From contig JAHBVY010000013.1 in assembly GCA_019637265.1 (NCBI GenBank), positions 1 through 64,000 on the forward strand: 64,000 bases of DNA, read 5' to 3'. A program made the translations under genes and the position numbers. Source of the stretch: Polyangiaceae bacterium (GTDB lineage: Bacteria; Myxococcota_A; Polyangia; Polyangiales; Polyangiaceae). Under the pieces are notes generated by a model. That model saw nothing but the letters and a program-made list of their open reading frames with translations, made no database searches and had not been told where the DNA came from. Positions 1-64,000 of the stretch are shown in pieces. The first letter of the stretch is position 1, and each line of letters opens with the position of its first letter.

Positions 1-1
1 C

Positions 2-2533
2 TGGGTGCGCCTGGCGCGCCCGGGAGAGCCAGCAGACGCGCTGACGGAGCGCTACGGCGGCCGCTGGTACCACAAGGCGCTGCACCTCGACACCGCCGAC
101 CGCGTCAAGACGGCCTCGAGTGGCGCCCAGAGCCCGGAGTTTCTGGTGGGCGGCGAGAGCAAGGTCACGCTGCACTACTCGGAGCGCGGCACCGTGAAGC
201 AGGTGACCAGCAGCTACGGCACGCTGGTGAGTGAGGTGCACAGGGCTGCCGATGGCCTGCACGAGCACATCACCTACGGCGACCTGGCCGCGACGACGAC
301 CCAATTCAACTACGACACCCGGCGGCGGCTCAGCACGGTGCAGACCTACCGCGGGCCCCCCGCGCTGTGGACGACCCCGAGCGGCTCCTACACCCCGCCG
401 GCTGGGTCTCCGAGCACGCTCCAGCTCGTCCTCCAGAATGACCATTTTAGTTATGATGTGGTGGGTAACCCCACCCAGATTTCAGACCTAAGGAACCCTG
501 ATGAGTGGCCGGCGGGCGCGAAGCCGGTCACCCGTCAGATGCAGTACGACGACCTGTATCGGCTGACGCGGCAGGACATCGGTTACACGGCGGTCGATGG
601 GCAGCCAGCGGACCAAGACGACGCCTGGATAGACCCTCATGAGGGCTTGCCGGACCCACGGCGAGCGGAGGCCGCTCCGAGGCAGTCCTTTCCGGAGAGA
701 GCCCGCTACCAGACCTGGGCCTACGACTGGCTAGGTAACCTGACTGACAGCGGCGATGACGCCGATGGCTTCTACGACCGCAGCCTCGGCGCAGCGGAGC
801 ACGGCCCGGTCAGCGGCCGAGCCTACCAGCTCCAGCGCGCCGACAACCGCGCGACCGGCAGCCCCCGGCAAGGCGCGCTGCGGACCAGCTACGACCTGAC
901 AGGCAACCTGACCGAGCTGCGCGTCGACCGCGACGGCCCCTGCATCCCCGCGGGGCACTGCGCCCAGGTCTACCGCTACGCCTGGGACGAGGTGGGTCGC
1001 CTGGTCACAGCCCGCCGCTGGGACGCGGCGAGCCTCGACGTCGAGGACACTGCCGCCCCTGCCGGGCCCGCGGCGGTGGAGCTGCACTATGGCTACGACG
1101 CAAACGACCAAAGGGTCAGCAAGCGTGCGGTGGACCCCGCTGGGGAGCAGAGCTTTACGCTCTACATCTTCGACAGCCTGGAGCTGCGGCGCACGGCGTA
1201 CCTGCCACTGGAGGAGGACTACGCGCTGAACGCGGAGACGGAGGTGGTCTACCTCCTGGCCGGCTCCGCCAGGCTGGCGAGGCTCGCCTACGAGGCTCCC
1301 GGCAGCGTGCCCTCGTCAGGTGGCGAGACGGTGCACGTCTTCCTTGAGCTGGGAGACCATCTGGGCAGCACTAACACGGTGCTGGACTTGGCCACCAGTG
1401 AATTGGTGGAGAAGAGCACCCACTACGCCTACGGAGGCATCGAGAGCGACTACCGGCCCACGAGGTGGAACAGCTTTAGGGAAGACTACAAGTTTACCGG
1501 TAAAGAGGAGGACATCGAGGTTGGCCTAGTCTACTTCGGAAAGCGCTTCTATGCGCCGGCGCTGCAGCGCTGGGCGAGCCCAGACCCGCTGACCGTGCAT
1601 GGCTTGGGGGCGGACCCGAATCTGTACGCCTATGTCAGCGGGCAGGTGCTGAAGAGCGTCGACCCGTTGGGGCTTGAGAGGTGTAAACCTAGCCCTGATG
1701 GTAAAATGACACTATGCGAGGCGACCCAATCGTTGACCGCGAACTATCTCCGAACGCTCTACCCCGTTATTGGGACTACAGAGCGTGTTTTCCAGGGGGC
1801 GGGCGCCACTGCGGAGGCGGTGGCAAAGCGGGATCCGCTGAAAGCTGCTCACGAAATGTGGAGCGCCATGGAAGACACAGCCATGGTCGGGACAGGGGGC
1901 GTGAAAGCACTTTGGAATGCCGGCGTCAGTCATGTAAAGGACCTGGATACAAAGGCCAAGATAATAACGGGTCAGAGCGATGACATAGTTCGCGACGGTG
2001 TGTCAGTGGCCAACAAGGCTACCAATGATCTTGTCTTTGTAGTTAGCGTAGTAGCCATTCCAATTCCCAAGGGTTCTGCTGCCCCGAAGGGAGGCTCAGG
2101 CAGTTGGTTAGCCACCAAGGAGCCAAAGACACCCAATCCACCACCTACCAAGGTAGATACAACCCCAACTCCACTATCGAAGGCCCCACCGTCAGTCGCG
2201 TCAGGTTCCGTGCCGGCAGGCGCGACAGCAGGCGGGAAGGACACTACCAAGCTGACCGGAAAGGGTGGACGGGCAGGCGGGGGGACGCTGTCGACGGCTG
2301 CCCAGCGGTCAATACGCTCGCTTGAGGCGAGGCTCGCTGAACACGAGCGTAAGCTAGCTGCCTACATAGAGAACCCGTTCGCGTTCGACAATCGAGGCGA
2401 TCTGGCAAGGAATGCAGGTCGTCCAGAGGTGCAGCAGCGAATCATTGACGGCAGAATACGCCATCTCGAGGGCGAGATTAGAAATTTTCAACAACAGATT
2501 GAACAGCTTCACTCTGGCAAGGTAGATCCATGA
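2..2533 (+). CDS. Rhs/YD-repeat polymorphic toxin, 5' end outside the window
   Basis: The frame is open from the first base, so the N-terminus is missing; at least 843 residues are visible. YD repeats such as YDDLYRLTRQD, YDWLGNLTDSG and YGYDANDQRVSKRA are followed by the Rhs core end (DHLGS, YDYG-like HYAYGG, RFYAP, RWASPDPL) and the DPLGL cleavage motif near residues 553-557. The 285-residue tip after it is more AT-rich and unlike the other Rhs copies until its last 65 residues. That terminal helical segment (SIRSLEARLAEHERKLAAY, then NP, then EIRNFQQQIEQL) resembles the end of the third Rhs protein. Rhs proteins are delivered by contact or secretion systems, with the tip acting as the toxin. 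No catalytic motif was recognised in this tip. The stop overlaps the immunity gene by 4 bp (ATGA). Confidence 0.93.
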   Translation, partial: WVRLARPGEPADALTERYGGRWYHKALHLDTADRVKTASSGAQSPEFLVGGESKVTLHYSERGTVKQVTSSYGTLVSEVHRAADGLHEHITYGDLAATTTQFNYDTRRRLSTVQTYRGPPALWTTPSGSYTPPAGSPSTLQLVLQNDHFSYDVVGNPTQISDLRNPDEWPAGAKPVTRQMQYDDLYRLTRQDIGYTAVDGQPADQDDAWIDPHEGLPDPRRAEAAPRQSFPERARYQTWAYDWLGNLTDSGDDADGFYDRSLGAAEHGPVSGRAYQLQRADNRATGSPRQGALRTSYDLTGNLTELRVDRDGPCIPAGHCAQVYRYAWDEVGRLVTARRWDAASLDVEDTAAPAGPAAVELHYGYDANDQRVSKRAVDPAGEQSFTLYIFDSLELRRTAYLPLEEDYALNAETEVVYLLAGSARLARLAYEAPGSVPSSGGETVHVFLELGDHLGSTNTVLDLATSELVEKSTHYAYGGIESDYRPTRWNSFREDYKFTGKEEDIEVGLVYFGKRFYAPALQRWASPDPLTVHGLGADPNLYAYVSGQVLKSVDPLGLERCKPSPDGKMTLCEATQSLTANYLRTLYPVIGTTERVFQGAGATAEAVAKRDPLKAAHEMWSAMEDTAMVGTGGVKALWNAGVSHVKDLDTKAKIITGQSDDIVRDGVSVANKATNDLVFVVSVVAIPIPKGSAAPKGGSGSWLATKEPKTPNPPPTKVDTTPTPLSKAPPSVASGSVPAGATAGGKDTTKLTGKGGRAGGGTLSTAAQRSIRSLEARLAEHERKLAAYIENPFAFDNRGDLARNAGRPEVQQRIIDGRIRHLEGEIRNFQQQIEQLHSGKVDP

Positions 2534-2814
2534 AGATACAAATCGATATTCTAAAGGATTCGCTCAATAAGCTGTTGGACTACACTAAAGAGGCGCACGG
2601 GGAGACTGTGGATATAGATGCCGATCTCTATTGGTTCGTGCCAAGAGATATGCTCGTCGAGCCGGCTGTAGTGCCGAGCGAACTCACTCTCGGGTCTCTG
2701 GAAGATGATTGGCAGCAGATTTCTGCAATAGGGGACGGCGCAAGAGAGCCGATTGGGTATGGTCTCGTTTGGGCATCAGCTGTGCTCCGCGCAGTCGGCG
2801 ATCGGACCTTGTGA
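2530..2814 (+). CDS. Candidate immunity protein for the first Rhs tip
   Basis: A 94-residue acidic protein starts inside the stop codon of the upstream Rhs gene (ATGA overlap), the usual arrangement of a toxin and its translationally coupled immunity gene. It begins MKIQIDILKDSLNKLLDY, has an acidic middle (DIDADLYWFVP, LGSLEDDWQQI) and ends in a hydrophobic helix (GYGLVWASAVLRAVG). There is no signal peptide, so it should act in the cytoplasm. The assignment rests on position and size; I do not recognise a named immunity family. After the stop, a further short open frame (2815 to about 2925) reads DIIYYRFLENWSYIEV and may be a remnant of another cassette gene. Confidence 0.75.
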   Translation: MKIQIDILKDSLNKLLDYTKEAHGETVDIDADLYWFVPRDMLVEPAVVPSELTLGSLEDDWQQISAIGDGAREPIGYGLVWASAVLRAVGDRTL

Positions 2815-2925
2815 CATCATCTATTACCGCTTTCTTGAGAACTGGAGCTATATTGAGGTGATTCTGTCCTCTGGAGCGTGGAACACGCTCCTTCCTGGGG
2901 GCGAGCGGCCGTGTTGCTACTTCAA

Positions 2926-3276
2926 CTATAGTGCCTCCCGCACCCTCTCGAGCGCCTCAGGCAACCGCCGCATGACCACCTGCGCCTCGATGCGGAGCAC
3001 GCGGTACCCGAGGCGCTGGAGCTTCCTATCCCGCCGGGCATCTGCCGCCCGCTGCTGCTGATGGTGAGCACCATCGACCTCGACGATGAGCTTGCTCTTG
3101 GCGGCGACGAAGTCACAGATGTACCCTGCGATGGTCACTTGGCGACGGAATGCGACCCCATCGAGCTTTCGGCTGACGAGCGCCGCCCAGAGGAGCGCCT
3201 CCGGCGGCGATGGGTCATGGCGCATGGTGGCGGCACGGGAAGCAAGCAAGGCGGCGCGTTTGGCGGCGTAACTCAT
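2926..3276 (-). CDS. DUF559 endonuclease-like protein, copy 1
   Basis: A 116-residue protein of the DUF559 family, related to very-short-patch-repair-like PD-(D/E)XK nucleases. The motifs are FRRQVTIAGYICDF with Asp55, LIVEVDGAHH with Glu66 and Asp68, then an Arg-rich helix and GYRVLRIEA. The ATG at 3276 is chosen because GGAGAG lies about 6 bases upstream; longer versions of the frame run into GC-rich low-complexity sequence. It is antisense to, and upstream of, the leader of the next Rhs gene, and the same arrangement recurs at 6540-6905 and 17345-17710. It carries the expected active-site residues and looks intact. A role in cassette recombination is inference only. Confidence 0.85.
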   Translation of the reverse strand: MSYAAKRAALLASRAATMRHDPSPPEALLWAALVSRKLDGVAFRRQVTIAGYICDFVAAKSKLIVEVDGAHHQQQRAADARRDRKLQRLGYRVLRIEAQVVMRRLPEALERVREAL

Positions 3277-3288
3277 GGTTCTCTCCGG

Positions 3289-3310
3289 AGCCCAGCCGAG
3301 CGGCTGGGCT
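3289..3310. promoter_or_regulatory. Inverted repeat in the DUF559/Rhs divergent region, copy 1
   Basis: A 9-bp perfect stem (AGCCCAGCC / GGCTGGGCT) with a 4-base loop sits about 12 bases upstream of the DUF559 start, in the 176-bp region between the divergent DUF559 and Rhs leader genes. Equivalent 9-bp stems occur at the same place in the other two copies. It could be an operator, an mRNA leader hairpin or a recombination site. Confidence 0.5.
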
Positions 3311-3452
3311 TCGCGCCCCGCCGCGCAGGCGCGGTGCCAGGCTCCCACCCTAAGGAGCCAAGCAGCACCCGCCTGGCGCTGCGGTTGCGCGCCCCAAGCG
3401 GAGCCCAGCCGCGCGGGCTTCGCGACGTACCCCTCGCCGAGGGCGACCCGCA

Positions 3453-5831
3453 ATGAATGCCGTGCGGAAAAACGCCGCACGTCCACCACGCCCCATCCCC
3501 GCGGGCCTGCTGGCCAGCACCACCCTGCTCGCCCTCTCACAGCGCGCCACGCCCACTCCCCCCACACGCCCGAGCACCCTCGACCCGCGTCAAGCCCGGC
3601 GGGCTCCGCACACCAAACAAGAGCGTAACCCTCACCAATCACGCCCACCCCGCCATCGCCTGCAAGAGCTCTGGCGCTCCCTCCAAGCGCTCGTCCTCAC
3701 ATTAGTCATTCTGACGTCCCATGTTCACCCGGCAGCCATCGGCTTACTCTCGGCAGACCCCTCCCATGGCCGCCCGCAGGGGGCCTTGGCCCCCGAGGAC
3801 GGACATCGGGGAGGGGTAGGACGCGCGCAGGCCCATGGGGCCGAGCACGGAACGGGGTGGGCAACCCAAGACCCACACGAGGGCCTGCCTGACCCGCGGC
3901 GAGCAGAAGCTGCCCCGAGGCAGTCCTTCCCGGAGAGGGCTCGCTACCAGACCTGGGCCTACGACTGGCTCGGTAATCTGACTGACAGTGGGGACGACGC
4001 CGATGGCTTCTACGACCGCAGCCTGGGCGTCGCCGAGCACGGCCCGGTCAGTGGCCGAGCCTACCAGCTCCAGCGCGCCGACAACCGCGCGACGGGGAGC
4101 CCTAGGCAAGGCGCGCTGCGAACGAGCTACGACCTGACAGGCAACCTGACCGAGCTGCGCGTCGACCGCGACGGCCCCTGCATCCCCGCGGGGTACTGCG
4201 CCCAGGTCTACCGCTACGCCTGGGACGAGGTGGGTCGCCTCGTCACCGCCCGCCGCTGGGACGCGGCGAGCCTCGACGTCGAGGACACTGCCGCCCCTGC
4301 CGGGCCAGCTGCGGTGGAGCTGCACTACGGCTATGACGCCAATGACCAGCGGGTCAGCAAGCGCGCCGTCGACCCAGCAGGAGAGCAGAGCTTTACGCTC
4401 TACGTTTTCGACAGCTTGGAGCTGCGCCGCACCGCGTACCTGCCGCTGGAGGAGGACTACGCCCTCAACCCGAGCACCGAGGTCATCTACCTCCTAGCCG
4501 GCTCCGCCAGGCTGGCGAGGCTCGCCTACGAGGCTCCCGGCAGCGTGCCCTCGTCAGGCGGCGAGACGGTGCACGTGTTTCTGGAGCTGGGAGACCACCT
4601 GGGCAGCACCAACACGGTGCTGGACTTGGCCACCAGTGAATTGGTGGAGAAGAGCACCCACTACGCCTACGGAGGCATCGAGAGCGACTACCGGCCGACG
4701 AGGTGGAACAGCTTTAGAGAAGACTACAAGTTTACTGGGAAGGAAGAGGACATCGAGGTCGGCCTTGTCTACTTTGGGAAGCGCTTCTATGCGCCGGCGC
4801 TGCAGCGCTGGGCGAGCCCCGACCCGCTGACCGTGCATGGCTTGGGGGCAGACCCGAATCTGTACGCTTACGTCAGCGGACAGGTGCTGAAGAGCGTCGA
4901 CCCGTTGGGGCTTGACCTGTGGGATGCTTTGGGTGGGTTTATTGATAAACTCATTATCAGCCCACTTGTAGATACCGCAAAGAGCATCAAGGAAAATCTG
5001 ATTGCGAACGGTCAGCGACGAGCTGAGATGTCCCCCGGGGCAGCAGGCACGGAGATCTTGTATGACGCGACTTTAGGGCGTGCTACCGACGAGATAATAG
5101 GATTTGGTGAGTTTGTAGCCGAGTTAGCGTCTGGCCTTTGGAGCCTTCCTGAAGATCTTATCAAGGTCGCCACAGGTGACTTCTCAAGTGACCGGGCTCG
5201 CGGCGAAGCTGCAGCTAAGCCTGCTGCGACCTTGATAGATGCCGCAGCTGTTGGTACCGGATTACCCGGCTTGGTGAGGGGCATCTTCAGGGGGGTGCTG
5301 AGGGGAGCAGCAAGAGCCGCAACCAAGGGCGCAACCAAGGGCGCAACCAAGGGCGCAACCAAGGGCGCAACCAAGGGCGCAACCAAGGGCGCAACCAAGG
5401 GCGCAACCAAGGGTGCTACGAATGAACCCCCAACAAAGGTATCCACAGGGGTAACATCACCGAAGCCCAAGGGGCCAGCGCAAGAGGCAACAGGGGCGGG
5501 TGAAGGAGGTCTAGCAGGTTTGGTCGGGAAGGGGGGGGAGTCCGCGAAGGCCCCGCAGAACCTTTTCTATATAGAAAACGGTGTGCGACGTTCGCTTGTT
5601 CTGCGAAATGCTGGGATATCCGAGATCCCTGCAACTGTTTTCCGGCCCGGGTTTCGCCCAATTAATATTACATTACGACTCGACCAGCTAATGTCACCCA
5701 AGCTGTCCATTCCCATGGACTCTCGCTACCTGATGATTCAGCCTCCAATTCACACACCCATTCAGGTGCAACCCCTGGGGTTGCCAGGTCAGATGCCGTC
5801 CATTCCGCTCATGAATGTCACATTTGATTAA
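3453..5831 (+). CDS. Short Rhs toxin with leader, second cassette
   Basis: 792 residues. Residues 1-138 form a leader (MNAVRKN start, basic Pro/Arg-rich stretch, one membrane segment near 76-99). It joins directly to the last YD repeats at DPHEGLPDPRR, so the central Rhs shell seen in full-length proteins is absent. The core from about 140 to 487 is nearly identical to the first and third Rhs copies and ends in DPLGL (483-487). The 305-residue tip has a helical pretoxin part, eight ATKG repeats, a Lys/Pro/Gly linker and an unusual C-terminus rich in Pro, Met and Ile (FRPGFRPINITLRLDQL, ending MNVTFD). The toxic activity is not recognisable. The start was chosen because the MNAVRKN start is shared by all three leader copies; the ribosome binding site is weak. 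The immunity gene follows 2 bp after the stop. Confidence 0.88.
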   Translation: MNAVRKNAARPPRPIPAGLLASTTLLALSQRATPTPPTRPSTLDPRQARRAPHTKQERNPHQSRPPRHRLQELWRSLQALVLTLVILTSHVHPAAIGLLSADPSHGRPQGALAPEDGHRGGVGRAQAHGAEHGTGWATQDPHEGLPDPRRAEAAPRQSFPERARYQTWAYDWLGNLTDSGDDADGFYDRSLGVAEHGPVSGRAYQLQRADNRATGSPRQGALRTSYDLTGNLTELRVDRDGPCIPAGYCAQVYRYAWDEVGRLVTARRWDAASLDVEDTAAPAGPAAVELHYGYDANDQRVSKRAVDPAGEQSFTLYVFDSLELRRTAYLPLEEDYALNPSTEVIYLLAGSARLARLAYEAPGSVPSSGGETVHVFLELGDHLGSTNTVLDLATSELVEKSTHYAYGGIESDYRPTRWNSFREDYKFTGKEEDIEVGLVYFGKRFYAPALQRWASPDPLTVHGLGADPNLYAYVSGQVLKSVDPLGLDLWDALGGFIDKLIISPLVDTAKSIKENLIANGQRRAEMSPGAAGTEILYDATLGRATDEIIGFGEFVAELASGLWSLPEDLIKVATGDFSSDRARGEAAAKPAATLIDAAAVGTGLPGLVRGIFRGVLRGAARAATKGATKGATKGATKGATKGATKGATKGATKGATNEPPTKVSTGVTSPKPKGPAQEATGAGEGGLAGLVGKGGESAKAPQNLFYIENGVRRSLVLRNAGISEIPATVFRPGFRPINITLRLDQLMSPKLSIPMDSRYLMIQPPIHTPIQVQPLGLPGQMPSIPLMNVTFD
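5319..5414 (+). repeat. 12-bp tandem repeat x8 in the second Rhs tip
   Basis: Eight head-to-tail copies of GCAACCAAGGGC, the last ending in T. They encode (ATKG)8 in the linker before the toxin domain. The unit is a multiple of three, so slippage would change linker length without breaking the frame. Confidence 0.97.
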
Positions 5832-5833
5832 TC

Positions 5834-6100
5834 ATGATTGACACCGAACTACAACTGCGGCTATTGTTTATCTTACACCGGGCGTGGATTGAGGCCAGGA
5901 TGCTGGCGCAACGCAACGCGTGGCAGCAGCTGCATGACCTTGCTGACGCGGTCGAGACTATTCCTGCCGCTATGTCCAGATGGTCTGACAGAGATCTCGA
6001 AGCAACTCGATTTAACCTGTCGGTTTATGAGTCAAAGTACCCGGGGAACGCATTTCAATATACGTGCTATCTTGATATGGCGGTTTTGCCGCAGTTCTAA
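5834..6100 (+). CDS. Candidate immunity protein for the second Rhs tip (imm2)
   Basis: An 88-residue soluble, largely helical protein (ELQLRLLFILHRAWIEARML, then DLADAVETIPAAMSRW, then FQYTCYLDM) starting 2 bp after the Rhs stop. Its position makes it the immunity partner of the second tip. An almost identical gene at 14236-16899 is split by IS66, and the rejoined copy has exactly the same length. That copy has no toxin tip next to it, so it is an orphan immunity gene. The named family is not certain. Confidence 0.78.
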   Translation: MIDTELQLRLLFILHRAWIEARMLAQRNAWQQLHDLADAVETIPAAMSRWSDRDLEATRFNLSVYESKYPGNAFQYTCYLDMAVLPQF

Positions 6101-6234
6101 TTTCCGGGACCGCCCTTTGTTTAGGCTGGGCTGGTCCCGATTCGGTGGGCACCGCGTGGTAATCACGATTCGGCAGGCACCGTTCACTGCAGTACGCCCC
6201 AAGCTCTCAGTCAAGCCTTCTCCGGATTAGCAAT

Positions 6235-6513
6235 ATGGAGCTTATTCGCTGGGTGCTGGGAATTGTCTGCTGTTTCGGATTTCTGTGGATCGGTGCTCTA
6301 AACTGGGCTGTTTTCTGGTTGGGTCATGTCCGGCGCGTGAGCGCGCCTTCTTGGACACCATTGCTGGCTGGACTACTTGGTGTAGCCGCGATGCTGTTGC
6401 TGCCTCTGGATTTGGCGAGATTCTGGTGGGTGCCGCTCGTAGTTGACTGGGGATCGGCGCCGGCCATTATTATACATGGAGTCCGATGGTTTCTGGCTAT
6501 GAAGTCGGGATAG
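6235..6513 (+). CDS. Small membrane protein of the Rhs cassette
   Basis: A 92-residue hydrophobic protein with probably three membrane segments (about 5-28, 42-60 and 64-85), starting MELIRWVLGIVCC. It lies 134 bp after imm2 and just before the convergent DUF559 gene. A second copy at 17040-17339 keeps the same neighbours (imm2 before, DUF559 after), so it travels with this block. In this copy a stop codon lies upstream of MELI, which fixes the start. The function is unknown. It could be a second, membrane-located immunity factor or a gene left over from an older cassette. Confidence 0.65.
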   Translation: MELIRWVLGIVCCFGFLWIGALNWAVFWLGHVRRVSAPSWTPLLAGLLGVAAMLLLPLDLARFWWVPLVVDWGSAPAIIIHGVRWFLAMKSG

Positions 6514-6539
6514 GACGGACGAGACCGCAAGTGACTGCC

Positions 6540-6905
6540 TCACAAAGGAGGCGCATCCAGCGCCTTCCGCACCCTTTCCAACGCCTCAGGCAACCGCCGC
6601 ATGACCAGCTGCGCCTCGATGCGAAGCACACGGTATCCAAGGCGCTGGAGCTTCCTATCCCGCCGGGCATCCGCCGCTCGCTGCTGCTGATGGTGAGCAC
6701 CATCGACCTCGACGATGAGCTTGCACTTGGCAGCGACGAAGTCACAGATGTACCCTGCGATGGTCACTTGGCGACGGAATGCGACCCCACCGAGCTTACG
6801 GCTGACGAGCGCCGCCCAGAGGGTAGCCTCCGGCGGCGAGGGGTCATGGCGCATGGTGGCGGCACGGGAAGCGAGCAAGGCGGCGCGTTTGGTGGCGTAA
6901 CTCAT
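6540..6905 (-). CDS. DUF559 endonuclease-like protein, copy 2
   Basis: 121 residues, nearly identical to the copy at 2926-3276 but with five extra residues at the C-terminus (DAPPL). The Asp in GYICDF, the Glu-x-Asp of LIVEVDGAHH and the Arg-rich C-terminal helix are all kept. It starts at MSYATKR, matching the other copies. It converges on the membrane protein gene and diverges from the leader of the third Rhs gene. Confidence 0.85.
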   Translation of the reverse strand: MSYATKRAALLASRAATMRHDPSPPEATLWAALVSRKLGGVAFRRQVTIAGYICDFVAAKCKLIVEVDGAHHQQQRAADARRDRKLQRLGYRVLRIEAQLVMRRLPEALERVRKALDAPPL

Positions 6906-6916
6906 GGTTTCTTCCG

Positions 6917-6940
6917 AAGCCCAGCAGAGCGGCTGGGCTT
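6917..6940. promoter_or_regulatory. Inverted repeat in the DUF559/Rhs divergent region, copy 2
   Basis: A 9-bp perfect stem AAGCCCAGC / GCTGGGCTT with a 6-base loop, 11 bases upstream of the DUF559 start. The first base pair differs from copy 1 but a 9-bp stem is preserved. Confidence 0.5.
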
Positions 6941-7081
6941 CGCGTCCCCTCGCGCAGGCGCGGTGCCAGGCTCCCACCCTGAGGAGCCAAGCAGCACCCG
7001 CCTGGCGCTGCGGTTGCGCGCCCCAAGCGGAGCCCAGCCGCTCGGGCTTCGGTCCCCGTCCTACGCAGAGGGCGACCCGCA

Positions 7082-9415
7082 ATGAATGCCGTGCGGAAAA
7101 ATACCGCACGTCCATCTATCCCCACAGGTCTTCTGGCTAGCGCCACCCTGCTCGCCCTCTCGCAGCGAGGCACGCCGACTCCCTCCACACGCCAGAGCAC
7201 TCTCGCGCCACGTCAAGCCCACCGAAGCCGACACACCAAACAAGAGCGCAACCCTCACCAATCACGCACACCCCGCACCGCCACCCGCCTGCAAGAGCTC
7301 TGGCGGTCCCTCCAAGCGCTCGTCCTCACATTAGTCATCCTGACGCCCCATATTCACCCGGCAGCCATCGGCCTGCTCTCGGCAGACCCCTCCCATGGCC
7401 GCCCGCAGGGGGCCTTGGCCCCCGAGGGCGGACATCGGGGAGGGGTAGGACGCGCGCAGGCCCAAGGGGCCGAGCACGGAACGGGGTGGGCAACCCAAGA
7501 CCCGCACGAGGGCCTGCCTGACCCGCGGCGAGCAGAAGCTGCTCCGCGGCAGTCCTTTCCGGAGAGGGCCCGCTACCAGACCTGGGCCTACGACTGGCTA
7601 GGTAACCTGACCGATAGCGGCGATGACGCCGATGGCTTCTACGACCGCAGCCTCGGCGCAGCGGAGCATGGCCCGGTCAGTGGCCGAGCCTACCAGCTCC
7701 AGCGCGCCGACAACCGCGCGACCGGCAGCCCCAGGCAAGGCGCGCTGCGGACTAGCTACGACCTGACAGGTAATCTGACCGAGCTGCGCGTCGACCGCGA
7801 CGGCCCCTGCATCCCCGCCGGGCACTGCGCCCAGGTCTACCGCTACGCCTGGGACGAGGTGGGTCGCCTGGTCACCGCCCGCCGCTGGGACGCGGCGAGC
7901 CTCGACGTCGAGGACACTGCCGCTCCCGCTGGCCCCGCCGCGGTGGAGCTGCACTACGGCTACGACGCCAACGACCAAAGGGTCAGCAAGCGCGCCGTGG
8001 ACCCCGCGGGAGAGCAGAGCTTTACGCTCTACGTCTTTGATAGCCTGGAGCTGCGCCGCACCGCGTACCTGCCGCTGGAGGAGGACTACGCCCTCAACCC
8101 AAGCACCGAGGTCATCTACCTCCTAGCCGGCTCTGCGCGGCTAGCGAGGCTCGCCTATGAAGCTCCTGGCAGCGTGCCGTCTTCGGGCGGCGAGACGGTG
8201 CACGTCTTCCTGGAGCTGGGAGACCATCTAGGCAGCACCAACACCGTGCTGGACCTGGCCACCAGTGAATTGGTGGAGAAGAGCACCCACTACGCCTACG
8301 GAGGCATCGAGAGCGACTACCGGCCCACGAGGTGGAACAGCTTTAGAGAAGACTACAAGTTTACTGGGAAGGAAGAGGACATCGAGGTTGGCCTAGTCTA
8401 CTTTGGGAAGCGCTTCTACGCGCCGGCTCTGCAGCGCTGGGCGAGCCCTGACCCGCTGACCGTGCACGGCTTGGGAGCGGACCCCAACCTGTACGCTTAC
8501 GTCAGCGGGCAGGTGCTGAAGAGCGTGGACCCGTTGGGGCTGGAGAAGACTCGAGGAGGGGAAAAGGAGCCTGCGAAGACCACGCGCGAGGAGGCTGGCA
8601 AGAGGCTATTTAAGGCAATTCTGAACGTTGCGATGCCCGTCATTCCAATGGGAGACGCCATACGTGAGCAGACCAAAGCGAGCATAGAGGCTGCGCGAAA
8701 AGGCGATGTGCCAGCTGCCATCTACGAAGCGTCGAAGGGTGCAGAAGATGCTTTTGGTGTGGGAACAGGCAATCTCGAGTCGACCGGAAGGCTGCTGATC
8801 AACGAGGCAAAAGCCACAAAGCTACAGTTTACCCTTTCACAGAGCGAGGATCTTTGGGGCGACGTTGCGACTATAGGCGAACAGAGGCTGTACGGCGGGG
8901 CCGCAGTAGTCAGCACGGCTGCTGGCGCAAGAATGCCTATCAAGGTCACCTCCGGGGCTCGTGCCTCTGGGCGCAGTAAGGGCGGAGGCGGCGCCAAGGG
9001 CGGGGTGAATCCACCGAGTGGGACGGCAGATGCCGCGCCAGTCGCACCCACCGAGGCGACCCCAACGGGTGGGCCAAGAGGCACCGCCGGCTTAACCGGT
9101 GGACAGGGAGAAGTGCCCGCACCTAGATCCGTGGGGGCCGCGGAGTCGTCTTTCTCGATTGCTAGCAGAGGTGGGAGGCACGCTGGGTTTCTGAAGCGTG
9201 CGAGATCAATGTCACGAGTTGAACTTGAGCGAACAGCGCGGAGTTTGCAGAAAGGGATTGAGAAGCACGAGGGTTTTCTCGATAACCCGGCACAGCACGT
9301 TCCGAACTGGAATAAGCTGCGGCCTGAGCACCAGCAGAGTCTTATCGGTCACTGGCAGAAAGAGATCGCAACCTTTGCTGAGCAGCAATCGATCGTCCTG
9401 CAACTGTTGAGGTAG
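7082..9415 (+). CDS. Short Rhs toxin with leader, third cassette
   Basis: 777 residues with the same plan as the second Rhs gene: a leader with one membrane segment, a direct join to the last YD repeats, a conserved core ending in DPLGL (483-487), then a 290-residue tip. The tip has a charged helical start (KTRGGEKEPAKTTREEAGKR), a Gly/Pro-rich linker and a 67-residue helical end (VELERTARSLQKGIEKHEGF, then NP, then KEIATFAEQQ). That end is related in pattern to the end of the first Rhs protein, so both may carry the same class of toxin domain. The immunity gene starts immediately after the stop codon. Confidence 0.88.
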   Translation: MNAVRKNTARPSIPTGLLASATLLALSQRGTPTPSTRQSTLAPRQAHRSRHTKQERNPHQSRTPRTATRLQELWRSLQALVLTLVILTPHIHPAAIGLLSADPSHGRPQGALAPEGGHRGGVGRAQAQGAEHGTGWATQDPHEGLPDPRRAEAAPRQSFPERARYQTWAYDWLGNLTDSGDDADGFYDRSLGAAEHGPVSGRAYQLQRADNRATGSPRQGALRTSYDLTGNLTELRVDRDGPCIPAGHCAQVYRYAWDEVGRLVTARRWDAASLDVEDTAAPAGPAAVELHYGYDANDQRVSKRAVDPAGEQSFTLYVFDSLELRRTAYLPLEEDYALNPSTEVIYLLAGSARLARLAYEAPGSVPSSGGETVHVFLELGDHLGSTNTVLDLATSELVEKSTHYAYGGIESDYRPTRWNSFREDYKFTGKEEDIEVGLVYFGKRFYAPALQRWASPDPLTVHGLGADPNLYAYVSGQVLKSVDPLGLEKTRGGEKEPAKTTREEAGKRLFKAILNVAMPVIPMGDAIREQTKASIEAARKGDVPAAIYEASKGAEDAFGVGTGNLESTGRLLINEAKATKLQFTLSQSEDLWGDVATIGEQRLYGGAAVVSTAAGARMPIKVTSGARASGRSKGGGGAKGGVNPPSGTADAAPVAPTEATPTGGPRGTAGLTGGQGEVPAPRSVGAAESSFSIASRGGRHAGFLKRARSMSRVELERTARSLQKGIEKHEGFLDNPAQHVPNWNKLRPEHQQSLIGHWQKEIATFAEQQSIVLQLLR

Positions 9416-9679
9416 ATGATGAGCAGTGCGTACGCTGGCTATATTCGAGATGTCGTATATCTATTGCGCGAGAAAGCCGCTGAGATAGCTAGTGAGAACC
9501 AAAGGAATGAGTCGCCTTTCGATGAGGGCCGGGAGGCAGCTTATCGCGAGGTGCTCGCGATAATGCAAAATCAGGCAGATGTCTTTGGTGTGCCCAAGAA
9601 CAAGATCTGCCTTGACGGATTCGATGCGCTTGTCGGAGCCGTGGGCCCACCAAGGCCGAGACCGCCCAGTGCGGATTAG
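9416..9679 (+). CDS. Candidate immunity protein for the third Rhs tip (imm3)
   Basis: An 87-residue mostly helical protein (SAYAGYIRDVVYLLREKAAE, then YREVLAIMQNQADVFG) that starts at the base after the Rhs stop; the second ATG, three bases later, is equally possible. The C-terminus is Pro-rich (PPRPRPPSAD). Position and size indicate an immunity protein. It shows no obvious sequence likeness to imm1, although the two toxin tips look related. Confidence 0.75.
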   Translation: MMSSAYAGYIRDVVYLLREKAAEIASENQRNESPFDEGREAAYREVLAIMQNQADVFGVPKNKICLDGFDALVGAVGPPRPRPPSAD

Positions 9680-9784
9680 GCGTCCGATAGCTGGCGCGCT
9701 ACTGCCGTAGAGTTGAATCGAGCGCAGCCACTGCAGCTATTGGAATATGCATCGACAAGACTCCAGGCAGGGACTTTCTGGTGA

Positions 9785-9970
9785 GAATTTGTGGCGGATC
9801 ATTCAATCTGGTATAGTGCCAAGCGCCAAATTCCGCGGACAGGGGGGCCTCACGGCAGAATGGACCCGCCACTCATTCTAGAACCAAAGCGTGGCAAGGG
9901 ACCAAGCGCAACGCCTAAGGTGCCGCGTAAGCCGCGCCCTGGTGAGCTTCCGAAAGGGTACGAGCCATGA
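9785..9970 (+). pseudogene. Orphan toxin-tip remnant (tip 4)
   Basis: An open frame of 61 residues begins directly after an in-frame stop and ends with TGA inside the start of the next gene (ATGA overlap), like an intact Rhs-immunity pair. It reads DHSIWYSAKRQIPRTGGPHG, then a basic Pro-rich end (PKVPRKPRPGELPKGYEP). It has no Rhs core, start codon or ribosome binding site, so it is probably the 3' end of a displaced cassette. Confidence 0.6.
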
Positions 9971-10347
9971 GTGAATTTGGCCCAATCATAGCAGCAACAC
10001 GACTCTGGCCGGAGCAGGACGCTACGGGATTCGGCTACTTTGACTTTCTGCATGCGTGTAGCGCGCTGCGGCAGGCACTATTCTACTCAGGGCTATTCTG
10101 GCCGCGGTTTGAGGAGCACTACGATATGATCTTCTTGGAGGGGACCATTGAGGACGAGTCGGACAAGCAGCGCGTACAAGATGCTCTAATCAAGTACGAG
10201 GGCAGCCGAATGATAACTGAGCAAGATTTTAACACAATCGAGATTCCTTGGCTGTTTGGAGGATACGCAAGTGAAACGACGGATGAGGAGGAAGCTTTTC
10301 TTGCGTCTCAAATATGCGCTCTTCTTGAGAACTGGGGCCACGGTTGA
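9967..10347 (+). CDS. Candidate immunity protein for orphan tip 4
   Basis: A 126-residue acidic protein (MSEFGPIIAATRLWPEQDAT, YFDFLHACSALRQALFYSG, LEGTIEDESDKQRV) that overlaps the tip remnant by ATGA. It is intact and has no signal peptide. Keeping an immunity gene after losing its toxin would protect against sister cells that still carry the toxin; that is inference. The 240 bases that follow (10348-10585) show no gene I can support. Confidence 0.72.
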   Translation: MSEFGPIIAATRLWPEQDATGFGYFDFLHACSALRQALFYSGLFWPRFEEHYDMIFLEGTIEDESDKQRVQDALIKYEGSRMITEQDFNTIEIPWLFGGYASETTDEEEAFLASQICALLENWGHG

Positions 10348-10585
10348 GGGGGGATCGGTGGCCTCTGGAGGGCCAAACGAGTTCGTCCTTGGGGGTGGCG
10401 GTACCGCGTAGCCGAGGCGAATGTCTTTGTAGGCGCGCTGCCCCATCGACACCGGACCATCCGGCTGTTCTTCTTCGCTTCCACCAGAGGAATCGGGAGG
10501 AACAGGAATGGGACAGCGCAGCAGGATTCTGACACAGATCGTAGGGTTTCCGGGCTTCAGTGATGGTTGAGCGCTAAGAACGGGG

Positions 10586-11824
10586 ATGGCGGGTCGTGCC
10601 GGAACGAGTGGCGAGGGCGCGCCGCCATCTTGCAGCCTGGAGATCACGCTGAGGCGTCGGTGGTCGCCGCGGTGCGCGAAGTGTGGTGCCATCGGGGGCC
10701 GCGCCATGAGCAGCTCGCGCGCCGCTGGCGAGATCTGCCCGTGGGCGGGGCGTGAGGTGACTTTCTTGTCTACGCCGCCGATCCGCGTTGACTGCAAACG
10801 ATGTCGCGGCCACTCCGTCGAGCAGCTGAGCTGGGCTGAGCCACATCAGCGGCAAACCAAGCGCTTCCAGCAGCACGTCGTTGGATGCGTTCTCGATGCC
10901 AGTGCTGCATGTCACCCAGCAGTACGGACTCGACTGGAGCACGGTTCGACGCGCGGAGTGTGCGGCGATCGGGCGGTGGGAGAGGACGCGTCCGCAACCC
11001 CACGCTCACGAAGGTCGGGATCGATGAAGTGGCTCGGCCGCCGCCACCGCAGGAAGCACAAGTTCGTCACCATCATCAGCGACCTCGAGTCCGGGGAGCC
11101 CGTCTGGTGGGGGCTATGGACGCAGCGAGGTCACGGTGGCAACCTGGCTGGCGTCTCTCTTGAGGAGCAGAAGGGCGATTCGCGTCGTGGCTGCTGACAT
11201 GCATCGGCCCTTCTTCAATACCATTCGCGGCGACGATATTGCTCGCAAAAGGTCCCGTTCGTCCACGACCCGTTTCACGTCAAGCGGGCCGGGAGGCGGT
11301 TTCCGAGCTGCCGCTCGATCTTCTTCCGTGCAGGCCCTACGCTGCGCTGTCGGAGTGTGGCACGCGGTGGCTCGTGCTTCGGCCCTGGGAACGGGTGAAG
11401 GAGGACGACCGCAAACGGCTGACCCAGGTCTTCAGGCTGAACGGCAAGCTCGCCCGCGTATCAGGTACTTGAGGAGCTGCGGCTGGTCCTTCGCGCACCA
11501 GACAGGGCCTCGATCACGGCAGGGCTCATGCATCCTCCGACGCACGGAGCGACGCGCCAACATCCCCATGCGCAAACTTCGACTCGCTTGGACGACACTG
11601 GCACGAGATCATCGCGCTTGCCGAACATCGTCCACCGACCGGCCACATTGAGGCTCTCAGCAACAACTGGGGAGCCTCTCGTACGTCGAGGACGCGGCTA
11701 TCGTGATCACCAGCATCTCTTCCGCAAGCTCCGCTTCATGGTTGCCAACCCAGTGCGTACTGACGATGGTGTGAAGCGCTTCCTAGCTCTCGGCCTCCCC
11801 ACGCCCCACCGGAGGGCCTCATGA
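10586..11824 (+). pseudogene. ISL3-family transposase remnant
   Basis: Pieces of an ISL3-type transposase can be followed across several frames. There is a zinc-finger-like start (RCAKCG, then VDCKRCRGHSVEQLSW), a central part (KVGIDEVA, HKFVTIISDLESGEPVWWG, VAADMHRPF, VHDPFHVK), and the end (HIEALSNNWG, then RRGRGYRDHQHLFRKLRFM). At least five frameshifts separate them, so it cannot encode an active enzyme. No terminal inverted repeats were found, so the element borders are unknown; only the coding remnant is given. Confidence 0.7.
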
Positions 11825-11880
11825 CGCCCCCGGAGACCGGCGCGGCGCTCGCTAGTGGGACGTTTACTCGATCCCAGCGC

Positions 11881-12081
11881 TGCGAGCGCCGTGACGGGCG
11901 GCCAGAAACTACGCTATCCATTGGCCCCACTTTCCCAGAAGAGCCAAAAGTGCCTCCTGGCTACAATGTGGACCACGTCAAACCGCTATCGATTGGAGGA
12001 CCTGATACTCCGGCCAATATGAGGCTTATAGATATTGAGACACACAGAACACACCATCGCTATTACCGTCCGTGGGAATAA
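11881..12081 (+). pseudogene. Orphan HNH-type toxin tip (tip 5), 5' truncated
   Basis: The frame encodes PPGYNVDHVKPLSIGGPDTP, then ANMRLIDIETHRTHHRYYRP. This is the pattern of HNH-type nuclease toxin domains: a first His in VDH, Asn in the NM segment, and a last His in HRTHH. It ends in TAA, whose last base is the first base of the next start codon (TAATG). No Rhs core precedes it, because the ISL3 remnant abuts its 5' side. The given start is approximate. It is the nuclease end of a cassette cut off from its delivery part. Confidence 0.7.
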
Positions 12082-12293
12082 TGCAGAACTCTCTGACAAC
12101 CAAGAAGATGCTTGTCGCCTTCGATCCAGATGATCCCAATAAGGCGTCATCTGACTTTCTTGTGCCAATCGCCGACAATGATGACTTTACCTTTTGGGGT
12201 ACCAGATCAAGGCTGGCCGTTGATTTGGGGATAGTGGTTTTCGTTGGCCGCAAGTTGACGACCAACGACATCTTTGCGCGCCTGATCGATAGC

Positions 12294-13978
12294 CCCCTGT
12301 GTCAGAGGAGTTGTCCGGGTTCCTGGTCCCCCAAATTTGGGACCAGGGACCGTTCTTTCCTCCTTGGGAGCGGAGCAAGGCATGACGGGTGAATTCATAC
12401 AGTGAGGCATTCAAGTCGAAGATGGTGCAGCGGATGTTGGGGCCGGAGGCGGTGAGCCAGACGGCGCTCTCAGCTCAGACCGGCATCGCTCAGGGGACGC
12501 TTTCCCGGTGGGTCCGAGCGGCCCGAGGTACGATTAGGCCCATGCCGCCCTCCTCCAGCACCCCACCTCCGTCCTCTCGAACCGCGCGCCGCACGGGGAC
12601 TGGAGCGCCGCGGAACGGCTACGCGTTCTGGGCGAGACCTGGCAAGCTCAAGGACGACGGCTCCGGTGCGTACCTTCGTCGTGAGGGCCTCCACAGGGCC
12701 TGCCCTGGACGAGTGGCGCGCTGCTGCCCTCGAGGGCCTCGCCCCGCTCGCTCAGCGCGTGCCAGAGCTCGGCAGACCAGAAGCGTGTTAGCGAGCTTGA
12801 GCGCGGAAGCTGAGGCGGAAAGACAGGGCGCTCGCCGGGCGGCGGCACTGCTCGTGCTCAAAAAGTCCAGGCTATCTGGGGGGACGAGGACGACTCCACG
12901 GACCCGAGGAGCGACAGTGACCATCGCGCTCATTGACGAGGCTGTCGCCGACGGCGCGAGGGTGAAGGAGGCCACGAAGCTCATCGGCATCACACGTCGC
13001 ACGCTCACGTTGGCGCGCGCAGGGCGGCGGCAGGGACAAGCGCCGCGAGGCGGCTTCCTCGCCAGCGCACAAGCTCACGACGGAGGAGCACCAGAACATC
13101 CTGGACACGGTCCGCAACCCCGAATTTTGCGACCTTTCCGACCGACGAATCGTGCCGCTCCTGGCCGACCCAGAACAAGTACATCAGCAGCAAAGTCCAC
13201 CTTCTACCGCGTGTGCCGCGAGGCCGAGCTCGCGCATCGGGGTCACGCTCATACAGAGCCGGAAGCCAAGGAACACCGCGCCTACGCCCCCAACCAGGTC
13301 TGGTCGTGGGACATCACCTACCTGCAGGCTCTCCCGTCAGAGAACGTACTTTATCTGTACATGATCGTCGACGTCTACAGCCGCACGGAATCGTCGGCTG
13401 GCAGGTCGAGCAGGAGGGAGAGCACCACCCACTCCTCCGCGTTGATCAGCGACGCCACCCGCGCCGAGCAGGTCGACCTAAGCAGCTCGTCCTGCACGCT
13501 GACAATGGCGGTCCGATGAAGGGCTCCACGATGCTCGCGACGCTCCAGCGCCTGGGCGTCATACCTCCTTCAGCCGCCCTGCAGTGAGCGACGACAACCC
13601 CTACGCGAGGCTCTGTTCCGCACGCTCAAGTACCGCCCTGGGTACCCCCGGAAGCCCTTCGCGACCATCGAGGCTTGGATGCGCTTGGGGTCGCTAGCTT
13701 CGTTGCTTGGTACAACAATGAGCATCTGCACAGCGGCATCCGCTACGTCACGCCCAGCGACCGCCACGCCGGCCGCGATAAGGCCGTCCTCGCGGGGCGA
13801 GACAAAGTCTACCGCCGCGCGCAGCGCCAGCACCCCCGCCGATGGAGCGGCAAGACCCGCAACTGGCGGCCTGTTGGCGCCGTCTACCTCAACCCTGCCA
13901 AACGCACGAATCATACCACCCCACTCGCTAGGACAGCATCTTCATGAATGGGGTAGACAACTCCATTGACACACACCG
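12294..13978 (+). mobile_element. IS3-family insertion sequence, degenerate copy A
   Basis: 1685 bp, flanked by a 5-bp direct repeat ATAGC at 12289-12293 and 13979-13983. The imperfect inverted ends contain TGTGTCAGAGGAGTTGTC on the left and TGTGTCAATGGAGTTGTC on the right (complement). It matches copy B (18532-20228) almost base for base but carries many one- to four-base insertions and deletions. Confidence 0.92.
12389..13947 (+). pseudogene. IS3 orfA-orfB transposase, frameshifted copy A
   Basis: It corresponds to orfA and orfB of the intact copy at 18627-20197. It starts identically (MNSYSEAFKSKMVQRMLGPE), but the frame is lost by indels, for example after the RTARRT stretch, near the shortened A-run, and in the DDE region. 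The DITYLQ, HADNGGP and C-terminal RWSGKTRNW pieces remain in different frames. It should not produce transposase. Confidence 0.9.
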
Positions 13979-14403
13979 ATAGCGGCCGTGTGATTCCATC
14001 AGTTACTGATGCCCTTGGCGCAATTTCGGACTACATCAAACAGCTAAATGGGCTAAAGATCGGCCAAGTTGTGATGATATCCGGCGATGCTTCTGGAAAT
14101 GGGTTCTCCCTGCAACAAGTGAAGTCGCCGAAGTCAACAAGCCGCCCTTTGCCTTGATCCTCGCATTTGGCCGCGTCTGTACAATGTGACCCACTGACGA
14201 TTCGGACATGGGCTTGTATGTGCCTCAGGGTAGTCATGCCTGACGCTGAACTACAACTGCGGCTATTGTTTATCTTACACCGGGCGTGGATTGAGGCCAG
14301 GATGCTGGCACAACGTGACCGATCAGCGACACCGGGATGCACCCCGCGCCTGAGTGTGCCTCCCGCCGCAGCCAGCGGCCCCCAACCCCTCAGCCGCCCA
14401 GCG

Positions 14404-15907
14404 TCAGCTTAAACGCCGCTGGCGCAGCTCGCTCACCGGCAGGCCGAAGCGCTCGCGGTGCGTACCCAAGCGCTCGAAGGCCCAGGCGAGGTACTGCTCG
14501 AAATTCACGCCCATGGTGCGACAGGTCGCGGAGACGCCCAGCAGCACGCAGGCTCGGTGCGCCCCCTCGGTGCTGCCCGCGAAGAGCATGTTCGGGCGCA
14601 GCCCGGCGACGTGTTGAAACCGCCGCTCGGTGGCAGGTTGTCGAAGCGGCACCTCTGGATCCTCGAGCGCAGCAGCGCTTCCGGTGCCGATCGTAGTATC
14701 CGATCGCCTGCGCCAGGGCTCACTCGGCAACAAGCCTGGGGCGTGGCCGCCCGCCACTCGTCAAGCTCATGGCGATCGGCCCGGCGCGCTCGCGGCGCCG
14801 CGCGAGCAGCGCCTTCCCGTGAGCGCGCTTCCTTCCAGGCGTCTTCCTCGACGCCGTACATCACGCCGATGAACTTCCCCTCCCTCGAGCGCGGCGCTGG
14901 CTGCGTCGCCTCCGCGTCCCGGAACCTCCGACGCGCGTGGGCGTTGCAGCCCGCTTCGAGCACGTGCTCACCGTACCGCCATTCAGGCGTCGCTCAGCGA
15001 TCCGCATTGAGCGTCCCGCGGAAACCAGCGAGCTTGCTCTCCGTGCCCTCGCCATCGCGTCGCCGCGTACTGAAACACCACGGCTTCATGGTTGTGAAAC
15101 TGCTCAAGGTAGCCGTTATGAGCTTCGGGCAAACCTTCACCAGCACCTTGAGGCCGTCGCGTCCGTCGCCATCCAACGCCCAGCAAGCAGCTGCTTCCAG
15201 TGGTAGCCATCGATCGCCGCGAGCGAATCAGCAGCGCGCTCCACGCTGACCAGCGTGCTCATCGCCATGGCGATGCCGCGCTCTTTGAGATCGCGGCGCA
15301 CGCGTCGAGCGGCACGAGCAGCGAGAACTTCTGATGCATCAGCCAAGCGAGCCACTCTCCGTGATCTTCGAGCGTGGAAACGGCGCGGGCAGTATTACCG
15401 GGAGTCATCACGCTCGCCACACTTCCGGCAGCGGCAAGTGACACGCGTGACGACGCGCCGCCGCTGGTGCTCCTTGACGACGTGCAGCTTCTCTTCAGTC
15501 ACCTCGTCTACCTGATCGAGCGCTGCTTCACCGCAGTGGTCGCAGGCTGTGGGCCTCAGGTGGTGCACCTCTTCGGGCAGGTGCTTTGGCAGCGGCTTGC
15601 GCCCCGTGGGCTTGGCGCGCTGCTTGGGCTTCTTCGGCTCGAGCGGCTTCTCGGGTGGGCGCGGACGATTCTCGAACGCCTTGCGCTCTGCCTCAGTCAA
15701 CGTCGCTGGCGCGACGGGTTTCGGGATCGGGGGTTTGCCTTTTTTGCGCTCAACGGCGGCGATAAGCTCAGCGATCCGCTCCGTCAGCGCCACCAGCTGC
15801 TCAGTCTGGCTCTCAACGAGCTTCCGCAGTCGTGCATTTTCCGCACGGATGACACTCAGCTCCGCGTCGCGCCTGGCGAGCTCAGCGAGGTAGTCCGCGG
15901 TGGTCAC
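14404..15907 (-). pseudogene. tnpC: IS66 transposase TnpC, frameshifted
   Basis: The N-terminal 170 residues are intact. They include a coiled coil (AENARLRKLVESQTEQLVAL), a Pro/Lys-rich linker and a Cys zinc-finger (CDHCGEAAL, then CRCRKCGE). Further downstream the transposase continues in different frames: GEWLAWLMHQKFSLLVPLDA, the segment DGYHWKQLLAG, AGCNAHARRRFRDAEA, and the end LRPNMLFAGSTEGAHRACVL. Several frameshifts, at least four, split it, so the element cannot move by itself. Coordinates span first to last recognisable piece. Confidence 0.85.
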
Positions 15908-15947
15908 GGGCGCTACCCGATCACACCTGATCTTGGATGTCGATCCC

Positions 15948-16307
15948 CTATCGACGCGAAGTGCTCTCCGCGCGGAACCACCCCTGCCTGGCGACGGTGA
16001 AGTCGATGCCGGCGAGCAGGGAGGCGAAGGCCGCGCCGTTGATGGCGACCGTTTTCTCGTCGCCGCTCAGCCTCGGGAGCTGGAAGCTGCCCTGCTCGAG
16101 CCGCTTGCTGAGCAGGCACCAGCCCGAGCCATCGAACCACAGCGCCTTGGCGAGCCGTCGTCGCCGATTGAAGAACAAGTAGACGTGCCCACTCACCGGA
16201 TCGAGCCCAAGCGCTCGAACAGCGCCCGCCAGCCCATCGAACGACCGACGCATGTCGCACGGCTCCACCGCCACGAACACGCGCCACGTCGGCGGCAAGC
16301 TCAGCAC
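15948..16307 (-). CDS. tnpB: IS66 accessory protein TnpB
   Basis: 119 residues of the IS66 Orf2 family: FVAVEPCDMRRSFDGLAG, then VSGHVYLFFNRRRRLAKALW and GWCLLSKRLEQGSF. These are the diagnostic blocks of this protein, needed for IS66 transposition. It is intact and overlaps the end of tnpA by 7 bp, so the two are translationally coupled. The tnpC that should follow is broken. Confidence 0.92.
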   Translation of the reverse strand: MLSLPPTWRVFVAVEPCDMRRSFDGLAGAVRALGLDPVSGHVYLFFNRRRRLAKALWFDGSGWCLLSKRLEQGSFQLPRLSGDEKTVAINGAAFASLLAGIDFTVARQGWFRAESTSRR

Positions 16308-16666
16308 GCGCGCAGCGCTCTCACGAGCCGCGCCAACGTGGCGGCGCGGAACGAGTCATCCACCTCGATGCGCACCCCTTCCAGGCACACGACGTACCGA
16401 GCAGCCGTGTCAGGCACGTCGCGCCCCTCGGCCGCCGCCACCAACTCGACGAACGTCGGCGCCGACACCCCCTCACCGGTCACCCTTAAGTAGCCGTCTC
16501 CGCGCTGCTTGAGCGCCCTCCGCCACCCATACAGCGACTGCACGTCGACACCATGAGCCCGCGCCCACCCCGCGAGCGACCGCCCTGACGCCTCAACCTG
16601 CGCGAGGCACCTCCGCGCCTCCGCCTCCATCCTGATCTTCCGCATGCCCAGAGGCTGCACACCCAC
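16301..16666 (-). CDS. tnpA: IS66 accessory protein TnpA
   Basis: 121 residues with an N-terminal helix-turn-helix (CLAQVEASGRSLAGWARAHG, then VDVQSLYGWRRAL) and a C-terminal part (GVRIEVDDSFRAATLARLVR) typical of IS66 TnpA. It is the first gene of the element on the minus strand, near the right end. The start is uncertain within about 13 codons, because other in-frame Met codons follow the one used. Confidence 0.88.
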   Translation of the reverse strand: MGVQPLGMRKIRMEAEARRCLAQVEASGRSLAGWARAHGVDVQSLYGWRRALKQRGDGYLRVTGEGVSAPTFVELVAAAEGRDVPDTAARYVVCLEGVRIEVDDSFRAATLARLVRALRAC

Positions 16667-17039
16667 CCCGCTGCCTGTCTCCCCGGCGTCGCTGATGGGT
16701 CACGGCACAACGCAACGCGTGGCAGCAGCTGTATGACCTTGCTGACGCGGTCGAGACTATTCCTGCCGCTATGTCCAGATGGTCTGACAGAGATCTCGAA
16801 GCAACTCGATTTAGCCTGTCGGTTTATGAGTCAAAGTACCCGGGGAACGCATTTCAATATACGTGCTACCTTGATATGGCGGTTTTGCCGCAGTTCTAAT
16901 TTTGGGGACCGCCCTTTGTCTAGGTTGGGCCGGTCCCGATTCGGTGGATACCGCGTGGTAATCACGATTCGGCAGGCACCGTTCGCTGCAGTACGCCCCA
17001 AGTCCTCAGTCAAGCATTCTCCGGATGAAGATTAGCAAT

Positions 17040-17339
17040 ATGGAGCTTATTCGCTGGGTGCTGGGAATTGTCTGCTGTTCCGGGTTTCTGTGGATCGGTG
17101 CTCTAAGCTGGGCTGTTTTCTGGTTGGGTCATGTTCGGCGTGTGAGCACGTCTTCTTGGACACCATTGCTGGCTGGACTACTTGGTGTAGCCGCGACGTT
17201 GTTGCTACCTCTGAACTTGGCGAGATTCTGGTGGGTGCCGCTCGTAGTGGACTGGGGATCGGCGCCGGCCATTATTATACATGGAGTCCGATGGTTTCTG
17301 GCTATGAAGTCGAGACAGGGCGGACGAGACCGCAAGTGA
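17040..17339 (+). CDS. Small membrane protein of the Rhs block, second copy
   Basis: A 99-residue near-duplicate of the protein at 6235-6513, with the same MELIRWV start and three membrane segments. It has a longer basic tail (SRQGGRDRK) because the stop of the first copy is lost. An upstream in-frame ATG at 17025 is possible, but the start conserved between copies is used. It lies between split imm2 and the third DUF559 gene, as in the first block. Confidence 0.62.
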   Translation: MELIRWVLGIVCCSGFLWIGALSWAVFWLGHVRRVSTSSWTPLLAGLLGVAATLLLPLNLARFWWVPLVVDWGSAPAIIIHGVRWFLAMKSRQGGRDRK

Positions 17340-17344
17340 CTGCC

Positions 17345-17710
17345 TCACAAAGGAGGCGCATCCAGCGCCTCCCGCACCCTCTCCAGCGCCTCAGGCAACC
17401 GCCGCATGACCAGCTGCGCCTCGATGCGCAGCACACGGTACCCAAGGCGCTGGAGCTTCCTGTCCCGCCGGGTATCCGCCGCCCGCTGCCGCTGATGGTG
17501 AGCACCATCGACCTCGACGATGAGCTTGCACTTGGCGGCGACGAAGTCACAGATGTACCCTGCGATGGTCACTTGGCGACGGAAAGCGACCCCATCGAGC
17601 TTGCGGCTGACGAGCGCCGCCCAGAGGATGGCTTCTGGCGGCGATGGGTCATGGCGCATGGTGGCGGCACGGGAAGCAAGCAAGGCGGCGCGTTTGGTGG
17701 CGTGACTCAT
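17345..17710 (-). CDS. DUF559 endonuclease-like protein, copy 3
   Basis: 121 residues starting MSHATKR, with the same FRRQVTIAGYICDF and LIVEVDGAHH motifs as the other two copies and only scattered substitutions. It is intact even though the Rhs leader next to it is broken and its neighbourhood is full of insertions. That suggests its function is kept independently of an attached toxin. Confidence 0.85.
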   Translation of the reverse strand: MSHATKRAALLASRAATMRHDPSPPEAILWAALVSRKLDGVAFRRQVTIAGYICDFVAAKCKLIVEVDGAHHQRQRAADTRRDRKLQRLGYRVLRIEAQLVMRRLPEALERVREALDAPPL

Positions 17711-17721
17711 GGTTTCTTCCG

Positions 17722-17745
17722 AAGCCCAGCAGAGCGGCTGGGCTT
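17722..17745. promoter_or_regulatory. Inverted repeat in the DUF559/leader divergent region, copy 3
   Basis: The 9-bp stem AAGCCCAGC / GCTGGGCTT with a 6-base loop, identical to copy 2 and at the same distance upstream of the DUF559 start. Confidence 0.5.
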
Positions 17746-17886
17746 CGCGCCCCGTCGCGCAGGCGCGGTGCCAGGCTCCCACCGTGAGGGGCCAAACAGC
17801 GCCCGCCTGGCGCCGCGGTTGCGCGCTCCAAGCGGAGCCCAGCCGCGCGGGCTCCGCGACGTACCCCTCGCCGAGGGCCACCCGCA

Positions 17887-18249
17887 ATGAATGCCGTGCG
17901 GAAAAACACCGCACATCTATCGCGCCCCATCCCCGCGGGCCTGCTGGCCAGCACTACCCTGCTCGCCCTCTCACAGCGAGGCGCGCCCACTCCCCTCACA
18001 CGCCCGAGCACCTTCGACCCGCGTCGGGCTCCGCCCACCAAACAAGAGCGTAACCCTCGCCAATCACGCCCAACCCGCCCCGCCGCCCGCCTGCAAGAGC
18101 TCTGGCGCTCCCTCCAAGCGCTCGTCCTCGCACTAGTCATTCTGACGCCCCATGTTCACCCGGCAGCAGTCGGCTTACTGTCGGCAGACCCTCCCATGGC
18201 CGCCCGCAGGGGGCCTTGGCCCCCGAGGACGGACATCGGGGAGGGGTAG
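17887..18249 (+). pseudogene. Rhs leader module without a core
   Basis: It encodes the same MNAVRKN leader and membrane segment (LQELWRSLQALVLALVILTP) as the second and third Rhs genes. One C is missing in the run after SAD, so the frame ends in PPMAARRGPWPPRTDIGEG. DNA homology to the other leaders continues past the stop up to about 18297 (GGGGTGGGCAACCC). There the other copies enter the Rhs core and this one runs into an unrelated exported-protein gene. Confidence 0.85.
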
Positions 18250-18626
18250 GACGCGCGCAGGCCCGATGGGCCGAGCACGGAACGGGGTGGGCAACCCCCC
18301 CTTAGGAGGGTCCAAGTGAAGGTGAATAGTGTCTGGTTGATTCTAGTCCTGGCTTTGTTCGTGGTTTCGTTCACTGCCAACGCGGCTCTGGGATACACCC
18401 TGATCGACCGAGCCCTGTGGCTCGACGATCCACTTAGGCGCGTGGAAAAGTGTGAGGTTCACCGTGACGTGCTCGATGATGTGCTGCGTGATGTTGGGGC
18501 GCCGCCGGAGCTGTTTGGCCGTTCCCTGAGCCCCCTGTGTCAGAGGAGTTGTCCGGGTTCCTGGTCCCCCAAATTTGGGACCAGGGACCGTTCTTTCCTC
18601 CTTGGGAGCGGAGCAAGGCATGACGG

Positions 18627-19163
18627 GTGAATTCATACAGTGAGGCATTCAAGTCGAAGATGGTGCAGCGGATGTTGGGGCCGGAGGCGGTGAGCCAGAC
18701 GGCGCTCTCAGCTCAGACCGGCATCGCTCAGGGGACGCTTTCCCGGTGGGTCCGAGCGGCCCGAGGTACGATTAGGCCCATGCCGCCCTCCTCCAGCACC
18801 CCACCTCCGTCCTCTCGAACCGCGCGCCGCACGGAGGACTGGAGCGCCGCGGAACGGCTACGCGTTCTGGGCGAGACCTGGCAGCTCAGGGACGACGAGC
18901 TCGGTGCGTACCTTCGTCGTGAGGGCCTCCACAGGGCCACCCTGGACGAGTGGCGCGCTGCTGCCCTCGAGGGCCTCGCCCCCGCTCGCTCAGCGCGTGC
19001 CAAGAGCTCGGCAGACCAGAAGCGTGTGCGCGAGCTTGAGCGGAAGCTGAGGCGGAAAGACAGGGCGCTCGCCGAGGCGGCGGCGCTGCTCGTGCTCCAA
19101 AAAAAAGTCCAGGCTATCTGGGGGGACGAGGACGACTCCACGGACCCGAGGAGCGACGAGTGA
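18627..19163 (+). CDS. IS3 transposase OrfA
   Basis: 178 residues starting at GTG (MNSYSEAFKSKMVQRM), with an N-terminal helix-turn-helix (ALSAQTGIAQGTLSRWVRAA) that binds the IS ends. A basic C-terminal coiled coil follows (RVRELERKLRRKDRALAEAA). It ends in the GTGA overlap with OrfB. Near its end the A8 run gives a candidate -1 frameshift site for making an OrfAB fusion. Confidence 0.9.
   Translation: MNSYSEAFKSKMVQRMLGPEAVSQTALSAQTGIAQGTLSRWVRAARGTIRPMPPSSSTPPPSSRTARRTEDWSAAERLRVLGETWQLRDDELGAYLRREGLHRATLDEWRAAALEGLAPARSARAKSSADQKRVRELERKLRRKDRALAEAAALLVLQKKVQAIWGDEDDSTDPRSDE
19099..19106 (+). promoter_or_regulatory. Candidate -1 ribosomal frameshift site (A8)
   Basis: A run of eight A before GTCC in orfA. 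A -1 shift here enters the orfB frame, which is open from this point to the orfB start, as in many IS3 elements that make OrfAB this way. In copy A the run is only five A. Confidence 0.6.
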
Positions 19164-20197
19164 CCATCGCGCTCATTGACGAGGCTGTCGCCGACGGCGC
19201 GAGGGTGAAGGAGGCCACGAAGCTCATCGGCATCACACGTCGCACGCTCACGCGTTGGCGCGCGCAGGGCGGCGGCGAGGACAAGCGCCGCGAGGCGGCT
19301 TCCTCGCCAGCGCACAAGCTCACGACGGAGGAGCACCAGAACATCCTGGACACGGTCCGCAGCCCCGAATTTTGCGACCTTTCCATCCGACAGATCGTGC
19401 CGCTCCTGGCCGACCAGAACAAGTACATCGGCAGCGAGTCCACCTTCTACCGCGTGTGCCGCGAGGCCGGCGAGCTCGCGCATCGGGGTCACGCTCGCCC
19501 ACGCAAGAGCCGGAAGCCAAAGGAACACCGCGCCTACGCCCCCAACCAGGTCTGGTCGTGGGACATCACCTACCTGCAGGCTCCCGTCAGGGGAACGTAC
19601 TTTTATCTGTACATGATCGTCGACGTCTACAGCCGCAAGATCGTCGGCTGGCAGGTCGAGCAGGAGGAGAGCACCACCCACTCCTCCGCGTTGATCAGCG
19701 ACGCCACCCGCGCCGAGCAGGTCGACCCTAAGCAGCTCGTCCTGCACGCTGACAATGGCGGTCCGATGAAGGGCTCCACGATGCTCGCGACGCTCCAGCG
19801 CCTGGGCGTCATACCCTCCTTCAGCCGCCCTGCGGTGAGCGACGACAACCCCTACGCCGAGGCTCTGTTCCGCACGCTCAAGTACCGCCCTGGGTACCCC
19901 CGGAAGCCCTTCGCGACCATCGAGGCTGCGCGCGCTTGGGTCGCTAGCTTCGTTGCTTGGTACAACAATGAGCATCTGCACAGCGGCATCCGCTACGTCA
20001 CGCCCAGCGACCGCCACGCCGGCCGCGATAAGGCCGTCCTCGCGGGGCGAGACAAAGTCTACCGCCGCGCGCAGCGCCAGCACCCCCGCCGATGGAGCGG
20101 CAAGACCCGCAACTGGCGGCCTGTTGGCGCCGTCTACCTCAACCCTGCCAAACGCACGAATCATACCACCCCACTCGCTAGGACAGCATCTTCATGA
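19160..20197 (+). CDS. IS3 transposase OrfB, DDE integrase
   Basis: 345 residues. An N-terminal HTH_21-like region (IRQIVPLLADQN, then ESTFYRVCREAG) is followed by the rve integrase core: Asp in VWSWDITYL, Asp in VLHADNGGPMKG and Glu in DNPYAEALFRTLK. These complete the DDE triad. The C-terminus includes WYNNEHLHSGIRYVTPSDRH, typical of IS3. It overlaps orfA by GTGA and is complete. Confidence 0.94.
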   Translation: MTIALIDEAVADGARVKEATKLIGITRRTLTRWRAQGGGEDKRREAASSPAHKLTTEEHQNILDTVRSPEFCDLSIRQIVPLLADQNKYIGSESTFYRVCREAGELAHRGHARPRKSRKPKEHRAYAPNQVWSWDITYLQAPVRGTYFYLYMIVDVYSRKIVGWQVEQEESTTHSSALISDATRAEQVDPKQLVLHADNGGPMKGSTMLATLQRLGVIPSFSRPAVSDDNPYAEALFRTLKYRPGYPRKPFATIEAARAWVASFVAWYNNEHLHSGIRYVTPSDRHAGRDKAVLAGRDKVYRRAQRQHPRRWSGKTRNWRPVGAVYLNPAKRTNHTTPLARTASS

Positions 20198-20370
20198 ATG
20201 GGGTAGACAACTCCATTGACACACACCGTGAGCGAGGTCTCTTTCGAGTTCGACGCGAGCGGGCGCTACTCAGGCTCGTGGTACCGGTCGAGCGCGACGA
20301 GCGGCATCCAACATGATCAATCCGATCCAGCCCCTCGCAGGGGCGACAGACATCCGGACGGAGAACCCGA

Positions 20371-20727
20371 GTGAAAGTAGGGAGCGTCTGGTTGATTCTA
20401 GCCTTGGCTTTGCTCGTGCCTTCGGTCGCTGGCAACGCCTACCTTGGGTGGGCCCTGAGCGAACAAGCCGCGTTCGACGATGCGCATGAACGCGCGGCGG
20501 ATTGCGAGGCTCATCGTGACGCGCTCGATGCTGTACTCCGTGATGTCGCGATGCGACCGGTGGTCTTGCGCCGCCCCCGGAACGACGTCTGTTTCCAGTT
20601 CGATGTGCGCGGGCGCTACACCGGGTCGTCGTACTTGTCGAGCGTGACGGAGGGCGTCGACCCCAATCAACTCTCGGAGCCGTGTGATGAGGTCGAAGAC
20701 GGCGGCGCGGAGGTTGACCCAGATTGA
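20371..20727 (+). CDS. Small signal-anchored protein, paralogue of the split gene
   Basis: 118 residues starting GTG (MKVGSVWLILALALLVPSVA) with one N-terminal membrane or signal segment. The soluble part has DCEAHRDALDAVLRDV and FQFDVRGRYTGSSYLSS, matching the IS3-split gene upstream, and then an acidic tail (CDEVEDGGAEVDPD). It is translationally coupled to that gene (GTGA overlap), so the insertion may reduce its expression. It is unrecognised; a membrane-anchored or periplasmic immunity-like protein is one possibility. It is the last gene of the island. Confidence 0.7.
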   Translation: MKVGSVWLILALALLVPSVAGNAYLGWALSEQAAFDDAHERAADCEAHRDALDAVLRDVAMRPVVLRRPRNDVCFQFDVRGRYTGSSYLSSVTEGVDPNQLSEPCDEVEDGGAEVDPD

Positions 20728-20898
20728 AGTGCCGGCGTGGTCGCTCGCGGCGTAGGCGCGGGATGATGGTGTCGGCACGCTGCTGGGTGGATGGCGAAGG
20801 TCCAAGCTCGGGGGTCGTGCGGATCGCGCAGCACCCACCACGCTGAGCTCAGCCAGCTCGGCGTGACAAGCGACCTGAAATGGGTGTAAGCGGGGCGC

Positions 20899-22284
20899 AT
20901 GAGCGTGGCGCGCGGTGGTCGCTTGGCGGCGGCGGATCAGGCGATGTTGGAGCTGAACCAGAGCGTGGACGTCGACTGGCGGCTGTGGCGGGAGGACCTC
21001 GATGGCTCCAAGGCGCACGTCGGTGGGCTTCAGCGCGCTGGGGTGCTGACCGAGGCGGAGGCGACCGAGCTCCAGAGCGGCCTCGATCGGATCGCCGAGG
21101 AGATCGAGGCGGGCCAGTTCGTGTGGGATCCTGTCAAGGAGGATGTCCACATGAACATCGAGGCGCGGCTGGTGGAGCTGGTGGGACCGGTGGGCGGCAA
21201 GCTCCACACCGGCCGCTCGCGTAACGATCAGGTGGCGACCGATCTGCGCCTCTACGCGCGGCGGCGCGGCACCGAGGTAGCGCAGGCGGTCGCGGAGCTG
21301 GCGAGCGTGATCCTCGATCGAGCGGAGGAGCAGCTGGACGTGCTGATGCCCGCCTACACCCACCTCCAGCGTGGTCAGCCGAGCCGACTATCGCACCACC
21401 TGATGGCGTGGCAGGAGCTGCTCTGGCGCGACTTCGGGCGCATCCACGACGCCTTGGCGCGCATGAACGAGTGCCCGCTCGGCGCCGGCGCGGCGGCGGG
21501 GACCGGGTTCCCGCTCGATCGCGCGTGGGTGGCGGACGCGCTCGGCTTCGATCGCGCGACCGCCAACTCCCTCGACGCCACCGCCAGCCGCGACTTCCTG
21601 ATGGAGCTCGTGTCGGCGCTCGCGATCCTGGGTGTGCACCTGTCGCGCATCGGGGAGGAGCTGGTGCTCTGGAGCAGCCAGGAGTTCGGCTTCATCGAGC
21701 TCGCGGACGGCTTCACCACCAGCTCGTCGATGATGCCGCAGAAGAAGAACCCCGACGTCGCCGAGCTGGTGCGCGGCAAGGCGGCGCTGTTGGTGGGCGC
21801 CTCCGTGAGCCTGATGGTGCTGGAGAAGAGCCTCTGTTTTGGCTATGGGCGCGACCTCCAAGAGGACAAGCGGCCGCTGTTCGATGCCTGCGACAACGCG
21901 CGGGTCTCGCTCGCGGCGCTGACCGGCGCGCTCGCCACCGCTAAATTCCGTGGGGAAATCATGGAAGGCGCGCTCACGCGCGGCCACCTGGTGGCGACCG
22001 ACGTCGCTGATTATCTGGTCACCCAGGGCGTGCCGTTCCGGGAGGCGCACCACATCTTGGGTGGCCTGGTGCGCGCCGCCGAGGCCGCCGGCGTGGAGCT
22101 CTCACGGCTGCCTGCTGCGACCTTCGAGGCGGCGCACCCGGCGCTCACCGGTGAGGCGCTGGCGGAGGCGCTGGATCCCCGGCGCGCGGTGGAGCGCCGC
22201 GCGGTGTTCGGCGGCCCCGCGCGGCCGCGCGTGGAGCAGGCGATCGAGCGGGCGCGGACCCGCTGGGGCGCGGCGCTCGCCTGA
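20899..22284 (+). CDS. argH: Argininosuccinate lyase
   Basis: 461 residues, the normal length. The enzyme splits argininosuccinate into arginine and fumarate in the cytoplasm, the last step of arginine synthesis. The fumarase/aspartase signature SSSMMPQKKNPD lies near residues 275-286. Other family blocks are HTGRSRNDQVATDLRLY, AYTHLQRGQPSRLSHH (catalytic His) and DLQEDKRPLFDACD. The ATG is 15 bases after the end of a GC-rich spacer (20728-20898) in which I see no gene. It stands alone on the plus strand, with no other arg genes nearby. Confidence 0.96.
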   Translation: MSVARGGRLAAADQAMLELNQSVDVDWRLWREDLDGSKAHVGGLQRAGVLTEAEATELQSGLDRIAEEIEAGQFVWDPVKEDVHMNIEARLVELVGPVGGKLHTGRSRNDQVATDLRLYARRRGTEVAQAVAELASVILDRAEEQLDVLMPAYTHLQRGQPSRLSHHLMAWQELLWRDFGRIHDALARMNECPLGAGAAAGTGFPLDRAWVADALGFDRATANSLDATASRDFLMELVSALAILGVHLSRIGEELVLWSSQEFGFIELADGFTTSSSMMPQKKNPDVAELVRGKAALLVGASVSLMVLEKSLCFGYGRDLQEDKRPLFDACDNARVSLAALTGALATAKFRGEIMEGALTRGHLVATDVADYLVTQGVPFREAHHILGGLVRAAEAAGVELSRLPAATFEAAHPALTGEALAEALDPRRAVERRAVFGGPARPRVEQAIERARTRWGAALA

Positions 22285-22317
22285 CCGGAGGTTGGTTCGA
22301 GCGGCTAACCATTCCGC

Positions 22318-23394
22318 TCAGAAGCTCGCGGTGGTGGGCGGCTGGTAGACCCACCCGCGCCGGCCGGGGGCGGGCGCGTCGAAGGCGCCGGCTTGCCACA
22401 GGGTGAAGCTGGTGGTCGCCACGATGCCGACGCCTATCAGCACGTAAGTCGCCCAAGTGGGCCATTCCTGCGCCACGAGGGGCTCCGCTGACGGCACGAA
22501 CAGGCGCCGTGAGCTGGCCCGCCAGCGTACCCAACCCCCACACCAAGAACCCTCGCAGCTCCGGAGTTGGACGCTCGAGCTGGGCTCGGCGCCTGCCTTG
22601 GCACCCGCTTGGGGGCTCACCGCGGGGCCTGGCGCGGAGCGGGCGAGCACCCAGCGCGGGCAGCCGACCCCCGCCGCCACGCCGCGGCGATCGGGATGTT
22701 TCCGTGCGGAATCGAACACGCCCTCCTCACACGGTGAGTGAGGGTTCGGGAGCGCGAGGCGCTTCACCCCCTGGGGCACGGTCAGCCAAGATGCCCAACG
22801 CTCCTGGCCCCCGCTCGCGATCCGTACGTGGACCGGACCATCTCCGGCCTCGACCCGGTACGGGCGCCGGGCGAGGCGGCCGTTGACGAACACCTGATCG
22901 GGGCCGTCGTAGTCGAGGGTCACGCGGCGCGTGGGTCGCTCGGGTGCCGCGAGGTCGTCGCTCGCGTCTTCGATGACTTCGCCCACCGCGAGGGAGCGCC
23001 CGCCGTCGAGCAGCGCGGCCTCACGCCACAGGGCTCGAGCTGTCCCCGCGCTGTCGGCCGATCGAGCGTGGATCAAGGCCTTGAGCCGCAGGCACTCCGC
23101 CATGAGCCAAGGCGCCTGGGGTAGGCCAGGGGTTTCGAGCAGCAGCTCCTTCGCGCGCGTGAGCTCTTCCTGCGCCGCCGCGTGCTCGAGGGAGGAGCTG
23201 AGCACCCGCGCCTCGCTGAGCGCTCGCTCCACGCGCTCCACCGCCTGTTCGCTCGGGGCAGGGGGTGGCTGCGGCTTGGCGGGCTCCACGAGGCGGATCA
23301 TCCGCGTCTCGGCGTAGTCCTGGAGCGCCCGCTGCTCGCTCGCGGTGGGAGAGGTGGCGCCCACCCAGATCAGCACCCAGGTCGCCGTGCTCAT
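22318..23394 (-). CDS. Exported protein with PEGA-like domain and C-terminal membrane segment
   Basis: 358 residues from the ATG at 23394; a GTG two codons upstream is also possible. There is an N-terminal signal-like segment, an Ala/Glu-rich helical part (about 45-140) and a PEGA-like beta domain (PDQVFVNGRLARRPYRVEAG, then VHVRIASGGQERW). A Cys/Arg/Trp-rich region follows (GSWCGGWVRWRASSRR), then a membrane segment near the end (TYVLIGVGIVATTSFTLW). PEGA domains occur in surface and periplasmic proteins of this bacterial group. Its role is unknown. It is divergent from the GTPase gene. Confidence 0.7.
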   Translation of the reverse strand: MSTATWVLIWVGATSPTASEQRALQDYAETRMIRLVEPAKPQPPPAPSEQAVERVERALSEARVLSSSLEHAAAQEELTRAKELLLETPGLPQAPWLMAECLRLKALIHARSADSAGTARALWREAALLDGGRSLAVGEVIEDASDDLAAPERPTRRVTLDYDGPDQVFVNGRLARRPYRVEAGDGPVHVRIASGGQERWASWLTVPQGVKRLALPNPHSPCEEGVFDSARKHPDRRGVAAGVGCPRWVLARSAPGPAVSPQAGAKAGAEPSSSVQLRSCEGSWCGGWVRWRASSRRLFVPSAEPLVAQEWPTWATYVLIGVGIVATTSFTLWQAGAFDAPAPGRRGWVYQPPTTASF

Positions 23395-23533
23395 CGCCAC
23401 GGCCTCATTCTACTCGCGCTTAGGCTGCACACGGAGATTCCTTGGCTGGGGCTCCTCATGCTAGGGTCAGGGGAGCGGTCTGCGCCACGCCTGCGCCACG
23501 AGCAGGAGCCGACAGACTCTGGAGGCCACTCGG

Positions 23534-24259
23534 GTGCAACTGGACTTCGCGGCGCGAGAGCTCACGGTCAAGCTCGTTTACTACGGGCCTGCGCTGAGCG
23601 GGAAGACGACCAACCTCCAGGCGCTCCACCGCGCGTCCGACGCGGACAGCTCGGGGCGCCTGATGACGCTCGACACTCGCGACGACCGCACGCTGTTCTT
23701 CGACCTGCTCCCGCTCACCTTCAAGGGCTCAGGGGGGTTGGCCGTGCGCCTCAAGGTCTTCACGGTGCCGGGCCAGGTGATCCACGCCTCCACGCGGCGG
23801 CTGGTGGTGCAAGGCGCTGATGGCGTGGCGTTCATCGCCGACTCGCAGGAGAGCGAGGCGCAGAGCAACGCGGAGTCGTTCATGGACCTGAAGGGCAACC
23901 TCAAGGCCCACGGCCTCATGCTCCGTCAGATGCCGCTCATCATCCAGTTCAACAAGCGCGATCTGCCGTCGGTGCGCAGCGACGAGGAGATAGCTCAGCT
24001 CGCGGCCAAGGGGCGCGAGCCGGTGTACCTGGCGGTGGCCACCCGCGGCGAAGGGGTCGTGGAGAGCTTCATCGGGTTGCTCCACCTCACCATGAGCCAC
24101 CTGAACGCCGAGCACGATTTGGCTGGGAAGTTCGGGCTGAACATCCCTGGTCTGCTCGAGGAGGTGAACCGCAAGCTCGGCGGGCGTCAGCCGGTGGCGG
24201 AGGTGCTCGCCGCCAGCGTCGGCGGCGCCCTCGACGTGCTGCGCGGGGAGGAGGCGTGA
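23534..24259 (+). CDS. MglA-like small Ras/Arf-type GTPase
   Basis: 241 residues from a GTG with GGAGG about 10 bases upstream. The Walker A loop is GPALSGKTT, switch II lies around FTVPGQV, and the base-recognition motif is NKRDL. This is the pattern of MglA-type and gliding-associated prokaryotic GTPases. Compared with MglA (about 195 residues) it has a C-terminal extension of about 45 residues (GLNIPGLLEEVNRKLGGRQP). It is the first gene of an operon and overlaps the following histidine kinase by 4 bp (ATGA), so GTPase and kinase probably work together. Confidence 0.9.
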   Translation: MQLDFAARELTVKLVYYGPALSGKTTNLQALHRASDADSSGRLMTLDTRDDRTLFFDLLPLTFKGSGGLAVRLKVFTVPGQVIHASTRRLVVQGADGVAFIADSQESEAQSNAESFMDLKGNLKAHGLMLRQMPLIIQFNKRDLPSVRSDEEIAQLAAKGREPVYLAVATRGEGVVESFIGLLHLTMSHLNAEHDLAGKFGLNIPGLLEEVNRKLGGRQPVAEVLAASVGGALDVLRGEEA

Positions 24260-25698
24260 TGACCGAGCCGCCCTCCCCCGTCGCCGCCCGCTCGGAGCGC
24301 AGCCTCGATGAGCTGACCGCCTCACGCCTCACGCTGGACGATCTGGTCGATCGCAGCGCGCTACGCGAGATGGCGGGCAGCTTCTACGAGCTGTTCCAGA
24401 TCCAGCTGATGATCTACAGCGAGGAGGGGATCCTGCTGAGCGCCGTCGCGGAGCAGCCCGAGCTGTACGCCTACCTGAACGAGTTCAGCGCGCCGCGCGA
24501 GGCGCTGGTGGAGCTGGCGCGGCGGGTGAGGGCGATCGATCCGCGACCTGCGGACGTCACCGAGCACTGCATCACCGGCGCCGTCTATCAGGTGTTCGGG
24601 CTCGACTACGACAACCGCCAAATAGGCCGCTTGATCCTCGGCCCGTTCCGCTCCCCGGAGCGCCGTGAGGTGGACCCGAAGCTGGTCGAGCTCGAGCCCT
24701 CGCTCGATCCAGAGCAGCTCAAGGCGCTGTTCGCGCGCCTGCCGCTCGCCACCACGGAGACGGTGGCGCTGATCGCGCGGCACCTGAAGGGCGCGCTGGA
24801 TCTCATCCTGTTCAGCGGCCACAAGGCGCTGCTCACCACCAACATGCACCTCGCGAGCGTGCGCGACAGCTTCCGTGAGCTGCAGGAGAAGAACGCGAAG
24901 CTGCAGGAGGCCTATAACCGCCTGAAGGAGCTCGATCGTTTGAAGAGCAACTTCCTCGCCACGGTGTCCCACGAGCTTCGCACGCCGCTCACGTCCATCA
25001 TCGGCTACAGCGAGATGCTCTCCGAGGGCATCGCGGGGGAGATGAACGCCGAGCAGCGGGAGTTCGTCACCACGATCCACGAGAAGGGGGAGCAGCTGCT
25101 CGAGCTGATCATGGGCCTGCTCGATCTCTCCAAGCTCGAGAGCGGCACCATGAGCCTGCACAAGCGCGAGGTGGACGTCGCGGAGCTGCTCGACGACGTG
25201 ACGAGCACGCTGCAGCCCACCGCGCGGAGGAAGGGCGTGCAGCTGACGTCTAGCGTGGGCGCCGGGCTCCCCACGCTGTGGGCGGACCCTGAGCGCCTGC
25301 GTCAGGTGCTGCTCAACCTGAGCGAGAACGCCATCAAGTTCACGCCGGAGGGGGGCACCGTGGAGCTCAGCGCCGCGGCCTCCTTCATGGATGTGGACGC
25401 TGGCGAGGGGGACGCCGATGGCATGGTGCTGTTCACCACCAAGCGCCCCGCGATGTCGCTCGTCGTCGCCGACACCGGCATCGGGATCAGCGAGCATGAG
25501 AAGGCGCGGGTGTTCGACGCCTTCTATCAGGTGGACGGCAGCTCCACCCGAGAGGCGGGCGGCACCGGGCTCGGCTTGTCGATCGTGAAGCGCCTGGTGG
25601 ACGCCCACGATGGCCGCGTGGAAATTCAAGACAACAGCCCGTGCGGCACGCGCTTCGTGGTGACGGTGCCGCGTCGGCGCGCGAGCATCTCGGGGTAG
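24256..25698 (+). CDS. Sensor histidine kinase with PocR-like sensory domain
   Basis: 480 residues. The N-terminal part (about 25-195) looks like a PocR sensory domain (DLVDRSALREMAGSFYELFQ, then EHCITGAVYQVFGL and GRLILGPFR). A coiled coil follows (ELQEKNAKLQEAYNRLKELD), then the HisKA box SHELRTPL with His239, and a HATPase domain with N box (LNLSENAIKF), G1 (VADTGIGIS) and G2 (GGTGLGLSI). There is no membrane segment, so it senses inside the cell. No response regulator is adjacent. The ATGA overlap with the GTPase gene suggests the two form one signalling unit. Confidence 0.93.
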   Translation: MMTEPPSPVAARSERSLDELTASRLTLDDLVDRSALREMAGSFYELFQIQLMIYSEEGILLSAVAEQPELYAYLNEFSAPREALVELARRVRAIDPRPADVTEHCITGAVYQVFGLDYDNRQIGRLILGPFRSPERREVDPKLVELEPSLDPEQLKALFARLPLATTETVALIARHLKGALDLILFSGHKALLTTNMHLASVRDSFRELQEKNAKLQEAYNRLKELDRLKSNFLATVSHELRTPLTSIIGYSEMLSEGIAGEMNAEQREFVTTIHEKGEQLLELIMGLLDLSKLESGTMSLHKREVDVAELLDDVTSTLQPTARRKGVQLTSSVGAGLPTLWADPERLRQVLLNLSENAIKFTPEGGTVELSAAASFMDVDAGEGDADGMVLFTTKRPAMSLVVADTGIGISEHEKARVFDAFYQVDGSSTREAGGTGLGLSIVKRLVDAHDGRVEIQDNSPCGTRFVVTVPRRRASISG

Positions 25699-25819
25699 CG
25701 GCGCGTGGCAGCGGCTGGGTCGCGGCGGGTCATGAGCACGCCGAGCGTGAGATCGTCGCCGAGCGCGGGCGCTCCGAGAGACGAGCGGCGCATCGAAGCG
25801 CGCGGGGTGGAGCGCTAGC

Positions 25820-26779
25820 GTGGCGGAGGCAGATCTCATCGGTGTGCTGCGGGCGGCGCTCGGGCCCGCTGCGTCAGCGCTCGGCTCGCGGCTCAGCCTC
25901 GGCATCGGCGACGACGCTGCTTGCCTCGAGTGGGTGGGGGGGGAGCTAGTGGTCAGTGTGGATGCCCAGGTGCAGGGCTCGCACTTCGATCTCCGGTGGC
26001 TGAGCCTCCAGGACGTCGGCTACCGGAGCCTCCAGGCCGCCGCGAGCGACCTCGCCGCGATGGCGGCGGAGCCGGTGGCGGCGGTGGCGCAGCTCACGTT
26101 GCCGCGCGGATTCACGCGCCGGAGGCTCGCGGCGCTGGCGGCGGGGCAGGCGCGCGCTTCGGAGGAGCTCGGCTGCCCCGTGATCGGGGGCAACCTGAGC
26201 CGCGGCGGTGAGCTCTCGGTGGTCACGACGGTGATCGGGCGAGCGCGGCGCCCGCTGCGGCGCGCGGGGGCGCGCCCCGGGGATCGGCTGTGGCTGTTCG
26301 GTGAGGTGGGCCTCGCGCGCGCGGGGCTGCTCTTGCTCTCGCGGGGGCTCGCGCGCGGTGATCACGCCGCGCGCCTCGCCGTCGCCGCCTGGCGCTGCCC
26401 GCGCGCTCAGCTCGAAGCGGGGCTCGCGCTGCGGGGCGCTCACGCCGCCATCGATGTCTCCGATGGCCTCGCGGGGGACGCGGGGCAGCTCGCGGCGCAG
26501 AGCGGGGTGCGCCTGGTGCTGAGCCGCGCGGCGCTCCAAGGTGCCTTGCCCGGGGCGCTCACGCGGCTCGCGGCGCGCCTCGGTGAAAGCGCGCTCGATC
26601 TCGCGCTGACGGGCGGTGAGGACTACGCGCTGCTGGTCGCGGCGCCGCCCAAGTGGCGCGCGCCGGGTGGTCAGGAGGTGGGCCGGGTGGAGGCGGGAGC
26701 CGGCGCCTGGCTCGACGACGGCGCGCGGCAGCGACGCCTGAGCGGGGGCTTCGATCCGTTCGTGGGAGCGCGGGAGTGA
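25820..26779 (+). CDS. thiL: Thiamine-monophosphate kinase
   Basis: 319 residues starting at GTG. It phosphorylates thiamine phosphate to the active diphosphate. The family blocks are GIGDDAACLEW, the metal-binding SVDAQVQGSHFDLRW, AAASDLAAMAAEP, VIGGNLSRGGELSV and the C-terminal AIDVSDGLAGDAGQLA and LTGGEDYALLVA. GGNLSRG replaces the usual GGD-T/S-rich loop, a conservative change. It converges with the Ser/Thr kinase gene, with only three bases between the two stops. Confidence 0.93.
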   Translation: MAEADLIGVLRAALGPAASALGSRLSLGIGDDAACLEWVGGELVVSVDAQVQGSHFDLRWLSLQDVGYRSLQAAASDLAAMAAEPVAAVAQLTLPRGFTRRRLAALAAGQARASEELGCPVIGGNLSRGGELSVVTTVIGRARRPLRRAGARPGDRLWLFGEVGLARAGLLLLSRGLARGDHAARLAVAAWRCPRAQLEAGLALRGAHAAIDVSDGLAGDAGQLAAQSGVRLVLSRAALQGALPGALTRLAARLGESALDLALTGGEDYALLVAAPPKWRAPGGQEVGRVEAGAGAWLDDGARQRRLSGGFDPFVGARE

Positions 26780-26782
26780 GGC

Positions 26783-28444
26783 TCAGAAGCCTGGGTCGGT
26801 GACCTGGGGCGGGACGAAGCCGGGCTTCGGACCAGGCTTGGGCTTGGGCTCCGGTTTCGGCTCTGGCTTGGGCTCGGCTTTGGGCTCCGGCTTCGGCTCA
26901 GGGCTGGGCTCGGCCTTGGGCGCGGGCTCCACCTTGGCTGACGCCTCGGCGCCTGGCTTGCGCTCGGCCACGGGTCGCGGCTCGTTCGCGGGGAGCTCCT
27001 GGGCCAGATCGTCAGGGTTGATGCCCGACTCCTCGGGCTCGGCCCCCTCGGGAGGGGTGCCTGGCGTGTCGGGTGCTGGCTCCACCTCACTCTGGGGCGC
27101 GGCCGCTGGGGTGGGCGTCACCGCCTGATCCGTGGAGCGGCTGGCGATCAGCAAGGCGGCGCCGCCACCGAGCAGCAGCACCGTCAGGGCGCCGCCCAGC
27201 ATCAGCCCGAGGCCGCGGGACTTGCGCGGCGGCGCGGTGGGCACCTCGGTGCCGTAGGGCGTGCCGTGCGTGCTGGGAGGCGGGGGGATGGAGCTGACGT
27301 CGTACGGCTGGGACCACGTCACCTCGGAGCTCACGCCGCTCGTGCGCTCCAGCCCGGTGTGGGTCCGCGAGACGCGCGGCAGCGACACCTGACTCATCAG
27401 GTCAGGCATCGATCTCAGCTGCATCCGCTCCTGGTTGTCCTGGAAGCGCTCGTCCGCCGCGCGGATCGCCGCGCGCAGCGCCTCACGGCGCTCCTCGCCC
27501 CGGGAGCCGAGCAGCTCCGTCACGAAGCGCCCCACCTCGTCGGTGCGGAGCCTTGGGGTGTTGGGGGGGAACACTCGATCGAGCGCCGACTCGAACTCCG
27601 CGGCCGTCTGGAAGCGCTCGTTCGGGTCGCGCGCCAACGCCCGCATCACCACCGTCTCGAGCGGCTTTGGGTAGTCGTTGTCGAACGCGCGGGGCGACAC
27701 GACGGGGCGATCGGAGACGATGTTCTGGAGCGTGATGACGTCCGTCTCCCCACGGAAAGGGTGCTTCCCCGTGGTGAGCTGGTACAGGATGATCCCCAGG
27801 GCGAAGAGGTCAGTGCGGCGGTCGATCGCCTCGCCCAGCGCCTGCTCCGGGCTCATGTATGGCGGCTTGCCCTTGATTTGCCCAGCGCCGGTGATGGTCG
27901 CGCTGCGCCCGGCGGCCTTGGCGACGCCGAAGTCCACGATCTTCACGACCCCGTCGTAGGTGATCAGGATATTCTGCGGGGAAATGTCGCGATGGACGAG
28001 GCCCAGGCTCACGCCGGCCTCGTCCTTGAGCTCGTGAGCCGCGTGCAGCCCGGCGCAGGCGTCCGCCACGATCCGCACGGCGATGTGACGAGGGACGCCG
28101 CCCACCTTGGCGGCGGCGCGGCGGAGCGCGCTGAGCGGCTCACCATCCACCCACTCCATGACCAGGTAGAGGATGTCGTCCTGCTCGCCGAGGTCTTGGA
28201 TTTGGCAGACGTTCGGGTGGCGGATGTTCGAGGCCAGCGTGGCCTCGTCCAGGAACATCTGCTCGAACATCGGATCGTCGCTGATGGTCGGCAGCATCGT
28301 CTTGATGGCGACCGTCTTCGAGAACCCGCGGGTGCCGTGCAGCCGCGCCGCCCACACCGCCGCCATCCCACCCTGGGCGATCGGTATCAGGAACTCGTAG
28401 CGACCGAGGGTCTGCCCCGGCTGGATCTCGCCAAGCGTTTGCAT
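26783..28444 (-). CDS. Membrane-anchored Ser/Thr protein kinase (PknB type) with charged repeat tail
   Basis: 553 residues from the Met at MQTLGEIQPG; an upstream start at 28483 would add 13 residues. The kinase domain (about 15-285) shows the glycine loop (IAQGGMAAVW), VAIKTM lysine, LVHRDISPQN, DFG in IVDFGVAK and the MSPEQ activation segment. After a Ser/Pro-rich linker comes one membrane segment (GLMLGGALTVLLLGGGAALL). The outer part is Pro/Glu/Lys-rich and ends in alternating PEPK repeats before PGFVPPQVTDPGF. The repeats may span the cell wall or periplasm. The substrate is unknown. Confidence 0.93.
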   Translation of the reverse strand: MQTLGEIQPGQTLGRYEFLIPIAQGGMAAVWAARLHGTRGFSKTVAIKTMLPTISDDPMFEQMFLDEATLASNIRHPNVCQIQDLGEQDDILYLVMEWVDGEPLSALRRAAAKVGGVPRHIAVRIVADACAGLHAAHELKDEAGVSLGLVHRDISPQNILITYDGVVKIVDFGVAKAAGRSATITGAGQIKGKPPYMSPEQALGEAIDRRTDLFALGIILYQLTTGKHPFRGETDVITLQNIVSDRPVVSPRAFDNDYPKPLETVVMRALARDPNERFQTAAEFESALDRVFPPNTPRLRTDEVGRFVTELLGSRGEERREALRAAIRAADERFQDNQERMQLRSMPDLMSQVSLPRVSRTHTGLERTSGVSSEVTWSQPYDVSSIPPPPSTHGTPYGTEVPTAPPRKSRGLGLMLGGALTVLLLGGGAALLIASRSTDQAVTPTPAAAPQSEVEPAPDTPGTPPEGAEPEESGINPDDLAQELPANEPRPVAERKPGAEASAKVEPAPKAEPSPEPKPEPKAEPKPEPKPEPKPKPGPKPGFVPPQVTDPGF

Positions 28445-28561
28445 CCGCGCTTTGAGCCTTACAGACACGGGCCTGGCACACAAGCCGGGCCGCCTCGCTT
28501 TTCCCGGCCGCTCCGCCGTCCGCTCTGCCGTCCGCTGGTTCGCGCGGTCGGCGGCGCTGCC

Positions 28562-29131
28562 TCATGGGGTGCGGCGCGCGGTCGCCACGCGCGTGAGCAC
28601 CCAGCTGAACAGCCAAGCAGAGCCGGTCGCGAGGACGAGGGTGGCGACGATGAAGCGCCCCCGGGTGGCGCCGAGCACACCCCAGCCGCTCGGGACGGCG
28701 TGGGCTGCGTTGACGTTGGCGGCCTCCGGCAGGCACCCGCGTGAGAACAAGACCACCGCCGCGAGCAACGCGAGCGCGCCGAGCCAGGCGCAGCGCGGCA
28801 CCCCGAAGCGCCGCGCGCCAGCCAATGCGAGCGCCGCCCCGCCGAGGTGCACCGCGTAGGAGGTGGGGATGATGCTCGAGCTCGCGAGCCACACGTCGGC
28901 GAGCCACACCAAGCACCCCGGCAACATCCAGATCCCCGCGGCGCTGACGAGCCGCGGTGAGGCGAGGAGCCAACCGAGCGCGAGGCCCACCGCGCTCACG
29001 TTGCACAGCCAGAAACAGTCAGCGAACCGATCCTCCTGGATGGCGCGCCAGTCGTGCAGCGCCACGGCCGCCAGGAAGAGCACGCCGAGCACTAGCTCGA
29101 TCGCGCGACCTCTCTCTGCTGACTTCGGCAC
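28562..29131 (-). CDS. Integral membrane protein of unknown function
   Basis: 189 residues from the GTG at 29131, chosen because GGAGGG lies 7 bases upstream; a TTG at 29149 is the longer alternative. About five or six hydrophobic segments are visible (ELVLGVLFLAAVALHDW, VGLALGWLLAS, ALALAGARRFG, LALLAAVVLFSRG, FIVATLVLATGSAWLFSWVL). I recognise no family. It is upstream of and in the same direction as the Ser/Thr kinase gene, 117 bases away. Confidence 0.65.
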   Translation of the reverse strand: MPKSAERGRAIELVLGVLFLAAVALHDWRAIQEDRFADCFWLCNVSAVGLALGWLLASPRLVSAAGIWMLPGCLVWLADVWLASSSIIPTSYAVHLGGAALALAGARRFGVPRCAWLGALALLAAVVLFSRGCLPEAANVNAAHAVPSGWGVLGATRGRFIVATLVLATGSAWLFSWVLTRVATARRTP

Positions 29132-29149
29132 CGTGTGACCCTCCGCCAA

Positions 29150-29800
29150 CCAAGCATAGGCTCCAAAGACGATGCGCCGCGGAGCGGCGCGGCGCTTCCG
29201 TGTGTTTCGCCCGTGGTGCTGGCCGGCGCACGAGCCCTTTCGGCGCTTTCAGCGCCTTGCCAAACCCCCAACCCCTGAGCCCCTCGACCCGAGCCCAAAC
29301 CCCCCAGCTCCCGCCCAAACCGTCCCCAGAAAATCGGCCACATGGCCGATTCGCCGGATGACCCCCCAGTGGGAGGTGGAGAACCTGTGACCTGCTTGTT
29401 GAGGTTCTCTTCGTAACCTGTGTTCAGGCCTCAGAAGTTCAGCATTTCCGGACCCCCGCGAACCCACAGGAGCTCGGCCGGAGGTGCCGTGTCGCTTCGC
29501 GCCACGAGGCCCGTCCCACTAGATGCTGGGTTTTTGTGCTTCCCCACCCCAACAGGTTGGGGTATGGATCCCTCCTCGCTCGGATCCTGAGCGGGCGTCC
29601 CAGATACCTCCGGCGCTGCGCTGCTGCACACCTGTTGCGGGCGCTCCTGCACGGCGGTCCAGTGACGGCCGAGCAGCTTCGAGGGGGGAGGGCTGAGCAC
29701 CTGTGTAGATCGATCGAGGGCTGGTGTGGCGAGCGGGGGGCGAGTATACAGTGACAAGTGTTCAGTGCATGAGGCGGCGCGGGCTCACGTGTCGCTTGGT
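29150..29800. other. Gene-poor intergenic region upstream of the nrdJ hairpin array
   Basis: About 650 bases between the membrane protein gene and the hairpin array. It holds one copy of the dispersed GGGGGTTTGGCA motif (29252-29269, reverse orientation). Open frames on both strands are GC-driven and overlap each other. I looked for a cobalamin riboswitch and a clear NrdR box upstream of the B12-dependent reductase and found neither. The nrdJ promoter should lie here. Confidence 0.4.
29252..29269 (-). repeat. Dispersed intergenic motif GGGGGTTTGGCA, copy
   Basis: The reverse copy GCGCCTTGCCAAACCCCC lies upstream of the membrane protein gene that ends at 28562. Confidence 0.7.
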
Positions 29801-30011
29801 GGCTGCCTCGGGCAGCAGGCTTGATGGGCTGCCTTCGGGCAGCAGGCTTGATGGGCTGCCTTCGGGCAGCTGGGTTTGAAGGGCTGCCTTTAGGCAGCAG
29901 GCTTGATGGGCTGCCTGGGCGGCCGGGTTCGATTGGTTTGAAGGGCTGCCTTTCGGCGGCGTGGTTGGTGGGTCACCGCGTGGGCGGGACTGGTTCGCCG
30001 CCCTGGGCGGC
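29801..30011 (+). repeat. Tandem hairpin array before nrdJ (seven GCTGCC/GGCAGC stems)
   Basis: Seven successive small stem-loops, GCTGCC-loop-GGCAGC or close variants, begin at 29802, 29828, 29855, 29883, 29910, 29945 and 29997. Two have perfect TTCG loops and others have TCG, TTTA or TTTC. The spacer AGGCTTGATGG or GGGTTTGAAGG repeats between them. The last stem ends 21 bases before the nrdJ start codon, so the array probably lies in the nrdJ mRNA leader. Confidence 0.85.
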
Positions 30012-30032
30012 TAGGATGGGAAGGAATCGAAG

Positions 30033-33000
30033 ATGGCGCAGTCGATGGTGGGGCAGGAGACGGTGACGAACAAGACGAGCTCCGAGGCGGGGCGTGAAAA
30101 GGGGGCTCCGTCGGGGCTCGCCTTCACGCGCCGGTACACGGAGGCGGGGCAGGGTCCGTTCGATCAGGTGGAGTGGCAGCGCCGCACCAGCGTGATCACG
30201 AACCCGGACGGCTCGGTCGTGTTCAAGATGGAGGGCGCGGAGATCCCGCGTGAGTGGTCTCAGCTCGCGACCGACATCGTCGTCAGCAAGTACTTCCGTA
30301 AGAGCGGCGTGGGTGGGGAGGCCTCGGGGCAGGAGACGAGCGTGCGCCAGGTGGTTCACCGCGTCGCGCACACCATCCGCGCCGCGGGCGAGCGCTTCGG
30401 CGGTTACTTCGCGACCCCAGAGGACGCCGAGGTGTTCGAGGCGGAGCTCACCTACCTGCTGGTGAACCAGTACGGCGCCTTCAACTCCCCCGTGTGGTTC
30501 AACTGCGGCCTCTACCACGAGTACGGCATCACCGGCTCCGGCGGCAACTGGGCCTGGAGCGAAGGCACCGTGAGCGACGTGGAGGAGACGCCCAACGCGT
30601 ACATCCGCCCGCAGTGCTCCGCGTGCTTCATCCAGTCGGTGGATGACGACTTGATGAGCATCTATGAGCTGGTGCGCCACGAGGCGCGGCTCTTCAAGTA
30701 TGGCTCCGGCACCGGCACCAACTTCAGCGCGTTGCGCGGCCGCCAGGAGAAGCTCTCCGGCGGCGGCACCTCGAGCGGGCTCATGAGCTTCTTGGAGGTG
30801 CTCGATCGCGCGGCCGGCGCGACCAAGAGCGGCGGCACCACCCGGCGCGCCGCGAAGATGGTGTGCCTCGACATGGACCACCCGGAGATCGTGGACTTCG
30901 TCCAGTGGAAGGTCCGTGAGGAGACGAAGGCGCGCGCGCTGATCGCCGCGGGTTACGAGTCGGACTTCAACGGGGAGGCCTACAAGACCGTCAGCGGTCA
31001 GAACTCCAACAACTCCATCCGCGTCAGCGATGAGTTCATGCAGGCCGCCACCACGGGCGGCAAGTGGCAGACCCGCGCTCGCACCACGGGCGAGGTGGTG
31101 GACACCTACGACGCGAGCGAGCTGTGGGGCATGGTGGCGGAGGCCGCGTGGAGCTGCGCGGATCCGGGCGTCCAGTACGACACCACCATCAACCGCTGGC
31201 ACACCTGCCCCAACACGGCGCGCATCAACGCGTCGAACCCCTGCTCCGAGTACATGTTCCTCGACAACTCGGCGTGCAACTTGTCGTCACTGAACCTGAC
31301 GAAGTTCCTCGACGCTTCGGGTCGCTTCGACGTGGAGGGCTACCGCCACGCCGTGCGGCTGTTCTTCCTGGCCCAGGAGATCTTGGTGGATCTCTCGAGC
31401 TACCCCACCGCGAGCATCGCCAAGAACTCCCACGACTTCCGGCCGCTCGGGCTCGGTTACGCGAACCTCGGCACCTTGCTGATGGTGCTCGGCATCCCCT
31501 ACGATTCGCAGCAGGGGCGCGCGATGGCCGCGGCGCTGACCGCCATTTTGTGTGGCCACGCCTACCGCGTGAGCGCGGAGGTGGCCAAGGCCAAGGGCGC
31601 GTTCAATGGCTTCGCCGAGAACCGCGACCCCATGCTCCGCGTGATGCGCATGCATCAGGAGGCGGCCTACGGCATCGACCGCGACCGCTGCCCGGAGGAG
31701 CTGTGGCGCGCCGCGCGCGAAGATTGGGACGAGGTGGTGCGGCTCGGTGAGCTCCACGGCTACCGCAATGCTCAGGCCACCGTCCTAGCGCCCACCGGCA
31801 CCATCGGCCTCTTGATGGACTGCGACACCACCGGCATCGAGCCCGATTTCGCGCTGGTGAAGTTCAAGAAGCTCGCCGGCGGCGGCTACTTCAAGATCGT
31901 CAACCAGGCTGTCCCCTTCGCCTTGGCGCGGCTCGGCTACAGCCCCGCGGAGGCGCAGGAGATCGTCGCGTTCGTCTCCGGGACGAACACGCTGCTCGGC
32001 GCGCCCCACATCAACCGCCAGAGCCTGAAGGAGCGCGGCCTCACCGATGAGGATCTGCGGAAGGTGGAGGACGCGCTCCCCGGCGTCTTCGATCTGAACC
32101 TCGCCTTCTCGCCCTGGGTGCTCGGTAAGGACACTTACCAGCGGCTCGGCATCACCGCGGAGCGGATGAGCCAGCCCGGCTTCAACCTGCTGCGCGCGCT
32201 GAAGTTCACCTCGCAGGAGATCGAGGAGGCGGGTGACGTCATCGTCGGGCGCATGACGATCGAAGGCGCGCCCTACCTGCGTGAGGAGCACCTGCCGGTG
32301 TTCGACTGCGCGAACCGCTGCGGCCGCACCGGACAGCGCTACTTGGCGCCGATGGCCCACGTCCAGATGATGGCGGCGACGCAGCCCTTCCTGTCGGGCG
32401 CCATCAGCAAGACAGTGAACCTGCCGAACGAGGCCACCGTGGACGAGGTGCGTCGCATCTATGAGGAGGGCTGGAAGCTCGGCCTCAAGGCGGTGGCGCT
32501 CTACCGTGATGGTTGCAAGGCCTCGCAGCCGCTATCGACCAGCAGCGGGAGCAGCGATCAGGAGGAGGAGTCCCAGGCGGACGCGCAGGCCGCGAAGCAA
32601 GTCGCTCAGCTGGTGCGGCCCACGGGCACCCGCGTGCGGCTCCCGAAGAAGCGCGCGGGCTTCACCCAAGAGGCGACGGTCGGCGGCCACAAGGTGTTCG
32701 TCCGCACCGGCGAGTACGAGGACGGCTCGCTCGGCGAGATCTTCATCGACATGCACAAGGAGGGCGCGGCGTTCCGCTCCCTGATGAACTGCTTCGCGAT
32801 GGCGGTCAGCGTGGGGCTCCAGTACGGCGTGCCCCTGTCCACCTACGTGGAGCAGTTCACCTTCACCCGCTTCGAGCCGCACGGCGTGGTGGTGGGGCAC
32901 CCGAACATCAAGTTCTCCACCTCGATCGTGGACTACATCTTCCGCGTGCTGGGGGTGGAGTACCTGAAGCGCTACGATTTTGCGCAGGTGCCGCCGGAGG

Positions 33001-33281
33001 AGCAGCCGGTGATCGCGGATCCGGTGGAGACGCGCCGTCAGCAGGAGCTCTTGGTTTCGTCGGCGGGGGCTTCGTCGGCGGGGGCTTCGTCAGCGGAGGC
33101 GACTGGCGGGTCGGCTACGCTGGCGGCGCCGGTCACGGAGGCGCGCGGCAGCGGGCTCGACGCGCAGCTGGAGGAGATGATGGGGGACGCGCCGGTCTGC
33201 GACGGCTGCGGCCACATCACGGTCCGTAACGGCGCCTGCTACAAGTGCCTGAACTGCGGCAACTCCATGGGGTGCTCCTGA
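30033..33281 (+). CDS. nrdJ: Adenosylcobalamin-dependent ribonucleotide reductase (class II)
   Basis: 1082 residues. It reduces ribonucleotides to deoxyribonucleotides using coenzyme B12, independent of oxygen. The blocks [64 protein letters not shown] and [20 protein letters not shown] are those of NrdJ. The C-terminus ends in a four-Cys zinc-ribbon (CDGCGHI, then CYKCLNCG), typical of this class. An Ala/Ser/Gly repeat (ASSAGASSA) precedes it. The start is supported by GGAAGGA about 8 bases upstream. No class I reductase is in the window. Confidence 0.97.
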
Positions 33282-33289
33282 GACCGCGA

Positions 33290-33316
33290 GCCAGCTCCCC
33301 TCCGGGTGGGGCTGGC
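33290..33316 (+). terminator. Hairpin after nrdJ
   Basis: GCCAGCTCCCC / GGGGCTGGC stem with a short loop, beginning 9 bases after the nrdJ stop. There is no T-run, so terminator function is only likely. Confidence 0.45.
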
Positions 33317-33410
33317 GTCATCACCTGACAGCGGGCCCCATCCCGTCACGCGGGGTGGGGGTGCTGCCGGGCCTGAGGGCGCGGTCGTGGCTGTTGGATT
33401 TGGGTTTTTT

Positions 33411-33430
33411 GGGGGTTTGGCATCGCGCTG
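33411..33430 (+). repeat. Dispersed intergenic motif GGGGGTTTGGCA, copy
   Basis: GGGGGTTTGGCATCGCGCTG, preceded by TTGGATTTGGG. It is one of seven copies of this motif between genes of the window, in either orientation. Confidence 0.7.
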
Positions 33431-33623
33431 AGCGCGCCGCGCCAGGCCCCGCGCGGGGTCCCATCAGCCCCCTGCTCGAGCCTTTCGCGCCTGGGAGGGA
33501 TGGGCTAGGTTCCACGGAGGCTAGAGCCGCCCGTTGGACCTTTTTAGGTCTTGGGCCGTCATGGAGCTAACCTCGGGCCCACCCGCGGCGTACCGAGCGG
33601 CGATCAAGCTAGGAGACGAGAGG

Positions 33624-34043
33624 ATGACTTTGAACTCGAACAAGCGTGCGGCGATCCCGGTGTTGTTGGGCCTGTTGGCCCCCTCGATCGCGCTGTGGGT
33701 GCCTGGCTGCAAGAAGGACGAGCCGCCGCCGCCGCTGCCCACCGCCACCGCGGAGCCCACTCAGGAGACGGAGCTCGCGCTGGAGCCGGAGGACGCCGGG
33801 GTGGACGCCGACGCGGACGCCAAGAAGGTGGTCGGCACCGGGACGCCCGCGCCCAGCCTGAAGGCTTGTTGCAACGCGCTGGCGCAGAACGCCAAGAGCG
33901 CGCCGCCGCCGAACAACGTGTACATGAGCCAGGCCGCCGCGGTGTGTCACTCGATGGTGGCGCAGGGGCAAGGCTCGGGGACCATCCTCGGTGCGGTGCG
34001 CGGCGCGCTCAAAGGCGCAGGTATGCCGTCGGCGTGTCGCTGA
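33624..34043 (+). CDS. Small putative lipoprotein
   Basis: 139 residues from the ATG at 33624, preceded by GGAGACGAGAGG. An N-terminal hydrophobic segment ends in LWVPGC, a lipobox-like site, followed by KKDEPPPPLP and an acidic stretch (ALEPEDAGVDADADAK). The C-terminal part (SLKACCNALAQNAKSAPPPN, then SQAAAVCHSMVAQGQGSGTI) has three to four Cys and may be a small helical domain. The function is unknown. Its end overlaps the start of the M20 peptidase gene by 10 bp. Confidence 0.75.
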   Translation: MTLNSNKRAAIPVLLGLLAPSIALWVPGCKKDEPPPPLPTATAEPTQETELALEPEDAGVDADADAKKVVGTGTPAPSLKACCNALAQNAKSAPPPNNVYMSQAAAVCHSMVAQGQGSGTILGAVRGALKGAGMPSACR

Positions 34044-35407
34044 GTCAGCCGAGCTCACCCATCGCCTGGGAGGCGCTCGGGCGTGAGTCGCTCGAGCACT
34101 TCAAGGCGCTGCTCCGCATCGACACCACCAACCCGCCGGGCAACGAGATCGAAGCGGCGCGCTACATCAGCGCGCTGCTCACCCGGGAGGGCATCGAGCA
34201 TCAGGTGCTCGAGTCGGCGCCGGGGCGGGCGTCGCTCGTGGCGCGGCTGCGCGGCGATGGCAGCGCTGGCCCGCTGCTCTTGAATGGCCACCTGGACGTG
34301 GTGCCGGTGGAGGCGGACAAGTGGCGGCACCCACCGTTCGCCGCCACCGAGGCGGATGGCTGCATCTGGGGGCGCGGCGCCATCGACATGAAGAACATGG
34401 TGACCATGGGGCTGATGACCCTGATCACCTTGCATCGGCGGCGGGTGCCGCTCGCGCGTGACGTCATCTTCGCGGCGGTGGCCGATGAAGAGGCGGGCAG
34501 CGACTTGGGCGCGGTGTTCCTGGTGGAGCAGCACCCGGAGCTGGTGCGCGCGGAGTACGTGCTCAATGAGGTAGGAGGTCACACGCTGCACATGGGGCGG
34601 GCGCGCTTCTACCCCATCCAGGTGAGTGAGAAGGGGATCTGCTGGTTCACCCTGAAGGCGCGCGGGGAGCCGGGCCACGGCTCGATGCCGCACGCGGGCA
34701 ACCCGGTGCTGCGCATCGCGCGCGCGATCGAGAAGCTGGGGCACACGCGGCTGCCGCAGCACAACACCCGCGTGGTGGAAGATTTCCTCACGCGGCTCGC
34801 CGCTGGCGCCGGCTTCCCCCAGGGTCAGGTGCTGCCGCTGCTGCTCCACCCCACGCTGAGCGGCCCGCTGCTCGACCTCTTGGACAAGGCCCAGCGCGAT
34901 CAGGCGATGGGGCTGAACGCCATGCTGCGGCACACCGCGGCGCCGACGATGCTCCGCGGCAGCAGCAAGGTGAACGTCATCCCCGGCGCCGCCAGCGTGA
35001 CGGTGGATGGCCGCGTGCTCCCCGGATTTTCCACCGAGGATTTCCTGCGCGAGGTGCAGCAGGTGGTGGGGGACGACCTCGAGCTGTCCGTGTTGAACAG
35101 CCACGACGGCACTCAGTTCACCACCCACACCCCGCTGTTCGACGCCATCTGCGACGCCGTGAGGCAGCATGACGAAGGCGCGGTGCCGGTGCCCTACATG
35201 ATCCCCGGCTTCACGGATTCGTTCGCCTACGCGCGGCTCGGCGCCACCTGCTACGGCTTCTCCCCGGTGCGCCTCGACGACCCGAGCCTCAAGTTCACCC
35301 AGATGTACCACGGCCACAACGAGCGCATCCCGGTGGCCGGCTACCTGTGGGGGCAGCGCGTGCTGTACGAGCTGGTGGAGTCCTTCTGCGCCGCCCAGCG
35401 CTCGTAG
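34034..35407 (+). CDS. M20-family metallopeptidase (peptidase/deacylase)
   Basis: 457 residues from the GTG at 34034, inside the end of the lipoprotein gene. The di-zinc sites are visible: GHLDVVPVEADKW, GRGAIDMKNM, DEEAGSDLG (with catalytic Glu-Glu) and the C-terminal MYHGHNERIPV. The lid region GSMPHAGNPVLRI is also present. M20 enzymes remove amino acids or acyl groups from small substrates; the substrate here is unknown. There is no signal peptide, so it is probably cytoplasmic. A strong hairpin follows the stop. Confidence 0.92.
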   Translation: MSLSQPSSPIAWEALGRESLEHFKALLRIDTTNPPGNEIEAARYISALLTREGIEHQVLESAPGRASLVARLRGDGSAGPLLLNGHLDVVPVEADKWRHPPFAATEADGCIWGRGAIDMKNMVTMGLMTLITLHRRRVPLARDVIFAAVADEEAGSDLGAVFLVEQHPELVRAEYVLNEVGGHTLHMGRARFYPIQVSEKGICWFTLKARGEPGHGSMPHAGNPVLRIARAIEKLGHTRLPQHNTRVVEDFLTRLAAGAGFPQGQVLPLLLHPTLSGPLLDLLDKAQRDQAMGLNAMLRHTAAPTMLRGSSKVNVIPGAASVTVDGRVLPGFSTEDFLREVQQVVGDDLELSVLNSHDGTQFTTHTPLFDAICDAVRQHDEGAVPVPYMIPGFTDSFAYARLGATCYGFSPVRLDDPSLKFTQMYHGHNERIPVAGYLWGQRVLYELVESFCAAQRS

Positions 35408-35429
35408 GGGCGGGTTTTCAAACCCGCCC
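35408..35429 (+). terminator. Hairpin directly after the M20 gene
   Basis: GGGCGGGTTT / AAACCCGCCC, a 10-bp perfect stem with a two-base centre, starting at the base after the stop codon. No T-run follows. The rest of the spacer to 35617 holds the motif TGCGGTGCCGTCTAACCCC (35498-35516) and no gene. Confidence 0.6.
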
Positions 35430-35617
35430 GCCCTCACATCGTCAGATTGGGTGACGAACTAGGCGCCGTCGAGCGCAGCGCGCGGTGCCTCCCGGGTGCG
35501 GTGCCGTCTAACCCCCCCAAAAACTATCAGTCAGTCAGGTTGTACTGGGCTCATCGGGCGCTGTGTGGGGCACCCTGCCCGCCGAAGCGTGCTGCGGGCG
35601 CCCCACGTGCGGCAGCT

Positions 35618-36784
<1,167 letters not shown>

Positions 36785-36801
36785 GGTCTTCTTCCTCTCC
36801 C

Positions 36802-39171
36802 TCAATTCCGCAGGGCTTTGTTCGTCATCAGCATGTGCTGCATGCGCTCGAGGCTCTTCGCTTCGCCGCACAGGCTCAGGAACACCTCTCGCTCGAGATC
36901 GAGCATGCGCTGCTCGGTGACGGGCGAAGCGGCGCCGCTCGCTCCGCCGCACAGCACGTAAGCGAGCTTACGCGCGATGAAGCCGTCGTACTCGGTGGCG
37001 AAGCCACCTTGCACCAGGGTGTCCACCAGCATGCTGATGGTGGCGATGCCGCTCTCCCCGAGCAGCTTGTGCGCGCGCGGCGCCGGTGGGTGATAACCCG
37101 CCTCCGCCAGGCCGATGGCGCGCTGCTTGGCCTCGTACAAGAGGCGCGCGCGATCGAAGCTGACACCGTCCGTGCTCCGGAAGTAGCCGTAGCGCTGCGC
37201 CATGTGCGCGCTGGTGGCGACGTTCGCCATCGCGATGTTCTTGAACACCTGAGCGATGAACGGATCCACCAGCACGTCCGCGCCCTCCGGGATGGACTCC
37301 AGCGCGCGCCACACGAGGTTCATGCAGCCGCCGCCGCCGGGGATGAGGCCAACCCCCACCTCCACGAGCCCCGCGTAAGTCTCCGCGTGCGCTTGCACCG
37401 CGTCGGCCCCGAGGCACACCTCGAGCCCGCCGCCCACCGTCATCCCGAACGGCGCCGCGACCACCGGGATGGTGCTGTACTTCAGCCGCTGACACGCCTG
37501 CTGGAAGCCATGGATCATGCGCTCCAGCTCGTCCCACTGCTGCTGCTGCGCCGCGACCACCACGCCGAACAGGTTGGCGCCCACCGAGAAGTGGTCACCC
37601 TGGTTGACGATCACCAAGGCGCGGAAGTCGCGCTCGGCGCGGGCCGTGGCCTCACCGAGCATGGCGATCACGTCGGGGTCCACGCTGTTCGCCTTGCTGG
37701 TGTAGGTGAGCCCCAGCACGCCATCACCGAGATCCCAAGCCTCTGCGCCGCTGTTGCGGAGCACGGGAGCCTCCCCGCGGCGCACGGCGACGAGCGGCAG
37801 CTCGCGCGCGTCCGCCTGGCGCGTGACGTACTTGCCTTGGGTGAGCTCGAACACCTGGTCACCCTGGTAGAAGGCCTTGGCGCCCGCCGCCTTCATCCTG
37901 GCGAGGCTCTCTGGCAGCTCGAGGCCGTCTTTCTCGAGGCGCGCGAGCACCGCCTCGAAGCCCATCGCGTCCCAAGCCTCGAACGGGCCGAGCTCCCAGT
38001 TGTAGCCCCAGCGCATGGCGTCATCGATCGCCGTGATGCTGTCGCAGATCTCCCCGGTGAGGCGCGCGGCGTAGAGCAGCGCGCGGCTGTTCACCTTCCA
38101 GGCGAAGGCGCCCGCCGGGCCCTGATCTTCGAACAGCGCCTTCACGCGGGCGCGCGGATCTTCCTCGCCCGCGATCTTCTTACAGGCTTGGCGGATCTCC
38201 GGGTTGCCGCCGCGCGCGCGGTACTCGTTCGTGTAAGGGTCGTACGTGAGGATCTCGTCGCCGCGCTTCTGGTAGAAGCCTTGCTTGGTCTTGTTGCCGA
38301 GCAGGCGCTTCTCCACCATGGTGCGCACGTAGTCAGGCACCTTGAACACCTCGCGCTCCGGGTCCTCCGTGAGCGCCGCGTAGCAGTTGTCAGCGACGTG
38401 AACCAGTGTGTCCAGGCCGACCATGTCCGCCGTGCGGAAGCTGGCGCTCTTCGGGTGGCCCATGGGCGGCCCGGTGATGGCGTCCACGTCCTCCGGCGCG
38501 AGGCCGTCGGCCACCATTTGATTGATGCCGAGCATCATCGCGTGGGTGCCGATGCGGTTCCCCACGAAGTTCGGCGTGTCCTTCGCCTGCACGATGCCCT
38601 TGCCGAGCGTCCACTTACCGAACGCCGCCACGCGGTCGTAAACCGCGCTGTCCGTCTCCGGGCCCGCCACCAGCTCGAGCAGCTTCATGTAGCGGACGGG
38701 GTTGAAGAAGTGCATCACGAGGAAGCTCTTCCTGAACGCCTCCCCGCGGCCCTGCACCATGTCCGCGATGCGGAGGCCGCTGGTGTTGCTCGCGACGATC
38801 GCCCCCGGCTTGAGCACCGACTCGAGGCGCTCGAACAGCGCGCGCTTGATGTCCAGGCGCTCGATGATCGCCTCGATCACCAGATCGCAGTCCGACAGCT
38901 TCGCGAGGTCGTCCTCCAGGTTGCCGGTTACGACCAAGCTGGCGAAGTCCTTGTGGAAGAAGGCGGCGGGCTTGCTCTTCAGCGCGTTCTGAAGCCCGCT
39001 CTCGGCGAAGCGGCTCCGCGCCTTCGGATCTTGCCGCTCCTTCTCGTCGAGGTTCGGGGGCACGATGTCGAGCAGCACCACGTGCACGCCCGCGCCGGCG
39101 AGGTGAGCGGCGATGCCGCTGCCCATGACGCCCGCGCCGATGACGCCCACGCGCCGGATCGGTTCACTCAT
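36802..39171 (-). CDS. fadN: 3-Hydroxyacyl-CoA dehydrogenase / enoyl-CoA hydratase, FadN type
   Basis: 789 residues from the ATG at 39171 (AAGGA upstream). The N-terminal half is the dehydrogenase: NAD-binding VGVIGAGVMGSGIAAHLAG, then HFFNPVRYMKLLELV and NFVGNRIGTH. The C-terminal half is a crotonase-like hydratase (GDHFSVGANL, then AAPFGMTVGGGLEVCLGADA). This domain order matches Bacillus FadN rather than E. coli FadB, which is reversed. Together with the downstream thiolase it performs the last three steps of the beta-oxidation cycle. Confidence 0.94.
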   Translation of the reverse strand: MSEPIRRVGVIGAGVMGSGIAAHLAGAGVHVVLLDIVPPNLDEKERQDPKARSRFAESGLQNALKSKPAAFFHKDFASLVVTGNLEDDLAKLSDCDLVIEAIIERLDIKRALFERLESVLKPGAIVASNTSGLRIADMVQGRGEAFRKSFLVMHFFNPVRYMKLLELVAGPETDSAVYDRVAAFGKWTLGKGIVQAKDTPNFVGNRIGTHAMMLGINQMVADGLAPEDVDAITGPPMGHPKSASFRTADMVGLDTLVHVADNCYAALTEDPEREVFKVPDYVRTMVEKRLLGNKTKQGFYQKRGDEILTYDPYTNEYRARGGNPEIRQACKKIAGEEDPRARVKALFEDQGPAGAFAWKVNSRALLYAARLTGEICDSITAIDDAMRWGYNWELGPFEAWDAMGFEAVLARLEKDGLELPESLARMKAAGAKAFYQGDQVFELTQGKYVTRQADARELPLVAVRRGEAPVLRNSGAEAWDLGDGVLGLTYTSKANSVDPDVIAMLGEATARAERDFRALVIVNQGDHFSVGANLFGVVVAAQQQQWDELERMIHGFQQACQRLKYSTIPVVAAPFGMTVGGGLEVCLGADAVQAHAETYAGLVEVGVGLIPGGGGCMNLVWRALESIPEGADVLVDPFIAQVFKNIAMANVATSAHMAQRYGYFRSTDGVSFDRARLLYEAKQRAIGLAEAGYHPPAPRAHKLLGESGIATISMLVDTLVQGGFATEYDGFIARKLAYVLCGGASGAASPVTEQRMLDLEREVFLSLCGEAKSLERMQHMLMTNKALRN

Positions 39172-39238
39172 TGCTTGGTCCTTGGTGAGGCCCCCGGAGC
39201 GGGGGCGGTGGGTCAGGCAGTGCCTGGTTGAGGTGCCT

Positions 39239-39269
39239 AGCACGACGAACGGGCTCCGTTCGTCGTGCT
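39239..39269. promoter_or_regulatory. Perfect 13-bp palindrome upstream of fadN
   Basis: AGCACGACGAACG / CGTTCGTCGTGCT with a five-base centre, 68 to 98 bases upstream of the fadN start. It could be an operator for a fatty-acid regulator or a hairpin. No regulator gene is adjacent. The whole spacer 39172-39636 has no gene. Confidence 0.55.
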
Positions 39270-39321
39270 CGAATAAACAACTAGAGCATCGTGAAGGGAA
39301 GCGGCGCCAAGCGGAGGGCGG

Positions 39322-39360
39322 GAGAAACCGCCCCCTCGCCTTGAGGGGGGGCGGCTTCTC
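39322..39360 (-). terminator. Strong GC hairpin between the Ser/Thr kinase and fadN genes
   Basis: GAGAA-CCGCCCCCTC pairs with GAGGGGGGGCGG-TTCTC around a five-base loop. It lies downstream of the kinase gene on the minus strand and ahead of the fad operon, so it probably ends the kinase transcript. Confidence 0.5.
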
Positions 39361-39420
39361 GTGCCCGTTTGGCGGCGAGCTGAGGGATGCTCGACTTGCT
39401 TCCGCCTCGATCGTTGGATT

Positions 39421-39440
39421 GGGGGTTTGGCAAGCCGCTC
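39421..39440 (+). repeat. Dispersed intergenic motif GGGGGTTTGGCA, copy
   Basis: GGGGGTTTGGCAAGCCGCTC preceded by GTTGGATT, in the spacer between the kinase and fad genes. Confidence 0.7.
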
Positions 39441-39636
39441 TAAGTCACCGTTCAGGGCGCCGATCCGCTTCACGGCGCGCTAAACCATCGTCTGGGCGCT
39501 GTTCCTAGTGCAGCGCCGCGGCGCTGCAAAGGGCTCTTCGGCGACTTGGTGACGAAGCCACCGAGCGCGCCCGCTTCGTCAGCCGCGTGCGGCCGCTCGC
39601 CAGCTGCACGCGGCCTGACGAGCCTGCGCCAAAGCC

Positions 39637-41673
39637 TCAGGCCACGCCGCCGAAGCTCACGCCGCCCTGGCTCTGCACTTGGCTCAGCCCCTCCAAGATC
39701 GCACCGTCGGCGGTCAGGGCGAGCACCACGCCGCCGCTCGCGTGGAGGGCGTTGAACGGCGTGGTCCACGAGGGATCGTGCCAGGGGCACTGCCAGCGGC
39801 TGGCGACGCCGGGCGCGCGGTAGAACAGGCTGCCTGTCGTTGCGGCCCAGGTGCCCCCGCTCGGGTCCAGGCACACGACCGAGAGCGGCACCGGCGCGCC
39901 CATCCGCTCCGCGCGGCACTGGTCGTCGTCGAGGTGCACGATGGTGCCCTCCGTCCCCACCACCACCGCGTCACCGACGTCGGGGTTCGTGGTGCAGGCG
40001 AGGTAAGCCGCGACCTCTGGCACCTGGAGCCAGTCCAAGGCGCCGTCCACGGCGCGGAAGATCGCCACCAGGCCGTGCCCCTGCGTGCTGCGCCCCACCA
40101 CCAGCCAGCGCATGGTGTCGAGGCGCGCCAGGTCGTTCACGCTGGCGAAGTGCTCCAAGGGGAACGGCGGCAGCATGCCGCGCTGAGTGAGCCGATGCAG
40201 CACCGGCGGCCCGCTCGGGAAGCCACTTCGGTACGGTTGGCTGACCAGCACCAAGAGCTGACGCAGCACCCCGGACAGGCGCTGGAAGCGGTAGCCCTCG
40301 CCGCGCACGATCTCCGAGAGGCCATGGTAGGAGAAGTGGTGCACGCCGCCGTCGCGGCTCGTGACCAGCCACTGGCCAGCGCCGGTGCAGCTCACGGCGT
40401 CGAGCCCCGCGCCGCCGCGCGATGGCACCGCGCGCCACGCGCCGCCATCCCAGTACATGAGGGCGTGCGTCGTGGTCGCGAGGCAGCCCGAGGCGCCGTC
40501 GAAGGCGGCGTTCACCACCACGTCGGAGCCCGCGTAGCCTGGCTCGAACGGGCGCTGGCGCGTGAGCCACTGCCAGCCCCCGCGTGAGGGCGCCGACTGC
40601 TCCGAGAAGGCCGGCATGCGGCTCAAGGTGCTGCGCCCGAGCCCGGTGGGGATCAGCAGCGCCCGCGTGATCTCCTCGCAGTATTCCTCTGCGGTCGCGG
40701 GGCGCTGGCTCGGGTTGGCGGAGGTGGCGCGGGCGATGGCGGCGTCCACCGCGGCGCAGGCGCCTTGACTACCCCGGAGCTCGAGCGAGAGGTGCTCGCT
40801 CTCGCACACGCTGTCGCGCTCGGCGCCGCCGACCACGCGCACCATGTCGATCAGCGTTTCAAAGCGGAACAGCGGCCGCCCCGTGAGGATGTAGTAAGTG
40901 AGGCTGCCAAATCCGAACACGTCGCAGGGGGGGCCCAGCTTCGCGCCCTGCGAGTAGATTTGCTCCGGCGCGGAGTAGCCGGGCGTGCCGATGCCGGCGT
41001 CCATGAAGGTGCCCGCCTCGGCGCTGCGCGCGATGCCGAAGTCGACGATTTTGAACGTCTCGCGATCGCCGAAGCCGGTGCAGAGCACGTTGGTCGGCTT
41101 GAGGTCACGGTGGAGGATCCCCAGCTCGTGCACCACGCTGAGCCCGCTCGCGATGTTGCGGATGCAGTCCACCGCGCGCAGCGGCTCGAAGGCGAAGCGG
41201 GTGCGCGCGATGCTGTAGCGCACCCGCTCCGTCAGGGTGGTGCCCTCGGCGTCGCCGTGGATGTACTCGAGGGCGAGCCACCCCAGGCCCATCGGCTTGC
41301 CTGGCTCGCTGGGATGATTCGTCAGCCTTGCGTTCAAAGTGCCGGCGTCGAGCAGCCGCACCACGTGAGGCGAGGGCGGCACGCGCTCGTTCAAGGCGCT
41401 CAGCGCGTTCGCCTCCTTCATGAACGAGAGCATCGCGGTATTGCCAGTGTTACTGACGAAGCGCGGCGTGAGGATCTTCAGCACCACCGGCGAGATGCCG
41501 CGCGGGTCGTGGCGCAAGGCGAGGAACACCACCGCCATCCCGCCCGCGCCGAGCGGCCTCAGCACCTGGTAGCTCCGCTCCGCGACGCTCGAGGGGACGC
41601 GCTGATTCACCAGCCCCGTCAGCTGGACGTCATCCGGGTGCAGGAGCAGCGCCACGGGCGCATGGTGGCACAC
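39637..41673 (-). CDS. Ser/Thr protein kinase fused to a probable beta-propeller domain
   Basis: 678 residues; the exact start is uncertain because several GTG codons occur in the first 25 residues. The kinase domain (about 35-345) has a glycine loop (LGAGGMAVVFLA), VVLKIL, ILHRDLKPTNV, DFG in KIVDFGIAR and GTPGYSAPEQ. There is no membrane segment. The C-terminal 300 residues contain repeated short beta motifs with Trp and Gly (ALMYWDGGAWRAVPS, GAGQWLVTSRDGGVHHF, GTEGTIVHLDD, GGTWAATTGSLFY), which fit a beta-propeller sensor or binding domain. The target is unknown. Confidence 0.9.
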   Translation of the reverse strand: MCHHAPVALLLHPDDVQLTGLVNQRVPSSVAERSYQVLRPLGAGGMAVVFLALRHDPRGISPVVLKILTPRFVSNTGNTAMLSFMKEANALSALNERVPPSPHVVRLLDAGTLNARLTNHPSEPGKPMGLGWLALEYIHGDAEGTTLTERVRYSIARTRFAFEPLRAVDCIRNIASGLSVVHELGILHRDLKPTNVLCTGFGDRETFKIVDFGIARSAEAGTFMDAGIGTPGYSAPEQIYSQGAKLGPPCDVFGFGSLTYYILTGRPLFRFETLIDMVRVVGGAERDSVCESEHLSLELRGSQGACAAVDAAIARATSANPSQRPATAEEYCEEITRALLIPTGLGRSTLSRMPAFSEQSAPSRGGWQWLTRQRPFEPGYAGSDVVVNAAFDGASGCLATTTHALMYWDGGAWRAVPSRGGAGLDAVSCTGAGQWLVTSRDGGVHHFSYHGLSEIVRGEGYRFQRLSGVLRQLLVLVSQPYRSGFPSGPPVLHRLTQRGMLPPFPLEHFASVNDLARLDTMRWLVVGRSTQGHGLVAIFRAVDGALDWLQVPEVAAYLACTTNPDVGDAVVVGTEGTIVHLDDDQCRAERMGAPVPLSVVCLDPSGGTWAATTGSLFYRAPGVASRWQCPWHDPSWTTPFNALHASGGVVLALTADGAILEGLSQVQSQGGVSFGGVA

Positions 41674-41688
41674 TCGAGCGGCCGGGCG

Positions 41689-43614
41689 TTAGAGGTACAG
41701 CCGCCCGTCGAAGCCGAAGCGGACGTACACGAGGTAGGCCGTCTCGAAGGGATTCAGATCGACGGAGGTGCCCACCTGGAGCATGCCGGTGGCCGTCTGG
41801 CGCTCGGCGAAGCGCCGGAGCGGGCGGTATTCGTAGAACGGGAAGTCGAGCTCCACCGCGGTGAAGTCTTCGCGCTCGCCGTTCACTGGCTTGAAGCTCG
41901 GGGTGCCGAACAGCGCGCCGTAGATGTTCACCCCCACCTCGCGGAACAGGATGAGCTGGTGCGGGCCGATGCGTTTCCACAGGCGAAATAGACCACCGTC
42001 GGCTGCCATCAGGCCGAGCTGCTTACCCGCTTGGAAGTCGAAGGCCATCACCAGCGGTAGCAGCACCAGGGTGTCGGCTGGGAGCAGCAGCTGCGGCAGC
42101 CGGAGCCTCACCCCCAACCCGAGCCGCGATGGCACCCGATCGCCCGCTTTGCCGTGGGTGCGATCGTCCACGCACGGGCTCGGGCACGCGAGGTCCTTCT
42201 CACGCGCGGCGGCCACCCCGCTCAGCTGCAGGAACACCACGCCATCGGTGCTGCTGGTGACGATGCCCTCGAAGCCGTAGCCCATGGCGAGGCCCACCTC
42301 GAGGTCCGTGTGCAGGCGCGGCACCAGCGCCGGCGCGGGGCTCTGGTAGCCGCTGAAGTTTCCTCCGCTTCGGATCCCTGAGTAGAAGCGCACGAACGCG
42401 CCGACCTCGTTGGTGAAGCGGGGCAGGTGCGCGTCGTTCGAGCCGAGCGCGGGGCGCAGCGTCTGGTTCAGGACTTCCAGCGCCAGCGGGTGCGAGGCGA
42501 ACGCGGCGAGCATCGTGGGGTTGCGCGTCACCTTGCAGGCGTCGAGCCCGCTCAGCGCGCGCGTCTCGTCGTCCGTGAGCCGCGGCAGGCGGTCGCGCAC
42601 GCTGTAGTCTCCGGCGGCCGCGTCGAGCAACTGACTCAGGCTCGACGCGACGGCGAACGCGGCGCGCTCGTGGTCTTTGGGCTTCAGGTGCCCATCGCCA
42701 TGAGCCGTGTAACGGCGGCCGCTCCAAGTCTCGGCGTCGATGCCGTGCTCGCAGTAGTAATCGTGGGTGCCCATCCGGTCAGGGGCCTTGCCCCAGGTGC
42801 CCACGGTGTGGCCGGCGGAGAACGAATCCTCGAGGAAATGCAGGGCGAAGGCCTCAGCGGCGAGCGTCCGCTGGAGGAGGGTGAGGCGACCCGGCGCGCC
42901 CTCGGGCGTCTTCGACAGCGTGAGCGCGAGCTCGAGCGCGACCCGGTGATACGCCAGGTAGAGCCCGATGGCGTTGATCTCACTCGACTCGGCGATGCTC
43001 CGCCTCGCGTAGCTCTCGAGGGTGTCGCCTCGGTCGCGCGCCAGCATGAAGTGGGCGTCGTTGCCGCTGGCGCGGCTCAGGTACTGGCTGTCGACCATCT
43101 CGTTCTTGATGTGGGTGCCGTGCCAGGCGTCGAGGCGCTCGGCGCGATCCTTCGCGCGCTCCAGGAGGCCGCGCGTCTCGAACGAGATGCGGATCACGTC
43201 GCGTAGCCATGGCCTGTGCGCCACCGTGCGCAAGAGCTCGGCTGGGGAGCAGGAGTGATCCGCGGCGATGGCCGGGAGCATCGCGAAGTCGACGCAGTCG
43301 CTGATCTCGCGTGGCTCGCCAGGGAGCGTCGGGCACTCCGCTCCGCTGCACTTCAGTCGCGAGGAGCCGGCCGCGGGCTCTTGGCACAGCAGGTCGCCAT
43401 GGTTCACCTGCGCGCGCCACTCGGACCACAGCGCCGTGAGTAGCCTGTGGCGCGCCGGGGACAGCTGATTCACCGCCCCGATGCCGATCTCATGGTGCTC
43501 GTGGAACAGCCACGCTTGCGCGCGCTGGGGCCAGAGCAGGCAACCGAACAGCGCGAGGAGCGCGAAGAGCAGGCGTCTTGGACCAACCGATCGCGGCCGC
43601 AGGTACTTCCCCAT
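41689..43614 (-). CDS. Exported zinc phospholipase C/S1-P1 nuclease-like protein with outer-membrane-like tail
   Basis: 641 residues from the ATG at 43614. There is a signal peptide (about 1-34, LLFALLALFGCLLWPQRAQA). After it come HEHHEIGIGAV and the signature ALHFLEDSFSAGHTVGTWG, an H-x3-D-x-G-H-type metal site as in zinc phospholipase C and S1/P1 nucleases, so metal-dependent hydrolysis is likely. The last 200 residues alternate polar and hydrophobic residues with several Tyr/Phe (VGLAMGYGFEGIVTS, then YLVYVRFGFDGRLYL), which suggests an outer-membrane beta-barrel. The fusion of both parts in one protein is unusual. The substrate is unknown. Confidence 0.78.
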   Translation of the reverse strand: MGKYLRPRSVGPRRLLFALLALFGCLLWPQRAQAWLFHEHHEIGIGAVNQLSPARHRLLTALWSEWRAQVNHGDLLCQEPAAGSSRLKCSGAECPTLPGEPREISDCVDFAMLPAIAADHSCSPAELLRTVAHRPWLRDVIRISFETRGLLERAKDRAERLDAWHGTHIKNEMVDSQYLSRASGNDAHFMLARDRGDTLESYARRSIAESSEINAIGLYLAYHRVALELALTLSKTPEGAPGRLTLLQRTLAAEAFALHFLEDSFSAGHTVGTWGKAPDRMGTHDYYCEHGIDAETWSGRRYTAHGDGHLKPKDHERAAFAVASSLSQLLDAAAGDYSVRDRLPRLTDDETRALSGLDACKVTRNPTMLAAFASHPLALEVLNQTLRPALGSNDAHLPRFTNEVGAFVRFYSGIRSGGNFSGYQSPAPALVPRLHTDLEVGLAMGYGFEGIVTSSTDGVVFLQLSGVAAAREKDLACPSPCVDDRTHGKAGDRVPSRLGLGVRLRLPQLLLPADTLVLLPLVMAFDFQAGKQLGLMAADGGLFRLWKRIGPHQLILFREVGVNIYGALFGTPSFKPVNGEREDFTAVELDFPFYEYRPLRRFAERQTATGMLQVGTSVDLNPFETAYLVYVRFGFDGRLYL

Positions 43615-43784
43615 GCTCAGTGTTTCTATCTGAAACGCTAGCGTCTGAGAAGGAGGAACGCGGCCAGACACTTGGCTGACGCGTTGGCGACGGACCGTGA
43701 CGGTGAAGCGGCAGCCAGGGGATCGGGTTTTGGGGGCTCTGTCGCGCTGGACGCTCCTGGGTCCATCATCCAGGCTCCGGCAGC

Positions 43785-44594
43785 ATGGAAGATCTGCAGA
43801 GCCACCAGGACGAGCGCGGCGTCCCCCTGGATGAGGTGGGCGTGAGCGGCCTCCGCTACCCCATTCGGGTGTGGGATCAGGCGCGCGAGCGCCAGGCGAC
43901 GGTGGCCACCTTCGAGATGAGCGTGGCCTTGCCCCAGGAGTTCAAGGGGACCCACATGAGCCGCTTCATCGAGGTGCTGGAGGCGCGCCGCGGTGAGATC
44001 AGCCTCGGCACCTTGCCACAGCTGGTGGAGGAGCTGGCCACGCGGCTGTCGGCGCCGAGCGCTCGGGTGCTCGTCAAATTCCCTTACTTTTTGGAGCGAG
44101 CGGCGCCGGTGAGCGGCGCCGTGGCCCTGATGGACTACGAGTGCGCCTTCGAGGGCCGCGTCGTCACGGGTGAGCTAGGCAAGGTCGCTGACTTCACCTT
44201 GGAGGTGACCGTCCCGGTGACCAGCCTGTGCCCCTGCTCCAAGGCGATCAGCGACTACGGGGCGCACAACCAGCGCTCCGCGCTCTCGATGCGGGTGCAG
44301 AGTGTGGACTTGTCGCCTGCCTCGATGATCTGGATCGAGGAGCTGGTGGCGCTGGCGGAGCGCTCCGCCAGCGCGCCGGTGTACCCGCTGCTCAAGCGCG
44401 CCGATGAGCGCCACGTCACGATGCAAGCCTACGACAACCCGGTGTTCGTCGAGGACATGGTGCGCAACGTCGCCGTGCAGCTGAAGGAAGATCCGCGCGT
44501 TGCATGGTTCGAGGTGCGCGCCGACAACCACGAGAGCATCCACAACCACGCGGCCTTCGCGCGCACCTCGTGGCGCCGCGAGCCGTCCGGCTGA
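43785..44594 (+). CDS. folE2: GTP cyclohydrolase FolE2 (type IB)
   Basis: 269 residues. It converts GTP to dihydroneopterin triphosphate, the first step of folate and queuosine precursor synthesis. The blocks TFEMSVALPQEFKGTHMSRF, the metal Cys in TSLCPCSKAISDYGAHNQRS, RADERHVTMQAYDNPVFVED and ADNHESIHNHAAFA are those of FolE2. FolE2 can use metals other than zinc and is often induced on zinc starvation; I saw no clear Zur box. A queD-like gene lies just downstream on the other strand. Confidence 0.95.
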   Translation: MEDLQSHQDERGVPLDEVGVSGLRYPIRVWDQARERQATVATFEMSVALPQEFKGTHMSRFIEVLEARRGEISLGTLPQLVEELATRLSAPSARVLVKFPYFLERAAPVSGAVALMDYECAFEGRVVTGELGKVADFTLEVTVPVTSLCPCSKAISDYGAHNQRSALSMRVQSVDLSPASMIWIEELVALAERSASAPVYPLLKRADERHVTMQAYDNPVFVEDMVRNVAVQLKEDPRVAWFEVRADNHESIHNHAAFARTSWRREPSG

Positions 44595-44634
44595 GCGCTG
44601 CCTCTACCCGGGGCACTGTGCGGCTGAGCCTTGG

Positions 44635-44653
44635 AGCGCCTCGCCAAACCCCC
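44635..44653 (-). repeat. Dispersed intergenic motif GGGGGTTTGGCG, copy
   Basis: The reverse-orientation copy AGCGCCTCGCCAAACCCCC lies between folE2 and the queD-like gene, which converge here. Confidence 0.65.
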
Positions 44654-44705
44654 GAGCCCTGATCCTCCGTGAAGAGTTGGATTGGAGGACGGATGAGGGT
44701 TAGGA

Positions 44706-45161
44706 CTACTGCCGCAGCGGGCAGTAGCGCGCGCTGTTCTTCTGGTTCTCGCGCAGCTCCACCTGCTCCACCCAGGCGCGGCCCTGGGTTTGCTCTCGGA
44801 GCCATGGGTCGGCGAAGTCGAAGACCAGCTTGGCGGTGGCTTCCATGCTCACGTTCGGCACCACGCGGAGCTTGGCGACGCCGCGCTCCTCCAGCTGCCG
44901 GAACAGCGGGAGCTCGGGATCGTCCTCGTTGATGAGCAGGGTGTGATCGAAGAGATCTTCGAGCCAGGTTTTGAGCGGCGTGAGGGCCGAGAAGTCGACC
45001 ACGAAGTGGTTCTCGTCCAGCGCGCTGGCGGCGAACACGAAGTGCACGCTCCGGCTGTAGCCGTGGATGTAGCGGCAGTGCCCGGCGTGCCGGTGCTGAC
45101 GGTGCGCGCAGGGCAAGTCGTAGTAGCTCTTGGTGGAGCGGAAGCAGGCGGCGTCGGTCAT
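44706..45161 (-). CDS. 6-carboxytetrahydropterin synthase (QueD-like)
   Basis: 151 residues of the 6-pyruvoyl-tetrahydropterin synthase/QueD family. It shows the Cys-His zinc region (DLPCAHRQHRHAGHCRYIHG), the partner strand YSRSVHFVF, the DFSALTPLKTW loop and the DHTLLIN block, then PNVSMEATAKLVF. With the adjacent FolE2 this makes the first two steps from GTP toward preQ0/queuosine or a pterin. The Cys and His arrangement at the N-terminus is denser than usual, so the exact product is not certain. Confidence 0.85.
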   Translation of the reverse strand: MTDAACFRSTKSYYDLPCAHRQHRHAGHCRYIHGYSRSVHFVFAASALDENHFVVDFSALTPLKTWLEDLFDHTLLINEDDPELPLFRQLEERGVAKLRVVPNVSMEATAKLVFDFADPWLREQTQGRAWVEQVELRENQKNSARYCPLRQ

Positions 45162-45189
45162 GGCTGGGTTCCGTGCGCGGGATCTGCCG

Positions 45190-46923
45190 TCAGCGCTTGG
45201 CTGGGCGTGGTGGCTGACGGTCAGGGATGTGGACGATGGGGCGCGCGAAGGCGAGGCGCAGGTTCTCGCTGAGCACGTGGCGATTGTAGGTCTTCTGCTC
45301 GATGACCTCGAGGGCAGGCAAATTGTCGCGGATCCAGCGCGGCGTGTCGCTCTGCGCCGCGACGTGGCGGTAGAAGCCGATGTCGCGCGGCGCTCGCGGA
45401 TCGAGCGCGGCGCGGCGCTTCAGCAGGGCCAGCTGCCGCGCCAGGGGCTTGAGGCCGAGCTTGTGTCCCGGGCGATCCGCGCGCACCGTCGCGCGCGCCA
45501 GCGCGGGCTCCGTGAGCCCCCACTCGTGGACGATGACGCGGTCCCACTTGCGGTAGTCCGCGGCGCACCAGCCGCCCGCCTCCACCCGGAGCCCGCGCAA
45601 TTGCTCGGGCGTCGCCGCGCGGTAACTCGCGCGGCGCTCGCGGTCGAAGCGCGCGCGATCGCGGCTCGGCGCGAGCTCTTCCAGCTGCCGGTGCCAGGCG
45701 CCGTCCCCGATGCCGTGATAGTGGCCGACCCGCGCGGTGAGCGTCGCCGGGTGCGCGCTCAGCTTCTCGGGGTAGCCGAGCAGGCTGAGGCCCGCCGCGG
45801 TGAGCCCCAGCGCCGGCGAGAGCCAGCGGCGGAGCCGAACATTCCCGTGTGACAATAGTTGCTCCAGCACGCCGGACAGCGCCAAGAAGCCAGCGCACAC
45901 CGGGAACGCCAGGAAGCGGTAGTACACCATGTCGCCGCCCACCTTGATCGGGTAGGCGGTGGCCGCCAGCGCGCACAGGAGCAGGCCGAGCCGCACGCCG
46001 CGCCCCGTCGGGGGGGTAGATCTCGTCAGTGGGGCGTCTTTTTTTGCGATAGCGTCAGCTGAGCTGCCTGGTGACCGCGCCCTTCGCCTCACGAGCAGCC
46101 AATGGACGAACGCGGCGAGCAGCCCGAGCGCCAGCACCCCCAGCAGGTGATGGGACTTCGTGCTGTATACCAGGTAGTGGAGGCCTTGGCTGAGCTCGGT
46201 CTGGTCCTTGAGGTAGTACGTGTTGGGGAACAGATCCGCGTAGTAGTAGATGCGGAAGCCGAGCCACGCGGCGCCCGTCGTGATCGCGACGCCGATGAGC
46301 CACCACGGCGCGCGGCGGCGCGTGATGAAGAGCCAGCCGGCGAGCACCATCAGCGGCACCGCCAGCTCCGGGCGCACGAGCGGAGCGAGCCCCGCGAGCG
46401 CTTGCCACAGGCGCCGGGTGGGCGAGAGCAAGGCGAGCGCGAACACGCAGGCCATCAGCTGCACCAGCGGCGTCTCGAGGCCGGAAGAGAAGTAAGACAG
46501 CACGCCGTAGTGCGTCATCGCCAAGGCGACGCCGAGGCTCGCGCGCGGCCCGGGTGGGCACAGGCGCCGGTTCAGGTGGACCGCGGTGAGCCAGAACGCG
46601 CCGCAGGTGAGGAGCGAGAGCGCGCGCAGCAGCGTGTAGTAGTCGAGGGTCGTCGCGCGGAGCGGCACCAAGAGGAGCGTCCACAGCGGGCTCGAGTAAG
46701 CCTCCACGTACTCCCCCGGGTTGAACACCAGGCCGCGCCCGAGGAAGACCAGGTTATCGACGTAGCGGAAGTAGATGAACGCATCGTCCATGAACCAGAA
46801 GTAGCGCCACGTCAGCCCCAGCCCGACGACGAGCAGGAGCCACTCGAGGGGCGTGGCGACGCCGAGCGCCGCGCGGGCGCGCGTCAGAAGCGTGGTGAGC
46901 GCCGCGTGCGCGGTGGTGTGCAC
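45190..46923 (-). CDS. Polytopic GT-C-type glycosyltransferase-like membrane protein
   Basis: About 577 residues from a GTG at 46923; the open frame reaches 47385 but its first part overlaps the divergent protease gene, so the start is uncertain. About nine or more membrane segments are present. The first loop has WRYFWFMDDAFIYFRYVDNL and FNPGEYVEAYSSPLWTLLLV, the acidic-loop pattern seen in arabinofuranosyl-type GT-C transferases such as AftB. The C-terminal soluble part contains YHGIGDGAWHRQLEELAPSR. It probably adds a sugar from a lipid carrier on the outer face; the acceptor is unknown. Confidence 0.75.
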   Translation of the reverse strand: MHTTAHAALTTLLTRARAALGVATPLEWLLLVVGLGLTWRYFWFMDDAFIYFRYVDNLVFLGRGLVFNPGEYVEAYSSPLWTLLLVPLRATTLDYYTLLRALSLLTCGAFWLTAVHLNRRLCPPGPRASLGVALAMTHYGVLSYFSSGLETPLVQLMACVFALALLSPTRRLWQALAGLAPLVRPELAVPLMVLAGWLFITRRRAPWWLIGVAITTGAAWLGFRIYYYADLFPNTYYLKDQTELSQGLHYLVYSTKSHHLLGVLALGLLAAFVHWLLVRRRARSPGSSADAIAKKDAPLTRSTPPTGRGVRLGLLLCALAATAYPIKVGGDMVYYRFLAFPVCAGFLALSGVLEQLLSHGNVRLRRWLSPALGLTAAGLSLLGYPEKLSAHPATLTARVGHYHGIGDGAWHRQLEELAPSRDRARFDRERRASYRAATPEQLRGLRVEAGGWCAADYRKWDRVIVHEWGLTEPALARATVRADRPGHKLGLKPLARQLALLKRRAALDPRAPRDIGFYRHVAAQSDTPRWIRDNLPALEVIEQKTYNRHVLSENLRLAFARPIVHIPDRQPPRPAKR

Positions 46924-47158
46924 GCTGTCAGTGACACTGCCTTCATCGCCCTGCGCCCCAGCGCCCCGACTCGCGGCGGGCGACGGCGATGGGGCTTCGG
47001 GTGCAGCGGACACGGCCGCGGCGTTATACGTCAGCTCACCGGTGAGGAGCAGCGCGGCGCACGTCGAGCGCAGCGCCGCGGCGCCGCTCGTGGGGTGCTG
47101 GGTCGGCTCATCGCGCCTGGTGCTTGCGGCGAGCGACTCGGGGAGGTAACCGGGGCCG

Positions 47159-49114
47159 ATGCGAGCGGCTGATTCGGGTTCTGGGCGGTGGGGAGAAGTG
47201 ACGAGCGGCGGGCTGCGTGCGGGCGTCGCGGCGCGCCGCGCAGGGCTGTGCGCTGGCCTCGGTTTGTTTTTTGGGGCCAGTGTGGCTGCGTGCGGTGGCA
47301 CAGCCGCACCGGAGCCTACCCGTCCAACCCCTGTCCCCTCGAGCAGCGCCGCCATCGCCGAGGATTTGCCGCTCACTTGGGCCACGCTCGAAGGTGAGGC
47401 GCTGGTGCGCTTCGTGCGTGAGGGCGCGGAGCAGCGCTTGAAGGAGCTGGCTCCGGAGATAAACCTCGCGGCGCTCGCTGGCTACGCGGCGGACCCGAGC
47501 CAGGCGCCGGAGCTGAGCGGGCGGGCGTCGGAGCAAGTGCTGAATTTAGCGCTCGCCCAGCTAGCGGAGGGTGAGCTCGACCGCGCGGAGGGCCTGGTGC
47601 GCTTCGTGCGCGCTCGCGCGAAGAATCGGAACTCGGCGTTCGCGGGGACGACGCTGCTCAGCATCATCGCGCGAAAGCGGGCTCAGGACGCCGCGGCGGG
47701 TGAGGCCGCCGTCTCCGCGGTGCTGCGGGAGCTCCCGCGGGCGCGGCTCGGCTCCTCCACCGTGGTGTTCCAGCTTTTCCAAGAGAAAAAGCAGCTGACG
47801 GCGCGGGTGGAGCAGGCGAAGGGGCAGCTCCTCACGCTGGACGGCGCCACCAGCGTGCTGATGACCGAGCAGGTGCTGGGCGACGTGGTGGCGCATCGCG
47901 CGCTCTACCTCGCCGCGGTGGCGGCGGTGCGCAAGGAGCACGAGGCGCTGCCGCCAGAGAAGCCCTACGCGTTTCAGACAGTGAACCTGACGGGTGCGCG
48001 GGACGCGAAGCCCGTCGTAGTAGGCGTGTGGGACGTGGGCACGAGCCCCGAGCTCTTCAAGAAGCAGCTGCTTACGCACCCGAACGAATTGCCGAACGGA
48101 AAAGATGACGACGGCGATGGGGTGGTCGACGACGTGCACGGCATCGTGGACGAGGCGGCGCACACCGAGCTCTTGTACCAGCCGCCGGAGGCCGTGCTCA
48201 GCGAGTACAAGCCATTTCTGCGTGGAATCATGGATCTGCGGGCGGGCATCGCCACCAGCGAGGCGGCGCAGCAGGTGCTCGCCTTGATGCGTGGGGTGGA
48301 GAACGCCGCGGCCCTCGATCGCTTGGAGCAGAACCTGGACGCGGTGGGTGAGTGGGCCCACGGCACCCACGTGGCGGGCATCATGCTGCAGGGGGTCCCC
48401 AGCGCGAAACTCGCCATTTTCCGCTCGGCGTGGGCCGGTGAGTCGCGCGTGTATCACCACCGCGGCCCGACGGACGCCGAGCTCGCGAAGGAGCGCGAGA
48501 ACGTGGAGGCGATCGCAGCCTTCATCAAGCGTCATCAGGTGCGGGTCGTGAACGCGTCGCTCGGCTTCAGTCGCGAGTACCTCGAGGCGGAGCTCCGCTA
48601 CGAGCAAGACAAGTACCCCACGGAGCAGGCGGTGAAGGCGCGCGCCGAGGTGGTGCAAGCGGCGCGGCACAAGAACTGGGCGTGGGTGTTCGATGCTTGT
48701 CCGGACACCCTGTTCGTGGTGGCCGCGGGCAACTCGAACCAGGACGTGGAGGAGTATGGGGTGGTCCCCGCCGGGATCGAGAAGGGCAACGTGCTCAGCG
48801 TGGGCGCGGTGGATCGCTTCGGCTCTTGGGCGGCCTTCACCAACTCGCACTCGAGGCTGGTGCCGATCTTCGATTTCGGGGTGGAGGTGCCGAGCCTCGT
48901 GCCCTCCGGAGAGACGGTGCCCCTGAGCGGCACCTCGATGGCGGCGCCGGGCGTCGCGAACCTGGCGGCGAAGCTGTTCGCGGTGCGACCGGCGCTCACG
49001 CCGGCGCAGGCGAAGGCGCTGATCGTGGAGCACGGGGACCCCATCGCCGCTCCGTACAACGGGCGCATCGCGAATGAGGTCCTCGCGGTGAAGGCGGCGC
49101 GCGCGCTGCGTTGA
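47159..49114 (+). CDS. Subtilisin-like serine protease, lipoprotein
   Basis: 651 residues. An N-terminal export segment ends in the lipobox SVAAC (Cys45). The catalytic triad is Asp292 (VVVGVWDVGTS), His401 (WAHGTHVAGIML) and Ser593 (LSGTSMAAPGVANLAAK), with oxyanion Asn in VVAAGNSNQDVEEYG. About 109 residues separate Asp and His, much more than in classical subtilisins; this stretch includes GKDDDGDGVVDDVHG, a calcium-binding-like loop. The N-terminal 240 residues are helical and unrecognised. A GTG at 47198 is an alternative start. It is divergent from the GT-C gene. Confidence 0.92.
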   Translation: MRAADSGSGRWGEVTSGGLRAGVAARRAGLCAGLGLFFGASVAACGGTAAPEPTRPTPVPSSSAAIAEDLPLTWATLEGEALVRFVREGAEQRLKELAPEINLAALAGYAADPSQAPELSGRASEQVLNLALAQLAEGELDRAEGLVRFVRARAKNRNSAFAGTTLLSIIARKRAQDAAAGEAAVSAVLRELPRARLGSSTVVFQLFQEKKQLTARVEQAKGQLLTLDGATSVLMTEQVLGDVVAHRALYLAAVAAVRKEHEALPPEKPYAFQTVNLTGARDAKPVVVGVWDVGTSPELFKKQLLTHPNELPNGKDDDGDGVVDDVHGIVDEAAHTELLYQPPEAVLSEYKPFLRGIMDLRAGIATSEAAQQVLALMRGVENAAALDRLEQNLDAVGEWAHGTHVAGIMLQGVPSAKLAIFRSAWAGESRVYHHRGPTDAELAKERENVEAIAAFIKRHQVRVVNASLGFSREYLEAELRYEQDKYPTEQAVKARAEVVQAARHKNWAWVFDACPDTLFVVAAGNSNQDVEEYGVVPAGIEKGNVLSVGAVDRFGSWAAFTNSHSRLVPIFDFGVEVPSLVPSGETVPLSGTSMAAPGVANLAAKLFAVRPALTPAQAKALIVEHGDPIAAPYNGRIANEVLAVKAARALR

Positions 49115-49192
49115 GGTGCGGCAGCTGAGCCGGCCCGCGAGTCAGGCGCGATGACGCACAGCGGCACACGCACGGCGTTCAAGCTTTTTTTG

Positions 49193-49215
49193 TTGGGGGT
49201 TGGACGGCACCGCGC
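49193..49215 (+). repeat. Dispersed intergenic motif GGTTGGACGGCACCGCGC, copy
   Basis: TTGGGGGTTGGACGGCACCG follows a T7 run (49184-49190) between the protease and the Cys-rich lipoprotein gene. Reverse copies lie near 35498-35516 and 60357-60378. Confidence 0.55.
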
Positions 49216-49380
49216 CGCGGACGCTGCGTGCGCTGGGCACCTGGTCGCCACCGCCTGCGCCCCGGCGCGCCGCGCCTCGCCGCACGGCGAGAATCCGTAA
49301 AGAAACTGAGTGGGAGTGGGGGAGGGAAGGTGCTACGCGGCAGGGCGTAAAGCGCACGGCACTTTCAGCTGGAGTTGGGG

Positions 49381-51309
49381 ATGATTCGTTTTGCTGTCTT
49401 GGGTTTGGTGGGGACGCTGGTGGTCGGTTGCGGTGGGGGTGGGGGCACGCCCGGCGCCTCCGGTGGCACCGCGGGGGTCGCGGGTGCGGGTGGCGTGAGC
49501 GGCTCCGGTGGGAACGGCGGCTCCGGGGGCCTCGGTGGCTCGTCGGCTTCAGGAGGATCGGGGGGCTCGGGTGGCGGCACGTGCACAGACCCAGGTGACT
49601 GTCAGGAGGGCGTGTGCGACGAGCTGCTCGGCCGCTGCGTCGAGTGCCTGTTCGAGACGGACTGTGATGGCGACGCGCGCTGCGTCGATCGGCGCTGCAT
49701 CCCCGAGACGACTTGCCGTAACAGCTTGGACTGCGTGGACGCGCCTTCGGGATCCATCTGCGACCCGCGGACGGGCCGCTGTGAACAGTGCGTCGGCGTG
49801 GAGGACTGCGACGGCACCGCGGACTGTATCAGCGGGCGCTGCGTGCCTTACACGCCCTGTCGCAACAGCCTCGACTGCGACGAGCAGATCTGTGAGCCCG
49901 ACTCGAAGCGCTGCGTCGAGTGCGTGGAGACCACGGATTGCCTCGATGGAAAGACCTGCGTCGCGAACCAGTGTCGCGAGCTGCGCCCCTGTCAGTCGGA
50001 CAACCAGTGCACGCCGCATGGGCAGCTGTGTGATCGCGTGCGCGGTGTGTGCGCCGACTGCATCGAGCACAGCGACTGCCCGAGCGCCTACCACTGCGCC
50101 GCGGGGGTCTGCGAGCTGAGCGTCTGTGCGGAGGGCTCGAGTCGTTGCGTGGAGAACGCCGTCCAGAGCTGCCTCGCAGGCGGGGTGGGGTGGGGGAGCG
50201 GCGTCTCGTGTGGGGCGAACGCGGTGTGCGTGCAGGCGGGCTCGGTGGCGAGCTGCGTGCCGCGCGTGTGCGATCCAGATGCGACCTATTGTGACGGGAC
50301 CTCGGTGCGTCGATGCGCGCCGGACGGGCTCTCGTCGTCGCTCGTCGAGGAGTGTCCGCAGTTCTGCCAAGCGGGCGCCTGCACCGAGCGCGAGTGCGAG
50401 CCTTCGAAGTATTTCTGCTCGGGTCAGGAGGCGCGCCTATGTTCCGCCGATGGCATGAGCTCACAGTTCGTCGAGCTCTGCTCGTCGAGTCACTACTGCG
50501 ATCCGGTCACCACCCTGTGCGTGCCTCGCGTCTGTGAGCCTGGTGCATCCATGTGCAGCGGCAACGTCGCGACCACCTGCAACGCGAACGGCTCAGGGCC
50601 CGTCCCCGGGGGGACGGACTGCGCTTCGAGTGGTCAGGTGTGCTCTGCCGGGCAATGCACCAGCTGCCCTGCGGGCGGCGCCACCCCTCGGTTGGTGCTC
50701 GATGAGGTGTTCACCGGCGACGGCGACTACGCGGTGATCCAGAACCGGCACCCGACCTGCAGCGCGGCGCTGGGGGACGTGTATTTGCACGCGCGGGTGC
50801 AGAGCGATCAGGTGGCGATTCGCTTGCCTACCCAGACGCTGGCGCCGATGGAGAAGCTCCGGATCGTGGAGACGGGGGGTCAGATGAGCCCTGGCGCCTT
50901 CCAGGCGTCTCAGAGCATCGCGTGGCTGGGTGACGCCGCGGGCGCGGCGCTCCTGTGCTCGGGCGCGACCTGCACGGCTGCGAACGTGATCGACGCCATG
51001 CGCTGGTACTCGACCTCCGTGAGCCTCCCGAGCGGGGTCAGCTTCAACTCCACGCTGCCAGCGATCTCCGCGGCCGACGAGCCCACCAAGGCGTTCACCC
51101 GCGTCGGGTACACCGGGGCTTCACCCAGCTACTACTCGGCGGACTGGACCGTCGGCGCGGCCAGCGTCCCCGCCGGAGGCGGAGGGGGTCCCCTCACCTG
51201 CCCCTCGACCCAGCCACCGAATGGGTCCGCTTGCACCTTGGTCCTCGGGTCGTGCGCCTATGGTCCCGTCACTTGCATCTGCTTCTCTGACACGTGGCTG
51301 TGCACTTGA
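49381..51309 (+). CDS. Gly-rich and Cys-rich surface lipoprotein
   Basis: 642 residues from the ATG at 49381 with GGAG upstream. The signal peptide ends in a lipobox (LVVGC). It is followed by a flexible Gly/Ser linker (about 20-65) and then about 330 residues of repeated Cys modules (CVECLFETDCDGDARCVDRR, CEQCVGVEDCDG, CADCIEHSDCPS). These resemble the disulfide-rich repeat proteins common in myxobacteria. The C-terminal part (ATPRLVLDEVFTGDGDYAVI, then LHARVQSDQVAIRLP) looks like a lamin-tail-like beta domain. The role is unknown, probably surface binding or adhesion. Confidence 0.85.
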   Translation: MIRFAVLGLVGTLVVGCGGGGGTPGASGGTAGVAGAGGVSGSGGNGGSGGLGGSSASGGSGGSGGGTCTDPGDCQEGVCDELLGRCVECLFETDCDGDARCVDRRCIPETTCRNSLDCVDAPSGSICDPRTGRCEQCVGVEDCDGTADCISGRCVPYTPCRNSLDCDEQICEPDSKRCVECVETTDCLDGKTCVANQCRELRPCQSDNQCTPHGQLCDRVRGVCADCIEHSDCPSAYHCAAGVCELSVCAEGSSRCVENAVQSCLAGGVGWGSGVSCGANAVCVQAGSVASCVPRVCDPDATYCDGTSVRRCAPDGLSSSLVEECPQFCQAGACTERECEPSKYFCSGQEARLCSADGMSSQFVELCSSSHYCDPVTTLCVPRVCEPGASMCSGNVATTCNANGSGPVPGGTDCASSGQVCSAGQCTSCPAGGATPRLVLDEVFTGDGDYAVIQNRHPTCSAALGDVYLHARVQSDQVAIRLPTQTLAPMEKLRIVETGGQMSPGAFQASQSIAWLGDAAGAALLCSGATCTAANVIDAMRWYSTSVSLPSGVSFNSTLPAISAADEPTKAFTRVGYTGASPSYYSADWTVGAASVPAGGGGGPLTCPSTQPPNGSACTLVLGSCAYGPVTCICFSDTWLCT

Positions 51310-51998
51310 CCCTGGGTCGCACGTTGGTGACCGGCGCGGCGGGCGCGCTCGGCAGCGCGGTGTGCCGGGCGCTCACCGGGGCTGGTGGTGCGGTGCTGGC
51401 GCTCGATCGCGCGGAGGCGGCGCCGCGCCTCGCCCAGCTCGCGGCCGAGCTCGGCGTGGAGACGGGGACGCTCGATGTCGCCGACGCCGGGGGCTGGGAG
51501 CGGCTCGCGGTCGCCGGGCGCCTCCAGCCGTTCTCGGGTGCGGTGCTGGTCGCGGGTGGCTGGCGCGGCGGCGCGCCGATCACGGAGGCGCCGCCGGGTG
51601 AGCTCGAGGAGCTGCTCCAGCTGAACTTGGTGAGCGCTTGGGTGAGCCTGCGGGCGGTGCTGCCGCCGCTCTGCGCCGCCAAGGACGGCGCGGTGGTGGT
51701 GATCGGCTCGAGGAGCGCGGTGGAGCCCGCGAGCGGCGCCGGGAGCGCCGCCTACACCGCGAGCAAGGCGGCCTTGCTCGCGTTGGCGCAGGCCGCCGCG
51801 GCGGAGGTGCGGGGCCAAGGCGTGCGGGTGAACGCGGTGCTCCCCAGCGTGATCGACACGGCTCAGAATCGCGCCGCGATGCCAGACGCGGATCCTTCGC
51901 GTTGGGTGTCGCCCGACGCGCTGGCGGCGAGCGTGCTCCATTTGCTCACGAACCCTGACGTGAGCGGCGCGGCGCTGCCGGTGTATGGGCGGCTGTGA
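51294..51998 (+). CDS. Short-chain dehydrogenase/reductase
   Basis: 234 residues starting at GTG, overlapping the end of the lipoprotein gene by 16 bp. It has the NAD(P)-binding motif TLVTGAAGALGSAVCRAL, the NL-x-SAW segment, catalytic Ser in VVVIGSRSAVEP and the YTASKAALLAL Tyr-x3-Lys pair. The later VNAVLPSVIDTAQNR is also typical of SDRs. The substrate cannot be told from sequence. A GTG two codons later is an alternative start. Confidence 0.92.
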   Translation: MAVHLTLGRTLVTGAAGALGSAVCRALTGAGGAVLALDRAEAAPRLAQLAAELGVETGTLDVADAGGWERLAVAGRLQPFSGAVLVAGGWRGGAPITEAPPGELEELLQLNLVSAWVSLRAVLPPLCAAKDGAVVVIGSRSAVEPASGAGSAAYTASKAALLALAQAAAAEVRGQGVRVNAVLPSVIDTAQNRAAMPDADPSRWVSPDALAASVLHLLTNPDVSGAALPVYGRL

Positions 51999-52029
51999 GC
52001 GCGCTCACATGGTCTTTGCGTGAGCGCGC
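51999..52029. terminator. Inverted repeat after the SDR gene
   Basis: GCGCGCTCAC / GTGAGCGCGC, a perfect 10-bp stem with an 11-base loop, directly after the SDR stop in the convergent spacer. It may act for both directions. Confidence 0.5.
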
Positions 52030-52099
52030 CTATAGGGTCACCGTGACTGACGGCGCGGCGAGCGCCTACATGGTCACCGTGACTGACGGTACGGCGAGC
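52028..52099. repeat. 36-bp tandem direct repeat with embedded palindrome
   Basis: Two head-to-tail 36-bp copies (52028-52063, 52064-52099) differ at a few positions. Each contains the perfect palindrome GTCAC-C-GTGAC at 52037-52047 and 52073-52083. They lie between two converging genes, so they are not in a promoter. Confidence 0.85.
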
Positions 52100-52129
52100 G
52101 GCCATCGTCACTGTAGCTGACGAAGGCGC

Positions 52130-53848
52130 TCAAGGCTTGGGGCGGGCGCGGTACTCGGGGAGGAACTCGCGCTTCCTTTGGACGCGCGCCTCCTCAGGGG
52201 GGAGCTCGAAGGGTCGCGGCGTGATGGCGAGCAGCGCCGCTTCGTCGACGGCGTCGATCAGGCCCGGGTCCAGGTAGCTCTCGGCGTAGCGCAGGTAGGT
52301 CTGGCTCCTGACGAAATGGTCGAACAGCTCAGGATCCAGGTGGTTGTCCTGCTTCATGTACCCCATGATGCTCATCGCCTCGCTCAGCCGCTTGGCGCGC
52401 TTGTAAGGGCGATCGTCGGCGGTGAGCGCCTCGAACACGTCGGCGATCGCCATGATGCGCGCGGGGACGCTCATGTCACCCGCGTAGATCCCCCGTGGGT
52501 AGCCGCCGCCATCCATCTTCTCGTGGTGGCCGCCGGCGTACTCGGGCACGCGGGCGAGGTTACGGGGGAAGGGCAGCGCCTCCAGCATCTGGATCGTCTG
52601 CACCATGTGACCATTGATGATCAGCCGCTCGGCTTCGGTGAGCGTGCCCCGGGAGATGCACAGGTTCTCGAGCTCGTCGTCGCTGAGCAGCGGCACCTCG
52701 CGCTCGCCCTGGCGCAGACGCCGCGCGCCAATCTCGCGGATCCGCGCCTTCAGCTCTGGGGCCAGGAACTCCCCGCCGGTGTTGGCGCGCTCGAGGAAGG
52801 CGAGCTCCTCATCCAGCTGCGCCAGCTCCGCGCCGAGCGTCGCCTGGGCCGCCTCCGCGGGCTCGCCCGCGAGCTGCCGCTTCAGCGCTCGGAGCTCGGC
52901 GTCGCGCCGGAGCACCTCGAAGCGCGCGCGCACCGTGTCGATCCGATCGGAGATGGTCTCGAGCTTGGTCGCCTTGTCCATCACATGGACAGGCGTCGTG
53001 ACCTTGCCGCAGTCGTGGAGCCAGGCGGCGATGCGGAGCTCGTACCACTCCTCCTCCGTGAGGCGGAAGCTCTTGAACGGCCCTGTATCCGCGCGGCAAA
53101 GGCTCTCGGCGAGCATCTCCGTCAGCACCGGCACCCGCTCGCAGTGCCCGCCGGTGTACGGGCTCTTGGCGTCGATCGCCGCCGCGATCAGCTTGATGAA
53201 GCTCTCGAGCAGCTTACGCTGGCCATCGAGCAGCATCTGGTTGTCCAGGGCGATGCCGGCTTGCGACGCCAGCGCCTGGACGATGCGCTCCACCTCGTCG
53301 CTGAAGGGCACCACCTTGCCCGCGGCGTCGCGCGCGTTCAGGAGCTGCAGCACCGCGATGACGCGGCTCTCGGTGTTGTAGAGCGGGATGGTGAGGAACG
53401 AGCGCGAGCGGTAGGCGTTGCGCTCGTCGAACTGCTTGGTGCCGCTGAAGTCGAAGCCCTCGGCGTCGTAGGCGTCGGGGATGTTGATGGAGCGCCGGAG
53501 CAGCGCGGCGGCGGTGGCGACGTTGCGGAGGTTCTTGGCCTTCGTCTCGGCGTCGTAGAGCGGGATCTCCGGCAGCTCTATTTCGCGGCCGGTGGTGCCG
53601 CCGAGCGCGATGGAGAGCGAGTCCGTGCGCATGATGGCGAAGCGCAGCGTGTCCTCGTCCGTGCGGATGTACAGCGTGCCCCCGTCGGCGTTGCAGAGCT
53701 GCTTGGCCTCGAGCAGGATCATCTCGACCAGGCGGTCACGGTTCTTCTCCGCGGTCAGCGCGATCCCGACGCGATGGAGGAGCTCGAGGCGCGCCGCCTT
53801 GTCCAGCGACGTCACGTTGGTCCCAACCCCCAAGCCCAGCTCGCTCAT
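52130..53848 (-). CDS. GAF-HD-GYP cyclic-di-GMP phosphodiesterase-like protein
   Basis: 572 residues from the ATG at 53848. The N-terminal GAF domain (about 15-200) has the pattern CNADGGTLYIRTDEDTLRFA, then IAVLQLLNARD. The HD-GYP domain follows with the HD pair in AAWLHDCGKVTTPVH and the GYP motif in HHEKMDGGGYPRG. Between them is a helical insert of about 100 residues (ETISDRIDTVRARFEVLRRD, FLERANTGGEFLAPELKARI) larger than in standard HD-GYP domains. It should degrade c-di-GMP in response to a GAF ligand. It is monocistronic on the minus strand. Confidence 0.92.
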   Translation of the reverse strand: MSELGLGVGTNVTSLDKAARLELLHRVGIALTAEKNRDRLVEMILLEAKQLCNADGGTLYIRTDEDTLRFAIMRTDSLSIALGGTTGREIELPEIPLYDAETKAKNLRNVATAAALLRRSINIPDAYDAEGFDFSGTKQFDERNAYRSRSFLTIPLYNTESRVIAVLQLLNARDAAGKVVPFSDEVERIVQALASQAGIALDNQMLLDGQRKLLESFIKLIAAAIDAKSPYTGGHCERVPVLTEMLAESLCRADTGPFKSFRLTEEEWYELRIAAWLHDCGKVTTPVHVMDKATKLETISDRIDTVRARFEVLRRDAELRALKRQLAGEPAEAAQATLGAELAQLDEELAFLERANTGGEFLAPELKARIREIGARRLRQGEREVPLLSDDELENLCISRGTLTEAERLIINGHMVQTIQMLEALPFPRNLARVPEYAGGHHEKMDGGGYPRGIYAGDMSVPARIMAIADVFEALTADDRPYKRAKRLSEAMSIMGYMKQDNHLDPELFDHFVRSQTYLRYAESYLDPGLIDAVDEAALLAITPRPFELPPEEARVQRKREFLPEYRARPKP

Positions 53849-54066
53849 CCCCCCCACTCTACCCGCCTTGCCCGCGCGCTGCACGAGGCGTCGAGGCTCC
53901 AACTGGCGTTGACGGGGTGCCGCTGGCGGGCGCGGCGTCGATGCGTGCGCCGTGGGGCAATGACTACCCGTCCAACCCCCCGATCGAGCGGCGCGTCGGC
54001 GATGGGTGCCGCATCGATGGGCGCGTCGGCGATGTCCGGCCCCCCACGGAACCCTCGGGTAGGGGT

Positions 54067-54086
54067 GGGGGTTTGGCGGTGTGCTG
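54067..54086 (+). repeat. Dispersed intergenic motif GGGGGTTTGGCG, copy
   Basis: GGGGGTTTGGCGGTGTGCTG lies just downstream of phoU, in the spacer 53849-54092. Confidence 0.65.
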
Positions 54087-54092
54087 GGTGGC

Positions 54093-54773
54093 TCAGCTGT
54101 CCATGGGGCGCACCGCGTGGAAGGTGTGGCGGACGTCCTTGCCCTCCACCATGAACACCACCATCTCCGCGATGTTGGTCGCGTGGTCCGCCACCCGCTC
54201 GAGGTAACGTCCGACGGACAGCAGGCGCTGAGCCGCGTCAGGCTCCGTGACCATGCGCTGGGTCAAGGCGGGGAAGGTCTCGGCGTAGGCGGCGTCGACC
54301 AGCGCGTCGCGCTCCACCACCGCGCGGGCGCGTTGAGCGTCGCTCTGAACGAAGCTGTTCAGCGCATCAGCGAGCATCTCTTGTGCCAGCTGCGCCATGC
54401 GAGGCAGGCGCGGATCGATGGCGACCGGCGGCTCGAGCGAGAGCTCGAGGGTGCGCTCACAGATGTTGGTTGCCAGGTCCCCCACCCGCTCGAGATCGGT
54501 CACGAGCTTCAGGCTGGTGGTGATGAAGCGCAGATCGCTCGCCACCGGCTGACGCCGGGCGAGCAGCTTGAGGCAGCGCTCGTCGATCTCGAGCTCGAGT
54601 TGGTCCACCTCATGATCCGCGCGCAGCGTGGCGCGCGCCAGCTGGGTGTCGCGCTCGTGGAACGCCTGCATCGCGTCGCCCACCATCGCCTCCACCTTGG
54701 AGCCCATGAGGAGCACCCGCTCCCGCAGCAGGTCGAGCTCGCGGGCGTACTCACGATCCGTATGACGGGTCAT
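54093..54773 (-). CDS. phoU: Phosphate transport regulator PhoU
   Basis: 226 residues from the ATG at 54773. Two PhoU helical repeats are visible (ELDLLRERVLLMGSKVEAMV, then VERVADHATNIAEMV-like ERVADHATNIAEMVVFMVEG). The metal-site acidic motifs are DLERVGDLATN and ERVADHATN. PhoU links PstB activity to the phosphate two-component system and represses the Pho response when phosphate is plentiful. It is the last gene of the pst operon, 26 bases after pstB. Confidence 0.95.
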   Translation of the reverse strand: MTRHTDREYARELDLLRERVLLMGSKVEAMVGDAMQAFHERDTQLARATLRADHEVDQLELEIDERCLKLLARRQPVASDLRFITTSLKLVTDLERVGDLATNICERTLELSLEPPVAIDPRLPRMAQLAQEMLADALNSFVQSDAQRARAVVERDALVDAAYAETFPALTQRMVTEPDAAQRLLSVGRYLERVADHATNIAEMVVFMVEGKDVRHTFHAVRPMDS

Positions 54774-54799
54774 CGCGCTTCCTGGCGTGGGAGGGTGGC

Positions 54800-55648
54800 T
54801 CAGCCGAAGCGGCCGGTGATATAGTCTTCCGTTTTGCGCTGCTTGGGGCGCGTGAAGATGACGTCCGTCTGGTCGTACTCCACCAGCTCTCCCATGTAGA
54901 AAAACGCGGTGGTGTCGGCGACGCGCGCGGCCTGCTGCATGTTGTGGGTGACGATCACGATCGTGTAGTCGGCGCGCAGCTCGTGGATGAGCTCCTCGAC
55001 TCGCGCCGTGGCGATCGGGTCCAGCGCCGAGCAGGGCTCGTCCATCAAGAGCACCTCCGGCTCCAGGGCGAGGCTCCGCGCGATGCACAGGCGCTGCTGC
55101 TGGCCGCCGGAGAGGCTGGTGCCGGAGCGGTCGAGGCCGTCCTTCACCTCGTCCCACAGCGCCACCTGGCGCAGCCGCCGCTCCACGACCTCGGCCGGGT
55201 TCGGCACGCGGGTCCCGTTCAGGCGCAGGCCGGCGAGCACGTTGTCTTGAATCGACAGGGTAGGGAACGGGTTGGGCTTCTGAAAGACCATGCCGATATG
55301 GCGCCGCACGAGCACCGGATCGACCTGGGCGCCGTAGATGTCCTGACCATCGAGCAGCACGCGGCCCTCCACCACCGCGCCCGGCGCGACCTCGTGCATG
55401 CGGTTCAAGCAGCGGACGAAGGTCGACTTGCCGCAGCCCGAGGGGCCGATCACCGCGGTCACGGTGCGGGCCTCGATCGGCATCGAGATCCCCTTCAGCA
55501 CCTGGGTGGTGCCGAAGCGCGCGCGGAGATCTTCCGCGGAGAGCTTCACCTCGGGCGCTGAGGGCTCCTCAGCGCCGCCGGGCGCTGAGGGGGCCTTCAC
55601 CTTCGGGGTGGGGGCGGTGACGACGGGCTCTGCTGGTTCGAGGTTCAT
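54800..55648 (-). CDS. pstB: Phosphate ABC transporter ATPase PstB
   Basis: 282 residues. The Walker A is [10 protein letters not shown] (about 67-76), then Q-loop [10 protein letters not shown], signature [17 protein letters not shown], Walker [15 protein letters not shown] and switch His [10 protein letters not shown]. It drives high-affinity phosphate import. The first 33 residues are Pro/Ala/Glu-rich and absent from most PstB proteins. It overlaps the end of pstA by ATGA. Confidence 0.97.
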
Positions 55649-56523
55649 CGGCCTTTGACCCGGTGACGCACCAAGAGGCGCGCGGTGATGTTGAGGATCA
55701 AGATGAAGACGACGAGCACGAAGGCCGCCGCCCAGGCTTGCTGATGCCAGTCTTCGAAGGGGGAGACGGCGTAGGTGTAGATTTGGACGGGCAGCGACGA
55801 CACCGGCTGATCGATGCCGTCGTTCCAGAAGCGGTTGGAGAACGCGGTGAAGAGCAGCGGCGCGGTCTCACCGGCGACGCGCGCCACCGCGAGCATGATG
55901 CCCGTGGCGATGCCGGGCAGCGCGGTGCGCAGCGTGATCTTCAAGGTGACGCGCCAGCGCGGGAGCCCGAGCCCGAGCCCCGCCTCACGCAGCTGCTCGG
56001 GCACCAGGCGCATCAGCTCCTCAGTGGTACGGGTGACTGTCGGTACCATCAGCACCGCCAGCGCCACCGCGCCGGCCAGCATGCTGAAGCGCCCCAGCGT
56101 CAAGACGAGCAAGCTGTAGACGAACACGCCGACGGTGATGGAAGGCACGCCGGCGAGCACGTCCGCGGTGAAGCGGATCACCTTGGCTAGCCCGCCCTTG
56201 CCTGACTCCGCGAGGTAAATCCCCGCGAGCAGCCCCGGCGGGATCCCGAACAAACAAGCGAGCCCCACCAGCTGCGCGCTGCCGACGATGGAGTTGGCCA
56301 TGCCACCGCCGGTCTCTCCCACCGGCCGCGGCAGCTCGGTGAAGAACGCCAGGTTCACCCCGCCGATCCCGCGCGCCGTGAGGTAGTAAAGCACGCTGAA
56401 CAGCGGGACCAAGGCGAGCAGCGTGAACGCCACGCACAGCCCACGGATGAGGCGATCTTTCGCCTTGCGGAGCTTGTAGCTCGAGTCGCTGGCCTCGAGC
56501 AGCGGCGCCGCTCGCGTGCTCAC
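55645..56523 (-). CDS. pstA: Phosphate ABC transporter permease PstA
   Basis: 292 residues from the GTG at 56523 (GTGA overlap with the end of pstC). About six membrane segments and the permease EAA-like loop ([20 protein letters not shown], then [19 protein letters not shown]) are present. It forms the membrane channel with PstC. Confidence 0.95.
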
Positions 56524-57536
56524 CGCGCCCCCTTGGCTTCGCCGCGCGACACCTGCCACACGAGCAGCCGCGCCACGATGTTGAGCAGCAAGGTGACCGC
56601 GAAGAGCAAGAGCGAGATCTCCGCGAGCGCCGCCAGGTGCAGGTCCTGTGAGGCCTCGGCGAACTCGTTCGCGAGCACGCTGGCCATGGTGTACGAGGGG
56701 GCGAACAGCGAGGCGCTGATCTCCGGGCGATTGCCGATCAGCATGGTGATCGCCATCGTCTCGCCGAGCGCGCGCCCCAGGCCCAAGATCACCGCGCCCA
56801 CCAGGCCTGGGCGCGCGTAGGGCAGCACGCCGACGCGCACCACCTCCCAGCGGGTGGCGCCCAGGGCGATGGCGCCCTCACGCAAGTTGGCGGGCACCGC
56901 CTGCAGCACCTCGCGGCTCACGCTGGAGATGGTCGGCAAGATCATGATGGCCAAGATCACGCCGCCGCTCAGCATCCCGAACCCCTGGTTCGGCCCTGAG
57001 AACAGCGGCAAGAAGCCGAGCGTGCTGCGCAGCGCGGGCTCCACCGTGGTGGCCATCAGCGGCGCCAGCACGAACACGCCCCACAGGCCGTAGACCACGC
57101 TGGGCACCGCGGCGAGCAGCTCCACCAAGAAGCCGATCGGCTTACGGAGCCACAGCGGGGCCAGCTCCGAGAGGTAGATCGCGATGCCGAGCGCGACCGG
57201 CACCGCGAGCAGCAGCGCGAGCAGCGAGGAGACGACGGTGCCGAAGATGAAAGGCAGCGCACCGTACCGCTGCCCCACGGGGTCCCACTTTTGGCTGGTG
57301 ATGAAGCCCCAGCCGAACTCCTTGAACGACTCCTCCGCGGCGAACGCCATCTGCGCCGCCATCGCCAGCACCAGCACCAAGATCAGCAGCGCGAACAGCC
57401 GCGAGACGCTGCGGAATACGGCGTCACCCGGGTTCGCGCTGCGGCCCAACAGGGGGAGCCAGCGCGGGGTGCGGCGCACGATGCTGGGTGGATTGGAGAC
57501 GGAGGACACGAGCGGCTCGGTTGGCTTGGGGAGCAA
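56520..57536 (-). CDS. pstC: Phosphate ABC transporter permease PstC
   Basis: 338 residues with about six membrane segments. The blocks GTVVSSLLALLLAVPVALGI, FLVELLAAVPSVVYGLWGVF, the loop REGAIALGATRWEVVRVGVL and GLGRALGETMAITMLIGN are typical of PstC. It has a longer cytoplasmic N-terminus (about 40 residues) and lies 72 bases after pstS. Confidence 0.95.
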   Translation of the reverse strand: MLPKPTEPLVSSVSNPPSIVRRTPRWLPLLGRSANPGDAVFRSVSRLFALLILVLVLAMAAQMAFAAEESFKEFGWGFITSQKWDPVGQRYGALPFIFGTVVSSLLALLLAVPVALGIAIYLSELAPLWLRKPIGFLVELLAAVPSVVYGLWGVFVLAPLMATTVEPALRSTLGFLPLFSGPNQGFGMLSGGVILAIMILPTISSVSREVLQAVPANLREGAIALGATRWEVVRVGVLPYARPGLVGAVILGLGRALGETMAITMLIGNRPEISASLFAPSYTMASVLANEFAEASQDLHLAALAEISLLLFAVTLLLNIVARLLVWQVSRGEAKGAR

Positions 57537-57608
57537 GTGGTCAGGAGGGTGGAGCGCTCAGCGCAGCTAGTCAGGGTAACGGACAATCAGGAGCAAGGCA
57601 GCCAGGGC

Positions 57609-58676
57609 TCAGGGGAGCGCTGGTTTGCCGCCTGTCGTGAGCTGCTTCACCCGCGCCTCCACCTGCGTGACGACCTCCTCCGGCAGGGGGGCGTAGTGCA
57701 GCTTCTCGGCGAAGCGCTGGCCATCGCGCAGCGACCACAGGAGGAAGCTCGCGAGGGCGGCCGCCTTGGCGCTCTTCGGGTGGTCTTCATAGACCAGGAG
57801 GTAAGAGTACGAGGCGATCGGGTAGGCGCCGGGGCTCGCGCTGTCGGTGATCGAGGTGGTGAGCGACTCGGGCAGCTTCACGCCGCTGGCGGCGGCGGTC
57901 ACGGCCTTCACCGAAGGGGTGATGAACTCACCGCTCCGGTTCTTCAGCGCCACCACCTGGAGCTTCGCGGTGTGAACATAGGCCAGCTCGAGGTAGCCGA
58001 TGGCGCCGGCGGTCGTCTTCACCTGACCGCTCACGCCCTCATTGCCCTTGGCGCCGAGCCCCTTGGGCCAACGCAGGCTCTTGCCCGCGCCGACCTGCTC
58101 TTTCCAGCGCGGCGAGACCTTCGCCAGGTAGTCGCTGAACACCGCGGTCGTGCCGCTGCCGTCGCTGCGATACACCACGGTGATGCCCTGCTCGGGCAGC
58201 GCTATGCCTGGGTTCACCTCGGCGATCCGCGGGTCGTTCCAGCTGGTGATTTCCCCAAGGTAAATCGCGGAGAGCGTCTCCGACGAGAGCCGGAGCGTGG
58301 GGACGCTCGGCAGGTTGTAGGCCACCGCCACGGCGCCCAGGGTGGCGGGGATGTGGTGGATGGTACGAGGCGCTTTCCTTCGCTCGTCCGCCGTCATGGG
58401 CGCGTCGGTGGCACCAAAATCCACCGTCTCGGCCAGGAGCTGCCGGATCCCCCCGCCGGAGCCGATGCTCTGGTAGTTGATCTTCACCGTCGGGTGCTGG
58501 CGGTAGTATTCGAAGGTCCACTTCGAATAGAGCGGGAAGGGGAAGGTGGCGCCCGCGCCGTTCAGGTTGACGACGCCGCCGACCGAGCCATCCGGGTCCA
58601 CGCCGCGACACCCGACGAGGCTCACCACCAGCGCGGCGATCCAGAACAGGGCCCGGGCGCACATCCGCGCGGACAC
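57609..58676 (-). CDS. pstS: Phosphate-binding lipoprotein PstS
   Basis: 355 residues. Its signal peptide ends in a lipobox (VVSLVGC), so it should be anchored outside the inner membrane. Phosphate-contact blocks are NGAGATFPFPLYSKW, IGSGGGIRQLL, DFGATDAPM and YRSDGSGTTAVFSDYL. It is the first gene of pstS-C-A-B-phoU on the minus strand and has a candidate Pho box 47 bases upstream. Confidence 0.96.
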   Translation of the reverse strand: MSARMCARALFWIAALVVSLVGCRGVDPDGSVGGVVNLNGAGATFPFPLYSKWTFEYYRQHPTVKINYQSIGSGGGIRQLLAETVDFGATDAPMTADERRKAPRTIHHIPATLGAVAVAYNLPSVPTLRLSSETLSAIYLGEITSWNDPRIAEVNPGIALPEQGITVVYRSDGSGTTAVFSDYLAKVSPRWKEQVGAGKSLRWPKGLGAKGNEGVSGQVKTTAGAIGYLELAYVHTAKLQVVALKNRSGEFITPSVKAVTAAASGVKLPESLTTSITDSASPGAYPIASYSYLLVYEDHPKSAKAAALASFLLWSLRDGQRFAEKLHYAPLPEEVVTQVEARVKQLTTGGKPALP

Positions 58677-58722
58677 TTAGCAACGCCGCCCCGGCGTGCT
58701 GGGGCAGTCGGGCAACGATTGT

Positions 58723-58740
58723 GTGTCAGCCAGGTGACAA
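58723..58740 (-). promoter_or_regulatory. Candidate Pho box upstream of pstS
   Basis: On the minus strand TTGTCAC-CTGG-CTGACAC: two 7-mers matching CTGTCAT at five of seven positions each, spaced by four bases as in PhoB sites. It lies 47 to 64 bases before the pstS start. Confidence 0.5.
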
Positions 58741-58752
58741 GTCAGGAGGGTT

Positions 58753-58772
58753 GGGGGTTTGGCAGCGCGCTG
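58753..58772 (+). repeat. Dispersed intergenic motif GGGGGTTTGGCA, copy
   Basis: GGGGGTTTGGCAGCGCGCTG preceded by GGAGGGTT, between the porin and pstS genes. Confidence 0.7.
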
Positions 58773-58847
58773 CGCGGCGTTTTGAAGGCGTTTCGCGGGG
58801 TGCGTCGGGTGTCACGGTGCCGGGCGCCGCGCCGCGCCGCTGTCTCG

Positions 58848-60143
58848 CTACAGCACCATCTGGAGCTGGAGCCGCACCTGGTCGGTCCCCTCGGACATCC
58901 CGAGCTTGGGCTGCCACACCCGCAGCGCGTCGGCTTGGAGCTTCAGGGCGTGCTTGTGGAAGAAGTAGCTCACGCCGCCGCCCACCTCGCGCTCATTGGT
59001 CATGGCGCTGTCACTGCCGGCGGTGCTGGCCGCGTAGCGACAGGCGACCAGGGCCGAGGTGGTGGGGATGACGTAGCTCAGCTGGCCGACCAGGCCCCAA
59101 CCGTTGTGAGCGTCCTCCACCGGGATCAGGACCCCGCTCTCGTCCAAGGCGCCGCCGCCGTCTCGATCGCCCGAGCGGAAGGCCACTGCGCCGTACAGGT
59201 GGACCCCGGCCACCTTGAGCACCAAGTCCAAGGTGGCGACCTGGTAGTCAGCGGTCCCGCCGTCGTTGAACGCGCCCCCGAGGGTGCCCGCTCGCTGCCG
59301 CGCGCCGTCCACGTAGCCGACCGCCCCGCCCAGGGCGACACCGAGGTCGCTCCGCCCGAGGTCCCCTTGGGAGTAGTCGTCGAAGGCGCCGAGCGGCAGC
59401 ACCTCGACGCGCGCCAAATACATGAGCCCGAAGGGCCGTTGCTCGAGGTTCCTCGTGCCCTGGCCGGAGTACACGCCCAGGTTGTAGCGGAGGTAGCCCC
59501 CGGTGCCGAACAGGTCCTGTGAGCCCACGTCGAGGCCCACGTCGCGATCCAGGCTGAAGCGGCGCTGCATCAGGCTCAGGTCCACCAGCTCCAGCTTGCC
59601 GTCGGCCTGGATCGTTTCCCTGAGGAAAGGCACCTTGTACTGCCCGACGCGCAGCGTGAGATCGCGCAGGTGCGAGAACTGAGCGAAGGCGTCGAGCAGC
59701 GGGGTGGTGCGCGCGGGCGGCGTCGCGCCCAGCTGGGCGAGATCGAGATCCAGCGCCAGCTGGGTGTGAGGATCGAACAGCGTGCCCTTGGCGGTCACCC
59801 GCATGCGCTGGAGCTTCAGGCCCAGCGTCGCGTCGTCGTCCGTCGCGCGCTGGTCCTCCAAGGTCGCGCGGACCTGAGCGCGCATGCCGAGCGTGAGCGA
59901 GAAGTCACCGCTCGCGACGCGCACGCCCTCGCCGGGTCGGGCGCTGATCTCGGTCTTGGGCTCCGGCGCCTCGGGCGCTTCGCTCACGGCGTCCGCCGCC
60001 GGGCTCGACGCGTCGAGCTCCAGGGCAGGGTCGTTCGGCGCGGCCAGGCCGAGCGTGGTCAAGGACATCAAGGCACCAGCGCAGGCCCCCGCGGGTAGGA
60101 GGTGAGGGCGCCAGGCCGAGCCAAGGATCGAGCGGTGTTCCAT
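58848..60143 (-). CDS. Phosphate-selective porin (OprP/OprO-like)
   Basis: 431 residues. A signal peptide is followed by an Ala/Pro/Glu linker (about 35-65) and a beta-barrel with alternating strands (DFSLTLGMRAQVRATLEDQR, LRVGQYKVPFLRETIQADG, the block YNLGVYSGQGTRNLEQ). It ends in VRLQLQMVL. The KVPF-R pattern and the position beside pstS support an OprP/O-type porin for phosphate or polyphosphate uptake through the outer membrane. It would supply phosphate to PstS. Confidence 0.88.
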   Translation of the reverse strand: MEHRSILGSAWRPHLLPAGACAGALMSLTTLGLAAPNDPALELDASSPAADAVSEAPEAPEPKTEISARPGEGVRVASGDFSLTLGMRAQVRATLEDQRATDDDATLGLKLQRMRVTAKGTLFDPHTQLALDLDLAQLGATPPARTTPLLDAFAQFSHLRDLTLRVGQYKVPFLRETIQADGKLELVDLSLMQRRFSLDRDVGLDVGSQDLFGTGGYLRYNLGVYSGQGTRNLEQRPFGLMYLARVEVLPLGAFDDYSQGDLGRSDLGVALGGAVGYVDGARQRAGTLGGAFNDGGTADYQVATLDLVLKVAGVHLYGAVAFRSGDRDGGGALDESGVLIPVEDAHNGWGLVGQLSYVIPTTSALVACRYAASTAGSDSAMTNEREVGGGVSYFFHKHALKLQADALRVWQPKLGMSEGTDQVRLQLQMVL

Positions 60144-60682
60144 GAGGACCTCCAGTGCCGGGAACGTAGTTGTCTCGGCGTGCTTCTCATCGAGGAATCA
60201 AACGCCGCGCCATAAAAACGCAGGCAAAGCGGCGTGCTGTAGGCTGACTTCGGGTGATTCTTGCGTTGCGGCCCCGTCGCCCGGCGAGGGTTGCGCAAGG
60301 TGGGGCCTGCAGCGGCTAGGGAAACGCCGCGCGGTGGTCGCGCCCCGGCTCGCTCACGGCGCGGTGCCGTCCAACCCCAACCAGCTCTTCAGCACCACAC
60401 GAAGTGGCAGGGTGCTCTTCAAGGCTGCATGGATTCTCTGGTGAGGTCGAGGACCGTGACCCCAACGCTATCCGAAGCTAACCAGAGCCCCTGGGAGACT
60501 TCCATCGGCTCCAGGAGGGACTGCACCCCCCCCCTGATCCCCCGTGCGAACGACAGACGGTTGCCCCCGTGGGGCGTGCCAGGTCTCTAGAGTGGATTTC
60601 GTGCCCCCCGAAGGGGTACCTTCACGGGGCTTGGTGCTCTGCGGCGGGTGGTCCGTGCGCTGGGTGCTCGGCGAAGCTTGGG
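60144..60682. other. Divergent spacer between the porin and MBL-fold genes
   Basis: 539 bases without a supportable gene. It contains the second dispersed motif in reverse (GCGCGGTGCCGTCCAACCCC near 60357-60378). The porin promoter must lie at the left end and that of the MBL gene at the right. No convincing Pho box was found ahead of the porin. Confidence 0.4.
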
Positions 60683-61504
60683 ATGGCGTTTGGAGTTCAG
60701 TTCTGGGGGGTGCGCGGGAGCATCGCGTGCCCCACGCCGCAGCACATCGTGTACGGCGGCAACACCAGCTGCATCGAGCTGTTCAGCGGGGAGCACCGGC
60801 TGATCCTCGACGCGGGCACCGGGATCCGTGGGGTGGGGCGCGCCTTCATGGAGAGCGAGGTGCGGCGCGCCCACATCTTGCTCACCCACACCCACTGGGA
60901 TCACATCAACGGCTTCCCCTTCTTCGAGCCTGGCTTCCAAGCGGGGCGCGACTTCGAGCTGCTCGCGGGGCACCTCGGTAGTGGGGGGCTGCGTGAGGTG
61001 TTCGCGGGTCAGATGGCGCAGCCCACCTTCCCGGTGCCGCTCGAGGCGATGAAGGCGAACCTCAGCTTCTCTGACTTCAACGCGGGGGAGACGCTGCATT
61101 TGGCGCCTGGCCTGACGATCCGCACCGCGCCGCTCAACCACCCGAACGGCGCCACGGGTTACCGCGTGGAATCATGTGGTAAGGCGGTCTGCTATGTGAC
61201 GGACACGGAGCACGTGCCCGGCGCGCCGGATCAGACGGTGCTCGGCTTGATTGAGGGCGCGGACCTCGTCATCTACGACTCCACCTACACCGACGATGAG
61301 TTCCCGAGCAAAGTGGGCTGGGGGCACTCCACGTGGCAAGAGGCGGTGCGCCTCTGCACCGCGGCGGAGGTGAAGAAGCTCGCCATCTTCCACCACGATC
61401 CGGAGCACGAGGATGACTTCATGCGTCGCGTGGAGACGGACGCGCGCGCGATGTGGTCCGGCGCCACCGTGGCGCGTGAGGGCATGCGGCTGACGTTTGC
61501 TTAG
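60683..61504 (+). CDS. MBL-fold metallohydrolase
   Basis: 273 residues from the ATG at 60683, chosen because MAFGVQFWGVRGSIACP is the family start. The metal motif is LLTHTHWDHINGFPFFEP, with further ligands in CYVTDTEHVPG, DLVIYDSTYTDDEF and IFHHDPEHEDD. This matches beta-lactamase-like phosphodiesterase relatives often linked to signalling in this group. There is no signal peptide, and the substrate is unknown. Confidence 0.9.
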   Translation: MAFGVQFWGVRGSIACPTPQHIVYGGNTSCIELFSGEHRLILDAGTGIRGVGRAFMESEVRRAHILLTHTHWDHINGFPFFEPGFQAGRDFELLAGHLGSGGLREVFAGQMAQPTFPVPLEAMKANLSFSDFNAGETLHLAPGLTIRTAPLNHPNGATGYRVESCGKAVCYVTDTEHVPGAPDQTVLGLIEGADLVIYDSTYTDDEFPSKVGWGHSTWQEAVRLCTAAEVKKLAIFHHDPEHEDDFMRRVETDARAMWSGATVAREGMRLTFA

Positions 61505-61813
61505 CCGCGCGGTTCGCTTGGCCGCGCGGCTCGCTTGGCCATACCGTTCGCTTGGCCCGATGCGCTGAGGTCGCCGCCTGGGGTTTGTTTTTGGGGGTTG
61601 GGTAACGCCTGTTCGCGCCGGGAGTCGCATCCCAGCGCCGCTCGTCGCTGAGCGCCTCCGCATGGAGCGTCGCCACGGGCTGTTCGCGTAGTGGCCCGTT
61701 GCTAGCCGCGCCGTTCGCATAGCCACGTTGCTTGGCGGCCTCCGTCTGCTCGGCGTCGCGGCCCGCCTTTTTCGGCTGGCGCTCGGGTCAGGCCTTCTCT
61801 AGCTTGGTCCGGC
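61505..61813. other. Spacer between the MBL-fold and patatin genes
   Basis: 309 bases without a gene. Short near-repeats of TTCGCTTGGCC occur three times at 61513-61555, and a GGGGTTTGTTTTTGGGGGTTGG stretch at about 61580-61601 may be a divergent copy of the dispersed motif. Confidence 0.35.
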
Positions 61814-62650
61814 ATGAGGCTCGTGCTGGAAGGTGGCGGGATGCGGGCAGCCTACGCGGCGGGCATGTTGCTCGAGCTTCAGCGGGCGGAGGTGCCGGTG
61901 GAGGTGGTCATCGGCTCGTCGTCGGGCGCCATCAACGCGGCGTTCTTCGCGGCGCGCCAGATGGAGACGGCCGTCAGGCTGTGGCGCGATCACGCGCCGA
62001 GCGCGCGCTTCATCAGCTGGCGTCGGCAGTTCACGCCGTGGGGGCCGCCGGGGCTCGGCGTGGACGACATGCTCGACAACGTGATTGAGGCGGGAGGCTT
62101 ACTGGATCGCGCCCGCGCGACCCAGGGCTCACCGGCGCTGTACTTCACGGTGACCGACGTGGAGACCAGCGCGATGCGGATCGCGCGGCCCGATCAGGAG
62201 AGCCTCATCGAGTGGCTGCGGGCGGCGATGGCGCTGCCCGTAGGGTACAACCGCGTGGTGGAGGTGGAGGGCCGCGGCTACATCGATGGCGGCGTCGCGT
62301 GCCCGGTGTGCTTCGAGGAGCCGCTCGATACGGAGGTGACGGGGCCGACGGTGGTGGTGCTGACGCGCCCGATGCAGACCGCCAAGCCGCCGCCGAGCGC
62401 CTGGGAGCGGCTGGCGGTGCGTTGGATCGTCCCCGAGTCGATCCGCGAGCTCTCGCTCACTCAGCACCACCTCCACAACGGCGTGATGCAGCGGCTGCGT
62501 CAGGCGGTGGACGCGGGGGAGGTGATGCTGGTGGATCCTCCCGAGGGGATGCCGCTCGCGCGCCTCACCCGCGATCAGCGCAAGGTGCGGCGCGGCATCG
62601 AGATGGGCCAGGAGCGCGGGCGGCGGCTCGTGAAGCAGCTCGGCGGCTAG
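61814..62650 (+). CDS. Patatin-like phospholipase
   Basis: 278 residues. The oxyanion loop is EGGGMRAAYAAG, the nucleophile elbow GSSSG in VVIGSSSGAINAAFF, and the catalytic Asp is in YIDGGVACPV (DGG motif), making the Ser-Asp dyad complete. The C-terminal part is basic (RRGIEMGQERGRRLVKQL). Patatin-like proteins hydrolyse membrane lipids. No signal peptide is present. Confidence 0.93.
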   Translation: MRLVLEGGGMRAAYAAGMLLELQRAEVPVEVVIGSSSGAINAAFFAARQMETAVRLWRDHAPSARFISWRRQFTPWGPPGLGVDDMLDNVIEAGGLLDRARATQGSPALYFTVTDVETSAMRIARPDQESLIEWLRAAMALPVGYNRVVEVEGRGYIDGGVACPVCFEEPLDTEVTGPTVVVLTRPMQTAKPPPSAWERLAVRWIVPESIRELSLTQHHLHNGVMQRLRQAVDAGEVMLVDPPEGMPLARLTRDQRKVRRGIEMGQERGRRLVKQLGG

Positions 62651-62712
62651 TCGAGCGGCCACAGCGCGAGCCGTTCGCGCGCGGAGGGGTGACGTGGGAC
62701 CTTGTCGTGAGG

Positions 62713-62730
62713 GGCACTGCCAAACCCCCC
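62713..62730 (-). repeat. Dispersed intergenic motif GGGGGTTTGGCA, copy
   Basis: The reverse copy GGCACTGCCAAACCCCCC lies between the patatin and LLM genes, which converge here. Confidence 0.7.
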
Positions 62731-62814
62731 GATCCGAGCGCGCAGCTGACTAAAACGCCTGGCGCGGCGCGTTAGCCTCCGGGACTCGTGCGTTCGTCAG
62801 GTGGCTTGCCAAAA

Positions 62815-63825
62815 TCAGGCGTTGGGCGCCATCGCGCGGATGAACAGCTCCACCAGCTCCCAGGGCATGTTGTTCGGCAGGTTCAAGATGGGCAGGCTGA
62901 TGCCGTATTCACGGCGCCGCCGGAGCTCCGCCACGCACTGGGCGGGGTCCCCCGTCACCGCCAGGGCGTCGATCATCGCGGGCGTCACCGCCGCCGCGGC
63001 CTCTGCCCGGGTGGCCTTGTCACGGTAGAGCGCGTCGATGCGGTCGCACTCCTCTTGGTAGCCGAAGTCGCTCAGGAGCTCCTTGTAGTAGTCCCCCATG
63101 CCGCCGATGTAGAACGAGATGATCTGGCGCGCCTGGTCCTCCGCCATCTTGCCGCCGGTGGGGATCACGGTGGTGAACGGCGCCACGGTGATCTCCTTTG
63201 GATCGCGACCCGCTTTCGCGGCGCCCGCCTCGATCCACTCGAGCCCACGCTTGAACTCCACATAAGGCCAGAAGGTGGGGATCCAACCGTCCGCGAGCTC
63301 GCCGATGCTCTGTATTGCCTGCTGTTTCAGCGCGGCAACGTAGATCGGGATGTGGCGCCGGGTGGGCGTCATCGCGAGCTCGAACGGGCGGTAGTCGTTC
63401 AGCTTGGCGCCGGCGTCCGAGAGCTTCTCGCCCGCGAGCAGGGCGCGCGTCACGCGGATCACGTCGCGGACCTGCGTGAGCGGCTTGTCGAAGGGCCGCC
63501 CGTGGAAGCCCTCGATCACGCGCTTGCCGCTGGTGCCGACGCCGAGGATGAGCCTCCCCTCGCTGATCTCGTCGAGCGTGGCGGCGTGCATCGCGAGCAG
63601 CCCCGGCGTGCGCGAGAAGACGTTCACGATGCCGGTGCCGAGCTTGATGCGCTTCGTGTGCACCGCCATCTCGGTGAGCAGGCTGAAGATCTCGTAACCC
63701 CACGCCTCGGGGAGCCAGAACGAGTCGTAGCCGAGCTCGTCGGCGAGCTGGGCGGCTCGCAGGTTCAGCTTGCGGTCGTAGTTCTTCCAGAAGGCGACGA
63801 GGCCGATGCGCTCAGGTGTGGTCAT
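62815..63825 (-). CDS. LLM-class (luciferase-like) flavin or F420 oxidoreductase
   Basis: 336 residues from the ATG at 63825, with GAGGAGA 5 bases upstream. The bacterial-luciferase-like barrel shows [60 protein letters not shown] and [10 protein letters not shown], with [12 protein letters not shown] near the end. Such enzymes use FMN or coenzyme F420. The substrate is unknown. The remaining 175 bases of the window hold a GC hairpin (GGGGCGGCC / GGCCGCCC, 63901-63926) and no gene. Confidence 0.92.
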
Positions 63826-64000
63826 GGTTCTCCTCTCGGGGGCGCGCGAGTCTAACCGAATCTCCACGTCAGCGCGCGCCGCTGAATGGCGGCGCACGTA
63901 GGGGCGGCCCCCCGTGGCCGCCCTCACCCTCCGACGCTCGTCTCGTGCGGTCAGGCCGCACGCTGTCTAGCCTCACGCGAGGAGCCCCAAGAGCTCCTCT

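Follow-up and report, generated by a model that had tools for sequence, protein, structure and literature searches.

The seven stem-loops that precede the vitamin-B12-dependent ribonucleotide reductase gene nrdJ in the window (the whole 64-kb stretch of DNA analysed) probably arose when a small palindrome was tandemly duplicated within one lineage, in an mRNA leader free of constraint. This reading is preferred because the array occupies a single locus, is absent from relatives, grades from its 5′ to its 3′ end and has many comparable arrays around it. The original prediction had offered a local repeat expansion, which these four observations support, or an RNA stability or translation-control element, for which the lack of conservation in relatives leaves no support. 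Relatives named in the comparisons, including Byssovorax and Minicystis, point to the Polyangiaceae, order Polyangiales.

Composition and age gradient of the array

The array spans 29802–30011, as had been predicted (29801–30011), and consists of seven stem-loops of the form GCYGCC-loop-GGCRGC whose starts are spaced 26, 27, 28, 27, 35 and 52 bp apart. The stems are 6 bp in six of the seven, whereas that of stem-loop 5 is 5 bp because its arms lie just 2 nt apart. The features are as follows:

29794–29916, + strand, tandem array holding units 1–5, period 27, 4.6 copies, 86% matches (TRF and repeat search)
29802–29816, + strand, stem-loop 1, loop TCG
29828–29843, + strand, stem-loop 2, loop TTCG
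29855–29870, + strand, stem-loop 3, loop TTCG
29883–29898, + strand, stem-loop 4, loop TTTA
29910–29923, + strand, stem-loop 5, loop (TG), 5 bp, with a T-G pair
29945–29960, + strand, stem-loop 6, loop TTTC, diverged, T-G pair
29961–29996, + strand, gap with a possible decayed unit (spacing of units 6 and 7, 52 bp, is about 2 × 26; weak fold)
29997–30011, + strand, stem-loop 7, loop CTG, diverged, C-G pair

The loop is thus exactly TTCG in two units, as anticipated. The description of the whole as a tandem array holds for units 1–5, which share the 27-bp period, but not for the diverged units 6 and 7, which at spacings of 35 and 52 bp are out of register with it. The gaps between stem-loops are 11, 11, 12 and 11 nt across units 1–5, then 21 and 36 nt, and the last and longest may contain a decayed unit. 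A further 21 nt separate the last stem-loop from the nrdJ start codon. A search of the window for GCYGCC-N2-4-GGCRGC returns seven matches, all of them the array units, whereas mononucleotide-shuffled whole windows contain 1.0 on average and never more than 5, counted anywhere; as all seven window matches sit here against about one in shuffles, the array is real and above chance.

The copies are graded by age, with a near-identical 5′ end and a decayed 3′ end. The stem-loops of units 2 and 3 are identical, units 2–4 are nearly so, and of the four spacers that separate units 1–5, three are identical; in units 5–7 the spacing, loops and spacers have diverged. The stem arms are less variable than the spacers, and all changes in units 5–7 keep the pairing, in agreement with the earlier description of later units as drifting yet still paired: one paired position varies, being T-A in units 1–4, T-G in units 5 and 6 and C-G in unit 7. 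Such pairing-preserving changes could reflect selection on pairing, for which they are mild evidence at the level of sequence. They involve that one paired position, comprise few events recognized post hoc and all run toward G or C, in line with GC drift, and are not proof of function. An internal palindrome arises in only ∼2.4% of shuffled units.

The nrdJ promoter and leader

The downstream gene is nrdJ, as predicted, with a TIGR02504 score above the cut-off; it encodes an adenosylcobalamin (vitamin-B12)-dependent ribonucleotide reductase (RNR), and its upstream neighbour is a divergent gene. The region contains:

29516–29531, + strand, NrdR-box-like palindrome 1, CCACTAGATGCTGGGT (31-bp pair found in most Polyangiales nrdJ leaders; score above shuffles)
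29547–29562, + strand, NrdR-box-like palindrome 2, CCCCAACAGGTTGGGG (15-bp spacer from box 1)
29540–29568, + strand, putative promoter TTCCCC, 17 nt, TATGGA (read from the sequence; in relatives at the same position relative to box 2)
29575–30032, + strand, putative nrdJ 5′ untranslated leader, ∼460 nt (from promoter position and start codon)
30033–33281, + strand, nrdJ, 1082 aa (TIGR02504 573 bits, cut-off 400)

NrdR sites are paired 16-bp boxes with a 14–17 bp spacer that overlap RNR promoters (PMC12051234). The arrangement upstream of nrdJ has the same geometry, namely two 16-bp boxes, a 15-bp spacer and overlap with the putative promoter, and the boxes themselves deviate from the AT-rich consensus. 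Box pairs with a centre distance of 31/32 bp stand clear of shuffles upstream of most nrdJ genes of the family and order, and the genome carries an nrdR gene. A strict sigma-70 consensus scan did not find a promoter at this site, which is why TTCCCC-17-TATGGA is called putative here. The overlap of the box pair with this promoter, its conservation and the presence of nrdR together point to a transcript start near 29575, which would place the array, from ∼225 nt onward, inside a long leader. Leaders of relatives with a recognizable box pair range from ∼190 to 870 nt. The earlier assignment of the array to the nrdJ mRNA leader is therefore supported, by the putative promoter and the NrdR-box-like pair ∼460 nt upstream of the gene.

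A direct repeat GTTCAG-N9-GTTCAG lies at 29422–29442, upstream of the NrdR-like boxes. Across nrdJ loci, the 200 bp preceding the boxes contain 43 occurrences of GTTCAG/CTGAAC, spread over 23 of 23 loci, against 1.5 expected; the motifs are often paired ∼16 bp apart, and most nrdJ leaders hold a further copy. In the M. xanthus LexA box, the conserved half reads GTTCAG (PMC9705874). The full box, however, matches at only 8–15 of 17 positions; lexA is present in the genome. Judged by sequence, the promoter with its NrdR-like boxes and GTTCAG repeats appears to be a better regulatory lead than the array.

Comparison with relatives

In a relative of the same genus, NrdJ is 87% identical and gene order, box pair and promoter are kept; its leader of ∼870 nt is without the array and unalignable except around the start codon. 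Against 108 genomes of the family the array gives short, chance-level matches only, outside the window. These comparisons reject a leader element common to the family. The two-unit pattern GGGCTGCCTTYRGGCAGC-N6-16-GGGCTGCC has zero matches in ∼85,000 species genomes (a set from which the window's own genome may be excluded), so that a widespread unit is rejected also. With neither the array nor its pairing found in related nrdJ leaders, a conserved cis-regulatory RNA of nrdJ finds no counterpart there, and the result that had been named as refuting the prediction, no conservation of pairing in relatives, is what the relatives compared here show. As relatives are without it, the array has the appearance of a commonplace local repeat expansion, not of a conserved control element.

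Tandem arrays in the genome and in other nrdJ leaders

Within its own genome the unit is found in one place, plus chance-level short matches, which rejects a dispersed repeat family. In a background sample of 844 kb, ∼105 kb of which is approximately non-coding by approximate masking, the non-coding DNA holds ∼34 tandem arrays of at least three copies with unrelated units. The nrdJ array is among the five highest-scoring arrays of the sample, and a few others also have hairpin units. One independent array (L158:12176-12263; G000:C12:512176-512263) consists of four copies of GGCGCC-GAA-GGCGCC with period 25 in a convergent-gene gap, and one of its units carries a change on both sides (GGCGCT/AGCGCC). 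Elsewhere in the window, 5318–5413 is occupied by a 12-bp unit, CGCAACCAAGGG, repeated eight times without a mismatch (TRF score 192).

The nrdJ leaders of some relatives carry arrays of their own, unrelated to this one, with periods of 16 (L018), 15 (L019) and 26 (L022). That of L018, from another genus, has 6.1 copies of GCTGCTCCGCTGTGCA and lies ∼290–390 bases before the assumed start. Altogether 3 of 33 nrdJ leaders (∼12 kb in total) hold an array of at least three copies, period at least 15 and score at least 60, against ∼0.3 arrays per kb of approximately non-coding DNA in the own genome, a rough guide only given approximate masking and different genomes. By this rough count the idea that nrdJ leaders are specially repeat-rich is rejected. 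The many spacer arrays in genome and leaders indicate that tandem expansion is common in such spacers and that the nrdJ array, ordinary in kind, is one large example.

Among known systems, minisatellites (VNTRs) are closest. The array repeats a single unit in tandem, head to tail, at one locus, and has in common with them a unit of tens of bases, absence from relatives and an age gradient; it differs in that its unit contains a palindrome and in that it is known here from one genome of the species. REP/BIME elements are also short GC-rich palindromes that sometimes form tandem clusters in extragenic DNA. They are defined by GTAG- and CGTC-tagged palindromic repeats (PMC3733652), whereas the array unit is without either tag and is confined to one locus instead of many dispersed copies.

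RNA folding of the leader

As RNA, the array region folds with z = −2.7 relative to dinucleotide shuffles. The predicted minimum-energy structure is nested and long-range (−123.6 kcal/mol, versus −72.7 kcal/mol for seven local hairpins) because every left arm is complementary to every right arm, and in the full-length equilibrium ensemble hairpin 3 alone forms with high probability (0.88). Local hairpins are predicted to be preferred only under kinetic folding, where co-transcriptional folding was modelled by prefixes only. ‘Seven tandem hairpins’ is accordingly a reading of the sequence from which the predicted equilibrium fold differs. In nrdJ leaders of relatives, z ranges from −4.3 to +1.7 without a common trend, and stronger folding as a leader-specific signal is rejected; the array value is somewhat stronger than most, though not unique, and is exceeded in L030 (−4.3), L175 (−3.0) and L172 (−2.8). 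Rfam models, including the B12 riboswitch, give no match at gathering score in the 64-kb window, so no known riboswitch or structured RNA family is recognized there.

Alternative explanations

The strongest alternative, itself unlikely, is a species-specific RNA element in which the stems, two with cUUCGg, shield the long leader against ribonuclease attack or determine the rate of translation through access to the ribosome binding site. Its putative transcribed position, ending 21 nt before the start codon, the very stable folding and the preserved pairing in the stems are all compatible with such a role, and the pairing predicted for the GGAAGGAA segment and the bases immediately 3′ of it changes when the array is left out. 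This accessibility change, however, is a single in silico comparison, the predicted equilibrium fold is not one of local hairpins, and the element would have no counterpart in any relative, the same genus included, nor in Rfam. Some mRNAs, such as that of ompA, are stabilized by stable stem-loops at the 5′ end of the leader. The array likewise presents stable stem-loops in an mRNA leader, but would lie ∼225 nt inside it and is unconserved. Distinctly less probable is a recently evolved, species-specific multi-hairpin device that would tune RNR output by copy number, its palindromes switching between local hairpins and the nested fold.

Transcription attenuation, by which a short-hairpin cluster would make some of the RNA polymerases terminate ahead of nrdJ, is very improbable. 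Hairpin clusters without a U tract, less than 15 nt apart and downstream of stop codons, have been proposed as terminators (PMC8355165), and units 1–5, contiguous, short and 11–12 nt apart, fall within that definition of a cluster. The array, in contrast, lies in a 5′ leader before an essential-type gene, is not conserved and gives no sign of termination. No T tract follows any of its stems and the putative leader holds no terminator-like site, which rejects an intrinsic terminator or attenuator with a T tract.

It is more doubtful still that seven copies of a 16-bp palindrome form a DNA-level operator array bound by a regulator. The repeated unit does form a perfect interrupted palindrome, but the irregular spacing (26 to 52 bp) is not helically phased, the genome has no second place where the palindrome is repeated, and the array lies far downstream of the putative promoter. 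Least credible is an upstream reading frame at 29769–29879 in which 27 bp, as nine codons, would encode an in-frame repeat peptide affecting nrdJ: an ATG frame does run through units 1–3, but it ends just after unit 3, at the 28-bp spacing, has no Shine-Dalgarno-like sequence and is absent from relatives.

Origin and significance of the array

Under the preferred reading of lineage-specific duplication, a 27-bp unit carrying a 6-bp palindrome by chance would have been tandemly duplicated as a small minisatellite. Repeated slippage or unequal recombination would then have generated the recent, near-identical 5′ copies, and the 3′ copies would be older and drifted. The array is presumably transcribed with nrdJ and structured as RNA, and would be tolerated rather than kept for function; it may have some mild effect on the nrdJ mRNA, though this is unsupported.

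Striking as these hairpins are in the leader of such an essential-type gene, the array serves mainly as a calibration case, being lineage-specific and fitting the intergenic-repeat habit of its genome. The same comparison reveals a conserved, order-wide nrdJ promoter architecture that combines paired NrdR-like boxes with upstream GTTCAG repeats.
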